From Candidatus Terasakiella magnetica (GTDB taxonomy: Bacteria; Pseudomonadota; Alphaproteobacteria; Rhodospirillales; Terasakiellaceae), in the NCBI RefSeq assembly GCF_900093605.1, contig NZ_FLYE01000048.1:1-64000 (forward strand): 64,000 bases of DNA, given 5' to 3'. The notes under the pieces are model-generated. The model made no database searches and was not told the DNA's origin. It saw nothing but the letters and a program-made list of their open reading frames with translations. Below, piece after piece: positions 1 through 64,000 of this stretch (position 1 is the stretch's first letter; each line of letters opens with the position of its first letter). Made by a program: the position numbers and the translations under genes.

Positions 1-1881
<1,881 letters not shown>

Positions 1882-1888
1882 CGTAAGT

Positions 1889-1910
1889 CTCCATGTGTTT
1901 CGTCATGGAG
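1889..1910 (-). promoter_or_regulatory. Hairpin covering the adhesin ribosome-binding site
   Basis: CTCCATG (1889-1895) and CATGGAG (1904-1910) form a perfect 7-bp stem with an 8-base loop. In the minus-strand mRNA the GGAG Shine-Dalgarno (1892-1889) lies inside the stem, 7 bases before the ATG. A further perfect 14-base palindrome, TATCTTTAAAGATA, lies upstream at 1939-1952. The pairing is seen; translational control is inferred. Confidence 0.5.
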
Positions 1911-2009
1911 ATCGCACCCTCCAGACGACATAATTGCCTATCTTTAAAGATACGATAGAATTAGGGGAGATATTACGAAAATCAATAGCTTAAGGACAGC
2001 AGAGGCATT

Positions 2010-2040
2010 CGTTTGAGCTTAATTAAAAATCCATCAAACG
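2010..2040. other. Inverted repeat after the acetolactate-synthase-like gene
   Basis: CGTTTGA (2010-2016) and TCAAACG (2034-2040) are perfect inverted arms with a 17-base AT-rich spacer. They lie 20 bases past the stop of the minus-strand gene at 2060. There is no clean T-run after the stem, so this may be a weak terminator or a binding site in the upstream region of the adhesin gene. Nothing else recognisable is seen in 1911-2059 apart from the palindrome at 1939-1952. Confidence 0.3.
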
Positions 2041-2059
2041 CCCCTTTAAGTAATTTTAC

Positions 2060-3703
2060 CTAACCCTGAAGATCATCAATCCGCATGGCAGGTGTAATCA
2101 CTTGATTATCAACGATATTTTCAATCAACGACGGACCTGAATATTCTAAGGCCCGTTCAAAAGCTGTCTCAAATTCAGTTATTGTTTCAACACGTTGTCC
2201 AAGCCCGCCAAAAGCGGTTGCCAGGACAGAAAAATCCGGATTTTGTAGATTCGTTCCACTTATGCGATAGGGAAAACGTTTTTCCTGATGCATGCGAATG
2301 GTGCCAAACATGGAATTATTCACCACAAGAACAATGACATTCGCACCATGCTGTACGGCTGTTGCGAACTCCTGACAGGTCATCATAAAACAACCATCAC
2401 CTGCCATACAGACCACCTGTCTTTCAGGGCTTTCCAACTTGGCGGCAAGGGCTGCAGGCAAACCATAGCCCATGGAGCCGCTTGTGGGCGCGAGTTGTGT
2501 ACCATATTGGTAATAGGTGAAAAAACGATGGCCCCAAATGGAATAATTGCCTGCCCCGTTTGTTAAAACCGCCTCATCATCCAATCTCGCGCGCATATAT
2601 TTAACCATCTCACACAGCGGGTCGTCTCCCTCTTTGAGCGGTGGCTTTGAAAATTCGAGATAGCTTTTGCGCAAAGTTTCACACCACTTAGCCCATCTTC
2701 TTTGAGGCTTTTCTTCTAAGGCTAAAACAAAATCATGTGAGGTTGAAACAATACCTAAATCAGCTTGATAGACACGACCAATCTCTTCGCCTTGGGGGTA
2801 AATATGGACCAGTTTTTGTTGGGTTTTTGGTGGCTTTAACAAGTCATAACCACTTGTTGTCATCTCTCCTAATCTGGCCCCAAGTACAATCAATAGATCA
2901 CTCTCCTCAACCGCTTTTGCTAAATTTACATCAATACCGATGCCCACATGACCCACATAACAAGAAGATCGATTATCTATATAATCTTGACAGCGAAAGG
3001 AGGCTGCCACAGGCAAGTTTGCTTGTTCACAATAAGCCTTTAAACCCCCTTGCACCGTTTTAGACCAGCCACCACCGCCAACGATCATGAGCGGCTTTTC
3101 AGCCTCAAACAGCATTTTAGAAAAACGTGCCATATGCTCTTTTGGGGGAGCGGAGCGCGCAGGCTCAAAAGATTTTAAGGATACGGTTTTTTGTGCCCGA
3201 CCACTGAGGATATCTTCAGGGAGAGCCAAAACCACAGGACCGGGCCGCCCAGATGTGGCGGTTTGATAAGCGCGCGCAATATATTCAGGAATGCGATCGG
3301 CCTCATCAATTTGGGCGACCCATTTTGCCATTTGACCAAACATGCGCCGATAATCAATTTCCTGAAAAGCTTCACGGTCTTGCATGGGGCGCGCGACTTG
3401 CCCGATAAACAGGATCATGGGCGTGGAATCCTGAAAGGCCACATACACGCCGGCTGAGGCATTGGTCGCACCGGGACCGCGCGTTACTATACAAATCCCC
3501 GGCTTGCCCGTAAGCTTGCCATGGGCCTCAGCCATCATGGCAGCGCCACCTTCTTGGCGACATGTAATAAAATCAAGCGCATCAACATCAACAAGGGCGT
3601 CCAGAACGCTCAAATAACTTTCACCCGGCACGCCAAAAATCTTTTGAGAGCCATGCAGAACAAGCTGGTCGACCAGTAATTTCGCCCCTGTCATATTGCT
3701 CAT
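2060..3703 (-). CDS. Thiamine-diphosphate enzyme, acetolactate synthase large-subunit-like
   Basis: A 547-residue member of the TPP-dependent decarboxylase/ligase superfamily with all three domains. The catalytic Glu51 sits in RQEGG; the GDG...NN cofactor motif is at residues 435-463, 27 residues apart as expected. The N-terminal Pyr domain and central domain resemble the IlvB family. True acetolactate synthase makes acetolactate from pyruvate for branched-chain amino acid synthesis, but no ilvN regulatory subunit is adjacent, so this may be a catabolic or specialised paralogue acting on another 2-oxoacid. It lies 9 bases downstream of the ArsC-like gene and is probably co-transcribed with it. 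Family assignment is firm; substrate is open. Confidence 0.85.
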   Translation of the reverse strand: MSNMTGAKLLVDQLVLHGSQKIFGVPGESYLSVLDALVDVDALDFITCRQEGGAAMMAEAHGKLTGKPGICIVTRGPGATNASAGVYVAFQDSTPMILFIGQVARPMQDREAFQEIDYRRMFGQMAKWVAQIDEADRIPEYIARAYQTATSGRPGPVVLALPEDILSGRAQKTVSLKSFEPARSAPPKEHMARFSKMLFEAEKPLMIVGGGGWSKTVQGGLKAYCEQANLPVAASFRCQDYIDNRSSCYVGHVGIGIDVNLAKAVEESDLLIVLGARLGEMTTSGYDLLKPPKTQQKLVHIYPQGEEIGRVYQADLGIVSTSHDFVLALEEKPQRRWAKWCETLRKSYLEFSKPPLKEGDDPLCEMVKYMRARLDDEAVLTNGAGNYSIWGHRFFTYYQYGTQLAPTSGSMGYGLPAALAAKLESPERQVVCMAGDGCFMMTCQEFATAVQHGANVIVLVVNNSMFGTIRMHQEKRFPYRISGTNLQNPDFSVLATAFGGLGQRVETITEFETAFERALEYSGPSLIENIVDNQVITPAMRIDDLQG

Positions 3704-3712
3704 TTCATCACC

Positions 3713-4063
3713 CTATTTTAATGCATGAAGTGCATCCATTTGATCTTGCTTAAAACCAAGAATAACCTCATTGCCAGAGACAAAAACCGGACGCTTCATG
3801 AGGGCAGGACTTTCCACAATCAAGGCAATGGCCTTGGCTTCATCCACATCTGCTTTTTGTTCCTCTGATAAGCCACGCCATGTGGTGCCACGGTGATTAA
3901 GCAAAGCTTCCCAGCCCAATTTTGCAGCCCAGCCTGAGACATCCTCTGCGCTCAAACCATCCCCGCGCACATCATGGAATGCGTAGGTAAAGCCTTCTGC
4001 CTCCAGCCATTTTTTTGCTTTTCGGCATGTATCACAATTTTTCAAACCAACAAGTTTAATCAT
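3713..4063 (-). CDS. ArsC/Spx/YffB-family thiol protein
   Basis: A 116-residue thioredoxin-fold protein of the arsenate reductase-like family. The CxxC pair is at residues 10 and 13 (NCDTCRKA), followed by LIKRPV-like sequence (ALMKRPVFV) typical of this family. The ATG at 4063 starts directly at the first beta strand (MIKLVGL); a GTG nine bases earlier is possible. The sequence is nearer to YffB/Spx-type proteins than to dedicated arsenate reductases, and no ars genes are adjacent, so resistance to arsenate should not be assumed. It heads a two-gene unit with the TPP enzyme. Confidence 0.8.
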   Translation of the reverse strand: MIKLVGLKNCDTCRKAKKWLEAEGFTYAFHDVRGDGLSAEDVSGWAAKLGWEALLNHRGTTWRGLSEEQKADVDEAKAIALIVESPALMKRPVFVSGNEVILGFKQDQMDALHALK

Positions 4064-4159
4064 TTCAATCACATTATTTTAAAAACCAATCCTTCAAAAC
4101 TTAGGGTAAAACATGTTTTAATCAAGGCAGATTTTAATCACATTTGGAAATGCGCCCTC

Positions 4160-5170
4160 ATGAAAGTCTGGCAGATCGAAAAATCCTTTGGTTTAGAGAA
4201 CCTCCATCAAGTGGATATTCCCACACCAAAACTGCAAAGCGGACAAGTCTTGATCAAGATGGCAGCAGCTTCGCTTAACTATCGTGATTTGGTTACTGTT
4301 GCCGGGGCCTATGGCAAAACGGTTAAAACCCCTTTGATCCCATGCTCAGATGGGGTGGGTTATGTGGTTGAAGCTGCCAGTGATGCAAGCCGTTTTTCTG
4401 TGGGCACGCGTGTTTGCCCAATCTTTTTTCCAGACTGGATCACAGGCCCTGCAACCCCTTATGTACTGCCTAATGCATTGGGCGGGGCTTATGACGGGAC
4501 CTTGGCGCAATATATGGTGGTGGATGAAAAAAACTGTGTGATGGCGCCCGATCACCTTAGTGACATTGAAGCCGCCAGCCTGCCCTGTGCCGCACTAACC
4601 GCATGGAGTGCTTTATTTGAACAAGCCGCACTTAATTCCTCTGACTGTGTAGTGATCCAAGGCACAGGCGGGGTTGCCCTTTATGCCCTGCTTTTTGCCA
4701 AAGCGGTTGGCGCACAAGTGCTGATCACTTCTTCAAGTGATAAAAAGCTCAAACGTGCCAAAGAAATGGGGGCCGATTATGCGGTCAATTATTACGACAG
4801 CCCAAGTTGGCTTAGCGAAGTGAAAAAAATCTGGCCTGAAGGGGCGGATCATATTGTCGAGCTTGGGGGTGCGCAAACCCTTGAACAATCCATTCGTGCC
4901 GTTCGCATTGGCGGACATATCAGCCTGATCGGCGTGTTAACGGGCACCAATACCTCAAGCATTCCCTTACCGCTGATTCTCATGCGCAACATCCGTATTC
5001 AAGGTGTCACCGTTGGTTCACGCAGTGCGTTTGAGCGTATGAATGATTTCATTACCGAACATAAGCTCCAACCGATCATTGATCGCAGCTTTAATTTTGA
5101 CGAAGTGCCAAGCGCCTTTAAATATCTTGAAAGCGGTCAGCATTTCGGCAAAGTCTGTATTGAGTTTTAG
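4160..5170 (+). CDS. Zinc-independent MDR-family NAD(P)-dependent dehydrogenase/quinone reductase
   Basis: A 336-residue medium-chain dehydrogenase. The substrate domain carries SLNYRDL (a hallmark of quinone oxidoreductase-like members), followed by a nucleotide-binding Rossmann fold with GTGGVALYALLFAKAVG. The structural and catalytic zinc ligands of classical alcohol dehydrogenases are not present. The frame stays open to 3974, but the ATG at 4160 begins at the conserved first strand (MKVWQIEKS), so the upstream 62 codons are rejected. It is divergent from the ArsC-like gene. Its stop TAG overlaps the stop of the convergent GST gene by 4 bases. Substrate unknown. Confidence 0.85.
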   Translation: MKVWQIEKSFGLENLHQVDIPTPKLQSGQVLIKMAAASLNYRDLVTVAGAYGKTVKTPLIPCSDGVGYVVEAASDASRFSVGTRVCPIFFPDWITGPATPYVLPNALGGAYDGTLAQYMVVDEKNCVMAPDHLSDIEAASLPCAALTAWSALFEQAALNSSDCVVIQGTGGVALYALLFAKAVGAQVLITSSSDKKLKRAKEMGADYAVNYYDSPSWLSEVKKIWPEGADHIVELGGAQTLEQSIRAVRIGGHISLIGVLTGTNTSSIPLPLILMRNIRIQGVTVGSRSAFERMNDFITEHKLQPIIDRSFNFDEVPSAFKYLESGQHFGKVCIEF

Positions 5171-5793
5171 GCGCTAAACAACGCCTGTAAACCCTCGGCC
5201 TCATAGGTTGCTTTCACATGCGGGTCATCTTCTAACACGCACAGCAAAGCATAAAGATGAGCCATGGATTTAAGCGTTTCTTCCTGCCCCAGCATCAAAA
5301 GATAATCTTCAACGATGGTTTTCTGCCCACCTGAAAGATACGGGCGACCATCCCCAAGTGCATCATCAAGGCGGCTCATAAATGTGCTGACCCGTTCAAT
5401 GGCGATGGTGCGGATTTCTTCAGCACCCTCTGCACTGTTTGAAAAACGCTCTTTATAGAAATAGAGCATCATATCGGCCTGAATGGAATTGGTCATAAAG
5501 ACCAGCCATTTATAGGCCAGTGCACGTTTCTTACTGCCCAATGGCGCCATCAGGCCACTATCTGGGTCTTGATCCGCCAGATGCAGACAAATCGCTGCGG
5601 ATTCAAATAACACCAAATCCGCATCCACCAGCATGGGAACACGGCGATTGGGATTGAGCTCCATATAAACTTGTTCATGGAGCGAGCCGTCATCTTTGCT
5701 CATTTTCACCAGCTCAAACGGCTGGCCTAAACGATTTAAGATAATATGCGGGGCGAGTGAGGCCGTATCGGGAAGATAAAAAAGTTTAAGCAT
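5167..5793 (-). CDS. Glutathione S-transferase family protein
   Basis: 208 residues with an N-terminal thioredoxin-like domain (MLKLFYLPDTAS, cis-Pro region RRVPML, then FESAAICLHLAD, the usual E-S glutathione contact) and a helical C-terminal domain. The ATG at 5793 matches the family start; the 18 extra codons upstream overlap the end of queF and are rejected. It is 8 bases downstream of queF and is probably transcribed with the queuosine genes, though no role in that pathway is known. The protein likely conjugates or reduces electrophiles with glutathione in the cytosol; its substrate cannot be read from the sequence. Confidence 0.85.
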   Translation of the reverse strand: MLKLFYLPDTASLAPHIILNRLGQPFELVKMSKDDGSLHEQVYMELNPNRRVPMLVDADLVLFESAAICLHLADQDPDSGLMAPLGSKKRALAYKWLVFMTNSIQADMMLYFYKERFSNSAEGAEEIRTIAIERVSTFMSRLDDALGDGRPYLSGGQKTIVEDYLLMLGQEETLKSMAHLYALLCVLEDDPHVKATYEAEGLQALFSA

Positions 5794-5801
5794 AGCTGAT
5801 C

Positions 5802-6269
5802 TTATCCACGACCGCGATAACCCGGCACGTCTTGATCCGGTATCCACACAGCTTTTGGTGCCTCGCCCGTTTGCCAGAACACATCAATGGGAATACCACC
5901 ACGTGGGTACCAATAGCCCCCAATGCGCAACCATTTTGGCTTTAACAACTCAACCAAACGCTTGGCAATCCCGACCGTGCACGCCTCATGAAAATCACCA
6001 TGATTTCTAAAAGAGGTTAAGAACACTTTCAGGGATTTACTTTCCACCAGTAAATCTTCTGGCACATAATCAATCACGATATGGGCAAAATCAGGCTGGC
6101 CTGTCACCGGGCAAAGCGAGGTGAATTCAGGGCAGGTAAAACGCACCAAATAATCAGTCCCAGGATGTGGGTTTTTCACCGCTTCCAGATTAGCTTCATC
6201 TGGATGTGTGGGGGAGTGCGTTGTGGAACCAAGCTGTTCCAGATTTGCATAAATTGTTTGATCAGACAT
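5802..6269 (-). CDS. queF: NADPH-dependent preQ0 reductase QueF (type I)
   Basis: Reduces 7-cyano-7-deazaguanine (preQ0) to preQ1, the last free-base step in queuosine synthesis. The 155-residue length fits the single-domain type I enzyme of the T-fold superfamily. The active-site Cys53 and Asp60 lie in [11 protein letters not shown]; the QueF signature ESKSLK is at residues 76-81, and HGDFHEAC supplies the substrate-binding His and Glu. It follows tgt on the same strand, separated by 81 bases holding two dispersed palindromic repeats. PreQ1 produced here is the substrate of the neighbouring Tgt. Confidence 0.95.
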
Positions 6270-6285
6270 TTTTTCTTTCCTTTGG

Positions 6286-6350
6286 CTGGATGCTGGCCTT
6301 CACCAGCATGACGTACGTACTTGTCATTCTGGACGTGATCCAGAATCCAG
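6286..6350. repeat. Two dispersed palindromic repeats between tgt and queF
   Basis: Two imperfect hairpin-forming units lie back to back: CTGGATGCTGGCC...CCAGCATGAC (6286-6312) and GTCATTCTGGAC...ATCCAGAATCCA (6323-6350). Close copies occur at 9359-9385, 16943-16970 and 22544-22563, with a relative at 21371-21456. The second unit abuts the tgt stop codon. They probably act as transcript ends or processing sites, and could lower queF and GST expression relative to queA and tgt. Confidence 0.75.
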
Positions 6351-8512
<2,162 letters not shown>

Positions 8513-8574
8513 AACTTATCCTCTTAGGTTTTGGCTCGGGGTATGCTATCAAGGCGGGCGCACACTAACCGAAA

Positions 8575-8883
8575 ATGATTCAAAAGACAATGGACCTCCT
8601 GCTTGTAATTTCCAGTGCCGATGCCACCAAGATTGCCGCCCCGCTCGGTGAGGCTTGTGCCCGCAATGATGTGGATTGGGGCTGCTTCTTCACGGGCGAT
8701 GGCGTCAAGACATTAGCCGATGAAGATTTTAGTGATCTGGTGGCGTCAAACTGTGAGGAAGCTGTGGTCTGCGCAGAAGCGTGGAAAGACCATATGGCAG
8801 GCCAAGACTGCCCGGTTGATCTGGGCAGCCAGTTTCATCACTCCGGCCTTGTGGCCAAAGCCGATAAGGTGGTCAGCCTATGA
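8575..8883 (+). CDS. DsrE/TusD-like small sulfur-relay-type protein
   Basis: 102 residues. The C-terminal half resembles DsrE/TusD: a Cys in VVCAEAW (Cys66, the position of the persulfide-carrying Cys in that family) followed by F-x-x-SGL and KADKVVSL at the end. DsrE-fold proteins carry sulfur as persulfide on such a Cys. A start at the internal ATG at 8590 (MDLLLVISS) is equally possible. The TGA overlaps the ATG of the next gene by 4 bases. Divergent from queA. The fold is inferred from motifs; the sulfur-carrier function is unproven here. Confidence 0.65.
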   Translation: MIQKTMDLLLVISSADATKIAAPLGEACARNDVDWGCFFTGDGVKTLADEDFSDLVASNCEEAVVCAEAWKDHMAGQDCPVDLGSQFHHSGLVAKADKVVSL

Positions 8884-9146
8884 ATAAACACATCCTTGTT
8901 CTGGCTAGGCGCGATGTAAAAGAGGCCATGCGCGTTGCCGCTGGCCTGACTATTCGCAATAATTCAGTGGATTTCGTCTTTATGAAACAAGCCCCACTGG
9001 CAGCCAACGGCAAAGTCGATAACCATGAGATGTTGGAACTCGCTGAAATCATCCCACGCGCCACAGTAAGCGGCATTCCCGATACGGTAATGTGTGAGAA
9101 TTTAGACGAGCTGATTAATAAAGCCGACAGAGTGGTGAGCTTCTAA
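8880..9146 (+). CDS. DsrE/DsrF-like small protein
   Basis: 88 residues beginning at the strand MNKHILVLARRD and ending NKADRVVSF, which closely echoes the end of the preceding protein, so the two look like diverged paralogues of the DsrE/F/H fold. One Cys (VMCENL) lies in the second half. It is coupled to the upstream gene (ATGA overlap) and one base separates its stop from the next ATG. A hetero-oligomer with its neighbours, as in TusBCD or DsrEFH, is inferred from the arrangement. Confidence 0.6.
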   Translation: MNKHILVLARRDVKEAMRVAAGLTIRNNSVDFVFMKQAPLAANGKVDNHEMLELAEIIPRATVSGIPDTVMCENLDELINKADRVVSF

Positions 9147-9147
9147 C

Positions 9148-9309
9148 ATGAAAAAACTCGTTCTTCATACCGGCCTGTTTGAGGATGGCGACATCATCAT
9201 CAAAGCCGCAAACGCCCCCGTCATTGACCTGCGCGAACCCCTTGATGACGCGCAATGGGATGAGGTGATTGACCAGATCATGGAAACTGATCTGGTGGTG
9301 ACAGCTTAA
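9148..9309 (+). CDS. Very small DsrH/TusB-like protein, third gene of the triad
   Basis: A 53-residue frame, starting MKKLVLHTGLFEDGD and ending ETDLVVTA. The ATG follows the stop of the previous gene by one base. It is shorter than known TusB/DsrH (about 95 residues) and contains no Cys. The strand-like start and the D-x-V-V-T end resemble a cut-down member of the same fold. Position and coding character support a real gene; the assignment to DsrH is weak. Followed by 49 bases and then a palindromic repeat. Confidence 0.55.
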   Translation: MKKLVLHTGLFEDGDIIIKAANAPVIDLREPLDDAQWDEVIDQIMETDLVVTA

Positions 9310-9358
9310 AACACCAAACTTGCGTCACTCTGGTAAAAGCTAATGCCCACAAAAGCCG

Positions 9359-9385
9359 CTGGATGCTGGCCTGCGCCAGCATGAC
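9359..9385. repeat. Dispersed palindromic repeat, probable bidirectional terminator
   Basis: CTGGATGCTGGCCTGCGCCAGCATGAC folds into a hairpin through ATGCTGGC and GCCAGCAT. It lies between the convergent ends of the DsrE-like triad and the ferredoxin gene and is nearly identical to the first unit at 6286-6312. Confidence 0.75.
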
Positions 9386-9396
9386 AACATTCTTGC

Positions 9397-9711
9397 TTAA
9401 TCGCGAATAACCAGACGGTCCACGACATTGCCATTTTCAAGGTGGCAATCAAGGATTTCGCGTGCATCTTCCATATTTTCGACCTTATACCAGGTGCCTT
9501 CTGGATAAACGATCATGGCAGGCCCGACACTACATTGACCAAGACAGCCTGATTTCGTCACCGCAACTTCATTGCGCAGGCCGCGATCGCGCATTTCCTG
9601 TTTGAGCTGCTTGCCAATATCGGGCGAGCCGCGACGCGCACATGATGGTTTTTCCTGATCTTCGCGATCATGTCCGCACCAAAACAGGTGGCAACGAAAA
9701 GTCTTTGGCAT
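9397..9711 (-). CDS. Thioredoxin-like [2Fe-2S] ferredoxin
   Basis: 104 residues. Cys at 7 and 12 (RCHLFWCGH), 24 (PSCARRG), and 56 and 60 (SGCLGQCSVGP) give the spacing of thioredoxin-like [2Fe-2S] ferredoxins, followed by VYPEGTWY typical of this group. It is a cytosolic electron carrier whose partner is unknown. The gene stands alone, convergent with the DsrE-like triad and divergent from pabB. Confidence 0.85.
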   Translation of the reverse strand: MPKTFRCHLFWCGHDREDQEKPSCARRGSPDIGKQLKQEMRDRGLRNEVAVTKSGCLGQCSVGPAMIVYPEGTWYKVENMEDAREILDCHLENGNVVDRLVIRD

Positions 9712-9799
9712 TGGTTTATCCTTAAATAGTATTCACACTTTCCTTTTACATAGCCGACTCTTCTCGACAAGCCAAGTGACATTCGTGTAAGTAAGTTTT

Positions 9800-11122
9800 A
9801 TGAAGAAGCCTGTGTTCATAGAAATTGCCTACCAAGACCCTGCAAAGCTGTTTGCGCCCCATGCAAACACGCCCTTTGCCGTGTTTTTAGATTCCTCGCG
9901 CAATGACAGTGAGCAAGGGCGCTACAGCTATATTGGCCTTGACCCGATCAAGACTTTTACCTCCTCTAAAAACATCTTTAGCCAGCTTAAAAAAGCCCTG
10001 AGCGATTTCACCTTTGAAAGCCATGAAGGCTTAGCCCCGTTTCAAGGCGGCTTGATGGGTTATTTCGGCTATGAGTTGCTGCATCAGATTGAAGACTTAC
10101 CGCGCAAAGATAAGGACCATTTTGCCACCCCAGATGTGGCCCTTGGGCTTTATGATTGTGTCGCAGCTTTTGATCACCATGAGGGCAAAGCATGGGTCTT
10201 TTCTTTAAGCGGGCTTAAGCGCGCCCAAGAGCTGGTTGAGCGTTTAACTCAGCCACAACTTGAGCCCCCCCTCAAAGGCGTCTGCCTTAACTGGTCATCT
10301 GATTTCACCAAGGAAAGCTATGTGGCCTCGGTTCAAAAGGTCATCGACTATATCCACGCGGGTGATATTTTTCAGGCCAATTTGACCCAGCGTTTTTCAG
10401 CCGATTTACCTGAGGGTTTTGCGCCTTATGCGCTTTATCAAAAACTGCGCGCTATTAACCCCGCCCCTTTTGCGGCTTATCTTAATTTTGAGGGTTTTAG
10501 CCTTGCCTCCAGCTCGCCGGAGCGTTTTTTACAAACAAACGGCAGCCATGTGGAAACCTGCCCGATCAAAGGCACGCGCCCACGCAGCCTTGAGGCAAAG
10601 GCAGACCAAGCCAACGCCCATGAGCTGCGCAATAGCGAGAAAGACCGTGCAGAAAACACCATGATTGTGGACCTGCTCAGAAATGATATTTCTAAAGTGT
10701 GCAAACCCCATAGCGTGGATGTGCCAGAACTGTGCGAGGTTCATTCCTTTGCCTCGGTCCACCATCTTGTCTCCACCGTGACGGGCGAGCTTCAAGAGGG
10801 TTTTGACAGTATTGACCTTTTAAAGGCTTCTTTTCCTGGTGGGTCCATCACGGGTGCCCCAAAAGTGCGCGCCATGGAAATTATTTCAGAGCTGGAGCCT
10901 TGTGCGCGCGGGCCTTATTGTGGGGCCATTGGCTATATTGGCGGGGATGGCACTATGGATACCAATATCGTTATTCGCACCCTTGTCTTTAAAGGGGGTC
11001 AGGTCTGCGCCCAAGTGGGCGGCGGCATTGTTTCAGACTCCCAACCCAATGCTGAATATCAAGAAACATTGGATAAGGCCCAAGCCCTGTTTGATGCCTT
11101 TGAAAAGGACATGACCGCGTGA
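9800..11122 (+). CDS. pabB: Aminodeoxychorismate synthase component I
   Basis: Makes 4-amino-4-deoxychorismate from chorismate and ammonia for p-aminobenzoate and folate. 440 residues: an N-terminal half, then the chorismate-binding domain with GDIFQANLTQRF, PERFL, the PIKGTRPR motif and GSITGAPK, ending with QVGGGIVSDS. The Lys in PIKGTRPR is the mark of PabB; TrpE has PIAGT. It overlaps pabA by 4 bases, so the glutaminase is made alongside. The downstream pabC agrees with folate rather than tryptophan synthesis. Confidence 0.93.
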   Translation: MKKPVFIEIAYQDPAKLFAPHANTPFAVFLDSSRNDSEQGRYSYIGLDPIKTFTSSKNIFSQLKKALSDFTFESHEGLAPFQGGLMGYFGYELLHQIEDLPRKDKDHFATPDVALGLYDCVAAFDHHEGKAWVFSLSGLKRAQELVERLTQPQLEPPLKGVCLNWSSDFTKESYVASVQKVIDYIHAGDIFQANLTQRFSADLPEGFAPYALYQKLRAINPAPFAAYLNFEGFSLASSSPERFLQTNGSHVETCPIKGTRPRSLEAKADQANAHELRNSEKDRAENTMIVDLLRNDISKVCKPHSVDVPELCEVHSFASVHHLVSTVTGELQEGFDSIDLLKASFPGGSITGAPKVRAMEIISELEPCARGPYCGAIGYIGGDGTMDTNIVIRTLVFKGGQVCAQVGGGIVSDSQPNAEYQETLDKAQALFDAFEKDMTA

Positions 11123-11688
11123 TCCTGCTCATCGATAACTATGACAGTTTTGTCTATAATCTCGCGCGCTACCTTGAAGAGCTTTATTACGATACCAAGG
11201 TCGTGCGCAATGATGAGATCACCCTTGAGGAAATCATCACCCTTAACCCCCAAGCCATCATCCTCTCACCCGGTCCTTGCGGGCCGGATAAAGCAGGTAT
11301 TTGCCTTGAACTTGTTGAGCATTTGGGCGGCAAAACCCCCATCCTTGGAGTTTGTTTAGGCCATCAGGTTATTGCCCAAAGCTTTAAGGGGACTGTTCGA
11401 CGCTCAAAAATCCCCATGCATGGGAAATCATCGCTCATTCAGCATGATGCAACAGGGTTGTTTGAAGGCTTAGCCTCACCTTTACAAGTCGGGCGCTATC
11501 ATTCCCTGAGCATTGAAGCCTCAAGTGAGCTTGAAGTCAATGCCACCAGCCCCGATGGGGAAATTATGGCGATAAAACATAAAGACTTGCCCATCTGGGG
11601 CGTTCAGTTCCATCCTGAATCCATCTTGACCCATCAGGGCCATGATATTTTGAAAAATTTCCTCAAACTCGCAGGTGTCCTCACATGA
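11119..11688 (+). CDS. pabA: Aminodeoxychorismate synthase glutaminase component
   Basis: A 189-residue class I glutamine amidotransferase that supplies ammonia to PabB. The catalytic Cys79 is in GVCLGHQ; His165 and Glu167 are in QFHPES. Translation starts at a GTG that overlaps the pabB stop (GTGA). It could also serve anthranilate synthase, since PabA and TrpG are closely related, but the operon pabB-pabA-pabC favours p-aminobenzoate. Overlaps pabC by 4 bases. Confidence 0.93.
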   Translation: MILLIDNYDSFVYNLARYLEELYYDTKVVRNDEITLEEIITLNPQAIILSPGPCGPDKAGICLELVEHLGGKTPILGVCLGHQVIAQSFKGTVRRSKIPMHGKSSLIQHDATGLFEGLASPLQVGRYHSLSIEASSELEVNATSPDGEIMAIKHKDLPIWGVQFHPESILTHQGHDILKNFLKLAGVLT

Positions 11689-12509
11689 TTGCTTGGTTTA
11701 ATGGTGAACTCCTCCCCCTTGGTGGGGTAAAAATCCCCGCAACGGACCGTGGCTTTCTCTTAGGAGATGGTTTTTTTGAAACCATGGCAGCGCAAAGTGA
11801 CCATGTGGTGCGTTTTGATGACCATATGGCACGGCTTCGCAAAACCGGGAACAATCTCGGCCTAAAAATCCCCTATAGCGATAAAGAAATCCGCGAGGCA
11901 ATCCATGAAGTCTTGATGGGGTCGCAATTACTTAACGCGCGCGGGGCTGTTCGCCTGACCGTTACCCGTGGGTCTGGCCCGCGCGGACTAATGCCGCCCT
12001 TGGAAGTCAAACCTGAGGTGATGATTTCAGCCAGCCAAGCCCAAGAGCATTATAGTGCTGCCAAGGTCAAAACCGTTTCTGTGCGTAAAAACGAATTTAG
12101 CCCGAGCACACAGATCAAATCACTCTGTTATCTCGATCATATCTTTGCTTTTGAAGAAGCCCACGCCCAAGGTGCGGATGAAGCGCTCATGCTCAATACC
12201 AGTGGTCACATTGCAGAAGGCACCATCAGTAATATCTTCTTCATCAAAGGCGATAATTTATTCACCCCAAGGCTTGAAGATGGCTGCCTGCCCGGCACCA
12301 TGCGCAGTGCGGTTTTAGACATGGCTGAAACAATCGGCATGGCGGTCTTTGAAGAAAGCCTGACACCAGAGATCATCCAGCATTGTGATGAGGCTTTCCT
12401 TACCAACAGCCTGTTTCGCGTGCGCCCCATTCATGAACTTGATGGTCGCACCATGCCTGCGCAACACTGGTGTGAAAAATTGCTAAAAGCCCTAGTGGAA
12501 AGTGAGTAG
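11685..12509 (+). CDS. pabC: 4-amino-4-deoxychorismate lyase
   Basis: A 274-residue fold-type IV PLP enzyme that releases pyruvate from aminodeoxychorismate to give p-aminobenzoate. The PLP Lys145 is in TQIKSL, the cofactor-binding Glu178 in IAEGTISNIF, and LPGTMR matches the family. D-amino acid transaminase and IlvE are relatives, but the gene is translationally coupled (ATGA) to pabA, which fixes its likely role. Confidence 0.9.
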   Translation: MIAWFNGELLPLGGVKIPATDRGFLLGDGFFETMAAQSDHVVRFDDHMARLRKTGNNLGLKIPYSDKEIREAIHEVLMGSQLLNARGAVRLTVTRGSGPRGLMPPLEVKPEVMISASQAQEHYSAAKVKTVSVRKNEFSPSTQIKSLCYLDHIFAFEEAHAQGADEALMLNTSGHIAEGTISNIFFIKGDNLFTPRLEDGCLPGTMRSAVLDMAETIGMAVFEESLTPEIIQHCDEAFLTNSLFRVRPIHELDGRTMPAQHWCEKLLKALVESE

Positions 12510-12514
12510 TTCTC

Positions 12515-12808
12515 TCAATCCCCGACAAACACAATCCAGGCTTCAACGGCTTGGAAAAATATATTGCGGCTGATCTGCTGGCTTTGGGCTTCACCTTCAA
12601 GAGCGGTGATGGTTACGAATTTTTCGTCAAACACAACCGTATAGGCATTGGCGGTACGCTCACCGCGTTTGCGCTCCAAAAATTGCAGCAGCTCAATGGC
12701 GGCTTCTTTATCGTCTTGAACATCACTTTCAAGAAAGTCTGCCAAAATTGCCAATTCCCCATCCGCACTTGCGCGGGGATCGCCATTTTCATCGTGGTAC
12801 AGTTTCAT
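12515..12808 (-). CDS. Small acidic protein coupled to the EndoU-like gene
   Basis: 97 residues, acidic, no signal peptide and no membrane segment, so probably cytosolic. I do not recognise a family. The first third is rich in Asp and Glu; the second half alternates hydrophobic strands (AYTVVFDEKFVTI, then AVEAWIVFVGD). Its ATG shares one base with the stop of the upstream EndoU-like gene (TAATG), a tight translational coupling. By arrangement it could be an inhibitor or immunity partner of that nuclease; this is inference only. It is convergent with pabC. Confidence 0.6.
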   Translation of the reverse strand: MKLYHDENGDPRASADGELAILADFLESDVQDDKEAAIELLQFLERKRGERTANAYTVVFDEKFVTITALEGEAQSQQISRNIFFQAVEAWIVFVGD

Positions 12809-13359
12809 TATTTATCTTTCTTATAGATCGGATAGGCCGTGTTAATAGCGCCATCTGGGCAAGTGGACGTGCCGCCTTTGGGGCAAAGCCAGCCTTCAAT
12901 TGAAAAGCCATAGCTACTTCTGCCGCGCCATTTGCCACGCTTATTCACTTTGGCCTTTTTATAAGCTGCCAAGATGGCTTCGACCACCTTATTTTGCGTC
13001 ATGAGGTCTGGAAAAAACGAGGAAAAATTCTTCGGCTTCCATTCTTCACCCTCAGGGTCAAAAATTTCTGCCGATCCGGTATAGACCCCATATTGATTTG
13101 GCCCTGATCTAATCTCGGATAATTCCGCCCCTTCTGGGTCTTTACCAAAGGGGCGCGCATGAAAGCCAACCGCGCGTGATTGCTTGTTAATCTCGCCTTT
13201 AAAAATATGCGTCAGGTTAATCGGCGGGGTTGTCTCGCTCCATTCCGCAGCGAAAACACCAAAAGACCAACATGAAAGAACAAAAGCGACTTGCAATGAG
13301 AAGACGACTGCGCGTATGGTCTTTTTATCGAAAAAGATAATATTAAAAGGCGTTCTCAT
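12808..13359 (-). CDS. Secreted EndoU-like nuclease domain protein
   Basis: 183 residues from the ATG at 13359. An N-terminal hydrophobic segment (residues 16-37, ending VFAAEWS) looks like a signal peptide cleaved near residue 38. The rest resembles the bacterial EndoU domain: the pattern HIFKGEINKQ (His51) then AVGFHARP (His67), with Lys, Ser and Tyr further on (SSYGFSIEGW). EndoU enzymes cleave RNA at uridines, and bacterial forms are often toxin tips. Here the domain stands alone. Two Cys (159, 167) may form a disulfide. The frame is open further upstream (ATG at 13389 also possible). Its start codon overlaps the start of the divergent yqaE. Confidence 0.7.
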   Translation of the reverse strand: MRTPFNIIFFDKKTIRAVVFSLQVAFVLSCWSFGVFAAEWSETTPPINLTHIFKGEINKQSRAVGFHARPFGKDPEGAELSEIRSGPNQYGVYTGSAEIFDPEGEEWKPKNFSSFFPDLMTQNKVVEAILAAYKKAKVNKRGKWRGRSSYGFSIEGWLCPKGGTSTCPDGAINTAYPIYKKDK

Positions 13360-13519
13360 GGACATCATCCGTATCATCATTGCGATTTTCATTCCCCCAC
13401 TAGCGGCATTTTTGACCGTCGGGATTGGCTTGCACTTCTGGCTCAACCTGCTCCTGACACTGTTCTTCTTCTTCCCGGGTATGATCCACGCTTTGTGGCT
13501 TGTGGTCAAAAAGAAATAG
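13358..13519 (+). CDS. YqaE/Pmp3-family membrane peptide
   Basis: 53 residues with two hydrophobic helices (about 3-20 and 27-48) joined by GIGLHFWLN, matching the Pmp3/YqaE family of small membrane proteins (PF01679), which are often stress-induced. The ATG at 13358 has an AAAGG site 7 bases upstream, inside the divergent EndoU-like gene. The longer frame back to 13184 is antisense to EndoU and rejected. A strong terminator follows at once. Confidence 0.85.
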   Translation: MDIIRIIIAIFIPPLAAFLTVGIGLHFWLNLLLTLFFFFPGMIHALWLVVKKK

Positions 13520-13522
13520 CAT

Positions 13523-13560
13523 AAAAAAAGCGGCCCCTTTTCAGAAAGGCCGCTTTTTTA
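13523..13560. terminator. Bidirectional intrinsic terminator between yqaE and folD
   Basis: GCGGCC (13530-13535) pairs with GGCCGC (13548-13553), flanked by an A-run before and a T-run after, so it works in both directions: for yqaE on the plus strand and folD on the minus strand. Confidence 0.92.
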
Positions 13561-13581
13561 TTAAACCGATATGGCCAAATC

Positions 13582-14478
13582 TTAATCGACTTTAGGCTCT
13601 TCAATCTTATGCTGGCGACACGCTGCGGTCACCGTATTGGCAAGCAAACACGCAATCGTCATGGGGCCAACGCCACCCGGTACAGGGGTGATGGCACCAC
13701 AAACTTCTTTGACTTCATCAAAGGCCACATCGCCAACCAGCTTGGTTTTGCCATCTTCTTTTTCAATGCGGTTAATACCCACATCAATGACAGCTGCGCC
13801 CGGTTTGATCCATTCCTTCTTGATCATTTCAGGGCGACCAACAGCTGCCACTAAAATATCAGCGCGGCGGCATTCTTCTTCAATATCTTGTGTGCGCGAA
13901 TGAACCGTTGTCACCGTGCAGCTTTCATTGAGCAACAAAGCACCCATGGGTTTGCCCACAATGTTAGAACGCCCCACAACAACAGCGCGTTTCCCCGTAA
14001 GGTCCCCGCCATAAAAATCTTTTAGCATCATCAAACAGCCAAGCGGCGTACAAGGCACCATGGCATCTTCTGATCCGGTTGCCAAAAGGCCCGTATTGAT
14101 CACATGGAAACCATCAACGTCTTTTTCAGGTGCAATGGCAGCAATCACTTTATCTTCTGAAATATGATCAGGCAGTGGGAGCTGAACCAGAATACCATTG
14201 ACTTCAGGGTTTTCATTAAGCCCATAGACCAGTGTGAGCAATTCCTGTTCAGAAATATCAGGGTCGCGGCGATATTCCAGCGACTTCATGCCACATTCTT
14301 CAGTCTGCTTGACCTTATTGCGCACATAAACCTGACTGGCAGGGTCTTCCCCCACCAACACAACGGCTAGCCCCGGTGTGACATTGTTGTAATCTTTAAG
14401 GTCCTGAACCTGCTTGGCAACACGTGCGCGCACATTTTGTGCAAAAGCCTTACCATCAATGATTTTAGCATCAGACAT
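13582..14478 (-). CDS. folD: Bifunctional methylenetetrahydrofolate dehydrogenase/cyclohydrolase
   Basis: Interconverts 5,10-methylene-, methenyl- and 10-formyl-tetrahydrofolate with NADP. 298 residues; the catalytic Lys55 lies in YVRNK, followed by PCTPLG, the NADP-binding GRSNIVGKP and the C-terminal GGVGPMT. It overlaps the end of the DUF167 gene by 8 bases, so it is the last gene of the yggT-DUF167-folD run. Formate-derived one-carbon units could link it to the formate dehydrogenase genes elsewhere in the window, though this is only context. Confidence 0.97.
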
Positions 14479-14797
14479 TGTTCTGCTTCATCCATTCTAT
14501 TAAGCGTTGCTGTAAGGAAACTCCGCCCCCTTTAAGCAACAGGGTTTTATGCCGGTTTAATTCTCCGGCGCTAATCTCGATATCCGACTTCGCCAACTTC
14601 CACTCTTTTGACAAAAGCTTGATCAACGCAGCATTGGCTTTCCCTTTTTCCGGTACGGCCGTGACCGATACTTTCAGGGCCATCTGGCCTTGTGCATCGT
14701 TTATTATTGTATTTATTGCATTCTTTTTAGACTTGGGTGTTAAGCGGATCTGTAGGCGAACATCCGTCCCCACAAGCGTAAAAAGCGCTTCACTCAT
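14471..14797 (-). CDS. DUF167/YggU family protein
   Basis: 108 residues with the family pattern: [12 protein letters not shown] near the start, [19 protein letters not shown] and a Gly-rich end (LLLKGGGVS). The biochemical role of YggU proteins is not known. It overlaps yggT by 4 bases upstream and folD by 8 downstream; the YggT-YggU pairing is conserved in many proteobacteria. Confidence 0.88.
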
Positions 14798-15096
14798 CCC
14801 ACAAATTTAAACATCATTTGATGAACGACATTTTGTAAGAAAAAAACCAACAAGAGCAAAACAATCGGTGAAATATCAATTCCACCCATGCTCGGCAAGA
14901 AATTACGAATTCTTGAAAGCAGCGGTTCAGTCAGCTTTGAACAAAGGTCCCAAATAATGCGGACAAACTGATTGCTGTAATTGATCACGTTGAAATGGAA
15001 CAACCATGTCATCACAACAGCGACCACCACGATCAATTCGTAAATATTCAAGATTGCCAAAAGCACCTGAAATAAAGGCACGATAACTACGTCCAT
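14794..15096 (-). CDS. YggT family integral membrane protein
   Basis: 100 residues with two hydrophobic segments (about residues 4-30 and 72-95) around a conserved region, NQFVRIIWDLCSKLTEPLLSR, of which the core T-E-P-L-L is the YggT signature. The family has been tied to osmotic stress and, in cyanobacteria, to membrane organisation; its role here is unknown. First gene of the run with DUF167 and folD. Confidence 0.88.
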   Translation of the reverse strand: MDVVIVPLFQVLLAILNIYELIVVVAVVMTWLFHFNVINYSNQFVRIIWDLCSKLTEPLLSRIRNFLPSMGGIDISPIVLLLLVFFLQNVVHQMMFKFVG

Positions 15097-15196
15097 TGGA
15101 AATCCTTTTTCACCATGTCACGATGTTGATTAAATTTGGGCGCAAACCTATACTGTGGCGCAGATGAGTGCAAGCGGTGTGTTAAGAGCCCCAGCT

Positions 15197-15709
15197 TTAC
15201 TTAAAGAGCGCGCGTGTCACAACACCGACAAACTTGGTAAATGCTTCAGAATCTGCCGTGACGTCTTTATGGACCCAGCCAGAAATATCACGATACACAT
15301 CATCACCTACACAAAAAACAGCTGAGAATGTTGGCTTCTCGCTCGGCACTGATTCGGGGATTTCCCCTTTACAAAGGCGATTGGTGTTAAAGTTCTTAGG
15401 TGGTGCGATCAGCCAAAAGACCCGATAAGAAGGCGACTCAGCCTCACTAATATCCATGGTCGTTTTAAACGGGCGGCTTTGCATGCCACGTTCCATCCCG
15501 GCTGTAATCACCCCACTAACCGCATCAGCTTCAAATCCGGGGTAGGAACCGCGCACATCCACCAACAAAGGCCCACGCGATGTGGCACTGAAGAAATAGC
15601 TTTGAGTGCTTTCGCGGGCGGAAAACATTTCCACATGACCATAAGGTGCGTCCTGACCGCAAGCAGCCACCCCCACCAATGATGCCAAGCCAGCCAATAG
15701 TTTCTTCAT
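15197..15709 (-). CDS. Putative lipoprotein of unknown function
   Basis: 170 residues starting MKKLLAGLASLVGVAACGQD: a short positively charged start, a hydrophobic core and a lipobox (VAAC) with the acylated Cys at residue 17, so probably membrane-anchored. Two further Cys (LCKGE and AVFCVGDD) could form a disulfide. I do not recognise a family. A weak possibility of a second small hydrophobic strand set is all that can be said about fold. It stands alone, divergent from the phoH leader. Confidence 0.75.
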   Translation of the reverse strand: MKKLLAGLASLVGVAACGQDAPYGHVEMFSARESTQSYFFSATSRGPLLVDVRGSYPGFEADAVSGVITAGMERGMQSRPFKTTMDISEAESPSYRVFWLIAPPKNFNTNRLCKGEIPESVPSEKPTFSAVFCVGDDVYRDISGWVHKDVTADSEAFTKFVGVVTRALFK

Positions 15710-15848
15710 GAGCGTGATCCTTCAGTGTTTAACGTCATTAGCTCTCATTTTAATCAATTTTTCTTACTTATCCAGCTAAATGAGCTCTACTACGAAAGAA
15801 TAAGTGACTCTATTTGTTATTGTTTTTTGACAGGTTAAAAAAAGACTA

Positions 15849-16075
15849 GGAAATTGCCGAGTCGCAAGCTAGAATTTCCAGATTAGAGCATGAATTTAAG
15901 GAGATGCACATGCACCTTCTCGGTCTGCATGGTACTGCAAATGCTGAAACCGCACCGCCTGATGGGCGCATGTGTTTCACGCCTTCGTCTCTAACCCTTC
16001 GTTTCATTCAAACCAATATTTTGATCAATATTTTGATGATGTGTCTGCCTCCACTGCCCTGTGGGGGCATTTTTT
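15849..16075 (+). ncRNA. Candidate structured leader RNA (or sRNA) ahead of the phoH-like gene
   Basis: The 396-base gap before phoH contains a hairpin GGAAATT/AATTTCC (15849-15855 with 15873-15879), then a possible three-way junction. Its P1 is CACATGC (15907-15913) with GCATGTG (15968-15974); P2 is CGGT/ACCG (15921-15924, 15949-15952) extended by GCAT/ATGC (15927-15930, 15941-15944); P3 is GCC/GGC (15957-15959, 15965-15967). A 12-base direct repeat CAATATTTTGAT follows (16014-16037), then an intrinsic terminator (16046-16075). This is the layout of a transcriptional riboswitch or attenuator. It could instead be an independent small RNA ending at the terminator. No known Rfam class was recognised. 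Nothing else is seen in 15710-15848 beyond AT-rich sequence with a TTGACA at about 15828. Confidence 0.45.
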
Positions 16076-16113
16076 ATGGCACATCCCCTAAAATAGGAGA
16101 GGTCTATGGGTAA
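15910..16113 (+). CDS. Possible upstream ORF in the phoH leader
   Basis: A 67-codon frame with an AAGGAG ribosome site 6 bases before its ATG and a stop 8 bases inside phoH. It begins MHLLGLHGTANAET. The start codon lies in the 5' arm of the predicted P1 helix, and the frame runs through the intrinsic terminator, so ribosomes on it could affect both structures. The peptide resembles nothing I know; the second half (LINILMMCLPPLPC) is hydrophobic. It may be a leader peptide or chance. Confidence 0.35.
   Translation: MHLLGLHGTANAETAPPDGRMCFTPSSLTLRFIQTNILINILMMCLPPLPCGGIFYGTSPKIGEVYG
16046..16075 (+). terminator. Intrinsic terminator 30 bases before the phoH-like gene
   Basis: TGCCTCCAC (16046-16054) pairs with GTGGGGGCA (16061-16069) with one G-T wobble, loop of 6, then six T. 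It stands between any promoter in the leader and phoH, so it must be bypassed for phoH to be read from there. Confidence 0.8.
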
Positions 16114-16885
16114 GCGCGCACGTAAATCTACAAAAGCCGATGCAGATGTCAGAGCATTGTTTTTTGATGAACACCAACGTGAACAGGAAATGAGTAAAAA
16201 AGCTTGGGACCCTATAAAAGGGCATCATAACCAGCAACATCAAGAAACCCCGCGTGAACAGAAATACGTCAAAAATGTACGCCCCAGAAGCGACAATCAG
16301 GCCGAACTGATGAAAGCTATTGATGAGCGCCATATGGTGGTTGCCCTTGGCCCAGCTGGCACAGGCAAAACCTACCTCGCCGTCGCCAAAGCTGTTGAGG
16401 CCTTAGATAGCGGCAAGATCGAGCGCATTGTTTTATCGCGCCCTGCTGTTGAGGCAGGCGAAAGCATTGGCTATCTGCCCGGTGATATGGAAGAAAAACT
16501 CGCCCCTTACCTGCGCCCGCTTTATGATGCGCTCACCGACCGCCTTGGCAATCGCCGCCTCAAACAGCTCATGAACAATGGCACTATTGAGCTTGCGCCA
16601 GTGGGCTATATGCGCGGACGTACCCTTAACAATGCCTTTGTGGTCATTGATGAAGCGCAAAACTGCACCTATACCCAGATCAAAATGCTCATCACCCGCT
16701 TGGGATGGAATTCCACCATGGTGCTCACAGGCGATCCCGATCAAAGCGACCTGCTGCCCGGTATTTCTGGCCTAAAAGATATCGCAGATAAACTGGAAAC
16801 CCTAGAAGACGTCGCCACCGTGCGCCTCAAAGACCGCGACATCGTGCGCCACCCGCTGGTCGCCAGCATCCTCACCGTTGTGTAA
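16106..16885 (+). CDS. PhoH-family ATPase
   Basis: 259 residues. A basic, Lys-rich N-terminal 60 residues lead into a P-loop domain with Walker A GPAGTGKT (82-89), SRPAVEAGE and Walker B VVIDEAQN, then TGDPDQ (sensor). This is the single-domain PhoH type, lacking the N-terminal KH-like region of the PhoH usually paired with ybeY, and no ybeY is adjacent. PhoH proteins are RNA-linked ATPases of unclear role, phosphate-regulated in E. coli. AGGAGAGG precedes the ATG. A terminator follows. Expression is probably controlled by the structured leader. Confidence 0.92.
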   Translation: MGKRARKSTKADADVRALFFDEHQREQEMSKKAWDPIKGHHNQQHQETPREQKYVKNVRPRSDNQAELMKAIDERHMVVALGPAGTGKTYLAVAKAVEALDSGKIERIVLSRPAVEAGESIGYLPGDMEEKLAPYLRPLYDALTDRLGNRRLKQLMNNGTIELAPVGYMRGRTLNNAFVVIDEAQNCTYTQIKMLITRLGWNSTMVLTGDPDQSDLLPGISGLKDIADKLETLEDVATVRLKDRDIVRHPLVASILTVV

Positions 16886-16894
16886 ACCAACTGC

Positions 16895-16919
16895 GCCCCT
16901 GCTCAGGCAGGGGCCTTTT
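16895..16919 (+). terminator. Intrinsic terminator after phoH
   Basis: GCCCCTGC (16895-16902) pairs with GCAGGGGC (16907-16914) around a TCAG loop, followed by CTTTTC. Confidence 0.88.
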
Positions 16920-16942
16920 CTCACCTCCCTCCCCAGCCCCAT

Positions 16943-16970
16943 CGTCATTCTGGACCTGATCCAGAATCCA
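16943..16970. repeat. Dispersed palindromic repeat
   Basis: CGTCATTCTGGACCTGATCCAGAATCCA, folding through TTCTGGA and TCCAGAA. It is almost identical to the unit at 6323-6350. It lies between phoH and the mutA upstream region. Confidence 0.8.
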
Positions 16971-17102
16971 TTTCCCTTAAGTGAGCTCCCCGCGTTCCCG
17001 AGGGCGACAGGAATAAGGTAACAAAATTACAAACCATTCTCTCCTTGCGTAATTTCCCGAGGCTTTTTATAAGTTTTATATGAAAAATGCCGCATTCGGG
17101 AT

Positions 17103-17126
17103 ATTCCCCTATAGCCATCGGGGAAT
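17103..17126. promoter_or_regulatory. Inverted repeat in the mutA upstream region
   Basis: ATTCCCC (17103-17109) and GGGGAAT (17120-17126) are perfect arms with a 10-base spacer, 64 bases before the mutA start. It may be an operator or a leader hairpin. The rest of the 304-base gap 16886-17189 holds the phoH terminator, one dispersed repeat and AT-rich sequence with no other clear signal. Confidence 0.4.
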
Positions 17127-17189
17127 TAATTTGGTAAAACGGTATTGTAATGCGTATTTATTTTTTGATGTGTCTCGCAAAGGATGATC

Positions 17190-19160
17190 ATGAGCGAAGA
17201 ACGGTTAGCCCTCGCGGCTGAATTTCCAGCGACTTCTGTAGAAGCTTGGAAAGAGTCTTTGGAGAAAGTTCTCAAAGGTGCCCCTTTTGAAAAGAAGATG
17301 GTTGTTAAGACCTATGATGGAATTGACATTCAGCCTCTTTATACAAAAGACGACTGGAATGCTGAAGGCAACCCGTCCGGTTTCCCCGGCAGTGCCCCTT
17401 TCACACGTGGTAACACGGCGGCAGGTCGCGCAGTTGATGGATGGGATATCCGTCAAGTGCAGGCCAATGCAGATAAGTCTGCAGCCAATGATCAAATCCT
17501 TGAAGATTTGGAACGCGGTGTCACATCGCTGATCCTGCAATTTGATGAAGCTGCACGCGCTGGCAAAAATGGCGCAGACGCCCCTGAGCTTGCTGGTCGT
17601 GGCGGCATGATGATCTATTCTAAAGAAGACCTCGCCGATGTGCTTGAAGGTGTTCTTCTTGATCTGGCTGGTGTTTCTCTTGAAGCAGGAGGACAAGCCA
17701 AGGTCGCTGCAGACATGCTCAAAGGCCTGTGGGCTGATAAAGGTATTGCGCCTGAACAAGCCATGGGCGCGTTTAACGCTGACCCGCTTGGCACCTTGGC
17801 TGCAAACGGCTCACTACCACAATCACTGGAAGAAGCCCTTTCTGATCTGGCCTCTTTGGCAAAAGAAACAGCAAAAACCTATCCCCATGTTACGACTGTA
17901 AAAGTTGATACCTCTGCCTATTATGGTGCAGGTGCTACAGAAACACAGGATTTGGCGATTGCACTGGCAACGGGTGTTGCTTATCTGCGCGCCATGACTG
18001 ATGCGGGCCTAAGCGTTGATGAAGCAGCAAAACAGATCGTCTTTAGCTTTGCCAACAGTTCTGACATTTTCACAGGTATTGCCAAGCTACGCGCTGCACG
18101 TTTCTTATGGGCGCAAGTGGTGAAAGCTTCTGGTGGCACAGATGATGCCGCAGCCATGAACCTGCACGCTGCAACATCAGCACGCGCTATGTCCAAGCGT
18201 GACCCATGGGTGAACATGCTACGTGTGACAGCGACCTGTTTTGCAGGGGCTGTTGGTGGTGCAGATGCCATCACGGTTTTGCCATTTGACCATCACTGCG
18301 GTGTGGCAGATGACTTTGCCCGACGCATTGCACGCAACACCCAAATCGTCTTGCAAGAAGAAAGCTCGCTGAACAAAGTGATCGATCCTGCAGGTGGTTC
18401 TTGGTTTATTGAAAACCTTACTGAACAATATGCCGCAAAAGCTTGGGAGATTTTCCAAGGTATTGAAGGCAAGGGCGGTATGACGGCTGTCATCACAGAC
18501 GGTTCCATCCAGGCAACCATCGCTGAAACATGGGATGCGCGTCTTAAAAATATCGCCAAGCGTAAAGACCCGATCACAGGTGTTTCTGAATTCCCGAACA
18601 TTTTGGAAGAAACGGTCGAACGTGCTGAGCCTGACTATGCAGCCCTCATTGGTAAAATCGCCAAAAGCGATGCGATGATCGGCTCAAACGCTGTTTCAGG
18701 TGTAAGTGCAACAGCTGAGGCGCTACCGGCGCACCGTCTGGCTGAAGGCTTTGAGAAACTGCGCGATGCCGCTGATTCATATGCAGCTTCTAAAGGCAAC
18801 CTGCCAACGATCTTCTCTGCCAATATTGGTGCCATTGCCAAACATACAGGCCGTGCCTCATTTGCGAAAAACTTCTTTGAAGCAGGCGGCGTGCAAGCCA
18901 CGCAAAACAATGGTTTTGCAACGGCTGATGAAGCTGTAGCAGCCTTTAAGGAAACAACGTGCGAAGTTGCAGTCATCTGTGGATCAGACGCTCAGTATGA
19001 AGAACTGGCTGCTGGTTTTGCAGGCGCATTAAAAGCAGCGGGTGCGAAGAAAGTCTTCCTCGCAGGCCGTGGTGAATTTGACGGTGTTGATCAAGCGGTC
19101 GGCATGGGCAGCGATGTACTAGGTACATTGCAAGACCTCCATACAGTATTGGGAGTGTAA
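17190..19160 (+). CDS. mutA: Methylmalonyl-CoA mutase small (beta) subunit
   Basis: 656 residues. The first part matches the mutase TIM barrel (LYTKDDW, HHCGVADDFARRIARNTQ, PAGGSWFIENLT). The C-terminal cobalamin-type domain lacks the DxHxxG cofactor motif, which marks the non-catalytic small subunit of the heterodimeric enzyme. It pairs with MutB to interconvert succinyl-CoA and methylmalonyl-CoA for propionate use. Start at the ATG 17190, six bases after AAAGGA; the ATG at 17184 overlaps that site. Four bases separate it from mutB. Confidence 0.95.
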   Translation: MSEERLALAAEFPATSVEAWKESLEKVLKGAPFEKKMVVKTYDGIDIQPLYTKDDWNAEGNPSGFPGSAPFTRGNTAAGRAVDGWDIRQVQANADKSAANDQILEDLERGVTSLILQFDEAARAGKNGADAPELAGRGGMMIYSKEDLADVLEGVLLDLAGVSLEAGGQAKVAADMLKGLWADKGIAPEQAMGAFNADPLGTLAANGSLPQSLEEALSDLASLAKETAKTYPHVTTVKVDTSAYYGAGATETQDLAIALATGVAYLRAMTDAGLSVDEAAKQIVFSFANSSDIFTGIAKLRAARFLWAQVVKASGGTDDAAAMNLHAATSARAMSKRDPWVNMLRVTATCFAGAVGGADAITVLPFDHHCGVADDFARRIARNTQIVLQEESSLNKVIDPAGGSWFIENLTEQYAAKAWEIFQGIEGKGGMTAVITDGSIQATIAETWDARLKNIAKRKDPITGVSEFPNILEETVERAEPDYAALIGKIAKSDAMIGSNAVSGVSATAEALPAHRLAEGFEKLRDAADSYAASKGNLPTIFSANIGAIAKHTGRASFAKNFFEAGGVQATQNNGFATADEAVAAFKETTCEVAVICGSDAQYEELAAGFAGALKAAGAKKVFLAGRGEFDGVDQAVGMGSDVLGTLQDLHTVLGV

Positions 19161-19164
19161 GTAG

Positions 19165-21357
19165 ATGAGCAATATTCCTAACTTTGCAAATGTTGCGCTA
19201 GACACAGCTGGCCTCAACGAAAAAGACGTTGCCGACTGGAAAAGCCGTATTGAAGGTCAAACAGGTAATAAACTTGAAGACCTGAACTGGAAAACACCAG
19301 AAGGCATCAACGTTAAGCCGCTTTATAGCGCTGAAGATATCTCTTCACTGGACCATATGGACTCTGTGCCGGGTTTTGCCCCGTTTAAACGTGGTCCTTA
19401 TAACTCCATGTATACAACACGCCCTTGGACAATCCGCCAATATGCGGGTTTTTCAACGGCTGAAGAATCCAACGCTTTTTATCGTCGCAACTTGGCAGCG
19501 GGTCAAAAAGGCCTGTCTGTGGCGTTCGATTTGGCAACACACCGTGGTTATGATTCAGATCACCCGCGTGTAACAGGTGATGTGGGCATGGCTGGTGTTG
19601 CCATTGACAGCATCTATGATACACGCACATTGTTTGATGGCATTCCGCTTGATCAAATGTCTGTTTCCATGACCATGAACGGTGCGGTACTTCCAGTACT
19701 AGCTCTTTACGTTCTAGCCGCGGAAGAACAGGGTGTGAGCCCGGATAAACTGTCTGGTACCATCCAAAATGATATTCTTAAAGAATTCATGGTGCGTAAC
19801 ACTTATATTTACCCACCAACCCCTTCTATGAAGATCATTTCCGATATCTTTGGCTTCACATCACGTGAAATGCCGAAATATAACTCCATCTCCATTTCCG
19901 GCTATCACATGCAAGAAGCTGGCGCGACGGCTGATCTGGAACTGGCCTACACATTGGCTGATGGTGTGGAATATATCCGCTCTGGTATTGAAGCAGGTCT
20001 GGATGTGGATGCATTTGCACCGCGCTTGTCCTTCTTCTGGGCGATCGGCACAAACTTCTTTATGGAAGTTGCCAAAATGCGCGCAGCCCGTATGTTGTGG
20101 TCGCGTCTAGTCAACCAGTTTGATCCGAAAAACACCAAGTCTTTGGCATTGCGTACACACAGCCAGACATCTGGTTGGTCCTTAACGGCCCAAGACGTGT
20201 TTAACAACGTGACACGGACCTGTATTGAAGCCATGGCCTCAAGCCAAGGTCACACACAATCGCTGCATACCAACGCATTGGATGAAGCTTTAGCCCTGCC
20301 AACTGATTTCTCAGCCCGCATTGCACGTAACACGCAAATCTTCTTGCAACAAGAATCCGGCACTTGTGATGTGATCGATCCTTGGGGTGGGTCTTACTAT
20401 GTTGAGAAACTGACCCAAGACCTCGCTGAAAAAGCATGGGCGCATATTCAGGAAGTTGAAGAACAAGGCGGCATGGCAAAAGCCATTGAAGCTGGCATTC
20501 CAAAAATGCGCATTGAAGAAGCAGCAGCACGTACACAAGCGCGCATTGATAGCGGTCGCCAAACTTTGGTGGGTGTGAATAAATACCAGCTTGAAAATGA
20601 AGAAGCGATTGACGTTCTTAAAGTGGAAAACACAGAAGTGCGCAAATCACAGATTGATAAGCTTAACCGTCTGCGCGCTGAGCGTAATGAAGACGAGACA
20701 CAAGCCTGTCTGGCAGCACTGACAACATGTGCCAAAGAAGAAAATGGCAACTTGCTTGATCTGGCAATTAAAGCCGGTCGTGCCAAGGCCACTGTTGGTG
20801 AAATTTCTGACTCACTTGAAAAAGTATATGGTCGCCATCAGGCAACCATCCGTGCGATTTCTGGTGTTTATAAAAACGAGGTTGGTGAAATGAACGAGAA
20901 AGTCGAAGATGTCACAAAACTCGTTAAGAAATTTGAAGCCTCAGAAGGTCGTCGTCCACGTATCTTGATTGCGAAAATGGGCCAAGATGGTCACGACCGT
21001 GGTCAAAAAGTCATCGCAACAGCCTTTGCTGATTTGGGTTTTGATGTGGATATCGGTCCTCTCTTCCAAACACCGGAAGAAACAGCGCGCCAAGCCGTTG
21101 AAAACGATGTTGATATCGTTGGTGCCTCTTCACTGGCAGCGGGTCACCTTACCTTGGTGCCTCAGCTTAAAGGGGAGCTTGCAAAGCTTGAGCGCGAAGA
21201 CATCTTGATCGTATGTGGCGGTGTTATTCCTCCACAAGATTTCGATGCTTTGTATGAAGGCGGCGCAGAAGCCATCTTCCCACCGGGAACTGTTATTTCT
21301 GAGGCGGCCATCGATTTGATGAAAAAGCTGAATGAAGTTGTCGGTATCGAAGACTAA
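19165..21357 (+). CDS. mutB: Methylmalonyl-CoA mutase large (alpha) subunit
   Basis: The catalytic subunit, 730 residues. The barrel binds the CoA ester ([11 protein letters not shown] with the catalytic Tyr region, then [12 protein letters not shown]). The C-terminal B12 domain has the base-off motif DGHDRG with His610 as lower cobalt ligand, then SSL and CGGVIPPQD. It requires adenosylcobalamin, whose synthesis genes lie at 49743-55146. It is followed by a long palindrome with a T-run, then meaB. No methylmalonyl-CoA epimerase or propionyl-CoA carboxylase is in the window. Confidence 0.97.
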
Positions 21358-21370
21358 ATAAACAAAACCA

Positions 21371-21463
21371 CGTCATCCCGGACTTGATCCGGGATCCATC
21401 TCAAATAGAATTCACCATGGATCCCGGATCGGCGCTTGCGCTTATCCGGGATGACGTTTTTTT
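21371..21463. terminator. Compound palindrome of two inverted dispersed repeats, ending in a T-run
   Basis: One unit, CGTCATCCCGGACTTGATCC and onward (21371-21399), faces an inverted copy (21417-21456). The outer 12 bases, CGTCATCCCGGA and TCCGGGATGACG, are perfectly complementary, and seven T follow. It is related in design to the units at 6323 and 16943 but GC-richer in the core. It probably ends mutAB transcripts or holds back meaB expression; two smaller hairpins can also form. Confidence 0.75.
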
Positions 21464-21488
21464 AGGTTATTAAAAAAGAGAATTAGAA

Positions 21489-22529
21489 ATGAACGACATT
21501 GTAAATCACTCCGTCAAAAAAGGACCTGTTCGTCGCCGCAAACAATTGAGCGTGGATGAATATGTTGAAGGTGTTTTGGCTGGTGATCGCACAATGATCG
21601 GACGCACCATTTCCTTGGTGGAAAGTACCTCGCCTAAATATCGCAAAATGGCACAAGAAGTTTTGCTAAAGCTTCTGCCCCATAGCGGCAAGGCCCATCG
21701 TGTGGGCATTACGGGCGTGCCGGGTGTGGGTAAATCTACAACTATTGAGGCTTTGGGCTGTAACCTGTGTGATGCAGGCCTGCGCGTGGCTGTTTTGGCG
21801 GTAGACCCGACAAGTTCGGTTTCTGGTGGGTCTATTTTGGGTGATAAAACCCGCATGAATAACCTTGCCATTCAAGAAAATGCCTTTATCCGCCCAAGTC
21901 CCAGTTCATGCACCCTTGGCGGGGTGACCAAAATGACGCGTGAAACCATGATTGTATGTGAAGCCGCAGGCTATGACGTGGTTTTAGTGGAAACCGTTGG
22001 CGTAGGCCAAAGTGAAACCGTGGTTGCCGATATGGTGGACTTCTTCCTTGTGCTCATGCTGCCCGGTGCCGGGGATGAGTTGCAAGGCATTAAAAAAGGT
22101 GTGCTTGAACTTGCCGATATGATTGCGGTGAACAAGTCTGATGCCCCCAATGAAAAACGCGCTAAAATGGCCGCGCGTGAATATAAAAATGCCCTTCACA
22201 TCATGAAGCCGCAAAGCCCGAACTGGAGCCCGCCCGTTGTCTGCATCTCCGGTCTTTCCAACATGAATTTGGATGAGATGTGGGAAAAAGTGGCTGAACA
22301 CCGTGAAAAGCTATCAACAACAGGTGAGCTTAAAGAAAAGCGCACAGAACAGCAGTTTCGCTGGATGTGGGCCATGGTTGAAGACCGCCTGATGGAAGCC
22401 TTAAAAACCCATCCTGAAGTGATGGGCCAGCTAGATGGCATTCATGACGCCATTACAGAAGATAAACTAACCGCCACCGTTGGCGCCCAGCGCATTCTGG
22501 ATGCTTTTGGCTTAACTGATACGCTCTAG
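21489..22529 (+). CDS. meaB: G-protein chaperone of methylmalonyl-CoA mutase, MeaB/ArgK family
   Basis: 346 residues. Walker A GVPGVGKS (76-83), AVDPTSS with SGGSILGDKTRM, the switch region VETVGVGQSE and NKSD give a complete GTPase of the SIMIBI class. MeaB loads and protects adenosylcobalamin in MutAB using GTP. Its place 130 bases after mutB confirms this role over the older arginine-transport kinase label. A partial dispersed repeat lies downstream. Confidence 0.96.
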   Translation: MNDIVNHSVKKGPVRRRKQLSVDEYVEGVLAGDRTMIGRTISLVESTSPKYRKMAQEVLLKLLPHSGKAHRVGITGVPGVGKSTTIEALGCNLCDAGLRVAVLAVDPTSSVSGGSILGDKTRMNNLAIQENAFIRPSPSSCTLGGVTKMTRETMIVCEAAGYDVVLVETVGVGQSETVVADMVDFFLVLMLPGAGDELQGIKKGVLELADMIAVNKSDAPNEKRAKMAAREYKNALHIMKPQSPNWSPPVVCISGLSNMNLDEMWEKVAEHREKLSTTGELKEKRTEQQFRWMWAMVEDRLMEALKTHPEVMGQLDGIHDAITEDKLTATVGAQRILDAFGLTDTL

Positions 22530-22543
22530 AGCATACCTAGTTA

Positions 22544-22563
22544 CTGGCCTGCGCCAGCATGAC
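22544..22563. repeat. Partial dispersed palindromic repeat
   Basis: CTGGCCTGCGCCAGCATGAC matches the right-hand part of the unit at 9359-9385. It lies between the convergent meaB and glycosyltransferase genes and can still form a short hairpin (CTGGC/GCCAG). Confidence 0.65.
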
Positions 22564-22570
22564 AGGGCCT

Positions 22571-23761
22571 TCAAATCTTATCAAAAATCGCGACACAATC
22601 TTTAGCAAACCCTTGCCATGTGCGCTCACGCCCAACGAAGCTCGCTGCGCGGCGCGCCATCTTTTGGGTTTCCTCACGGTTTTGATAGGCATATTCCAAC
22701 GCCTCAACCATCTCCTCGATATCGCTTTCCATCCAGCCCATGCGTTTGCCGCCTTGCTCATCCAGCGCCGTTTGTTTTTTCAACGCGATACACACATCCT
22801 TATCTTCAGGCATCATATCAAGATGGCCCGTGTTGGCTGATAAGATTGTCGGCACACGGCAAAACATGGTTTCATTACACACAAGGTTTGTCCCGCCTTC
22901 ACAACGATTGGGGAAGAGCGCCACATCCACATCGGCAAAAAGCTGGCTCAGACTTGCGCGTTTCATCACACCTAAATCAACGAAAGCCTCGCTGGGGATG
23001 CCGTTTGCCACGGCCCATTGGGTCATATAATCTGGCCCAAGATCAGGATTGAGATCAACCTCAAGCGTGCAACTTTCATTTACCCCGCGCGCAACCTCAG
23101 GCCAAAAGTTCACCCAGTTTGTCAGCAGCAAACTATCAGGGTGGCGTTCATGGAAAATCTTGAAAGCCTTAACCACCAAGTCTTGGCCTTTGCGATATTC
23201 CAGCTTGCCGCCACTAAACACCACAAACTTATCCCCAAATCGCCCGCTGGCTTTTTTAGGGACCAGCTCATAAGGGTCAATACCCTGAAAGCTCAAGTAC
23301 ACATGGTCCAGCCCTGCATTTTTTAGAAGCTCATAATTATAGGTCGAACCTGTAACAATCCCGTCAAAGCGATTAGCGCGCGCCATATTGGCTTCATCCA
23401 TGAGCTGTTCTTCAAAAAAAGTCATGCAGATGTTGCGCTTGCCCCATGTGCGCCGACCTTCTTCTGTTTCCATAAAATCATTGCCCGTGCCATGTAACAC
23501 ATCCATTTGATCGGACATGACTTTTTGATTTGGCGCGCTGGCAAAAGCATCTTGAAACATCTGCACACTACTGTTCAGTGGCATTATTTTTTCCGCATAT
23601 TCAGGACGCGAGATATCAACAGCAGGGGTTACCAGCAACGGATTGCGCCCTAATTTCATCAGATGCAAAGAAAGATGAACACCGATTAGGCCCCAGCCAT
23701 GCTTATCGCTCACGCCCCACGTAATCACATATGGATTCACTTGTGCTTTCTCCACCCTCAT
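22571..23761 (-). CDS. Glycosyltransferase, GT4-like (GT-B fold)
   Basis: 396 residues. The C-terminal half has VFSGGKLEYRKGQDLVVKAF, and then ALFPNRCEGGTNLVCNE, the E-x7-E nucleotide-sugar site of family 4 enzymes. The N-terminal part, with GWGLIGVHLSLHL, replaces the usual Gly-rich acceptor loop. It is a single gene without polysaccharide genes around it, so donor and acceptor are unknown. It is likely cytosolic or loosely membrane-bound; no transmembrane segment is seen. Confidence 0.8.
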   Translation of the reverse strand: MRVEKAQVNPYVITWGVSDKHGWGLIGVHLSLHLMKLGRNPLLVTPAVDISRPEYAEKIMPLNSSVQMFQDAFASAPNQKVMSDQMDVLHGTGNDFMETEEGRRTWGKRNICMTFFEEQLMDEANMARANRFDGIVTGSTYNYELLKNAGLDHVYLSFQGIDPYELVPKKASGRFGDKFVVFSGGKLEYRKGQDLVVKAFKIFHERHPDSLLLTNWVNFWPEVARGVNESCTLEVDLNPDLGPDYMTQWAVANGIPSEAFVDLGVMKRASLSQLFADVDVALFPNRCEGGTNLVCNETMFCRVPTILSANTGHLDMMPEDKDVCIALKKQTALDEQGGKRMGWMESDIEEMVEALEYAYQNREETQKMARRAASFVGRERTWQGFAKDCVAIFDKI

Positions 23762-23833
23762 TGCTTATAAGGCTAGCATAAATATTCACACAGATATTGC
23801 AAAACCTTCTTTAAAAATCAAAAGCCTATCCCC

Positions 23834-25120
23834 TTACCCACCACTCAGTAAAATCTTCTTGGCTTTTCGCAAGCCTGACCAAATCAAAAAGGCTACAACA
23901 GGTACGGCGACCCCAACGGCAATATCAGGGTTAATAGGAAGGCCCGCAGCCTTTGCCGCTTTAAAGCCATAACCCAACAAACCGATTAGATAATAGCTAA
24001 TGGCGACAACAGAAAGGCCTTCCACGGTTTCTTGCAAACGCAGCTGAAGGCCCGCGCGTTTATTCATGGTTTCAAGCACTTCTTGGTTTTGCTTTTCCAG
24101 CTCCACCTCAACACGCGCGCGCAACAAACCTGCCACGCGGGTGACCCGACGCGACAAAAAATCCTGACGGGTTGCGGTATATTCACATGTCTTCATGGCA
24201 GGTGCCATGCGTCTCTCAATGGTTTCAGATAAAGTCGGCAGGCCCTTCATGCGATCTTCACGCAGCTCGTTTAAGCGTTGTTGCACAATGGCGTAATAAG
24301 CCCGCGTTGCGCCAAAACGATAACTGTTATGAGCAGAAATACTTTCAATTTCTGCCGCCAGTGTGGAAAGGTCTTCAAGCAATTCCCCATCTTTAAACTC
24401 ATCGCTTTTATCAGACATCTTACCGGCGATTTCTGCCAGACTGTCATCAATGCGGCGAATGTCTGGACTCGCCTCGCGCGCAAACGGCAGGCCAAGCAAG
24501 GCCATAAAGCGATATGTTTCTATCTCTAACACCCGCTGGATTGTTCGCCCGGCTTGGCGCGCGGTCATAGACACATCACGCATGAGAATCCGCCCAAAAC
24601 GGTCTTCTTGGATACGCAAATCCGTACACATTTCAGCTGCCCCACCCCCAATGGAACAACCAATATAGGTTTGTCCGCCAAATAAACGGGAAATCTCTGA
24701 AGGCTTGCGCCGTGGTGTATCTTTATGTTCCAGCTCAAGATGGACCGCATTGATCACTTCGCCGGGCATTTCTGCCAACCAGTCTTTGGATACCAACTCG
24801 ATCACAGGGTGCAAAAACGGCTCTTCACAGACTTCAGAGCGAAAAAATGTATATGTTGAAAATTCCGTATGACGTTCCCAACGCAGGCGAAACGGCCCCA
24901 TATCGGCAATGAAATGAGTTGCCCCGTCGGGTGGAGGTGGCACATCGTATTTCTCACATAAAGCCCCAAGATGGTCGCGTTCTTCCACACCACCTGTTTC
25001 GCCTGTCTTAAGCGCAATATGGGACACGCGCTCAGGCATACTCAGTGGAATATAAGGTCGTGCATTGATCTCCTTATCCAAAGTGTCGCGAAGCGGATGT
25101 TCTTGCCCCAAATAATGCAT
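23834..25120 (-). CDS. DUF3422 family membrane-anchored protein
   Basis: 428 residues from the ATG at 25120 (MHYLGQEHPLRD, the family start); the 15 extra codons upstream are rejected. A soluble N-terminal domain with EINARPY and a long alpha-helical middle are followed by two C-terminal membrane segments (LSVVAISYYLIGLLGY and IAVGVAVPVVAFLIW). The family is widespread in alpha- and betaproteobacteria and has no established function; the layout recalls CorA-like or sensor proteins only loosely. Divergent from the rRNA methyltransferase gene across 177 bases. Confidence 0.85.
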   Translation of the reverse strand: MHYLGQEHPLRDTLDKEINARPYIPLSMPERVSHIALKTGETGGVEERDHLGALCEKYDVPPPPDGATHFIADMGPFRLRWERHTEFSTYTFFRSEVCEEPFLHPVIELVSKDWLAEMPGEVINAVHLELEHKDTPRRKPSEISRLFGGQTYIGCSIGGGAAEMCTDLRIQEDRFGRILMRDVSMTARQAGRTIQRVLEIETYRFMALLGLPFAREASPDIRRIDDSLAEIAGKMSDKSDEFKDGELLEDLSTLAAEIESISAHNSYRFGATRAYYAIVQQRLNELREDRMKGLPTLSETIERRMAPAMKTCEYTATRQDFLSRRVTRVAGLLRARVEVELEKQNQEVLETMNKRAGLQLRLQETVEGLSVVAISYYLIGLLGYGFKAAKAAGLPINPDIAVGVAVPVVAFLIWSGLRKAKKILLSGG

Positions 25121-25297
25121 GGTTATTAAGCCTTTAACTAGATAGCGAAAAAGTGGTATTACCATTAAGATATACCGTAAGACAAGATGTAAACAAAAAA
25201 TTCTTTCATTTGCCTGTCTTTCACCGCTTTTGCGTGGCTTTTAGATGGATTCATGATATGAAGCGCCCCATCAGATGACATTGAAGGATTGAAAATC

Positions 25298-26644
25298 ATG
25301 AGCGACAAAGAACAAAAGTCGGCCTATGGCCTCGGGCGTGCGGCACGGCTGAACCTGTCGCTTGAAATGCTCAATGAGATGGCCAATACAGGCCGCCCCA
25401 TGGACGCGGTCCTTTCCAGTTATTTTCGCCATCTCCAAGATGCGCTTGAAAGACGTGATCGCCGCGATCTTGAAAACCGTGTGCGCTCTGTGCTTTTACA
25501 TTATCGTCGTTTGTTATGGTGGCTTAAAAAAATCAAGCTGGAACCCACCATGCGTGCCATGTTATTGGCTGATATGATCCTCAGTGAAAACGCTGATATT
25601 CCCCAGCTTGAAAAACTTTGTAACGGTGCGCGCAATCGCATGGATATGTTGCGCAAAGAAGAAATCGCTGCACTTAAAAGATTGCTGGGTAAAGAGATTA
25701 ACCACCCTGATATGAGCGATGCGGTTCAATCAGAATGTCCTGATTGGGCACAAGCCGGGCTTAAAAAAGCATTTGGTGAGACGTTTACAGAAGAACTGGC
25801 AGCGCTTGCGACAAAATCCACAAGTGATTATCGCGTTAACACCCTTCACACCACCCCTGAAGAAGCCCAGCAAAGTTTAGCTTCACAAGGCTTCAAGACA
25901 GAGCCTTGTCCCATGTCCCCCATCGGCTTGCGCCAAAGTGATGCGGGTGGACCCATTTTATCGGAAACAGACGCTTTTCGTCAGGGCTGGATCGAAGTCC
26001 AAGATGAAGGCTCCCAGCTTGTTGCACTTTTTGCAGGGGCTAAAAAAGGCATGCAGGTTGTGGATTTTTGTGCTGGTGCTGGTGGTAAAACCCTTGCCAT
26101 TGCCGCCCAAATGCAAAACTCCGGTCATCTGGTCGCCTGTGATGTCCATAGCAAACGCTTAAGCCGCGCCAAAGTCCGCCTAAAACGCGCCGGTATTGTC
26201 AATACACAACGGGTCTTGCTGGAAAACACCTATGATAAATGGGTCAAGAAAAGCCGTGGTAAGTTTGACCGCGTGCTGATTGATGCGCCGTGCAGTGGAA
26301 CAGGCACATGGCGACGCAATCCAGATTCCAAATGGTCCAAAGATGAAACAGACCTCAGTGAACTGGTTGCCCTGCAAGCTGACATTATCAAAAGCGCAAA
26401 CCGTCTGGTCAAAAGCGGTGGGCGTATGATTTATGCCACCTGCTCGCTGCTGCCAGAAGAAAATGAAGAGCAGATTGAGAACTTCCTTAAAGAAAATGAC
26501 AAATTTACGCTGGTTAAGGCCAAGACCGTCTGGGAAGAAAATTTCGAGACGCCCTATCCTTGTGCCAATGAAGACTATTTACGCCTAAGTCCGCACACAA
26601 ATGGCTGTGATGGTTTCTTTGCCTGTGTGTTGGAAAAGAAATAG
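25298..26644 (+). CDS. RsmB/NOL1-NOP2-Sun family RNA m5C methyltransferase
   Basis: 448 residues. The Rossmann-fold domain carries the SAM motif VDFCAGAGGKT, DAPCSGTGTWRRNP with Cys332 and YATCSLLPEEN with Cys382, the two Cys needed for cytosine-5 methylation. It most resembles 16S rRNA m5C967 methyltransferase RsmB, but other RNA targets are possible. The ATG at 25298 follows GAAGGA by 9 bases; the frame's earlier TTG (25289) is less likely. The N-terminal region replaces the NusB-like domain in part. Confidence 0.88.
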   Translation: MSDKEQKSAYGLGRAARLNLSLEMLNEMANTGRPMDAVLSSYFRHLQDALERRDRRDLENRVRSVLLHYRRLLWWLKKIKLEPTMRAMLLADMILSENADIPQLEKLCNGARNRMDMLRKEEIAALKRLLGKEINHPDMSDAVQSECPDWAQAGLKKAFGETFTEELAALATKSTSDYRVNTLHTTPEEAQQSLASQGFKTEPCPMSPIGLRQSDAGGPILSETDAFRQGWIEVQDEGSQLVALFAGAKKGMQVVDFCAGAGGKTLAIAAQMQNSGHLVACDVHSKRLSRAKVRLKRAGIVNTQRVLLENTYDKWVKKSRGKFDRVLIDAPCSGTGTWRRNPDSKWSKDETDLSELVALQADIIKSANRLVKSGGRMIYATCSLLPEENEEQIENFLKENDKFTLVKAKTVWEENFETPYPCANEDYLRLSPHTNGCDGFFACVLEKK

Positions 26645-26716
26645 CACTGCGCTCTGACTTGATATTTTCACAAGAGAACTTTAGTCTGTAATTCTCTTAG
26701 GGTAAGGACATTCACC

Positions 26717-27484
26717 ATGGCAGATAAAAAACAAGAACAAACGGACATTCCGTGCCAACAGACGTTTAATTCGGCTGTAGACCTTTTTCTATTGCTTGCT
26801 AAACAACAGGCCCATGAAGGACAAGTCAGTCTGGATGCCCTTGATTTTGTCGCCCAAGCCATTCAAACCGATCCGGCTGTGCGTGAAAAATATTGTGACA
26901 AACAGTTTGAGCGCTGCTCTCAACAGGTGCGTCAGTCCATGCAAAAGACACCGCGCATTAATGTTTATGGCCGCATTGTCTCTCAACCGTTTGAAACATT
27001 GCTTAATCGCGACCCTGTTGTTCTGGCAACACCGCAGCTAACCAATTTCTTTCATGCCATTGAAGCGCTTTTAGGGCGCGCGCAATATGAAACGCTGATG
27101 GAAACCTCCCTGCGCCTGATGGAACGGATTTCTCAGGAAAAAGGCAACAAGTTTACTTATTACGATCTCTATGTTGATAAAGAATGCTGGAATATCCGCT
27201 GGGACAGCTTTATGGCACTGGCGGGCTTTTTCTCAAAATTCAACATCCGCAAAGACTGGTATATACGCGTGATGCAAAGTGATCCGCACACACCAGGTCA
27301 AGGCGTTGGTCAATATCCTTTTTCTGACTTCCAGTTCAAACAACAGATGATGTGTATCTTTAAAGAATTCACCAATCTGTCTGATGATGAACGCAAGGTC
27401 TTTGAAAAACGCTATAGCGAAAAACAACGCAATGACCTTTCCAAGTTTTTGGCAAATGTTGCGGCTATTGATGATGAGGTATGA
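26717..27484 (+). CDS. Conserved-looking hypothetical protein upstream of hrpB
   Basis: 255 residues, soluble, no signal peptide. I do not recognise the family. It is rich in aromatic residues and Gln, with segments such as CWNIRWDSFMALAGFFSKF and WYIRVMQSDPHTPGQG, and looks mostly helical. It overlaps hrpB by 4 bases (ATGA) and so is translationally coupled to an RNA-helicase-like protein; a shared function is suggested only by that. Confidence 0.7.
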   Translation: MADKKQEQTDIPCQQTFNSAVDLFLLLAKQQAHEGQVSLDALDFVAQAIQTDPAVREKYCDKQFERCSQQVRQSMQKTPRINVYGRIVSQPFETLLNRDPVVLATPQLTNFFHAIEALLGRAQYETLMETSLRLMERISQEKGNKFTYYDLYVDKECWNIRWDSFMALAGFFSKFNIRKDWYIRVMQSDPHTPGQGVGQYPFSDFQFKQQMMCIFKEFTNLSDDERKVFEKRYSEKQRNDLSKFLANVAAIDDEV

Positions 27485-29991
27485 CAACATCTCCCTTAAA
27501 ACTTGGCTATCCGGTTGAAGAAACATTCCCTGAGTTAAAAAACGCGCTCAGCCAAAATAACTGCGCTATTTTAGAAGCCCCACCGGGCGCAGGTAAGACA
27601 ACGCTCGTGCCCCTTGCCTTGCTCAATGAGCCATGGCTTGGTAATCAAAAAATCATCATGCTTGAGCCACGCCGCCTTGCCGCACGTATGGCGGCAACCC
27701 GCATGGCAAGCCTGTTGGGTGAAGAGGTTGGTCAAAGCGTTGGCTATCGTATTCGCCAAGATAAGAAGATCAGCGCCAAGACCCGCATCGAAGTGGTGAC
27801 AGAAGGTATTTTAACCCGCCAAATCCAAGACGACCCCGAACTTGATGGCATTGGCCTTGTGATTTTTGATGAGTTTCATGAGCGCAACCTTCAAGGTGAT
27901 CTTGGGCTCGCCTTCTGCCTTGAGACCATGGCCGCCTTGCGCGATGACCTTCGCCTGCTTGTCATGTCTGCTACATTAGATGGAGCTTCTCTTTCAAGCT
28001 TTTTAGATGACGCACCTTGCATCACCAGTCAGGGCAAAAGCTTTGAGGTCGAGACAAAAAACCTGCCCCGCCCTGATAAATTCAGCCTTGCCCAAGATGT
28101 GGCTAAAGCTGTGAATAAGGCAGTGCGCGAAGAAAGCGGCAATATTCTTGTCTTTCTCCCCGGTGAAGGTGAGATCCGCAAAACCGAACAGCTCTTAAAA
28201 GATCAATATGGCTCTGACCCCAGCATCCTTATTGCCCCGCTTTATGGGGCATTAAGCCAAGCCCAACAGGATTTGGCCATCTCACCAACCGTGCAAGGCA
28301 AAAGCAAAATCGTTCTTGCCACCACCATTGCGGAAACCAGCCTGACCATTGAAGGCATTCGGGTAGTCATTGATTGTGGTTTAAAGCGGGTCTCTCGTTT
28401 TGATGCTGCCAAGGCCATGTCGAAACTTGAAACCGTACGGGTTTCAAAAGCCTCAGCCACTCAGCGAAAGGGACGTGCAGGGCGCATGGAAGCCGGTGTG
28501 TGCTATCAGCTTTGGCCCAAGGCCGAAACCCAAGCCTTACAGGAACGTGATATTCCTGAAATTCTGGAATGTGACCTCACCCCTTTTGCCTTGGACCTAG
28601 CCTCGTGGGGGGTAAAAAGGCCTGATGAGCTGAAACTCTTAGACCTTCCCAACCAGAGCCAGCTTGAAAAAGCTCAAGAGCTCCTCATCACCCTTGGGGC
28701 CTTAGATAAAAACCTGATCTTGAGTGAGCATGGTAAAGAGATGCAGAAACTTTCTTTGCATCCCCGCATCGCCCATATGGTGTTAAAGGCAAGAGAGGAA
28801 GGCCAAGGTGAGGCGGCACTGGCCTGTGAGATTGCCGCAACGCTACATGACGGGCCCCTTTTTAAAGGCAGGCGTGAATGTGATATTCGTAACGCACTCA
28901 GCCTGTTTCAGTCTAAAAAACAAGATCGCAACCTTGCAAAAGGTGCTTTTTATCGCGCCAAAGAAACCGTAAAGATCTTAAAAAAACGCCTAAAGCTGAA
29001 AGATGCAAAACCTGCTTCGATCTTGGAAGCTGGACGAATTTTGGCCCTTGCCTATCCTGATCGCCTTGCAAAACTGCGTGCAAAAGGCAAAGGGGATTAT
29101 CACTTAAGTGCCGGCATCGGTGCGAACCTTTCTGAAGATGACCCGCTTTTTGGAGAAGACTATCTGGTTGTTGCCCATATGGGGGGCACACAGGCACAAG
29201 GGCGCATTTTTACAGCCGCCCCCATTACTTTACAGGATATTGAAACAGACTTTGCCCATCAGATCATTGAAGAGGAAGAAATCGGTTGGGATAAACGCAC
29301 TCAGGCTGCCACGGCACAAAGAGTGCGGCGCATCGGTGCCCTTAAACTTAAAACAACCCCGATTAAAAACATTGCTCCTGAGCGTTTGAGCGAAGCCCTG
29401 TGCGCAGGCATCCGCCAATTGGGCATACATGTTCTATCTTGGGATAAAGACAGCCAAAACCTGTGCCAACGGGTTGAGTTTTTACGTTATAACGATACAT
29501 CGTGGCCTGATATGAGTGAGACAGGCCTGTTAGACAGTTTAGAAGACTGGTTATCACCTTTTTTAAACGGATGCTGTCGGATTGATCATTTGAAAAAGGT
29601 AGATCTCCAAGCGGCTCTCTTGTCAAAGATGAGCTGGGAAGACCAACAAAAGCTCAATCAGCAGGCCCCTACACATTACCGCGTGCCCAGTGGGTCTAAC
29701 ATCCGACTTGATTATAGTAATTCTAAAAAACCTGTTTTATCGGTCAAATTACAAGAAATGTTTGGTGAGCCCCAATCCCCCACCATCAATAATGGACAAT
29801 GTAATTTACAAATCCATCTCCTCTCGCCTGCCGGACGCCCTTTGCAAGTGACTGAAGATTTAGAGAGTTTTTGGCAAAATGGATACGATTCGGTAAAAAA
29901 AGAAATGAAAGGGCGTTATCCCAAACACCCATGGCCCGATAATCCTATTGCGGCAATTGCAACAGGTAAAACCAAACGAAAAATGCACTAA
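27481..29991 (+). CDS. hrpB: ATP-dependent helicase HrpB
   Basis: 836 residues, the usual HrpB length. A DEAH-type helicase core has Walker A APPGAGKT (33-40), the box DEFH (130-133), MSATLDG (motif III) and QRKGRAGR (motif VI), followed by the HA2 region and the HrpB-specific C-terminal domain (LSPAGRPLQVT and HPWPDNP). It is a putative RNA helicase; its target is not known, though some gammaproteobacterial relatives affect mRNA processing. AT-rich sequence follows. Confidence 0.95.
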   Translation: MTTSPLKLGYPVEETFPELKNALSQNNCAILEAPPGAGKTTLVPLALLNEPWLGNQKIIMLEPRRLAARMAATRMASLLGEEVGQSVGYRIRQDKKISAKTRIEVVTEGILTRQIQDDPELDGIGLVIFDEFHERNLQGDLGLAFCLETMAALRDDLRLLVMSATLDGASLSSFLDDAPCITSQGKSFEVETKNLPRPDKFSLAQDVAKAVNKAVREESGNILVFLPGEGEIRKTEQLLKDQYGSDPSILIAPLYGALSQAQQDLAISPTVQGKSKIVLATTIAETSLTIEGIRVVIDCGLKRVSRFDAAKAMSKLETVRVSKASATQRKGRAGRMEAGVCYQLWPKAETQALQERDIPEILECDLTPFALDLASWGVKRPDELKLLDLPNQSQLEKAQELLITLGALDKNLILSEHGKEMQKLSLHPRIAHMVLKAREEGQGEAALACEIAATLHDGPLFKGRRECDIRNALSLFQSKKQDRNLAKGAFYRAKETVKILKKRLKLKDAKPASILEAGRILALAYPDRLAKLRAKGKGDYHLSAGIGANLSEDDPLFGEDYLVVAHMGGTQAQGRIFTAAPITLQDIETDFAHQIIEEEEIGWDKRTQAATAQRVRRIGALKLKTTPIKNIAPERLSEALCAGIRQLGIHVLSWDKDSQNLCQRVEFLRYNDTSWPDMSETGLLDSLEDWLSPFLNGCCRIDHLKKVDLQAALLSKMSWEDQQKLNQQAPTHYRVPSGSNIRLDYSNSKKPVLSVKLQEMFGEPQSPTINNGQCNLQIHLLSPAGRPLQVTEDLESFWQNGYDSVKKEMKGRYPKHPWPDNPIAAIATGKTKRKMH

Positions 29992-30005
29992 AGTATGATA
30001 AATCG

Positions 30006-30021
30006 TAGGTATATCTACCTA
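30006..30021. other. Small AT-rich hairpin after hrpB
   Basis: TAGGTA (30006-30011) and TACCTA (30016-30021) flank TATC. It is followed by a TA-rich stretch. It may help end hrpB transcription. The rest of 29992-30208 is probably the promoter region for pomAB; no confident sigma-28 or sigma-54 element was found. Confidence 0.3.
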
Positions 30022-30208
30022 TATATATGTATACACACAAAAAATGGTGCATTTTTAGCGAGTTGACTGTTGCCCCATCCGACAAACGTAATGTAAAACT
30101 GTCTGAGGAAACGTGAGCATAATCTTTTTTAACGTTAAAACGTTGGTAAGGACTTTCGCGTTAATATGAGTTTTACGGCAAGCTGAATAACAAGAACGGC
30201 ACAATTGT

Positions 30209-30970
30209 ATGGATCTCGCAACGCTAATTGGTATCGTATTGGGCATGGACCTCATCGTGGCATCAATCATGATCGGTGGAGACCTCGGTGCCTTTATCAA
30301 CATTCCATCTATCGTGGTTGTGTTTGGTGGTACGACAGCTGCAACTCTTGTAAAATTCCCGCTTTCTGACTGTATCGCCGCACTCAAAATCGGCGGCAAG
30401 ATCGCCTTTAAAAACACAGCTGACGACCCTCGCAGCGTTTATGACATTGCCATTGAGCTGGCTGGTATCGTTCGTCAAAAAGGTCTTCTCGGCCTTGAAA
30501 GTGTTCAGGTTGAAAATGAATTGATGGCGCGTGGTATCCGCATGTGTGTGGATGGCATGGCTGCTGAAGTCATTAAAGAAAGTATCAGTAAAGAAGTCGA
30601 CATGACCCTAAAGGCTGAAATGCAGGGGGAGAGCTTCTGGCGCGGCATGGGCGATATGGCCCCGGCTTTTGGTATGATCGGAACTTTGATCGGTCTGGTA
30701 CAAATGCTTGCCAACTTGTCTGACCCGGCTGCGATTGGCCCGGCGATGGCGGTTGCGATGTTGACCACATTTTATGGTGCGGTTTTAGCCAACCTCATCT
30801 GTATTCCACTGGCGGATAAACTGGAAATTAAAATCGACAATACAAAAAATACACGTGCCTTGATTGTCGAAAGTGTGATGCAAATCCATGCCTCACAAAA
30901 CCCTATGGTTCTGCAAGAACTGCTTGGCGTATATCTGCCAGGTGGCAAGCCTGCAGAAGAGGAAGAGTAA
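30209..30970 (+). CDS. pomA: Flagellar stator protein PomA/MotA
   Basis: 253 residues with four membrane segments (about 1-22, 31-50, 148-170, 182-205) and a cytoplasmic loop carrying charged residues that touch the rotor. The segment PAFGMIGTLIGLVQML with the conserved Pro is the MotA/PomA signature. Length and partner resemble the sodium-driven PomA group more than the 280-residue proton MotA. It forms a 5:2 channel with PomB; the ion is inferred from similarity only. Confidence 0.9.
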   Translation: MDLATLIGIVLGMDLIVASIMIGGDLGAFINIPSIVVVFGGTTAATLVKFPLSDCIAALKIGGKIAFKNTADDPRSVYDIAIELAGIVRQKGLLGLESVQVENELMARGIRMCVDGMAAEVIKESISKEVDMTLKAEMQGESFWRGMGDMAPAFGMIGTLIGLVQMLANLSDPAAIGPAMAVAMLTTFYGAVLANLICIPLADKLEIKIDNTKNTRALIVESVMQIHASQNPMVLQELLGVYLPGGKPAEEEE

Positions 30971-30980
30971 GCTTTAGCCC

Positions 30981-31859
30981 ATGGCTGAACAAGAAGAAAA
31001 GAAATGCCCCCCGCAGGGCTCCCCAGCTTGGATGGCGACTTTCGCCGACCTGATGTCCCTGCTGTTGGTTCTTTTCGTGCTTCTTCTGACGTTTTCGGAA
31101 ATGAACGTTATTAAATACAAGCAAATGGCGGGTGCCATGCGCAATGCCTTTGGTATCTCAAAAGAAGATCGCCTTGCTGGTGTGATTGAGGTTGATGGGC
31201 AATTACAGCGCAAAGTCGCGCGTAACGTTTCGCCAACAGACATTCAAATCCCGACCGTTTCGATGGATATCCCCGATACCACCGACGAAGAAGAATTTGA
31301 TATTGATCCTCAGGAATCGCCTGAAGAGCAAGCAAGTGACGTTGAGAATGAAGTTGCAAAAATCATTGCTGAAGAAGCCGCTGATCAAGGTGTTGATGTG
31401 GAAAGAGAAGGCAATGAAGTTAAAATTCGCTTCCCAAGTGAAATTGCCTTTGGTTCCGGCTCCTCCAATATCGGCGCTGACTTTGCTGACCTTTTGGACA
31501 AGCTTACCGATGTGATCAAGAAATCACAGGGTCAAGTACAGGTCGGCGGACATACAGATAACATTCCTTTAGGTGGTGGTGGACAATACCGTTCCAACTG
31601 GGACCTTTCTGCCGCACGTGCGACCTCAGTTGTGCACCATTTCCTCAATCATTCTGATATTGCCCCTCAAAAAATGGCGGTTCAAGGCTTTGGTGATAGC
31701 CGCCCACTGGTCCCAAATGACAGTCCTGAAAACCGTTCACGCAACCGCCGCGTTGAAATTACCCTCGTTCTTGGTGAGGGTGAGCAAGAACAGGTCAATT
31801 CTGTTCAAGACCAGCTTGAAAGCGTGTTTGGCCCAAGACCGGATGGAAATCCAAAATAA
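30981..31859 (+). CDS. pomB: Flagellar stator protein PomB/MotB
   Basis: 292 residues. After a short cytoplasmic start comes PAWMATFADLMSLLLVLF, with the ion-binding Asp23, then FSEMNVIKYKQMAG as in Vibrio PomB. The acidic linker (100-140) leads to a periplasmic OmpA-type peptidoglycan-binding domain (GHTDNIPLGG, NWDLSAARA, NRSRNRRVEI). It anchors the stator to the wall. It sits 10 bases after pomA. Confidence 0.93.
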   Translation: MAEQEEKKCPPQGSPAWMATFADLMSLLLVLFVLLLTFSEMNVIKYKQMAGAMRNAFGISKEDRLAGVIEVDGQLQRKVARNVSPTDIQIPTVSMDIPDTTDEEEFDIDPQESPEEQASDVENEVAKIIAEEAADQGVDVEREGNEVKIRFPSEIAFGSGSSNIGADFADLLDKLTDVIKKSQGQVQVGGHTDNIPLGGGGQYRSNWDLSAARATSVVHHFLNHSDIAPQKMAVQGFGDSRPLVPNDSPENRSRNRRVEITLVLGEGEQEQVNSVQDQLESVFGPRPDGNPK

Positions 31860-31950
31860 TACCCCTTTTGTATAAGCTTCGGGTTGAACTGATCTCAGAT
31901 CAGGTTATGATAGTCTTGTAAAAAAATAGACAAACAACTGAACTACGTGC

Positions 31951-33534
31951 ATGTCGGACTTTGATTTCAGCGCCTATAAAGTGATGCTTTGCGATAATGA
32001 TCCTGCAAGCATTGATGCGGCGCGCACCACATATTTAGATAATGGCATTGGCGATTTCGTGGCAACACCGTCACCAGAAGAAGCCCTTGACCATATCCCT
32101 ATGATGAAGCCCGACCTTATGCTCATCGGGCTTAAATTCCCTGAAATTTCAGGTATCGAAGTTGTGCGCCAAATCCGTGGCCTAATGGATGGCGCCTTTT
32201 TCAAAACACCGATTCTTATTCTCTTAGATAAAGTTGCCCCCAACACACTGCGTGAAGCCTGCAAAGCGGGTATTGAAGGGGCCTTAAGAAAACCCCTTGA
32301 GGCGGAAAAGATCCTTCGTTTCAGCCGCTCGGTCATCTTAAAGCCACGTCGCTTTGTCTGTGTAAACCATTACTTTGGCCCTGAGCGACGCACGCTTGAA
32401 GATATAGAGCGTTCTAAAGAGTTATGTCGGCGCAAAGATGGCATTCAGGCCCCGGTCCAGCCGGGCAGAAGCTCGCTTGACAGCTCGCCTGTTATGAGTG
32501 GGGGCTTTAAAGGCAGTTCTATTGAGCTATTTGGGAATGATGCCCCCGCACCTGCAGCGACAAAACCAACGCCTCCCAAACAGGCGAAAGCCAGTGATGT
32601 AGAGGCAGCAGAAGTATCAAACCTGACCCAAGAAGCCCCCTCATCAGCTAGAAAAGCAGAACGTGTTGTTCAGCATGAAGCCTCCTCACACAGCCGTGGT
32701 GCGGCTGGTGCAACATTACAGGCACCCTCTTCACAAAAATCTAGTGGTTCCATCTTTGCTGGAGAAGATACAGCACAAGGTAAAAAAACCTCAAACGACT
32801 TTGCTTTAACTGATGATGCCCCAGCAAAACAAAGCAAAGAAGATTTTGACTTTGGCTTAGCTGAAGAAGAAAAGAAAAAGGCCAAGAGTAAGCAAGAAAA
32901 TCTCATCGAAGAAGAAGCAGCCTCTAAAAAGAAAGCACAAGCCAAAGTAGCTCTTGAAGAAGCTGAGAAAAAGGCCAAGAAAAAGAAAAAAGAAACTGAA
33001 GCAGGCCCTGCAGATGAAGATTTTGAAGAGATCGTTGATCTAGAAGAATGCTTGGAACAACATAAAGAATGGATCAACAGCGGTGGAAAAAACGGCAAAC
33101 GAGCCAAACGCCCCCATTCTGATTTTCGCGGTCAAGAAATTGCGGAAGTTGATTTTACAGGGGCAATCTTACCTCAATCCTGTTTTGAAGGTTTAAACTG
33201 TACCAGTACGGTCTTTCGAAAAGCTGACTTAAGCGGCTCGACCTTCAAAGAAGCTCTACTTTCAAGTTCTGATCTGCGCGTTGCGCGTCTGAGCAAAGTT
33301 GACATGCGCAATGCCAAATTAGACCGCTCTGACATGCTTGGGGCTGACCTATCTGAAGCTGACCTTGCCGGGGCGAGCCTACGCCGTGTCAACCTTAGTG
33401 GTGCAAACCTGCATCAGACCAATTTATGCGGTGTAAATCTCACAAGCGTTCAAGGCTTAATTGCTGAACAAGTCAAACGCGCCATTACCGATAGCACAAC
33501 GCGCCTGCCTTCAAACTTGAATATGGCGCCTTAA
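31951..33534 (+). CDS. Pseudo-receiver domain protein with pentapeptide repeats
   Basis: 527 residues in three parts. Residues 8-125 are a response-regulator receiver fold, but the phospho-acceptor Asp is replaced: PDLMLIGLKFPE has Gly60 where LLDL is expected, while the acidic pair near residue 15 and the Lys114 in RKP remain. A motif YFGPERR follows. Residues 165-375 are low complexity, Lys/Glu/Ala-rich and probably disordered or coiled. Residues 385-505 are pentapeptide repeats of the A(D/N)Lxx type, forming a right-handed beta helix. It sits 91 bases after pomB, so a role in motor control is possible. Its end overlaps the convergent dehydrogenase-like gene by 24 bases. Confidence 0.85.
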   Translation: MSDFDFSAYKVMLCDNDPASIDAARTTYLDNGIGDFVATPSPEEALDHIPMMKPDLMLIGLKFPEISGIEVVRQIRGLMDGAFFKTPILILLDKVAPNTLREACKAGIEGALRKPLEAEKILRFSRSVILKPRRFVCVNHYFGPERRTLEDIERSKELCRRKDGIQAPVQPGRSSLDSSPVMSGGFKGSSIELFGNDAPAPAATKPTPPKQAKASDVEAAEVSNLTQEAPSSARKAERVVQHEASSHSRGAAGATLQAPSSQKSSGSIFAGEDTAQGKKTSNDFALTDDAPAKQSKEDFDFGLAEEEKKKAKSKQENLIEEEAASKKKAQAKVALEEAEKKAKKKKKETEAGPADEDFEEIVDLEECLEQHKEWINSGGKNGKRAKRPHSDFRGQEIAEVDFTGAILPQSCFEGLNCTSTVFRKADLSGSTFKEALLSSSDLRVARLSKVDMRNAKLDRSDMLGADLSEADLAGASLRRVNLSGANLHQTNLCGVNLTSVQGLIAEQVKRAITDSTTRLPSNLNMAP

Positions 33535-34608
33535 CAACGCATCAATCATCACATCATGACTGAGACGAACAGGCAGAACCTCTTCATCCCAATCGGCTAT
33601 GATAAGCTGAGTGATCTCTTCGATCTTCTTTTCACTTAAAGGGAGTTTGGGGAGTTCAAGGCGTGCAACCCATCTTCTTAATGTGCCCACCAGTGATGCA
33701 TAGGCTTCTTCGCGGTCTTCAAAAGGGCGCTCAGCCAGCAATTCCCCCACAAGCGCATATTTATCCATGGCGGAATGATCTGGTAAAAATTCAGCCAACA
33801 TTTCAATTTGTGCATGACTGATTTCTGCACAGATCGTTGCACATGATTGCGCATAGGTCAGCTCGGTTTCCTGCTCAACACTCACGCCCAGACGATGGCT
33901 CAAACCAAAGCCTGCCTGACCTGAGCCCACACCTGCCATTAATGAGGCATAAAAAACTTCATCTCTGCCCTTTTGATCGCCCTCAATCCCTTTAACAAAA
34001 CCGCGCACAAACGATTCAAGACCAGACCACACCAAGGCATCAGATAGCACAGATGCTTTTGGTGAGACATAAGCCTCAACCAACAACATCAAAACAGCCA
34101 AGGAGCGTGCTGCAAAATCATCACGGTCCATCTCATCTAAAAAACTTGGGTCCGCACAAACGATTGTAGGCAAAAGGCTTGTGCGGCTCGTTTCTTCAAT
34201 GGCCCCGTCGCCACCAAAAACAACGCCATTCATGGGCGCACCCGTGCCTGCGGTTGTGGGCACAGCAATATGAGGGCAATCCCTGGCAACCAATTTGCCC
34301 GTATCAATGGCGCGCCCCCCACCAAGGGAAATAACGCAATCAATTTGGCTAAGATCAACTTCGTCCATAATAGCTTGGCTGGCTTGGCTTGTTTTTTTAC
34401 CTAAGGCGGAGATATGGCTCACGGCTATGCCTTGCACCTGCAACATGTCGCTGACTTCTTTTAACAGGCTAGGATGATCTTTAAGGTAAGCATCGCCAAT
34501 CAGCAGAACCCGCGTACCAAAAGGCAGCACCTGTCTTGCCAGTTTTTCAAAGACACCACGCCCAAAGACCAGTTCCGGTACGCCGCTTGCGCTAAAAAGA
34601 GTGCTCAT
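33511..34608 (-). CDS. Iron-containing alcohol dehydrogenase-like protein with a degenerate metal site
   Basis: 365 residues of the Fe-ADH/glycerol dehydrogenase superfamily. The NAD site is intact: SLGGGRAIDTGK (94-105) and PTTAGTGAPMN. The metal ligands are not: the usual D-x3-H before E-A-Y is Ala171-x3-Leu175, and the HG motif of the last His is absent, leaving only His238 (LSHRLG). It is therefore either inactive as a metal enzyme or uses different chemistry. It is single, divergent from the flavoprotein gene. Family placement is firm, activity doubtful. Confidence 0.8.
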   Translation of the reverse strand: MSTLFSASGVPELVFGRGVFEKLARQVLPFGTRVLLIGDAYLKDHPSLLKEVSDMLQVQGIAVSHISALGKKTSQASQAIMDEVDLSQIDCVISLGGGRAIDTGKLVARDCPHIAVPTTAGTGAPMNGVVFGGDGAIEETSRTSLLPTIVCADPSFLDEMDRDDFAARSLAVLMLLVEAYVSPKASVLSDALVWSGLESFVRGFVKGIEGDQKGRDEVFYASLMAGVGSGQAGFGLSHRLGVSVEQETELTYAQSCATICAEISHAQIEMLAEFLPDHSAMDKYALVGELLAERPFEDREEAYASLVGTLRRWVARLELPKLPLSEKKIEEITQLIIADWDEEVLPVRLSHDVMIDALLRRHIQV

Positions 34609-34744
34609 CGCCTATATCTCCATTTCAGATGCAGCCAATTTCTCACACCTTTGGGTAAAATCCAAATCAGAAATTTATCAGTTTACCCACAGCCCCCTTT
34701 ATGGCAGAACTCTGAGCGTCCTTATCAATTGAAAGACAGGTTTC

Positions 34745-35929
34745 ATGGCTCTTCACAATGTAGATGTGCTTATCATCGGTGCAGGTGCCGCAGGAATGAT
34801 GTGCGCCATAGAAGCCGCAAAACGTGGGCGCAAAACATTAGTCATTGACCATGCCAAGAAACTGGCGGAAAAAATCCGCATTTCCGGTGGCGGGCGATGT
34901 AACTTCACCAATATGGACATCACGCCTAAAAATTACCTGTCTGAAAATCCCCATTTCTGCAAGTCGGCCTTAAATCGCTATACAAACTGGGACTTCATCG
35001 GCCTAATGAGCGAATATGAAATCGCCTATCATGAACGCGACCACGGTCAACTTTTCTGTGATGACAGCGCCCAGCAGATCATTGATATGCTGGAAAAAGA
35101 ATGTCGCAAAGCCGGAGCAAAAATCCGCCTCAACACCAAAGTAGAAGGTGTGAGTAAAAATGACGGCGGCTTTTTAGTCATGAGTGATGAGGATGAGATT
35201 GAATGTGAACATCTTGTTGTTGCCTCAGGCGGGCTTTCCATTCCCAAAATCGGGGCGAGTAATTTCGGGCTAAAGCTTGCAGAAAAGATGGGGCTTAACG
35301 TTATTCATCCCCGCCCTGCCCTTGTGCCCTTTACCTTTGACCAAGAAACACGCGATAAGCTATCAGGCTTTCAAGGCATCGCCCTTGATAGTGTCATCAC
35401 CTACAAAAAGGCCGAATTTCGCGAAGCCTTACTCTTTACCCATAAGGGACTAAGCGGCCCCTCAATTTTGCAAATTTCGTCTTATTGGACACCGGGTGAA
35501 ACCGTGCAGGTTAACCTTGCCCCAGACACGGACGTTATGGCTGTTTTGAAAAAAGCCAAAAACGATCAACCCAAACAAGAAGCCCAAACGGTCATTTCAC
35601 AAATCTTGCCCAAACGTTTGGCTGTGCGTCTTGTTGAACAGGCTCAATGCCATGGCAAAATGGCGGAACTTTCTGATAAAAAGCTCCAAACCTTGGCTGA
35701 GTCCATTAACAACTGGCAACTCCTGCCCAGTGGGACAGAAGGCTATAAAACAGCTGAAGTCATGAGCGGCGGTGTGGATACAAATGAGCTTTCATCCAAA
35801 ACATTTGAAGCCAAAAAAGTGCCCGGCCTTTATTTCATCGGTGAAGTCGTCGATGTGACCGGGCATTTAGGTGGATTTAACTTCCAATGGGCATGGTCAT
35901 CTGGCTGGTGTGCCGGACAATTCGTTTAA
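34745..35929 (+). CDS. HI0933/BaiN-family FAD-dependent oxidoreductase
   Basis: 394 residues. An N-terminal FAD-binding Rossmann motif GAGAAG (12-17), then the family hallmark KIRISGGGRCNFTN, and near the end GLYFIGEVVDVTGHLGGFN with WAWSSG, which closes the FAD site. The family (PF03486) contains BaiN, a bile-acid reductase, but most members have no known substrate. It ends with a 4-base overlap with the convergent ald gene. Confidence 0.9.
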   Translation: MALHNVDVLIIGAGAAGMMCAIEAAKRGRKTLVIDHAKKLAEKIRISGGGRCNFTNMDITPKNYLSENPHFCKSALNRYTNWDFIGLMSEYEIAYHERDHGQLFCDDSAQQIIDMLEKECRKAGAKIRLNTKVEGVSKNDGGFLVMSDEDEIECEHLVVASGGLSIPKIGASNFGLKLAEKMGLNVIHPRPALVPFTFDQETRDKLSGFQGIALDSVITYKKAEFREALLFTHKGLSGPSILQISSYWTPGETVQVNLAPDTDVMAVLKKAKNDQPKQEAQTVISQILPKRLAVRLVEQAQCHGKMAELSDKKLQTLAESINNWQLLPSGTEGYKTAEVMSGGVDTNELSSKTFEAKKVPGLYFIGEVVDVTGHLGGFNFQWAWSSGWCAGQFV

Positions 35930-37038
35930 ACAAGGCTTGTTGGATCAAGATAATCATAGCCCAGATCATCCGCCACGGCCTTATAAGTCACGCGACCATT
36001 ATGAACATTAAGACCATTGAGCAAATGCGCATCATCCGCGCAGGCTTTTTGCCAACCTTTATTTGCCAAAGCCAAAGCAAAAGGCAAGGTGGCGTGGTTT
36101 AGGGCAAAGGTTGATGTGCGCGCCACAGCACCGGGCATGTTAGCCACACAATAATGCACCACATCATCAACAATATAGGTCGGGTCTTGGTGGGTTGTTG
36201 CTTTGGATGTTTCAAAACACCCGCCTTGATCAATCGCTACATCCACAATGACAGAGCCCCGCTTCATGGAAGAAAGTTGATCTTTGCTAATCAGTTTTGG
36301 CGCCGCCGCACCGGGTACAAGAACCGCCCCAACCACGAGGTCAGCCTCATAAACCAGCTCTTCAGTGGCATCTACACTGGCATATTGTGTCTTAAGGCGT
36401 GGACCATAGACATCATCCAGATAAGCCAAACGTTTAAGGGAGCGATCCAGTACTGTCACATCTGCCCCTAAGCCCATCGCCATGCGCGCAGCGTTGGTGC
36501 CCACAACACCACCACCAATAACAACAACTTTACCCGGTTGAACGCCCGGCACACCGCCAAGTAAAACACCGCGCCCGCCATTTGCTTTTTGCAAGGCAGC
36601 GGCACCAACCTGAATGGACATACGACCAGCAACTTCTGACATAGGGGCCAGTAAAGGCAAGCCACCTTGCGCATCAGTAATGGTTTCATATGCAATGCAG
36701 GTTGCCCCAGATTTGACCAGACCTTCTGTTTGTGCAGGATCAGGCGCGAGGTGAAGATAGGTAAAGAGCAACTGGTCTTTACTTAGTTGTTCATATTCAA
36801 CTTTTTGCGGCTCTTTCACCTTAATGATCATTTCAGCACGATCAAAAATCTCAGCTGCTGTGCCGACAATCTTGGCACCCGCCTTTTCATAATCTTCATT
36901 GGAGCAGCCAATACCGCCACCGGCGTTTGTTTCCACCAAAACCTCATGACCATGATGGACCATTTCGCGCACCGAACTGGGCGTCAAACCCACACGATAT
37001 TCATGGTTTTTGATTTCTTTTGGGACACCGATAAGCAT
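35926..37038 (-). CDS. ald: Alanine dehydrogenase
   Basis: Reversible NAD-dependent deamination of L-alanine to pyruvate and ammonium. 370 residues, starting MLIGVPKEIKNHEYRVGLTP. Lys75 (KVKEP) and His96 (LHLAP) match the catalytic residues of the Bacillus enzyme at the same numbers. NAD is bound at GGGVVGTNAARMA. It is divergent from an Lrp-type regulator with a palindrome between them, the common ald/aldR arrangement. Confidence 0.97.
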   Translation of the reverse strand: MLIGVPKEIKNHEYRVGLTPSSVREMVHHGHEVLVETNAGGGIGCSNEDYEKAGAKIVGTAAEIFDRAEMIIKVKEPQKVEYEQLSKDQLLFTYLHLAPDPAQTEGLVKSGATCIAYETITDAQGGLPLLAPMSEVAGRMSIQVGAAALQKANGGRGVLLGGVPGVQPGKVVVIGGGVVGTNAARMAMGLGADVTVLDRSLKRLAYLDDVYGPRLKTQYASVDATEELVYEADLVVGAVLVPGAAAPKLISKDQLSSMKRGSVIVDVAIDQGGCFETSKATTHQDPTYIVDDVVHYCVANMPGAVARTSTFALNHATLPFALALANKGWQKACADDAHLLNGLNVHNGRVTYKAVADDLGYDYLDPTSLV

Positions 37039-37146
37039 AACTGTTCTCCTTGCCTGATAAAGGGCTCGCTATTGATATATTTGTTATCGTTAAGCCTATA
37101 TCAAGCCTTGGAGAATTTGCTGCCTATTTCAACTGGTAAAACGACC

Positions 37147-37160
37147 ATTATTCGAATAAT
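37147..37160. promoter_or_regulatory. Candidate Lrp-type operator between ald and the regulator
   Basis: ATTATTCGAATAAT is a perfect 14-base palindrome, 38 bases before the lrp start and about 110 from the ald start. A second AT-rich half-match (AAATTATTCAATTT) follows at about 37167-37180, giving the repeated-site layout Lrp proteins favour. Binding is inferred. Confidence 0.5.
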
Positions 37161-37197
37161 ATTTATAAATTATTCAATTTAAGAGAATTTTATTGCT

Positions 37198-37665
37198 ATG
37201 GAGCAGCTTGATACAACAGATCGTAAGATTCTAACCTTCCTGCAACGCGATGGTCGCATGAGCAATGCAGATTTAGCCGAAGCTGTAAACCTGTCACCCT
37301 CTGCCTGCCTGCGCCGGGTAAAGCGCCTTGAAGATGACGGTTATATCGAAGGCTATGCCATGTTGGTCAATCAGGCAGCCGTGGGTAAGCCGAGCAATGT
37401 CTTTGCAGAAATCACACTGGCAAGCCTAAGCGAAGAAACGGTTGATGCGTTTGAGCGCGCTATCATTGACTGCCCCGATGTGCGCGGCTGTTATCTCATG
37501 TCTGGGGATGCGGATTATCTTATTCGAATCGCTTGTTCCGGCCCTGAGGGCTATGAACATATCCACCGCCATTATCTTTCGCGTCTGCCCGGTGTGGCGC
37601 GCATAAGGTCCAGCTTTGCTTTGCGCACGATTTGTAAAAAAACAGGCGTAAAATTAGACATTTAG
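37198..37665 (+). CDS. Lrp/AsnC-family transcriptional regulator, probably of ald
   Basis: 155 residues: an N-terminal winged helix-turn-helix (ADLAEAVNLSPSACLRRVKRLE) and a C-terminal ligand-sensing RAM domain (CYLMSGDADYLIR). It is divergent from ald. By analogy with AldR it probably activates ald when alanine is plentiful. The nearby palindrome is the likely site. No SD of note was seen before the ATG. Confidence 0.92.
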   Translation: MEQLDTTDRKILTFLQRDGRMSNADLAEAVNLSPSACLRRVKRLEDDGYIEGYAMLVNQAAVGKPSNVFAEITLASLSEETVDAFERAIIDCPDVRGCYLMSGDADYLIRIACSGPEGYEHIHRHYLSRLPGVARIRSSFALRTICKKTGVKLDI

Positions 37666-37702
37666 TGGTATAATTATTTCAAAATCCATGGGGGTTGGAC
37701 AG

Positions 37703-39172
37703 ATGAAAAAGCATTTCTTTCCTAAGGGGCGTCAGGTCGATCTTTCACTTTACCAAAGTATGAAAGAACTACTTGGTGCGGATGTCAAAAAACGCGATCT
37801 GCTGATTGAAAACCTCCATCGCGTCCAAGACCATTTCGGGCATCTTTCCAAAGACCATATCGCAGCGCTTGCTGATGTAATGAAGCTGTCCCAAGCCCAA
37901 GTCTATGAGGTTGCCAGTTTCTATGCCCATTTTGATTTAGACGGCACTCAGCCCAAAGAAAAGCACTGTACCAGCCTGACCTGTTCCCTCTTTGGCAAAG
38001 GTGTGGGCCAAGCTGTTGCCTGCGTGGGGCGTTGTGATGAAGCCCCTGTCTCTTTTTCTAAAGATGATCCGGTTAAGCTGCCCTCCTATATCCCCCATGA
38101 AAAATACTGCTATGCCACATTGATGCAATATCAAGGCAAGCGTGATGAGATTTTGGCTGAACTTGATAAAGCCAATTTGCGCGGCCTTGGTGGGGCCGGA
38201 TTTAAAGTGGCGGATAAATGGCGTTTTCTCCTTCAAGCCAATGGTGAGAAAGTGTTAGTCATCAATGCCGATGAAGGCGAGCCCGGCACTTTTAAAGACC
38301 GTTACTGTTTAGAAAGCAATCCCCATAAAGTGATTGAAGGCGCGCTTATTGCCGCTGATGTGATTGAGGCGCGCGATATCTATATTTATCTGCGCGATGA
38401 ATATGCAGCTGTGCGCAAAATCCTTGAGATTGAGCTGCCAAAAATTGATACACACGGGTGCACCATTCATTTGCGTCGTGGGGCTGGGGCTTATATCTGT
38501 GGGGAAGAGACTGCGCTTTTAGAAAGCCTTGAAGGCAAACGTGGCCTACCGCGTATCAAACCACCCTACCCTGCCCAAAGCGGCCTTTTTGGTCGCCCTA
38601 CCTTGGTTAATAACGTGGAAACGCTCTGGCGTGTGCAAGATATCTTACAAAACGGGCCTGAAGCCGGATCAAGACGGTTTTATTCCCTATCTGGGCGTAT
38701 CAACACACCCGGTGTTTATGAAGCCCCTGTTGATATTACCGCTGATGAGCTCATCAACAGTTATGGCGGTGGCATGATCAAGGGCCATCGTTTTAAAGCC
38801 TATCTACCCGGCGGGGCTTCTGGTGGTATTTTACCTGCCAGTAAAGCCGACCTGCCTTTAAGTTTTGGCAGTTTAGAAGACCATGGCTGTTTTATTGGCT
38901 CAGCCGCTGTTATCGTGCTTTCTGATCAAGATAATATGAAAAATGTTGTGCAAAACCTCATGGCCTTTTTTGATCATGAAAGCTGTGGGCAATGTACGCC
39001 GTGCCGGGTGGGCTGTGAAAAACTGTCCCATATGTTGCAAACCACACTGGATCAAGAGCTTGCAACGGAGCTCTGCGAGGTCATGCAGGACAGTTCCATC
39101 TGCGGGCTTGGTCAAGCTGCCCCTAATCCGCTTTTATGCGCCCTTAACCATTTTGCGGAGGACTTCACATGA
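37703..39172 (+). CDS. fdsB: NAD-dependent formate dehydrogenase, fused NuoE-like/NuoF-like subunit
   Basis: 489 residues. Residues 20-150 are NuoE-like: a helical part (QVYEVASFYAHFD) and a [2Fe-2S] site with HCTSLTC and CVGRCDEAP, with a short spacing between the Cys pairs. The rest is NuoF-like: GLGGAGF with NADEGEPGTFKDR (FMN/NADH site), GAGAYICGEETAL, and the [4Fe-4S] site SCGQCTPCRVGC. It passes electrons from the FdsA chain to NAD. No separate fdsG is seen, so the NuoE-like part may replace it. The start at 37703 follows GGGGTTGGACAG; the earlier ATG at 37688 overlaps this. Overlaps fdsA by 4 bases. Confidence 0.85.
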   Translation: MKKHFFPKGRQVDLSLYQSMKELLGADVKKRDLLIENLHRVQDHFGHLSKDHIAALADVMKLSQAQVYEVASFYAHFDLDGTQPKEKHCTSLTCSLFGKGVGQAVACVGRCDEAPVSFSKDDPVKLPSYIPHEKYCYATLMQYQGKRDEILAELDKANLRGLGGAGFKVADKWRFLLQANGEKVLVINADEGEPGTFKDRYCLESNPHKVIEGALIAADVIEARDIYIYLRDEYAAVRKILEIELPKIDTHGCTIHLRRGAGAYICGEETALLESLEGKRGLPRIKPPYPAQSGLFGRPTLVNNVETLWRVQDILQNGPEAGSRRFYSLSGRINTPGVYEAPVDITADELINSYGGGMIKGHRFKAYLPGGASGGILPASKADLPLSFGSLEDHGCFIGSAAVIVLSDQDNMKNVVQNLMAFFDHESCGQCTPCRVGCEKLSHMLQTTLDQELATELCEVMQDSSICGLGQAAPNPLLCALNHFAEDFT

Positions 39173-41874
39173 TTTCCTTCACCCTTAACGGTCAAACCGT
39201 CCAAGCAACTGAGGATGAAACCCTCTTTGACATTGCCAAGCGCGAAGGCAAGACCTTGCCGCACCTCTGTTCAGGCTATCACCAATTTAACAAGGCCGAT
39301 GGCAACTGCCGCCTGTGTGTGGTGGAGGTAGAAGGCGAACGCACGCTCAGCGCCTCCTGCATGCGCAAGGCCAGCGATGGCATGGTGGTAAACACCCATT
39401 CTGCACGGGTGGAAAAATCACGCAAAATGGTGATGGAACTCCTCATGGCTGATCAGCCAACACGTGAAACTTGCCCTGACCCAAAATCTCATTTTTGGAA
39501 AATGGCCGATGAGGTCGGCATTGAAACGTCGCGCTTTGAGGCAAAAGAGCCTGTTAAAGCCGATATCACCCACCCCGCCATTGCGGTTGATCTCAACGCC
39601 TGCATTCATTGCACCAACTGTGTGCGTGCATGCCAAGATTTACAAAGCAATGATGTGCTGGGCATGGCAGCGCGTGGGGGGAAATCCCATATTTCTTTTG
39701 ACCAGAATGATCTTTTGAATGAAAGCACCTGTGTGGCCTGCGGGGAATGTGTGCAATCCTGCCCAACAGGCGCTTTATTACCGCGCGATCCCAAAACAGG
39801 CGAGACTGTCCTTAGTGACACAGCCGAGCGAACGGTTAACTCGCTTTGCCCATTTTGTGGTGTAGGCTGTCAGCTCACCTATCATATCAAGGATGATCAA
39901 CTGATTAAGGTTGAGGGACGAAAAGGTCCGGCGAATGAAGAAAAGCTTTGTGTTAAAGGGCGCTTTGGCTTTGATTATATCCATCACCCTCATCGCTTAA
40001 CCAAGCCACTGATCCGCAAAGAGGGTGCAGCTAAAGAACCGATTGATCCGGCCAACCCCTTAAGTCATTTTAGGGAAGCAAGCTGGGAAGAAGCTTTAGA
40101 CAAAACCGCCCAAGGTTTTAAGCGCTATCAACCAAGCGAGCTGGCTGGATTTGGCTCAGCCAAAGGTTCAAACGAAGAGGCCTACCTTTTCCAAAAAATT
40201 GTGCGCGCCGGATTTGGCACCAACAATGTGGACCACTGCACGCGCCTGTGTCATGCCTCTTCTGTCTCAGCCCTCATGGAAGGCATCGGTTCTGCAGCAG
40301 TGACCGCCCCGTTCATGGATGCACTTAAAGCCGATGTGATCATCGTGATTGGTTCACGTCCGGCGCAAAACCACCCCGTTGCCGCCACTTACATTAAAGA
40401 AGCAGTCAAAAAGGGTGCTAAACTTATCGTCATGGACCCGCGCCGCCAAGGCCTGACCCGCTTTGCCGATCATATGGTGCAATTTAAATCCGGCTCAGAC
40501 GTGGCTCTGCTGAATGCCATGATCCACACCATCATTGAGGAAGGGCTAGTCAATCAGGACTATATTGAAAAATATACCGAAGATTTTGATAAGCTGGCTG
40601 ACAAGATTAAAGACTTCTCCCCTGACGCCATGCAAGAGATTTGCGGCATTAAAGCAGATGAAATCCGCACCATTGCGCGCACCTATGCCAAGGCTGAACG
40701 CTCCCTTATCTTTTGGGGGATGGGGGTGACCCAACATGTCCATGGTACTGATAATGTGCGCAGCCTCATGGCCCTTGCGCTGATCACAGGCCATATGGGG
40801 CGCGATGGCACGGGCCTTCACCCGCTACGCGGACAAAATAACGTGCAAGGCGCTTCTGATAGTGGCTTAATCCCCATGGTCTATCCCAACTACCAGCCTG
40901 TTGCCTCAAAAGAAGTTCATGACAAGTTTGAAGAGTTTTGGCAGGTAAAACTCGACCCTGAGCCCGGCCTGACCGTGGTTGAGATCATGCATGAAATTCA
41001 GGCAGGTAAGCTAAAATCCATGTATATCATGGGCGAAAACCCTGCCATGTCGGACCCGGATGCCAATAACAGCCGCAAGTCCCTGTCCATGCTAGACCAT
41101 CTGGTGGTGCAGGATATTTTCCTCACAGAAACCGCCATGTATGCAGATATCATTTTACCCGCCAGTGCCTTTCCTGAAAAAACAGGCACCTTTACCAACA
41201 CAAATCGACAAATCCAGATGGCGCGCCAAGCCCTTAACCCACCGGGGCAAGCCAAGCAGGATTTATGGATCATTTGCGAGATTGCCAAACGCATGGGGCT
41301 GGACTGGTCTTATGAAAGTGCCAAAGACGTCCATCTTGAGATGGAACAGATCATGGGGTCTCTCAACGGCATTACATGGGATCGATTAGAGGCTGAAGAT
41401 TGCCTGACCTATCCCAACGGGCAAGCCGTTTTATTTGGGGAGGGGTTCCCCACAGCAAATTCAAAAGGGCGCATTGTACCAACCGACCTCATCCCACCTG
41501 ATGAAGTGCCAGATACCGACTATCCGTTTGTCTTGACCACAGGGCGCATGTTGGAACATTGGCATACAGGTGCCATGACGCGCAGGGCCGCTGTGCTCAA
41601 CCAGATCGAAGCCCATCCGGTTGCCAGCCTGAACCCGAAAGAGCTTAATAAAATGGGCCTTGAAGCAGGTGATATGATCACGGTTTCCACACGGCGCGGC
41701 ACGGTTGATATCCATGCACGCCCTGATCGCGATGTGCCGACGGGCATGGTGTTTATCCCCTTTTGTTTTAAAGAGGCGGCTGCAAACTTATTGACCAACC
41801 CGCAGCTTGATCCCTATGGCAAAATACCCGAAGTTAAAACCTGCGCAGCAAAGATAACGCCAAGCAAGCCTTAG
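39169..41874 (+). CDS. fdsA: NAD-dependent formate dehydrogenase catalytic subunit (Mo/W, FeS)
   Basis: Oxidises formate to CO2. 901 residues: a ferredoxin-like [2Fe-2S] domain (Cys34, 47, 50, 64), a His/Cys [4Fe-4S] segment, two [4Fe-4S] ferredoxin motifs (CIHCTNCVRAC from 145; CVACGECVQSC from 188), a further CPFCGVGC with Cys261, and the bis-molybdopterin domain. The metal ligand is Cys357 in VDHCTRLCH, coded by TGC, so this is a cysteine enzyme. The C-terminal GRMLEHWHTGAMTRR binds the second pterin. No fdhD/fdsC is adjacent. Its stop overlaps the convergent GNAT stop. Confidence 0.95.
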   Translation: MISFTLNGQTVQATEDETLFDIAKREGKTLPHLCSGYHQFNKADGNCRLCVVEVEGERTLSASCMRKASDGMVVNTHSARVEKSRKMVMELLMADQPTRETCPDPKSHFWKMADEVGIETSRFEAKEPVKADITHPAIAVDLNACIHCTNCVRACQDLQSNDVLGMAARGGKSHISFDQNDLLNESTCVACGECVQSCPTGALLPRDPKTGETVLSDTAERTVNSLCPFCGVGCQLTYHIKDDQLIKVEGRKGPANEEKLCVKGRFGFDYIHHPHRLTKPLIRKEGAAKEPIDPANPLSHFREASWEEALDKTAQGFKRYQPSELAGFGSAKGSNEEAYLFQKIVRAGFGTNNVDHCTRLCHASSVSALMEGIGSAAVTAPFMDALKADVIIVIGSRPAQNHPVAATYIKEAVKKGAKLIVMDPRRQGLTRFADHMVQFKSGSDVALLNAMIHTIIEEGLVNQDYIEKYTEDFDKLADKIKDFSPDAMQEICGIKADEIRTIARTYAKAERSLIFWGMGVTQHVHGTDNVRSLMALALITGHMGRDGTGLHPLRGQNNVQGASDSGLIPMVYPNYQPVASKEVHDKFEEFWQVKLDPEPGLTVVEIMHEIQAGKLKSMYIMGENPAMSDPDANNSRKSLSMLDHLVVQDIFLTETAMYADIILPASAFPEKTGTFTNTNRQIQMARQALNPPGQAKQDLWIICEIAKRMGLDWSYESAKDVHLEMEQIMGSLNGITWDRLEAEDCLTYPNGQAVLFGEGFPTANSKGRIVPTDLIPPDEVPDTDYPFVLTTGRMLEHWHTGAMTRRAAVLNQIEAHPVASLNPKELNKMGLEAGDMITVSTRRGTVDIHARPDRDVPTGMVFIPFCFKEAAANLLTNPQLDPYGKIPEVKTCAAKITPSKP

Positions 41875-42365
41875 CGGGTAACCACACCTTCATGGCCTTC
41901 AAGGTAGCCCTTGATCAGCTCAATCCCTAAAAGGCGGTTTTGGTCATAACGACCGGGCATGCGCATATGCCATGTGGGTTTGGCGTTAAAACCGACACGC
42001 TCATAATAAGGCGCATCGCCAACCAAGATGATCCCGCCATGGCCTGCTGCTCTGGCTAAATCAATCACACAATGCAGCATGGCCTTGCCTAAGCCCAAAC
42101 CATGCAGCGTTGGATCAACAGCTAAAGGCCCCAGTAAAAGGGCTGGACCTGCTTCACCCGCCTGAATGGGCCAAAGCCGCACGGTGCCAACCAGTTTATC
42201 TTCTAAAAAAGCAACAAGGGAGAGGTCTTGATAATGCTCACGACCCAAGCGAAGCTGATGCGAAGACTTGGTTGTCCAGTTCTCTCCCAAGGCACGCGCC
42301 ACCAACCCCAAGATCAAATCTTCAGGTAAAGGGCATTCCGCTTCTGTTTTTATGGTCCATTGCAT
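41871..42365 (-). CDS. GNAT-family N-acetyltransferase
   Basis: 164 residues with LVGTVRLWPI, LLGPLAVDPTLHGLGLGKAML (the acetyl-CoA pyrophosphate loop LGLGKA) and GDAPYYERVGF, matching the YhbS-like GNAT group. Substrate unknown. The ATG at 42365 follows the stop of the CoA-transferase gene by 4 bases; a TTG at 42380 would overlap it. It is the third gene of the glutaryl-CoA cluster by strand and spacing. Confidence 0.85.
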   Translation of the reverse strand: MQWTIKTEAECPLPEDLILGLVARALGENWTTKSSHQLRLGREHYQDLSLVAFLEDKLVGTVRLWPIQAGEAGPALLLGPLAVDPTLHGLGLGKAMLHCVIDLARAAGHGGIILVGDAPYYERVGFNAKPTWHMRMPGRYDQNRLLGIELIKGYLEGHEGVVTR

Positions 42366-42369
42366 AAAG

Positions 42370-43554
42370 TCACATACCAATAACGCCCTTATCCGCCAAG
42401 TCTTTTAACTCATCTGGGCTTAATTTTAGCATTTCTTGCAAGGTTTCAGCGCTATGTTGACCCAAATTGGGGGGAGCCTTGTCATATTGCAACGGGGTTT
42501 CGCTATAGTTAATCGGGTTTGCCACACTGGGTGTTTCGCCCTCTAGGGAAAGTTCAAGTCCACGGTGTTTAACCTGTTCATCGGCAAAAACCCGATCAAG
42601 CGTATTAATGGGGCCACAAGGCACACCCGCAATCTCAAGTTTTTCAATCCACCAATCAAGATCATGGGCTTTCATGGCCTGCTCAATAAGAGGAATGAGC
42701 GTTTCACGATTTCTCACCCGTGCCTCATTTGTGGCAAAACGCTCATCTGTGGCAATATCCTCCAAACCCGCTGTTTTGCAAAAGTTTTTAAACTGACCGT
42801 CATTGCCCACACTTAAAATAAGATGACCATCATATGTGGCAAAAGCCTGATAAGGCACGATGTTGGGATGGGCATTGCCCAATAGGCCCGGCGCTGTGCC
42901 ACTGGCAAGGTAATTAAGCGCTTGATTTGCCATGGTGGCAACCTGTACATCCATCAAGGCCAAGTCAATATACTGACCTTGCCCACTTTGATCACGATGG
43001 ATCAAGGCCCCTTGCACCGCAATGGTGGCGTAAAGCCCTGTCATGATATCTGCCAAAGCCACACCGGCCTTCATCGGCCCACTTTCAGGGGAACCTGTCA
43101 CCGACATCAAACCCGCCATCCCTTGGATGAGAAAATCATAGCCTGCACGCTGGGCATAAGGCCCGGTTTGCCCAAATCCTGTGATAGAACAATAGATAAT
43201 ATCGTCTTTCACAGCCTTAAGACTATCATAATCAAGGCCATATTTTTTAAGGCCACCGACCTTAAAATTCTCAATCACCACATCACAGTGTTTAACCAGC
43301 TCGCGAATGATTTCTTGGCCCTCAATTTGGGTGAAATCAATTGCCAGTGATTTCTTGTTGCGATTACATGACATGAAATAGGCCGCTGTTTCCCCCACAA
43401 AGGGAGGCCCCCAATGACGGGTATCATCCCCCACATCAGGGCGCTCGATTTTAAGCACTTCTGCGCCCATATCGCCAAGATTTTGCGAGGCCCAAGGACC
43501 TGCTAAAACCCGCGAGAGATCAAGAACCTTAATATGGGAAAGAACACCAGCCAT
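42370..43554 (-). CDS. CaiB/BaiF family CoA-transferase, likely succinyl-CoA:glutarate CoA-transferase
   Basis: 394 residues of the class III CoA-transferases: LDLSRVLAGPWASQ near the start, KIERPDVGDDTR, NRNKKSLAIDF, and the catalytic Asp in DLALMDVQVA. The start shares one base with the gcdH stop (TAATG), giving tight coupling. In proteobacteria and in animals a family III enzyme activates glutarate to glutaryl-CoA for GcdH, so this is the most likely substrate, by context. Confidence 0.88.
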   Translation of the reverse strand: MAGVLSHIKVLDLSRVLAGPWASQNLGDMGAEVLKIERPDVGDDTRHWGPPFVGETAAYFMSCNRNKKSLAIDFTQIEGQEIIRELVKHCDVVIENFKVGGLKKYGLDYDSLKAVKDDIIYCSITGFGQTGPYAQRAGYDFLIQGMAGLMSVTGSPESGPMKAGVALADIMTGLYATIAVQGALIHRDQSGQGQYIDLALMDVQVATMANQALNYLASGTAPGLLGNAHPNIVPYQAFATYDGHLILSVGNDGQFKNFCKTAGLEDIATDERFATNEARVRNRETLIPLIEQAMKAHDLDWWIEKLEIAGVPCGPINTLDRVFADEQVKHRGLELSLEGETPSVANPINYSETPLQYDKAPPNLGQHSAETLQEMLKLSPDELKDLADKGVIGM

Positions 43555-44732
43555 TAGAAAAAGGCCTGTAAGTCAGTTTGTGCACGACCCAGGATTAAGG
43601 AGTGAATATCATGGGTTCCCTCATAGGTATTGACTGTTTCCAAATTCACCATATGACGGATAACATGAAATTCATCAGAAATACCGTTACCCCCATGCAT
43701 ATCGCGGGAAAGCCTTGCAATATCAAGGGATTTACCCACATTATTGCGTTTGATAATCGAGATATTTTCAATGGCACAATTGCCTTCATCCATCAAACGC
43801 CCCACACGCAATGCCGCTTGCAGTCCCAATGTTATGTCAGTCATCATATCTGCGAGTTTTCGCTGGAAAAGTTGTGTCTGGGCCAGCGGGCGATCAAACT
43901 GTGTGCGGTCCAGCCCATATTGACGTGCGGCATGCCAGCAAAATTCCGCCGCCCCCAAGGCCCCCCATGCGATACCAAAGCGCGCTTTATTCAAACAGCC
44001 AAACGGGCCAGCTAAACCTTTCGCATTAGGCAAAAGGTTTTCATCAGGTACAAACACCTTATCCAGAACAATCTCACCTGTAATAGAAGCACGCAAAGAC
44101 ATCTTGCCTTCAATCTTTGGCGTGGAAAACCCTTCTGCGCCGCGCTCCACAATAAAGCCACGGATCACCCCCTCAAGCTTCCCCCAGACAATGGCAATAT
44201 CGGCAATGGGGGAATTGGTAATCCACATTTTATTCCCCGTAAGTTCAAACCCGCCATCAACTTTCACTGCACGCGTTTTCATACTGGCGGGGTCTGAGCC
44301 ATGGTCCGGTTCCGTTAGGCCAAAGCAACCAATCATTTCCCCTGTTGCCAGTTTAGGCAGATATTTTTGGCGTTGCTCTTCACTGCCATAGGCATAAATA
44401 GGATGCATGACCAAGGATGACTGCACCGACATGGCAGAACGATAGCCTGAATCAACCCGTTCGACCTCACGCGCGACAAGCCCGTAACAGACATGGTTCA
44501 CACCTGCACAGCCGTACTCTTCTGGAATGGTGGAACCAAGCAGGCCAAGTGCGCCAAACTCACGCATGATCTCAGGATCAAATTTTTCATGACGGTTAGC
44601 TTCAAGGATACGTGGCATCAGCTTGTCTTCGCAAAACTCATGGGCCGTATCACGGATCAGGCGCTCATCTTCGCTTAATTGTTGATCAAACAGAAACGGA
44701 TCATCCCATTGAAATGTTACTTTGCCAGCCAT
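43554..44732 (-). CDS. gcdH: Glutaryl-CoA dehydrogenase
   Basis: Oxidises and decarboxylates glutaryl-CoA to crotonyl-CoA in lysine and tryptophan breakdown. 392 residues of the acyl-CoA dehydrogenase fold: [30 protein letters not shown] (a GCDH feature), and the catalytic Glu371 in [17 protein letters not shown]. It uses FAD and passes electrons to ETF. It heads the run gcdH, CoA-transferase, GNAT and is divergent from a LysR regulator. Confidence 0.94.
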
Positions 44733-44765
44733 TGTTTTATCCTTTTATCAAAATTACCGCTTAAT

Positions 44766-44835
44766 CATTCATTTATAGGATGGTAACCTCGCTTTAAAGC
44801 GATATATTTTCATTAATCCATTCATTTTATGAATG
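44766..44835. promoter_or_regulatory. Palindromes in the gcdH/LysR divergent promoter region
   Basis: CATTCAT-TTT-ATGAATG (44819-44835) is a perfect 7-bp inverted repeat 17 bases before the LysR start. CATTCAT also occurs at 44766-44772. CGCTTTAAAGCG (44790-44801) is a perfect 12-base palindrome between them. Candidate binding sites for the divergent LysR protein. Confidence 0.5.
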
Positions 44836-44851
44836 ATATAGGTTTTCTTTT

Positions 44852-45739
44852 ATGAGACGTCATCTTCCCAGCTTCACCTCCCTCTTATGTTTTGAAGCCT
44901 CAGCACGCCATTTAAATTTCACCCGCGCCTCTGAAGAACTCAACCTCACCCAAAGTGCGGTGAGCCGTCAGGTGCGCAATCTGGAAGACCATGTCCAGAC
45001 CGATTTGTTTTTGCGTATCAAAAAACGCCTTGTTCTAACCGAGGAAGGTAGCAAATATGCCCAAGCTGTAAGCGAGCATCTCAACGGGCTTGAGCAAGAA
45101 ACAATGAAGCTCCTGAGTAAAGACCAGAATGATACCCGTCTTAATATTGCGACCTTTCCCACCTTTGGCTCACGTTGGCTCATCCCACACCTTCATGAGT
45201 TCACCCAACAAAACCCTGAAATTCAGTTCAACCTCACCACAGGGTTAGAGCCCTTTGATTTTAAACATCATGATATAGATGTGGCGATCCAACATGGCGA
45301 TGGCAACTGGGCGGATGTAGAATGTGAAAAGCTGGTTGCAGAAACCCTTGTGGCTGTCTGTGCGCCTTCATTGATCAAACAGATCGTGCCCCTCACGCCA
45401 CAATCTGTTCTGGATCATACCTTACTCACCTTACAAACCCGCCAATATGCTTGGCCTGAATGGTTAAAAGCCCAAGGTGTTAAGGTCAAATCCAGCCTAA
45501 ACGGGCCGAGCTTTGAAACCTTTTCCATGATGATCAGGGCGGCCCTTTCCGGGCTCGGCATCGCCATCATTCCGGATATGTATATTAAGGAGGAGCTTGA
45601 AAGTGGGAAACTCATCTCTCCCTTTGGCCCCCCTGTAAAAAGCCAAAGGGGCTATTATCTGGTCACTACAACTCAGAAAAAAGAGATGAAAAAGGTCAGG
45701 GCCTTTATGGATTGGATCAAGACGATCCCCTCTACATAA
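44852..45739 (+). CDS. LysR-family regulator, probable GcdR
   Basis: 295 residues: an N-terminal helix-turn-helix (LNFTRASEELNLTQSAVSRQVRNLE) whose core S-A-V-S-R-Q-V is typical, and a periplasmic-binding-like effector domain of the GcvA type. It is divergent from gcdH, the usual place of GcdR, which activates glutarate breakdown with glutarate as inducer. The effector is inferred. An intrinsic hairpin follows. Confidence 0.9.
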   Translation: MRRHLPSFTSLLCFEASARHLNFTRASEELNLTQSAVSRQVRNLEDHVQTDLFLRIKKRLVLTEEGSKYAQAVSEHLNGLEQETMKLLSKDQNDTRLNIATFPTFGSRWLIPHLHEFTQQNPEIQFNLTTGLEPFDFKHHDIDVAIQHGDGNWADVECEKLVAETLVAVCAPSLIKQIVPLTPQSVLDHTLLTLQTRQYAWPEWLKAQGVKVKSSLNGPSFETFSMMIRAALSGLGIAIIPDMYIKEELESGKLISPFGPPVKSQRGYYLVTTTQKKEMKKVRAFMDWIKTIPST

Positions 45740-45740
45740 A

Positions 45741-45776
45741 AAAAGCCCCTGCCCTAATAAAAAGGACAGAGGCTTT
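45741..45776 (-). terminator. Intrinsic terminator after ilvE
   Basis: AAAGCCCCTGCCCT and AGGACAGAGGCTTT form a stem with two mismatches around an AT loop. On the minus strand it is followed by seven T, so it ends ilvE transcripts; on the plus strand the T-run is short. Confidence 0.85.
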
Positions 45777-45805
45777 GAAAACAAAACTGTTTTTTAAAAG
45801 CTTAC

Positions 45806-46708
45806 TTAAGCAGCGCTTGTGGCTTCAAGAGCTTGGCCGCGCACTGTGCGGTCATAATCTTCCACAAGCTGGCGAGACATCTCACCCGGTGTGAAAGTGA
45901 ATTCACCGATTTCTGCAACAGGTGTCACTTCAGCGGCTGTACCGGTGAGGAAACATTCTTCAAAGTCACCCATTTCTTCTGGCATGATGCGGCGCTCAAT
46001 AATCTGATAGCCACGTGCTTTTGCCAAATCAATCACCGTGCGACGTGTGATCCCATCAAGGAAACAGTCGGCAAGTGGTGTGTGAATTTCACCATCTTTA
46101 TTGATGAAGAAAACGTTCGCACCCGTTGCTTCTGCCACACGGCCTTCCCAATCCAGCATCAAGGCATCATGATAGCCTTTGGCTTCTGCAGCATGTTTTG
46201 ACAAAGTGCAGATCATATAAAGGCCAGCTGCTTTTGATTTGCTTGGCGCAGTGCGCGGGTCTGGACGGCGATATTCAGCACGGTCCAGACGGATGCCTTT
46301 CATGCGGGCTTCTGGGTCAAAGTAAGAGGGCCATTCCCACGCAGCAATTGCCAAGTGAATGGTATTTTGCTGGGCAGATACACCCATCATTTCAGAACCA
46401 CGCCAAGCAACAGGGCGGATATAGCCATCCACGATGTTGTTTTCGTCCACGACTTTCTGTGTCGCTGCATCAATTTCTTCCACAGTATAGGGAATTTTGA
46501 AACCGAGGATTTTTGCAGATTCAACGAGACGTTCACTATGTTCTGTTAGCTTAAAGATATTCCCGCCATAAACGCGGATACCTTCAAAAACAGAGGAGCC
46601 ATAATGGAGGGCATGGGAAAGAACGTGAACTTTAGAATCACGCCACTGAATCATTTCCCCGTCATGCCAGATCGTACCGTCGCGGTCATCAAACGAAAGG
46701 TTGGACAT
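45806..46708 (-). CDS. ilvE: Branched-chain amino acid aminotransferase
   Basis: Transfers amino groups between glutamate and the 2-oxoacids of Val, Leu and Ile. 300 residues, fold-type IV PLP enzyme: YGSSVFEGIRVY, the PLP Lys in SKSKAAGLYM, and GRVAEATGANVFFI, with LDGITRRTVI near the end. It is divergent from the MarR gene and ended by the terminator at 45741-45776. Confidence 0.95.
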   Translation of the reverse strand: MSNLSFDDRDGTIWHDGEMIQWRDSKVHVLSHALHYGSSVFEGIRVYGGNIFKLTEHSERLVESAKILGFKIPYTVEEIDAATQKVVDENNIVDGYIRPVAWRGSEMMGVSAQQNTIHLAIAAWEWPSYFDPEARMKGIRLDRAEYRRPDPRTAPSKSKAAGLYMICTLSKHAAEAKGYHDALMLDWEGRVAEATGANVFFINKDGEIHTPLADCFLDGITRRTVIDLAKARGYQIIERRIMPEEMGDFEECFLTGTAAEVTPVAEIGEFTFTPGEMSRQLVEDYDRTVRGQALEATSAA

Positions 46709-46833
46709 GGTTTTTCTCTTCTTTTGAAATAATATTACTTATGCGAAGCATTTATTGTAAATGATGTTGCCTCTTGTACTGGTTTCTGTCATATATGTCA
46801 ACATTGCTGACGTAGTTTGTAACGATTTGAAAA

Positions 46834-47328
46834 ATGTCCGATATTAAAAGACGTGCCAACCCTTTGTTTTTACGCGAAGAAGAACTTCGCCAAGCAATGG
46901 AGCTTTTATTTTTCGCGTATCGCGACTTCACCGGTGAAGCCGATGAAATTCTCGAATCGTACAATTTTGGCCGCGCCCATCACCGCGTAATCTATTTTGT
47001 GGGGCGCGAACCAGGCATGTCGGTTAAAGACCTCCTCCATATCCTCTCCATCACCAAACAAAGCTTATCGCGCGTTCTCAGCCAGCTTGTGGATGAAGAA
47101 TTTATTGAACAGCGCACAGGCGTAACAGATCGTCGCCAGCGTCTCTTATTCCTCACCACCAAAGGCCAACAGTTAGAGCATGAGCTTTCCAAAAGCCAAA
47201 GCCGACGCATTGCTGAGGCCTATCGCCTTGCTGGTGCCGATGCGGTTGAGGGCTTTCGCAAAGTCCTGATGGGGATCACCGATGAAAAAGAACGTTTTGC
47301 CCATATTAATGATACACCGCAAGAATAA
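46834..47328 (+). CDS. MarR-family regulator, PetP-like
   Basis: 164 residues with a winged helix: VKDLLHILSITKQSLSRVLSQL, then the wing RTGVTDRRQRLLFLT. It starts a run MarR - response regulator - histidine kinase. A MarR gene followed by an OmpR-type gene is the petP-petR order of Rhodobacter, where both are needed for cytochrome bc1 expression; no petABC is nearby here. Divergent from ilvE. Confidence 0.88.
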   Translation: MSDIKRRANPLFLREEELRQAMELLFFAYRDFTGEADEILESYNFGRAHHRVIYFVGREPGMSVKDLLHILSITKQSLSRVLSQLVDEEFIEQRTGVTDRRQRLLFLTTKGQQLEHELSKSQSRRIAEAYRLAGADAVEGFRKVLMGITDEKERFAHINDTPQE

Positions 47329-47373
47329 GCTTTTTCATTTGCGCTGATCTTCAGCAATGGCATACTGTCGCAC

Positions 47374-48063
47374 ATGAGTGAGGAACAAATCCATATTCTC
47401 GTCGTTGATGATGATGAACGACTGCGCCGTTTGCTTAAAAAGTTTTTAAGCGAAAAAGGCTTTAACGTCTCCATCGCCGAAGATGCCCAAGATGCACGCA
47501 AAAAATTAAGCCTGCTGGAATTTGACCTCATCGTGCTTGATTTGATGATGCCCGGGGAAAGCGGTCTGGATTTTGCCAAAGACTTTAAGCAAAGCAATGA
47601 CACCCCCATCCTTATGCTCACTGCCATGGGTGAAAGTGAAGACCGTATCACAGGCCTTGAATGCGGGGCTGAAGATTATCTCACCAAACCGTTTGAGCCA
47701 CGCGAGCTTGTGCTGCGCATCAATAACATTCTCAAACGTGTGGTGCGTAAAGCCCCCCAAGAAGAAACCGAGGTGATTAAACTGGGTGCACTTAAATTTG
47801 ATGCTGAGCGCCATACCTTAACGCGCGGTGATGAAATGATCCATCTGACCGCTTCAGAAGCCAGCCTGCTGGTGATACTGGCAGAACAATCCGGCACCAT
47901 TTTAAGCCGGGAAAAACTGGCGGAGCTTTCTGGTATTGAAGGTAATGATCGCACTATTGATGTACAGGTCACGCGCTTGCGCCGCAAAATCGAAGATGAC
48001 CCGAAACTTCCGCGCTTTTTACAAACTGTGCGCGGGCAAGGTTATGTGCTCAGGCCTGAGTGA
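47374..48063 (+). CDS. OmpR-family response regulator, PetR-like
   Basis: 229 residues: a receiver with the acidic pocket VDDDE, phospho-acceptor Asp56 in DLIVLDLMMPG and the Lys in LTKPFEP, then an OmpR winged-helix domain ending LPRFLQTVRGQGYVL. It overlaps the kinase gene (TGATG), so the pair is coupled. Target genes unknown. Confidence 0.93.
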   Translation: MSEEQIHILVVDDDERLRRLLKKFLSEKGFNVSIAEDAQDARKKLSLLEFDLIVLDLMMPGESGLDFAKDFKQSNDTPILMLTAMGESEDRITGLECGAEDYLTKPFEPRELVLRINNILKRVVRKAPQEETEVIKLGALKFDAERHTLTRGDEMIHLTASEASLLVILAEQSGTILSREKLAELSGIEGNDRTIDVQVTRLRRKIEDDPKLPRFLQTVRGQGYVLRPE

Positions 48064-49385
48064 TGAAGATAGAAACCCTCATTAAGCGCACCTTACCGCG
48101 CAGCCTGTTGGGCCGATCCTTATTGATCTTGGTTGTGCCCATGGTGTTGTTACAGGTGATCTCCGCCTTTATCTTTTATGAAGCCCACTGGGATAAAGTA
48201 TCAAAATATCTTGCACGCGGGCTTGCAGGTGATGTGGGGGCCATGGTTGATCTTGTGCGCGATAACCCCACCCCACAAGGGCGCGCGCGCGCATTTGAGA
48301 TTTCGCGCAACCGTTTTAATATGGACTCTAACCTGCGCATTGATGAAATCCTGTCCAACTCAAAAGAAATTGTTCAAGGCAGTATTCCAGACCCCTTCTT
48401 GCTCTTGGCCCTTAAAGAGCGCGTTGGTTTGCCCTATCATATTATCGCCCCAGAAGGGGAAAAGCACCTCACCATCGAAGTTCAGCTAAGCGATGGCATC
48501 TTAGCTGTTACAGCCCTTAGAAAACGTCTTTTTAGTTCGACAACTTATGTGTTTGTGTTGTGGATGTTAGGCAGCTCGCTTTTATTATTTGGTGTCGCCA
48601 TTGTCTTTATGCGCAATCAGGTGCGCCCCATTCGCCGCCTTGCTGTTGCCGCAGATGCTTTTGGTAAGCGCCAAGATGTGGAGCGTTTTAAGCCAGAAGG
48701 CGCGCGTGAAGTTCGCCAAGCAGCCATGGCCTTTTTGCTTATGAAAGGCCGTATTGAGCGCCAGATTGAACAACGCACGCACATGCTTGCAGGTGTCTCA
48801 CACGATTTGCGCACACCACTTACCCGCATGAAGCTACAGCTTGCCATGATGGGCGATGATGAAGATGTGAAAGACTTAAGCGAAGATATCCATGAAATGG
48901 AACATATGCTGGAAGGCTACCTCGCTTTTGCCCGCGGGGAAGGCGGTGAAGCCACGAGTGAGACCAACCTCTCAGAGCTGATCGAAAGCATTGTCTCCGG
49001 CCTTAAGAGAAAAGGCGTTGCGGTTGATTATCACTGTGAAGGCAAAATCTTTTTACAGGTGCGCCCCAATGCCTTTAGACGGTGTGTGACCAACCTTGTG
49101 GAAAATGCTGCGCGCTATGGCGAGCATCTTTCTGTGCGCCTTGGTCAACGTCACGAGATGATCGAGGTCACCGTTGATGATGATGGCCCCGGCATTCCTG
49201 CTGAAAAATATGAAGAAGTCTTCAAGCCGTTTTTCAGACTGGATAAATCACGCAATATCCAAACAGGTGGTGTCGGGCTTGGCCTTTCCATCGTGCGCGA
49301 TGTGGTGCGCACCCATGGTGGGGATATCCAGCTTTCAACATCCCCCCAAGGTGGTCTGCGCGCACGTCTGCGCTTTCCTGTTTAA
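48063..49385 (+). CDS. Sensor histidine kinase (EnvZ-like)
   Basis: 440 residues: membrane segments at about 20-40 and 160-183 flank a periplasmic domain of some 120 residues, then HAMP, the H-box SHDLRTPLTRMKLQL with His247, the N-box NLVENAARYG, and DDDGPGIP/GGVGLGLSIV. The phosphorylated His passes phosphate to the coupled regulator. The ATG at 48063 overlaps the regulator's TGA by one base. The signal is unknown. Confidence 0.94.
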   Translation: MKIETLIKRTLPRSLLGRSLLILVVPMVLLQVISAFIFYEAHWDKVSKYLARGLAGDVGAMVDLVRDNPTPQGRARAFEISRNRFNMDSNLRIDEILSNSKEIVQGSIPDPFLLLALKERVGLPYHIIAPEGEKHLTIEVQLSDGILAVTALRKRLFSSTTYVFVLWMLGSSLLLFGVAIVFMRNQVRPIRRLAVAADAFGKRQDVERFKPEGAREVRQAAMAFLLMKGRIERQIEQRTHMLAGVSHDLRTPLTRMKLQLAMMGDDEDVKDLSEDIHEMEHMLEGYLAFARGEGGEATSETNLSELIESIVSGLKRKGVAVDYHCEGKIFLQVRPNAFRRCVTNLVENAARYGEHLSVRLGQRHEMIEVTVDDDGPGIPAEKYEEVFKPFFRLDKSRNIQTGGVGLGLSIVRDVVRTHGGDIQLSTSPQGGLRARLRFPV

Positions 49386-49387
49386 AA

Positions 49388-49630
49388 TTAACGGCGCTTA
49401 TCTTGTGTCGCGTTATATTTGCCATCAACGATGAGGGCAATATCTGTGCGTTGCAGGCCCAAGTCTGCCAGCTCACGATCAGACATAATGTCCAACTCAT
49501 AGTTCATGCGTCGCCTCTTTTTCAAATCAGAAAATTTCTGGATGATAAAATCTTCAAAACGGGTCAGCAGGCCGCCTGTCAGTTCAACATGATGGCTGCC
49601 GTAGGATGTAATTGGGTATCTCAGTAACAT
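49388..49630 (-). CDS. DUF1127 small basic protein
   Basis: 80 residues, ending with the DUF1127 pattern: ELDIMSDRELADLGLQRTDI. Small Arg-rich DUF1127 proteins in alphaproteobacteria bind RNA or affect phosphate and C1 metabolism; the role here is unknown. An Arg/Lys cluster (KKRRR) sits mid-protein. Convergent with the kinase gene, two bases apart. Downstream regulation unseen. Confidence 0.8.
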   Translation of the reverse strand: MLLRYPITSYGSHHVELTGGLLTRFEDFIIQKFSDLKKRRRMNYELDIMSDRELADLGLQRTDIALIVDGKYNATQDKRR

Positions 49631-49742
49631 TCTTTATCTCGCTCAAATTCTTTGTGAAGAAGCTTTAAGCGTGATGTAGTCATAGTAATATTATTTCGCA
49701 ACCAAATTTTGTGCAACGCAGCATTGCTAGGGATGCATAGCT

Positions 49743-50498
49743 CTACAAACCATGGGTTCTCAACCACTCCAAAACCTGAGCAGGAGAGGAGAGATATTCC
49801 AAGGGTTCTTGTGGGGGGCGATTAATCATAATCACCGCAACATTCTCTTCACGTGCGGCTTCGATCTTGGCTTTTGTCGCCGTGCCGCCACTGTTTTTTG
49901 TCACCAACAGGCGAATATTTTTATCACGGATTAACTGGCGCTCCTCTTCCACACTAAAGGGTGGGCGCCCAATGACGGTTTCATATTTTTTAAAGGCCAG
50001 CTCTTCTTTGGGTTCGCTCACAAGGCGGATCACAAAATCAACCTCGTCTAATTCAGCAAAGGCTGAAAGCTCTTTAATGCCGATAGTCAGGAAGGTTTTT
50101 GAGCCCAAACGCTCAACCTGTTCCACCGCCTCTTTCATATTGCCAACTTCCAGCCATTTATCTTTGGGCGCAGGCATCCACGGCTCGCGCCACAGCACCA
50201 CAAGGGGAAGTTTCAATTTATTTGCCGCAATAAAGGCATGTTGAGACATTTTTTCAGCAAAGGGGTGAGTGGCATCCACCATATGGGTGATACCTTCTTC
50301 TTCAAGGTAAGAAACCAGCCCTTCAACCCCGCCAAAACCACCAACGCGCAGCTGGCACGGCAAGTCCGGCTGATGGCCTGTCACGCCTGCATAAGAAACG
50401 ATAATATCAAGATCAGGTCCCCAAAAATCCACCGCGCGTTTTGCCAAAAGGGCCGCATCGCCCGTACCGCCTAAAATCAATAGCTTCTTAACTGACAT
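49743..50498 (-). CDS. cobK: Precorrin-6A reductase
   Basis: Reduces precorrin-6A (or the cobalt form) in cobalamin ring synthesis. 251 residues from the ATG at 50498: KKLLILGGTGDAALLAKR is the NADPH-binding start, followed by HPFAEKMSQHA and a C-terminal TKNSGGTATKAKI, both CobK/CbiJ signatures. The 25 extra codons upstream lie inside cbiD and are rejected. It overlaps cbiD by 11 bases. Confidence 0.92.
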   Translation of the reverse strand: MSVKKLLILGGTGDAALLAKRAVDFWGPDLDIIVSYAGVTGHQPDLPCQLRVGGFGGVEGLVSYLEEEGITHMVDATHPFAEKMSQHAFIAANKLKLPLVVLWREPWMPAPKDKWLEVGNMKEAVEQVERLGSKTFLTIGIKELSAFAELDEVDFVIRLVSEPKEELAFKKYETVIGRPPFSVEEERQLIRDKNIRLLVTKNSGGTATKAKIEAAREENVAVIMINRPPQEPLEYLSSPAQVLEWLRTHGL

Positions 50499-51576
50499 GC
50501 CCAACAATCTCCCCTCTGCGATTAACCGCGATAACTTCAATATGACAATGGCCTGAGACAATGGCCTGTGCAACTTCTTTTGTACGTTTCACCACCAGAT
50601 CAGCCAGCGCAATATCATGGGCTTGGGCCAGCTCTAAAACCTCCAGCGCCGTATTGGCCTCACGGGTTTTCTCACATAAGTCCTCACCTGCGCCTGCTTC
50701 ACCCATCCATTTAGAAAGCTGGTCAAAATCAACGCGTGAGCGCGAGGAATGTAAATCCATTTCACCCTGGGCCAGCTTGCAAAATTTGGCAAACCCACCA
50801 CAGAGTGTGAGCTTTTCAATTGGGTTTTTGCGAATATATTTTAACACCCCACCCGCAAAATCACCCATATCAATCAACGCACTTTCCTCAAACTCATAAA
50901 CCCCACAGACCGCTTTTTCTGAGGTCGAGCCTGTGGTTGCCGCCACATGGGTGAGGCCGGAAGCTTTAGCCACATCAATACCGCGGTGAATGGAATGTAT
51001 CCAAGCAGAACAGGAATAAGGCACCACAATCCCCGTTGTCCCCAACACTGAAAGCCCACCGATAATACCAAGGCGCGGGTTCATGGTTTTTTGCGCCAGT
51101 TCTTCCCCATTGGTAATTGATACCGTCACAATCACATCTGGATTGGCTTCAACATCATTAAGGTTATCTGTGATCATCTGGCGCGGCATGGGGTTAATAG
51201 CAGGCTCCCCCACCTCAAGAGGCAGGCCTGCTTTTGTGACAACGCCAACACCAGCGCCGTTTTTAAAACAAATGCCGCTGCCTTTTTCACCTTTTTGCAC
51301 ACTGACAACAATTTCAGCGCCATGGGTGATATCAGGATCATCGCCTGCATCTTTAATTACCGCCGCCCAAGCCAAACCTTCGCCCAGCCCTTGGCGGTTT
51401 AGCGCAAAAGACGGTGTCTGGCCCTTAGGCAACCTGATTTCAACCGGATCGGGAAAATCACCTGTAAGGAGCGCGATGAAGGCGGCTTTGGCTGCGGCTG
51501 TTGCACAGGCGCCTGTCGTCCAGCCTTTTCTGAGTTCTTTCTTTTCCATAATCACAAAATAATGATTTTGAGACAT
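50488..51576 (-). CDS. cbiD: Cobalt-precorrin-5B C1-methyltransferase CbiD
   Basis: 362 residues (353 from the second ATG at 51549, MEKKELRKGWTTG, which is nearer the family start). KGWTTGACATAAAKAA and the late GGFAKFCKLAQG are typical of CbiD. This enzyme methylates C1 in the ring; many aerobic bacteria use CobF instead, so this points to a CbiD-type route. Divergent from cobA, only a few bases apart. Confidence 0.93.
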   Translation of the reverse strand: MSQNHYFVIMEKKELRKGWTTGACATAAAKAAFIALLTGDFPDPVEIRLPKGQTPSFALNRQGLGEGLAWAAVIKDAGDDPDITHGAEIVVSVQKGEKGSGICFKNGAGVGVVTKAGLPLEVGEPAINPMPRQMITDNLNDVEANPDVIVTVSITNGEELAQKTMNPRLGIIGGLSVLGTTGIVVPYSCSAWIHSIHRGIDVAKASGLTHVAATTGSTSEKAVCGVYEFEESALIDMGDFAGGVLKYIRKNPIEKLTLCGGFAKFCKLAQGEMDLHSSRSRVDFDQLSKWMGEAGAGEDLCEKTREANTALEVLELAQAHDIALADLVVKRTKEVAQAIVSGHCHIEVIAVNRRGEIVGHVS

Positions 51577-51611
51577 TTGTCATGGATTGCTTTTATGTTA
51601 TCACAGGGACC

Positions 51612-52391
51612 ATGGATTTTTTGTCACATATCAGCTTTCCAAAGTTTGAAAAAGCAAGTGTCTGGATGGTCGGGGCTGGCCCCGGTGATCCCAAGCTTTT
51701 GACCCTTTATGCCTATCATGCACTTCAACATGCAGATGTGATTGTGCATGATGCGTTGGTGGACTCTGCCATTCTTTCTCTGGCTGCAAAAACAGCTACT
51801 TTAGAGCCCATGGGCAAACGTGGTGGCAAAGCATCTGCCAAACAAGGTGACATCACCCAACGTTTAATTGAGCTGGCCCAACAAGGCTTAAAAGTCCTGC
51901 GCCTTAAAGGCGGCGATCCGTTTGTTTTTGGTCGTGGTGCTGAAGAAGCCCTGCCCATCCTTGATAAAAACATCAATGTGCGCATTGTGCCGGGCATTAG
52001 TGCAGGCATTGCAGGTAGTGCCTATGCGGGCGTGCCTGTTAGTGATGGACAATCCAATCAAGTGATTAGCTTTGTGACAGGCCATGATACCTCAGGTGAT
52101 GTGCCTGCTGTTAACTGGCAGGCCTTGGCACAAAGTTCGCCCGTTATTGTTTTTTACATGCCCATGAAACATATCGCTAAAATCCAAAGTGAACTCTTAA
52201 AAGCCGGGCGTGTACCATCAGAACCTGTCTGTGCCGTTTCACGCGCCACAACGCCTCATCAACTTGTGTGTGAAACCACTTTGGCAAACTGCGTTGAAGA
52301 TTTAAATAAAGCCAACATTAAAGCCCCCGCCCTGTTGATCATCGGGCCAACGGTTGAGTTTCGCCAACAGCTTGCGGGGTGTTTTAGCTAA
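51612..52391 (+). CDS. cobA: Uroporphyrinogen-III C-methyltransferase (SUMT)
   Basis: 259 residues. SAM-dependent double methylation of uroporphyrinogen III to precorrin-2, the branch to cobalamin and siroheme. WMVGAGPGDPKLLTL, RLKGGDPFVFGRGAEE and GVPVSDG mark the family; there is no CysG reductase part. The ATG at 51612 starts at the conserved MDFLSHI and has AGGGA just before it; the ATG at 51582 is less likely. It starts a plus-strand run with TauE-like, SCO1 and cobB. Confidence 0.93.
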   Translation: MDFLSHISFPKFEKASVWMVGAGPGDPKLLTLYAYHALQHADVIVHDALVDSAILSLAAKTATLEPMGKRGGKASAKQGDITQRLIELAQQGLKVLRLKGGDPFVFGRGAEEALPILDKNINVRIVPGISAGIAGSAYAGVPVSDGQSNQVISFVTGHDTSGDVPAVNWQALAQSSPVIVFYMPMKHIAKIQSELLKAGRVPSEPVCAVSRATTPHQLVCETTLANCVEDLNKANIKAPALLIIGPTVEFRQQLAGCFS

Positions 52392-52393
52392 TC

Positions 52394-53179
52394 ATGGAAT
52401 CAGAACTTCTCCTTATGAGTATGGTCCAAGCGGGCCTCGCCCATTGCACCGTTGTTGTAGAAGATAATGGCGGCCTGTTGGCAACCCTGTTTATGGCAGG
52501 GCTACTTGGCAGTGCGACCCATTGTATGAGCATGTGCGCACCTTTTGTGCTATCCCAAGTCACCGCGCGCCTTGAAACCATCAAGCTTTCAGAAATGTCT
52601 GAATTTAAACGCCTGACGGGAGCAGCCCTGCTGCCTTATCATTTTGGGCGTATGACGACTTATGTTTTCTTAGGGTTTGGCGTTGGGCTTCTCGCCCAAG
52701 GCGCCATTCGCTTTAGTGGCATGAAATGGCTCTCCGCAGCCCTGCTTATTTTGGCAGCCCTGTTTTTCTTGGGCTATGCGCTTAAACGCCTTGGGGTGAG
52801 CTTTCCCAATATGCCCTTTTTTGGCACATCGCAAAAACAGGAAAGTTCCCTTTCCCAAGGTTTGGGGCGCATCCTCAAACCGTTTTTTGCCCGCCCAACC
52901 GGCCTAAACGGATATTTTTTAGGAATAGGGCTTGGCTTTTTGCCCTGTGGCCTCCTATATGGTGCATTGGCTGCAGCGGGTGCGACAGGGGATTTTCTTG
53001 CTGGCGCATTTGGGATGGCGGCTTTTGCCTTGGGAACGGTTCCCAGCCTAATGGTCGTCGGTTTTGCCGGACATATGGCGGGACAAAAATGGCAAAAAGC
53101 CATCACAGACCTTGCACCAATGTTATTAATCATTAATGCTGGCGTCCTTGCCTATCTGGCATGGACACTTGTGAAATAA
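52394..53179 (+). CDS. TauE/SafE-like (UreH/DsbD_2) membrane protein
   Basis: 261 residues with about six membrane segments. GLLGSATHCMSMCAPFV (Cys44, Cys48) and GLGFLPCGLLYGALAAAG form the inverted-repeat pair of the DsbD_2/UreH group, which handles copper or thiol transfer for oxidases, or sulfite. Two bases after cobA and 18 before the SCO1 gene. Pairing with SCO1 favours a role in copper supply to a cytochrome oxidase; this is inference. Confidence 0.8.
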   Translation: MESELLLMSMVQAGLAHCTVVVEDNGGLLATLFMAGLLGSATHCMSMCAPFVLSQVTARLETIKLSEMSEFKRLTGAALLPYHFGRMTTYVFLGFGVGLLAQGAIRFSGMKWLSAALLILAALFFLGYALKRLGVSFPNMPFFGTSQKQESSLSQGLGRILKPFFARPTGLNGYFLGIGLGFLPCGLLYGALAAAGATGDFLAGAFGMAAFALGTVPSLMVVGFAGHMAGQKWQKAITDLAPMLLIINAGVLAYLAWTLVK

Positions 53180-53197
53180 ATCAAAGGTAACCTTCCC

Positions 53198-53809
53198 ATG
53201 GGATCGCGCTCACGTATTCTTTTGTACTTTATGATTGCTGCTGTTTTTCTGGTTGTCGGCATCACTATTCGCCTGCCCCAACTTTTAGAAGAACCCGTGA
53301 GTAAATCCACTGGTGAAGTCGCCATTGGGGGTGATTTTACTTTGGTTGACCCTAAAGGCAACACTGTTACAAATAAGGACCTTCTTGGCAGCTATACGCT
53401 GATGTATTTTGGCTATACCTTCTGCCCGGATGTGTGCCCAACAGGTTTGCAAACAGCCGCCAGCGCGCTTGACCTCCTGCCTATGCGCAAATCAAACAAG
53501 GTGGTTTCCCTTTTCATCACGGTTGATCCTGAGCGCGACACACCCGAAGTCATGGGAGAATATGTTAAACACTTCCATAAAAGCCTTGTCGGGCTGACAG
53601 GCACGGTTGAACAAGTCACCCAAACCGCCAAAGCCTATAAAATCTATTTCAAAAAAGTTGTTGAAGAGGGCAAACCCGCCGATGAATATTTGATGGACCA
53701 TTCTGCCTTTCAATATCTGATGGGACCCGATGGCAAATATGTCACCCATTTCCCCCATGGTATCAGCCCCGAAGACATGGCTGAAAAATTGAAAGCCTAT
53801 ATCCGTTGA
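53198..53809 (+). CDS. SCO1/SenC family copper chaperone
   Basis: 203 residues: an N-terminal membrane anchor (residues 8-24), then a periplasmic thioredoxin-fold domain with the copper site FCPDVC (Cys76, Cys80) and His168 in MDHSAF. It likely loads copper into the CuA site of cytochrome oxidase or keeps its thiols reduced. It overlaps the cobB start by 4 bases (TTGA), which places an oxidase-assembly gene within a cobalamin operon. Confidence 0.92.
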   Translation: MGSRSRILLYFMIAAVFLVVGITIRLPQLLEEPVSKSTGEVAIGGDFTLVDPKGNTVTNKDLLGSYTLMYFGYTFCPDVCPTGLQTAASALDLLPMRKSNKVVSLFITVDPERDTPEVMGEYVKHFHKSLVGLTGTVEQVTQTAKAYKIYFKKVVEEGKPADEYLMDHSAFQYLMGPDGKYVTHFPHGISPEDMAEKLKAYIR

Positions 53810-55146
53810 GTACTGCCGGACTGATTATCGCTGCGCCCAATTCAAACAGCGGTAAAACCTTCATCACCCTTGGTAGCTTGCGCGCCCTACAACGAAAGGG
53901 CATTTCGGTTAGTTCTGCCAAGGTTGGACCAGATTATATTGATCCGGCCTTTCATGGCGCTGCAACCAAGCGACTGTGTCCCAACCTTGATGGGTGGGCC
54001 ATGCGCGATGAAACGCTTTTTCATACCCTGAATGCCTTATCTGACAGCTCAGAGCTGGTGGTCTGTGAAGGGGTCATGGGGCTCTTTGATGGTGCAACCC
54101 TGCCTGCCAATGCGCCCTCCACCAAGGATGGCTCGCCTGCTGACATTGCGCGCAGAACCGGATGGCCTGTGGTTTTGGTGATTGATGCCAATGCCCAAGC
54201 GGCTTCTGCTGCTGCTCTTATCCACGGGTTTGCGACCTTTGATAAAGATGTCCATGTTAAAGGGGTGATCTTTAATAAAGTGGGTGGACCGGGCCATATC
54301 CAGCTTTTGAAAAATGCCTGTGAGACCCATATCCCCCATATTGAAATTCTCGGCTTTGTGCCTCGCCAAAATGACCTTGCCTTGCCAGAGCGCCACCTCG
54401 GCCTTGTCTTGGCTGAAGAACACCCTGAACTGGAAGAGTTCCTCAACACATCAGCTGATTTCTTGGAAGAACATATTGATCTGGAAAAACTCGTCCAACT
54501 GGCACAAGCCAACCCTTTTATCCAGACAACTGAAAACAATGCCTTCTTCCCACCCATAGGCCAGCGCATTAGCATTGCCAAAGATAAAGCCTTTGCCTTT
54601 GCCTATCCCGCCTTATTGCGCCATTGGCAAGAATGTGGTGCAGAGTTGAGCTTTTTCTCGCCGTTGCGCAACGAGTCCCCAACAGAGAGTTGTGATGCGA
54701 TTTATCTGCCCGGTGGTTATCCTGAGTTACATTGTGACCAGCTTGCCCAAAATCACACCTTCTTAAACGCCTTGAGAGCCCACTATGAGAAGAACACCAC
54801 GATTTTCGGCGAATGTGGTGGTTATATGACTCTGGGTAGAGCCATCACGGATAAAGAAGGTAAGAAACACGAGATGGCAGGCGTCTTGAATTTAGAAACA
54901 TCTTTTGCCAAAAGAAAGCTCCATTTGGGCTATCGCGATGTCACCTGCCTGGTGGATACACCTTTTGCAAAAAAAGGCCAAAAGCTGCGCGGGCATGAGT
55001 TTCATTACGCCACAATTATCGAAGAAAAAGGGCCTTCACTCTTTGAAAGTCATAATGCATCTAATATGCAACTCGGGCGCGTAGGTATCAATAGTGGATC
55101 ATGCTTTGCTTCTTTCATCCATTTGATTGATAAAACAGCCATTTAA
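53806..55146 (+). CDS. cobB: Cobyrinate a,c-diamide synthase
   Basis: Amidates the a and c side chains of the corrin ring with glutamine and ATP. 446 residues: an ATP-grasping N-terminal domain (APNSNSGKTFI, the P-loop), KVGPDYIDPAFH and VVCEGVMGLFDG, then a class I-like glutaminase domain with Cys337 in FGECGGYM. It begins at a TTG codon overlapping the SCO1 stop. Can act on cobyrinate or hydrogenobyrinate; with CbiD here the cobalt-early route seems likely. Confidence 0.93.
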   Translation: MSTAGLIIAAPNSNSGKTFITLGSLRALQRKGISVSSAKVGPDYIDPAFHGAATKRLCPNLDGWAMRDETLFHTLNALSDSSELVVCEGVMGLFDGATLPANAPSTKDGSPADIARRTGWPVVLVIDANAQAASAAALIHGFATFDKDVHVKGVIFNKVGGPGHIQLLKNACETHIPHIEILGFVPRQNDLALPERHLGLVLAEEHPELEEFLNTSADFLEEHIDLEKLVQLAQANPFIQTTENNAFFPPIGQRISIAKDKAFAFAYPALLRHWQECGAELSFFSPLRNESPTESCDAIYLPGGYPELHCDQLAQNHTFLNALRAHYEKNTTIFGECGGYMTLGRAITDKEGKKHEMAGVLNLETSFAKRKLHLGYRDVTCLVDTPFAKKGQKLRGHEFHYATIIEEKGPSLFESHNASNMQLGRVGINSGSCFASFIHLIDKTAI

Positions 55147-55198
55147 TAAATCTTAAGTACTATTTTTTACATTTAGGTTTTCTTCAACTTCCGATATA

Positions 55199-55240
55199 AT
55201 TCGAAAAAATATATTAATTCGAAAAATATATTAATTCGAA
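55199..55240. repeat. Tandem repeat with three TTCGAA sites before the chemoreceptor
   Basis: ATTCGAAAAAATATATTA (55199-55216) and ATTCGAAAAATATATTA (55217-55233) are followed by ATTCGAA (55234-55240). The palindrome TTCGAA therefore recurs at 18- and 17-base spacing, 30-70 bases before the start codon. It may be an operator array and may contain the -10 element (TATATT). Confidence 0.8.
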
Positions 55241-55268
55241 ATAAAAAATACGTGGGAGCCAGCCGAAA

Positions 55269-57767
55269 ATGTCCAACAATAGTGAAGTCCTCATCCATTG
55301 GAACCATGCCTTTGATTTAGGCGTTGAACAACTTGACCAAGACCACCAAAATTTAGTCGAGCTGATTAATCAGCTTGATCAATTGGTTAAAACCAATGCG
55401 CCTCATTCAGACATTTTGCAGCTCCTTGAACAAACCGAGCGCGATCTTATTACGCATTTCACCCATGAAAATGAATATATCCGCAAAGCTCAAAGCGGCA
55501 AAGAAGCTGAAAACCACTTAAAATTCCATGACGTCACGTTAGAGTATTTGGCAAAAATTATTTTGCAGTTTCGAGAAGACCCTGAATCTATCTCTGCAAA
55601 AGACCTGCTGAATTATCTCCATGGCTGGATTATTGACCATATCATCAATCAAGATCATAAAATGCGTGATGATCTGGAACGCAAAGGCATCATCCAATCT
55701 GACCTTGCTGAAGAATCAGCCATCGCACGCTTTCTTGATAATTTCCGTTTGCGCTCACGTATCGCAGCCCTTGCTCTTTTCCCGCTCATTGCCCTGCTAT
55801 TTTTTGCCGGTGATGCGGTTTTGGAAAAACGTGCAACCGTTGCTGAAATGGAAAAGATTGAACAGCTTTCCACCATGGCGGGAACCTTCTCAACACTGGT
55901 GCATGAATTGCAAAAAGAACGCGGGGCTTCGGCTGGTTTCCTTGCTTCAAAAGGAATGCTATTTGGCGATAAAGTCATTGCCCAGCGCAAAAATACAGAT
56001 GAGAAAAATCAACCTGTTCCCGACGCCCTAAAACTTGGCGAGACTTTAGGGCTTAAGGCTGAGATTGCAGCTATTAAAGAGCTGTTGAACAAGCTGCCTG
56101 AAATGCGCAAGAAAGTCTCAGCTCAAGAAATTACAGTGGCCCAAGAAGTCGGCTATTATTCAGCCCTGAACTCTTCCCTGCTCAATTCCATTGCGGCCAT
56201 GTCTAAAATTTCAAACGACCTTGGCATGTCTAACCGTATCTCAACCTTTGTAAACTTCTTACAAAGTAAAGAGCGCGCAGGCATTGAACGGGCTAAAGGC
56301 TCAGCTGGTTATGGCACCAATATTTTCTCACCTGCCCTATTAAAAGACTTTGTCAGCCTAATCGCCATTCAGGACACTTATATGAATGTTGCCAAGTCTT
56401 TTGCCACGCCTAAGACATTGGCCTATATGGCTGAAACCATTTCGGGCAAAGCCATCAGCGATGTTGATGAAATGCGCAAAATCGCCATTGCCAGCCCCAC
56501 AACCAAAGACCTTAAAGGCATTACGGGTCCACAGTGGTTTGATACCATCACCAAAAAGATCAACCTGCTAAAGAAAACTGAAAACTATATGGCCAAGACC
56601 TTGAAGGATACGGCTAAAAAGGTTCGCCTTTCTGCCCAGACCGCTTTCATGAGCTTGCTCACCATCACGATCATTATCTCTGGTTTGATCATTGCCTTTG
56701 CCATCATCCTCATCAACAGCGTTGTGAAACCGTTGCGCTCTCTTCGTCATTCTATTGAAAGACTAGAACAGGGTCATACCGAAACCATGATTGCCGGGCG
56801 CCATAAATCTGATGAACTTGGTGAAATGGCCCGCGCCATCCAAAGCTTTAAAGAGACCATCATTCGCCAAAATATGGAACAGGCCAAACAAGGTATTGAA
56901 CAAAGTGTACGTGAGCGCACTAGTGTGCGGCGCTTGAATATTACACAAACCTTCAAAGATGTTGTTGCTAACGCCATTTCAAAAATGGCGGGCGCTGCAG
57001 GTGAGTTGGAACATCACGCCGAGGCCATGTCCGGTGCAACAGAAACATCGCGCAGCCAATCTTCCATGGTGGCCTCTGCCGCCACACAAGCCACCTCCAA
57101 TGTGGAAACGGTCGCTGCTGCAGCAGAAGAGCTTTCCAGCTCCATTCAGGAAATTTCACGACAGGTGGAACATTCTTCAACCATTGCGACGTCTGCCACA
57201 ACATCCGCAGAAGATGCCCAGCAAACCATCCTTGGTTTGGCTGATGGGGCTAATAAAATTGGTCAGGTGGTACAGATGATTACGGACATTGCCGAACAGA
57301 CCAACCTTTTAGCCCTAAACGCAACTATTGAGGCCGCGCGCGCAGGTGAAGCAGGTAAAGGCTTTGCGGTTGTAGCAAGCGAAGTGAAAAACCTTGCCAA
57401 CCAGACCGCCAAGGCAACAGAAGATATCACCGCCCAGATCAATACCATTCAGTCTGACACCCAGCGCGCAGTTGATGCCATTGCAGGGGTAAGCCGCACC
57501 ATTGATGAAATGGCTGAGGTCACCACAAGCGTGAGTGCTGCGGTTGATCAACAAGGCAGCGCCACACAGGAAATCAGCACCAATGTAAATGAGGCGGCAA
57601 CCGGTACACGTGATGTTTCCAACAATATTGAAGGTGTGGCCCAAGCCAATGAAGAAACAGGTCGCATGTCTAATGAAGTTTTCACTTCCGCCAAACAAGT
57701 GGCAGATAATGCAGATGAGCTTCAAAATACGATCAATAATTACTTAAAAGACATGACCTCGGCTTAG
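55269..57767 (+). CDS. Chemoreceptor with hemerythrin and NIT sensor domains
   Basis: 832 residues. Residues 1-135 are a bacteriohemerythrin domain with all seven iron ligands in place: His26, His63/Glu67, His83/His87, His124/Asp129. A membrane helix (about 160-180), a NIT-type periplasmic domain (QLSTMAGTFSTLVHELQKERG onward, to about 440, core L-V-H-E-L-Q-K-E-R-G), a second helix (460-485), HAMP, and an MCP signalling hairpin near 672-710 (EQTNLLALNATIEAARAGE) follow. It should sense oxygen inside the cell and possibly nitrate or nitrite outside, and steer flagella through CheA. No che genes are adjacent. Ribosome site GGGAG. Confidence 0.92.
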   Translation: MSNNSEVLIHWNHAFDLGVEQLDQDHQNLVELINQLDQLVKTNAPHSDILQLLEQTERDLITHFTHENEYIRKAQSGKEAENHLKFHDVTLEYLAKIILQFREDPESISAKDLLNYLHGWIIDHIINQDHKMRDDLERKGIIQSDLAEESAIARFLDNFRLRSRIAALALFPLIALLFFAGDAVLEKRATVAEMEKIEQLSTMAGTFSTLVHELQKERGASAGFLASKGMLFGDKVIAQRKNTDEKNQPVPDALKLGETLGLKAEIAAIKELLNKLPEMRKKVSAQEITVAQEVGYYSALNSSLLNSIAAMSKISNDLGMSNRISTFVNFLQSKERAGIERAKGSAGYGTNIFSPALLKDFVSLIAIQDTYMNVAKSFATPKTLAYMAETISGKAISDVDEMRKIAIASPTTKDLKGITGPQWFDTITKKINLLKKTENYMAKTLKDTAKKVRLSAQTAFMSLLTITIIISGLIIAFAIILINSVVKPLRSLRHSIERLEQGHTETMIAGRHKSDELGEMARAIQSFKETIIRQNMEQAKQGIEQSVRERTSVRRLNITQTFKDVVANAISKMAGAAGELEHHAEAMSGATETSRSQSSMVASAATQATSNVETVAAAAEELSSSIQEISRQVEHSSTIATSATTSAEDAQQTILGLADGANKIGQVVQMITDIAEQTNLLALNATIEAARAGEAGKGFAVVASEVKNLANQTAKATEDITAQINTIQSDTQRAVDAIAGVSRTIDEMAEVTTSVSAAVDQQGSATQEISTNVNEAATGTRDVSNNIEGVAQANEETGRMSNEVFTSAKQVADNADELQNTINNYLKDMTSA

Positions 57768-57792
57768 GGGCAGGACCTAACAAAAAGATCAT

Positions 57793-57838
57793 GCCTGTCT
57801 GGGGATTTATGCCAAACGTTCCAGACAGGCTTCTTTTT
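57793..57838. terminator. Terminator between the chemoreceptor and cca, overlapping cca
   Basis: GCCTGTCTGG (57793-57802) and CCAGACAGGC (57821-57830) form a perfect 10-bp stem, followed by TTCTTTTT. The 3' arm lies inside the last codons of cca. It works for the chemoreceptor; in the other direction ATGATCTTTTT follows, so it may also end cca transcripts. Confidence 0.8.
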
Positions 57839-59015
57839 GCGCTCTACAGCCCTGCTCACACCACCAGTCTTCAATTTCTTTAAGACGCTGGCCTAACTCT
57901 GGCCCCGCTTTTAAGCCCCGATCAATCAGGTCTTGGCCTTTAAGCGGAAAGGCTTGAGGTTCAACCTTCCATGTGGTGATCACATCAAGGCAGGCCTGTT
58001 CGCGCGGGCCTAAACCGCTAAAGCCTTTTTCTGCCCAATAGATAAACAATTGGTCCTCAACAGCCTGCACCCCATAGCGATAAAGCATCTCACGCAGATG
58101 GTTCTCCCCTTTTTGCGGATTAAGCTGTAGCTCAGGACACCTCGCAAGGCGCAAACGTTTGGCTTGAGCTTTAGACAAACGCAAGGTTTTTGCCAATTGC
58201 TCCACATCACCTTGATCAGCACGCACGATAATAGCTAAACGGCGCAACGGGTCTGGGCGCTCTTCAAAGGCGCACATCATTTCTAGAAAATGCAGATCTG
58301 CCACATGGGGAATGATCTTTTCCAGCACGCCCTGCTTCACCATCAAGCGCACCCATTTTGGCGCCTGCGGAGCTTCTAAAAGGCGCAAAATCTCTTGGGC
58401 AATGCGCTCACCCGATAACTGCTTGAGCCCCTCAGCCAGTTTCGCACAGGCTTGTAATCCGGCAGGCTCAGCAGCCCCTTTGCCATAATGGGCTGAAAAT
58501 CTGAAAAAACGCAACAAGCGCAGATAGTCTTCTGCAATGCGTTGTTCAGCCTGTCCGATAAAAAGGACACGGCCCTCTTTTAAATCTTTAAGGCCGTTAA
58601 AAGGATCATACAGTTCGCCATGACGATCAAGGCTAAGCGCATTAAAGGTAAAATCACGCCGCTTGGCATCTTCTAACCAGTCGGTGCTGAAAGACACCAC
58701 CGCGCGCCGCCCATCTGTTGAGATATCAGCGCGCAAGGTGGTGATTTCAAACTGTTGACCTTCATAAATCACCGTCACCGTGCCATGGTCAATGCCTGTT
58801 GGGATGACTTTAATGCCTTCTGCCTGAAAAAGCTTCATGACCGTTTTAGGCAGTTCAGGCGTGGCAATATCGATATCATGCACAGCCTTACCCAATAAGG
58901 CATCGCGCACACATCCACCAATAAAGCGTGCCTCAGTGCCCTTTTGGGCCAGCACGCTTAGTATTTTTTGACAGGCTGGATTTTTAAACCAGTCCTGATC
59001 AGTTATTTTCTTCAT
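57807..59015 (-). CDS. cca: CCA tRNA nucleotidyltransferase
   Basis: Adds or repairs the CCA end of tRNA. 402 residues of the class II nucleotidyltransferase family: GGCVRDALLG (33-42) and the metal Asp pair HDIDIATPE (47, 49), RRDFTFNALSLD, then GQAEQRIAEDYLRLLRFFRF and helical tail. A poly(A) polymerase is the main alternative, but size and motifs favour CCA addition, as is usual in alphaproteobacteria. It overlaps the DUF6111 gene by 17 bases. Confidence 0.9.
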   Translation of the reverse strand: MKKITDQDWFKNPACQKILSVLAQKGTEARFIGGCVRDALLGKAVHDIDIATPELPKTVMKLFQAEGIKVIPTGIDHGTVTVIYEGQQFEITTLRADISTDGRRAVVSFSTDWLEDAKRRDFTFNALSLDRHGELYDPFNGLKDLKEGRVLFIGQAEQRIAEDYLRLLRFFRFSAHYGKGAAEPAGLQACAKLAEGLKQLSGERIAQEILRLLEAPQAPKWVRLMVKQGVLEKIIPHVADLHFLEMMCAFEERPDPLRRLAIIVRADQGDVEQLAKTLRLSKAQAKRLRLARCPELQLNPQKGENHLREMLYRYGVQAVEDQLFIYWAEKGFSGLGPREQACLDVITTWKVEPQAFPLKGQDLIDRGLKAGPELGQRLKEIEDWWCEQGCRAQKEACLERLA

Positions 59016-59286
59016 TATGGATCACATGGCCCGGAACAATTTTACCATCTTTATAGACAGGTGGCTGATAAACCCCACCGGGCTTTTCCCCATCATACTG
59101 GTTGAACGTGACAAGCCCAACCGCAACAAGGGCCAGCCCCGCTGCCAAAAGCTTCAACCACGGCCCCTTAGTCAGGTCAATATGATGTTCTTCAGATTTG
59201 GTTTTCTTATGATACAGCGCCCATAACAGGTAAAGCGCCGTTGGAAAAGCCAAGGGAAAGATATATTGCAGCAGAATTTTAATCAT
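58999..59286 (-). CDS. DUF6111 family small membrane protein
   Basis: 95 residues with two membrane helices (about 4-24 and 45-63) and a hydrophilic tail containing PPVYKDGKIVPGHV. The family is known only in alphaproteobacteria and always near cca and a Nudix gene; function unknown. Overlaps the Nudix gene by 4 bases and cca by 17. Confidence 0.85.
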   Translation of the reverse strand: MIKILLQYIFPLAFPTALYLLWALYHKKTKSEEHHIDLTKGPWLKLLAAGLALVAVGLVTFNQYDGEKPGGVYQPPVYKDGKIVPGHVIHNEENN

Positions 59287-59933
59287 GGGGACACCTCGCC
59301 ATCCAATACATCACATAAGTTTTTCAACATACCCGCCGTTGCCCCCCAGATATAATAATCCTCATAGGGCATGGCCCAGAAATAACGTTTTTGTCCCATA
59401 AAAATACGTGAACATTTTTCATGATTGGATCGATCCAGTAAAAAAGACAGCGGCACTTCAAAGACTTCAGCCACTTCATGGGGGTCCGGCTCTGTGGGAT
59501 AAGGCGCTTCAACCAAGCCAATGATGGGAGTGACGCGAAAGCCCGTGCGTGTGACATAATCATTTAGCCGACCAATGACCTTAATATACTCATGGGGCAG
59601 GCCAACTTCTTCTTCGGTTTCACGAAGGGCTGCATGTTCTGCACTTTCATCTTCTTCCTCAGTATGGCCGCCGGGAAAGCTGATTTGACCGGGGTGATTT
59701 TTAAGATGATCGGTGCGTTTGGTAAAAAGAACTGTTAAGCCCTCTTTGTGCTTAACGATGGGAACAAGAACAGCTGCCGCGCGATTATCCGGTTTGGGAC
59801 GAAAACCATTAAGGTCATGATCGCCGCGTATATCACTGGGGCTTGGATGATAATTTGCTAAAATCTCACACAAGCTTTCTGCGCTTAATCCTCGTCCAGT
59901 TGTCCCAGAGGAAAGAATTCGTTGTTGCTCCAT
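59283..59933 (-). CDS. Nudix hydrolase, CoA pyrophosphatase (NudL-like)
   Basis: 216 residues. The Nudix box runs from Gly88 to about 112 (G-x5-E-x7-R-E-x2-E-E-x-G), preceded by the CoA-pyrophosphatase signature LKNHPGQISFPGG. It probably splits CoA or related dinucleotides. The ATG lies 49 bases inside the upstream DUF1285 gene; a TTG further in is possible but the ATG fits. Operon with DUF1285, DUF6111 and cca. Confidence 0.88.
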   Translation of the reverse strand: MEQQRILSSGTTGRGLSAESLCEILANYHPSPSDIRGDHDLNGFRPKPDNRAAAVLVPIVKHKEGLTVLFTKRTDHLKNHPGQISFPGGHTEEEDESAEHAALRETEEEVGLPHEYIKVIGRLNDYVTRTGFRVTPIIGLVEAPYPTEPDPHEVAEVFEVPLSFLLDRSNHEKCSRIFMGQKRYFWAMPYEDYYIWGATAGMLKNLCDVLDGEVSP

Positions 59934-60427
59934 ACGCCGAAATACACTTCATCATCTATGTTTTTTTCCACACCCCGATTAACCAGTTCGTAAAAAACAG
60001 TGCGGTTAATCTTGGCTTCGATGGGAAATAGCCCCTCACCTGAGCGTAATGTCACATAAGGTGCAGGCTCTCCCGTATGGGGATCATGTTCCACCCTGAT
60101 GGGATTGTCCAGCCCTATAGGTATAACTTCATCAACATTGGTCCTTAAAGACAGCTTTTGTTCACAGCCACATTCACAGGCAAACAGTTCCACCGCAATA
60201 AAAGGCGCATCTTCAACTTGGATGCGGGCTTTTTCCACAGGGGTTTGTAACCAATACTCGCCATATTCATCACGTTTAAGCACACTGGCAAACAGGCAGA
60301 CCAGTTCTTTTCGCCCAATCGGGCCGCCTTCGTGAAACCATGTGCCGTCTTTGGCAATGCGGATATCAATGTCACCGCACATTGGCCCTGCGAGTTGCAT
60401 ATTGTCTTGCGCAAGCGTTATCGTCAT
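59885..60427 (-). CDS. DUF1285 domain protein
   Basis: 180 residues, cytosolic. GTWFHEGGPIGRKELVCLFASVL, with the core F-H-E-G-x-P-I-x-R, is the DUF1285 start, and the central YVTLRSGEGLFPIEAKINR fits. The family fold is known but not its function. First gene of the minus-strand operon with Nudix, DUF6111 and cca; SD GGAGGG before the ATG. Divergent from the MoxR gene. Confidence 0.88.
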   Translation of the reverse strand: MTITLAQDNMQLAGPMCGDIDIRIAKDGTWFHEGGPIGRKELVCLFASVLKRDEYGEYWLQTPVEKARIQVEDAPFIAVELFACECGCEQKLSLRTNVDEVIPIGLDNPIRVEHDPHTGEPAPYVTLRSGEGLFPIEAKINRTVFYELVNRGVEKNIDDEVYFGVWSNNEFFPLGQLDED

Positions 60428-60542
60428 TTCAGCATCCCTCCCCCCGGTTCGCTTTATTTAAAATATTTTGATACGAGATCAAACATAAATGTTTGGCTTT
60501 ATGTCATTTCAATCATATCCTTGTCATACGATCCGGTTTTGA

Positions 60543-60562
60543 TTGCATTTGCTTTGATGCAA
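60543..60562. promoter_or_regulatory. Inverted repeat in the MoxR/DUF1285 divergent region
   Basis: TTGCAT (60543-60548) and ATGCAA (60557-60562) flank an 8-base spacer, 50 bases before the moxR start. A possible operator; nothing else recognisable is in the 185-base gap. Confidence 0.3.
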
Positions 60563-60612
60563 CCATAACCTTCAGATAAGGGCTCCGTTGTGGCAAAACA
60601 AGGATAATTGTT

Positions 60613-61605
60613 GTGAAAGACAATCCAAAGGCAGTTCAGGCACTAGAAGCCTTAAGCAAGCAAATGGAACACATCCATAAAGAGGTAAACGGTATTATCT
60701 TTGGTCAGGACCGTGTAATCGAAGAAACCCTTGTTACCATCTTATCAGGCGGCCACGTGCTTCTCATCGGGCTGCCCGGTCTTGGTAAAACCCGCCTTGT
60801 GGAAACCTTGGGCACCGTGCTTGGCCTTGATGAACGCCGCGTGCAATTTACACCGGATTTAATGCCCAGCGATATTATCGGTTCTGAAATTCTTGATGAA
60901 GATGAAACGGGCAAACGCCATTTTCGTTTTGTTGAAGGCCCGACCTTCTGCCAACTGTTAATGGCTGATGAGATCAACCGCGCCAGCCCGCGCACCCAAT
61001 CAGCTTTGCTTCAAGCCATGCAGGAAAAACGTGTTTCTGTGGCTGGTCATTATCACGACCTGCCCCAACCCTTCCATGTGCTCGCCACCCAAAACCCGCT
61101 GGAACAAGAAGGCACTTATCCGTTGCCCGAAGCCCAGCTTGATCGCTTCTTCATGGAAATCAGCGTGCAATACCCTGAGCGCGATGCAGAGCGTGAAATC
61201 CTGCTTTCCACCACGGGAAGTGAGACCAAAACGCCCAATCGCATCATCACCGCCCAGCAATTGCTTGAAGCCCAAGAACTGGTGCGTGAAATTCCCGTTG
61301 GGGAAAGCGTGCTTGAGGCTATCCTCACCCTTGTTCGCCAAGGCAGGCCGGAAACCTCTGATCTTAAAACCGTCAAACAACATGTGGCATGGGGACCCGG
61401 CCCGCGCGCCAGCCAAGCCCTGATGTCAGGTGTGCGTGCGCGCTGCGTTTTACACCGCAGGCTGAGCCCATCCATTGATGATGTCATCGCCCTTGCCGCC
61501 CCGATTTTGCGCCACCGCATGGCCCTTAATTTTGCTGCGCGCGCAGAAGGCATTTCATTGAGCAAAATCATTGATGAGCTCATTGAGAAAATTGCCAATC
61601 ATTAA
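60613..61605 (+). CDS. MoxR-family AAA+ ATPase
   Basis: 330 residues. Walker A GLPGLGKT (53-60), Walker B LLMADEINRA (Asp119, Glu120), GHYHDLPQPFHVLATQNP (sensor) and the MoxR lid. MoxR ATPases act as chaperones, often with VWA-type partners. GTG start, 8 bases after AAGGA. Eight bases before the DUF58 gene, the usual order of the family. Confidence 0.94.
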   Translation: MKDNPKAVQALEALSKQMEHIHKEVNGIIFGQDRVIEETLVTILSGGHVLLIGLPGLGKTRLVETLGTVLGLDERRVQFTPDLMPSDIIGSEILDEDETGKRHFRFVEGPTFCQLLMADEINRASPRTQSALLQAMQEKRVSVAGHYHDLPQPFHVLATQNPLEQEGTYPLPEAQLDRFFMEISVQYPERDAEREILLSTTGSETKTPNRIITAQQLLEAQELVREIPVGESVLEAILTLVRQGRPETSDLKTVKQHVAWGPGPRASQALMSGVRARCVLHRRLSPSIDDVIALAAPILRHRMALNFAARAEGISLSKIIDELIEKIANH

Positions 61606-61613
61606 GGACAAAT

Positions 61614-62507
61614 ATGGCTAACACCCCTGTCATTCACCAAGCCGAAGAAGCTGCCTCCAGCCTACCGCCCTTATTGGTGGAGGCCGAACGGGTGGCAAAT
61701 ACGGTTGCCCAAGGGGTGCATGGTCGGCGCAAAAAAGGCCAAGGTGATAGTTTCTGGCAATTTCGCCCCTATCAAGTCGGCGAGCCAACCCGCGCCATTG
61801 ATTGGCGCCAATCAGCCAAAACCGAACATCACTTTGTGCGCGAATATGAATGGGAGGCCGCCCAAACGGTTTGGCTATGGTGTGATCCTTCCGCCTCCAT
61901 GAAATATAGCGGTGATGCAGCGCGCCCCGATAAATTGCGCCGTGCTGAAATTCTCACTCTTGCGCTTGCCTCCCTTTTGGTGCGTGGCGGTGAACAAATC
62001 GCCCTGCTTGGCTATGATGCGCCACCGGGCAGAGGGCGCGCAGCCCTTCATCGTCTTGCCAATGTGATGGAAAAAAAGAAAACCCATCAAAGCGAAAGCG
62101 TTGAAAAACTGCAAAGCCTGCCCTCTCATGCCCATCTGCCGCGCCATGCAGAACTCGTGCTGATCGGTGATTTTCTCTCCCCCATGGATGAGATTGAAGA
62201 AGCTCTTAAACTGTATAGCCGCCGCCATGTGCGCGGGCATCTTTTACAAGTGCTGGACCCTGCTGAAGAAAGCCTGCCCTTTGAAGGACGGGTGAATTTT
62301 AAAGGCTTGGAAGAAGAAGGCAGCATCTATTTTGGCAATGTGGCCGCCGTGCGTGAAGAATACCGCGAACGCTTATCTGCGCGCCGTGCAGCTTTAAGCG
62401 AGCTGACCCATTCCCTTGGCTGGGGCTTTCATCGCCATACAACAAACCAGCCTGCTGAGACAGCTTTACTTGCCCTGTTTCTCTCCATTACCCAAGGGGT
62501 GAAATAG
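61614..62507 (+). CDS. DUF58 domain protein
   Basis: 297 residues, no membrane segment. The hallmark FRPYQVGEPTRAIDWRQSAK is followed by a von Willebrand A-like part (WLWCDPSASM with the D-x-S-x-S-like metal site). A partner of MoxR in this cluster, whose members are linked to envelope stress or protein maturation. Its stop TAG shares a base with the GTG start of the next gene (TAGTG). Confidence 0.92.
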   Translation: MANTPVIHQAEEAASSLPPLLVEAERVANTVAQGVHGRRKKGQGDSFWQFRPYQVGEPTRAIDWRQSAKTEHHFVREYEWEAAQTVWLWCDPSASMKYSGDAARPDKLRRAEILTLALASLLVRGGEQIALLGYDAPPGRGRAALHRLANVMEKKKTHQSESVEKLQSLPSHAHLPRHAELVLIGDFLSPMDEIEEALKLYSRRHVRGHLLQVLDPAEESLPFEGRVNFKGLEEEGSIYFGNVAAVREEYRERLSARRAALSELTHSLGWGFHRHTTNQPAETALLALFLSITQGVK

Positions 62508-64000
62508 TGTTAAGTCTGGGCAGTCTTTCTTTTGCAACACCTTGGGCCTTAACGGCACTTTTGCTGCTGCCCCTTTTATGGCAATTGCTTAAGGTCACCC
62601 CGCCCAAACCAACGGTGATTAAATTCCCCGCTGTTCGCATTTTACAGGAACTTTCCACCAAACAGACATTAGCCACCCAAACACCATGGTGGATTTTCCT
62701 GTTGCGTGGTCTGATTGCCCTGTGCTTGATCCTTGCCATGTCCGGGCCAAGCCTGAACCGTGTGGAACAAATCAATAACCTCAATCGTCCCCATATCATC
62801 ATTGTTGATAATGACTGGTCAGTGATGGACCGTTGGGCTGTGCGCAAATCCGAATTGATCAAACATATACGACAGTCTCAAGAAAACCAGCATGGGCTTG
62901 CGCTTATAACCAACACCCAAACAAAGCCCTCTTCCCTGCTTTTAGTTGAAAAAGCACTTGAGCAGGTAGAAACCTTGCGCGCACGTCCTTGGGCTGGAAA
63001 CCGTAAACGCACCCTTGAGCATATAGAAAAAATCATTGCAGGGCTTGACCAAACACCCAAAATAAGCTGGATTTCAAACGGGCTTAAAGAAGGTGAAGAT
63101 GACGATTTTCTAAGCTCGCTTCATGGCTTGGGTGATGTGGATTATATCCATGAAGGCGTGCAGGCCACACCGATCATCATTCAAGATGTTAAACGCAATG
63201 AACAAGGTTTTGACCTCACCTTATTAAGCGCCCCTCTTACTACTGCTCAAAAGGCCAACATCAATATCGTTGATGAAACGGGCAGTATTTTATTTCAGCA
63301 AAACATCAACATTCCTAAAGATCAGGAAAGCACAACAGCCCAGATCAACATACCCAGTGAGCTTAAAAGCCGTGCCTTCCTTATTCGTCTCAGTGGTTAT
63401 ATCAATCCCGCCAGCCAATTTTTAGTGGATGAAAAATGGCGCGATCGCCCCGTTGGTATTTTAAGCAGCCATGAAAAAGACAAGGCCCTGCTGGAACCTG
63501 CCTATTACGTGCGAAAAAGCCTCAAGCCCCATACTTCTATTCGCGAAAGCGGCCTTGAAGACCTGATTAAAAGAAAAACCGCTGTGATTTTTGATGTGGT
63601 CTATACAGCCTTTAGCGCGCGCCAGCAAAAGGCCCTGCAAAGCTGGATGGCACAAGGCGGCATTCTTGTCCGATTTGCCACCAAACGCATGACCTCACAA
63701 GACATGGCTACATATGACCCGCTTTTGCCGGTCCAACTCATGCCCGCCCAGCGCACTTTTGGCGGTGCACTTAGTTGGGGGGAGAAATCAAATCTGGCTG
63801 AATTTCCTGAACACAGCCCCTTTGCCCATATCAAGACCCCTGATGATGTGGCGATTAAAAAGCAGGTTCTTGCAAGGCCCGAAAGCAACCTTGCCCAAAA
63901 AACATGGGCCCATTTAAAAGACGGCACACCGCTTATTACTGCCCAGCAAATTGATAAAGGCTGGAGTGTACTGTTTCATATTAACGCCATTCCAAGCTGG
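62507..64000 (+). CDS. BatA-domain membrane protein of the MoxR cluster, partial
   Basis: 498 codons are visible, open to the right edge. The GTG start overlaps the DUF58 stop (TAGTG). The N-terminus matches the BatA/aerotolerance domain (FATPWALTALLLLPLLWQLL), with two membrane helices (about 10-26 and 63-80) around a short linker. A VWA-like section follows (IIIVDNDWSVMDRW), with Asn in place of the first Ser of the DxSxS metal site. The rest, about 150-498, looks like a class I glutaminase-like or DUF4159-type region (QALQSWMAQGGILVRFA). By family it is a membrane partner of MoxR and DUF58; a full DUF4159 tail probably lies beyond the window. Confidence 0.85.
   Translation, partial: MLSLGSLSFATPWALTALLLLPLLWQLLKVTPPKPTVIKFPAVRILQELSTKQTLATQTPWWIFLLRGLIALCLILAMSGPSLNRVEQINNLNRPHIIIVDNDWSVMDRWAVRKSELIKHIRQSQENQHGLALITNTQTKPSSLLLVEKALEQVETLRARPWAGNRKRTLEHIEKIIAGLDQTPKISWISNGLKEGEDDDFLSSLHGLGDVDYIHEGVQATPIIIQDVKRNEQGFDLTLLSAPLTTAQKANINIVDETGSILFQQNINIPKDQESTTAQINIPSELKSRAFLIRLSGYINPASQFLVDEKWRDRPVGILSSHEKDKALLEPAYYVRKSLKPHTSIRESGLEDLIKRKTAVIFDVVYTAFSARQQKALQSWMAQGGILVRFATKRMTSQDMATYDPLLPVQLMPAQRTFGGALSWGEKSNLAEFPEHSPFAHIKTPDDVAIKKQVLARPESNLAQKTWAHLKDGTPLITAQQIDKGWSVLFHINAIPSW

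Follow-up and report, generated by a model that had tools for sequence, protein, structure and literature searches.

The window analysed here is a stretch of 64,000 nucleotides that forms part of contig C47 in the 3.68 Mb genome of a Terasakiella species (Rhodospirillales) with T. pusilla and T. brassicae among its close relatives. It contains a gene for a PhoH-family ATPase of 259 amino acids (phoH, 16106-16885, + strand), and the family identity proposed in the initial annotation was confirmed by profile matching (PF02562, E 7.7e-82; PRK10536-like). The phoH ribosome site, AGGAGAGG (16095-16102, +), was assigned from sequence, and its AGGAGAG portion is identical in 6/6 Terasakiella species. 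A phoH paralogue is found on contig C5 of the same genome, which also encodes EF-P (PF09285 match above the cut-off). A second intrinsic terminator follows directly 3' of phoH (16895-16914), suggesting a single-gene transcription unit for phoH.

The leader that precedes phoH was compared in an alignment of six Terasakiella species. A promoter-like block (TTTTTTGAC(A)) and a second block reading CGANTCGCA-N-GTTAGANT are kept. Of a leader open reading frame, the ribosome site with the start (GGAGATGCA..ATGCA) and a short internal CCGCC stretch are conserved, and further downstream so are an intrinsic terminator and the ribosome site of phoH. The start of the upstream ORF (15197-15709) is also visible in the alignment; since this ORF is divergent, the terminator in the phoH leader cannot belong to it. 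The first block corresponds to a putative promoter -35 element, TTTTTTGACA (15823-15832, +), in which TTTTTTGAC is identical in 6/6 species, with a weak -10-like stretch on its 3' side at around 15847-15855. This putative promoter was not listed by a consensus scan. The second block, CGANTCGCA-N-GTTAGANT(C) (15858-15876, +), is kept in the genus and lies near the presumed transcription start. Two structures previously suggested for this part of the leader were not kept across the six species. The arms of a 5' hairpin (15849-15879), which begins inside the putative promoter -10 region, are not maintained in the relatives, and a function for it was not borne out. A 7-bp helix (15907-15913/15968-15974) is indeed perfect in the window, but only 40.5% of its cells pair in the genus, with no compensatory change, and the possible three-way junction suggested to be closed by it is not conserved. 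The leader ORF has its ribosome site within a small hairpin (GGAGAUGCA..UGCACCUUCUC; 15899-15920, +; -6.3 to -8.1 kcal/mol) that is near-invariant in the genus and may possibly control translation of the ORF. This hairpin displays no covariation across the six species, and because it is nearly invariant, covariation cannot test it. The near-invariance includes the third bases of two Leu codons.

The leader ORF consists of 67 codons followed by TAA (15910-16113, +), is preceded by a GGAG ribosome site (15900-15903) and is open in 6/6 Terasakiella species. A small ORF with a good ribosome site had been noted here before, and it is real; however, the relatives conserve the second ATG (15910), not the first (15904), as its start, because an extra base in two relatives places the first ATG out of frame. 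After crossing the terminator (16046-16075), the ORF extends 8 nt into phoH before it stops (ATGGGTAA). Its stop is at the same place in 5/6 species, where the TAA lies within ATGGGTAA or ATGGCTAA at the phoH start; the exception is T. brassicae, where the ORF stops 9 nt before phoH. The distances from ORF start to phoH start in five species (184, 184, 187, 187 and 196 nt) share one phase, and the remaining two frames contain about 11 and 9 stops over the same stretch. Codons 2-17 have a pN/pS of 0.61 in the coding frame, compared to 0.90 and 1.63 in the other frames, whilst the middle and the terminator/C-terminal codons show no amino-acid constraint (pN/pS about 1.0). Constraint on the N-terminal codons, and not on the other frames, was also found in each lineage tested separately, using protein-guided alignments that lean somewhat to the coding frame. 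The Terasakiella consensus peptide is approximately MHLLRLH..A.AETAPPx. It includes two adjacent prolines, encoded by CCG CCT in the window (codons 16-17, motif TAPPD; 15955-15960, +). A Pro-Pro pair is present in 6/6 species and in other lineages, and we presume it to be a slow step in translation. Three different codons are used for the second proline across the six species, and the conserved stretch of the ORF varies mainly at synonymous positions. The Pro-Pro pair lies 85 nt upstream of the terminator stem in the window, and about 70-120 nt upstream of the terminator generally. A tandem 12-nt duplication noted previously is present in frame at 16014-16037 (+); it is limited to this species, being absent from the five others, and lies outside the conserved device.

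The strong intrinsic terminator that had been recognized before phoH was borne out. It is composed of a 9-bp stem (16046-16069, +) and a run of six T (16070-16075), with a folding energy of -16.8 kcal/mol (z -4.0), and the stem ends 36 nt upstream of phoH. The terminator is conserved in 5/6 Terasakiella species and is rebuilt with other bases in T. brassicae. The hairpin and T run are enclosed by an outer helix, with the 5' strand at 16038-16045 (+) and the 3' strand at 16078-16085 (+), which pairs in 6/6 species. Together, the terminator and enclosing helix are by far the strongest element of the leader (z -5.1). The pairing of the outer helix beats base-shuffled versions in every Terasakiella species (p 0 to 0.032 each). 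Since the MAFFT alignment was out of register and a slide of -2 was better, the register was set by hand; under this counting, which leans towards the helix, 95.8% of cells are paired and 3/8 pairs have changed on both sides, and the covariation score was matched by 2/500 shuffles. Beyond Terasakiella, the helix reached p <= 0.05 in 7% of 137 leaders, and five of the nine best are from Terasakiella, so we treat it as a genus-level feature and not a general one. The outer helix can form only after read-through, so its effect is presumably on the phoH mRNA, through coupling or stability, and not on termination. The initial annotation did not include this clamping helix, the Pro-Pro motif or the overlap of the ORF with phoH.

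To place the leader in a broader context, we surveyed 220 non-redundant leaders of orthologous phoH genes from the Alphaproteobacteria. A terminator-like hairpin is present in the last 150 nt of 177 leaders, mostly 20-60 nt before phoH, compared with 5-15 in 20 dinucleotide shuffles; the other 43 leaders have none in that stretch. In 104 of the 149 leaders with a proximal terminator, an ORF preceded by a Shine-Dalgarno sequence runs through the terminator (shuffle mean 16.4). This ORF contains Pro-Pro upstream of the terminator in 86/149 leaders (shuffle mean 5.4), and 82/149 combine Pro-Pro with a stop within -15 to +14 of the phoH start (shuffle mean 4.4). Since shuffling also destroys real ribosome sites, Pro-Pro is better judged by the fraction of through-ORFs that contain it, which is 86/104 in the real leaders as opposed to roughly one third in shuffles. 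These counts come from related loci and do not represent independent events; independence comes instead from the separate lineages. The peptides differ between lineages whilst the proline motif is kept with synonymous codon changes (APPx, HETSPPP, FSPPG, LPPP and SEPPGRAR), and Pro-Pro constitutes the best-kept residues across separate lineages. A Magnetovibrio-like group has ..GHETSPPPL.., with varying synonymous codons at every position of E-T-S-P-P-P; one family (f29) has MPRxSVxxRxFSPPGSxMQ.. and one genus (g283) has ..LPPP... The Caulobacterales peptide, M..FRR..PP..SEPPGRAR.., comes from an alignment preselected for Pro-Pro ORFs that end at the phoH start, whereas the count over 149 leaders was made without such selection. 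Many leaders share overlap forms between the ORF stop and the phoH start, namely ATGGGTAA (+8), ATGA (+4) and TGATG (+1), and in family f29 the stop is mostly at -5 or +8. Several terminator-bearing families have no recognizable Pro-Pro ORF.

From this architecture, which is read from the sequence, we infer both that the leader regulates phoH and the direction in which it does so. We consider it somewhat probable that ribosomes control transcription attenuation in the leader in a pyrL-like manner, with coupling to the translation of phoH, and that Pro-Pro serves as an EF-P-sensitive speed bump. RNA polymerase would start near 15856 and a ribosome would load on the leader ORF. If Pro-Pro is passed quickly, with active EF-P and healthy translation, the ribosome would keep pace with the polymerase and cover the 5' arm of the terminator, so that no hairpin forms and transcription enters phoH; the ribosome would then stop on the phoH start, where it could restart. 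Should the ribosome be delayed at Pro-Pro or fail to load, the terminator would form, an RNA of about 200 nt would be released and phoH expression would be low. The attenuator reading is supported by the ORF through the terminator, its conserved stop overlap and N-terminal constraint, the Pro-Pro conservation, the terminator counts, the EF-P gene and the divergent neighbour. The initial annotation was right to see a regulatory leader before phoH, and of the three options that it offered, leader-peptide attenuation is well supported by the translated-looking, conserved ORF that crosses the terminator and overlaps phoH. Against it stand the unconstrained middle and C-terminal codons of the ORF, the lack of the layout in some lineages, the earlier ORF end in T. 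brassicae and the context dependence of the Pro-Pro stall, since APP stalled strongly in one reporter and weakly in another (PMC4176338). On the supporting side, built reporters with polyproline ahead of the pyrL terminator showed a 26-fold drop in expression when EF-P was missing, compared to less than 2-fold in the wild type (PMC5021804). A codon with G in the first position before Pro-Pro has been reported to favour arrest (PMC11611912). The residue before Pro-Pro is Ala in this leader and Glu in Caulobacter.

The main rival to the attenuator reading has the opposite direction. A ribosome stalled at Pro-Pro would allow an antiterminator to form, as in the trp/his or antibiotic-inducible types, and slow translation would raise phoH. 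The same parts would serve, namely a leader ORF, a terminator and particular codons in a set position, and induction by translation stress would make sense given that PhoH/YbeZ proteins are linked in published work to YbeY, ribosome quality control and stress (PMC5101352). However, neither the individual folds of the six Terasakiella leaders nor the consensus fold showed a common antiterminator pairing, although a lineage-specific one is possible, and the ORF continues through the terminator, which classical attenuators, ending before it, do not need. We regard this direction as less likely. Less probable still is that only translational coupling is at work, with the ORF and outer helix gating phoH translation and the hairpin acting as a weak or constitutive terminator without regulation. 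This would account for the conserved stop/start overlap and for the covarying helix just upstream of the phoH ribosome site in Terasakiella, but it leaves the Pro-Pro conservation without explanation, and the hairpin and T run are kept in most lineages at 20-60 nt before phoH. We find it improbable that a functional small protein or an sRNA acting in trans is the product of the leader and that phoH expression comes from read-through. A terminated RNA of about 200 nt is to be expected and, as the earlier sRNA suggestion implied, is probably made, though as a by-product; the weak Rfam sRNA resemblances cover the terminator only and are at chance level (E 2.5 and above). The peptides, however, differ between lineages except around Pro-Pro, the C-terminal half of the ORF is unconstrained, and there is neither a sign of trans action nor a second copy of the leader in the genome. 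The metabolite riboswitch of a new class that had also been suggested is very improbable, because, although the full-length leader has a more stable fold than its shuffled versions (z -2.8), an Rfam scan of the leader gave no match, the junction helix is not conserved and the conserved stretch varies in the manner of synonymous codons. No aptamer-like fold carrying covarying helices was found upstream of the terminator; the sole covarying helix found flanks the terminator, and neither this outer helix nor the ribosome-site hairpin looks like an aptamer.

We compared the proposed attenuator with known systems. The E. coli pyrL/pyrBI leader likewise has an ORF that crosses an intrinsic terminator just before the gene. 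Regulation of the pyrL type works through UTP-sensitive polymerase pausing at a U-rich tract, and no such tract was noted in the phoH leader from the Pro-Pro codons to the terminator. The pyrL leader also differs in that the sequence and gene are unrelated, the conserved slow step of the phoH leader is the Pro-Pro pair, and the phoH leader ORF overlaps the gene start. Termination in pyrL is prevented when a ribosome follows the polymerase closely (PMC5021804). The polyproline-pyrL reporter of Elgamal et al. 2016 (PMC5021804) also has a polyproline stretch in an ORF that precedes an intrinsic terminator, but it carries an artificial PPPPPP in E. coli, whereas in the phoH leaders the PP or PPP is natural and has been maintained by selection across many species. 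The trp/his attenuators share a short translated leader, special codons and an intrinsic terminator before the gene. In contrast to these, the phoH leader has no codon run for a pathway amino acid and no antiterminator was found in it, and its ORF does not end before the terminator. The mgtL leader of Salmonella mgtA is distinct from the phoH leader in gene, sequence and clade, and to our knowledge it does not extend across an intrinsic terminator to reach mgtA. It is similar in having proline codons in a leader ORF, with EF-P-dependent translation controlling the downstream gene (PMC6460261, PMC11611912).

Ribosome-mediated attenuation is a known class; the Pro-Pro version, the gene overlap and the wide occurrence before phoH appear to be new within the open-access literature searched, in which no description of a phoH leader of this type was found. 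We tentatively suggest that this alphaproteobacterial leader family relies natively on Pro-Pro pausing together with transcription-translation coupling to sense the speed of translation or the capacity of EF-P, and sets the level of the PhoH ATPase accordingly. As far as we know, polyproline-controlled intrinsic termination is known mainly from built reporters. If the suggestion is true, the leaders would be a natural case of it, a counterpart of the built polyproline-pyrL reporter that was retained as the remainder of the peptide diverged; they would link the PhoH ATPase to the translation state and provide a natural readout of EF-P activity. The layout also occurs in Caulobacter, a laboratory model, so direct testing is feasible there.

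Two further observations were made in the surveyed leaders. The motif GATTCG, which is GANTC-like, occurs near the presumed phoH transcription start in 87/220 alphaproteobacterial leaders, compared with 23 in shuffles. In the window it falls within 15858-15876, and at loci L008, L071, L078 and others it is also found upstream of the leader. Control of phoH by CcrM (GANTC) methylation was considered, and no paper linking the two was found in the open-access literature searched; because the enrichment among GANTC forms is limited to GATTC, CcrM methylation is not favoured. Separately, genomes of family f29 contain a cobalamin riboswitch downstream of phoH (L014, 2339-2565; L192, 2396-2620).
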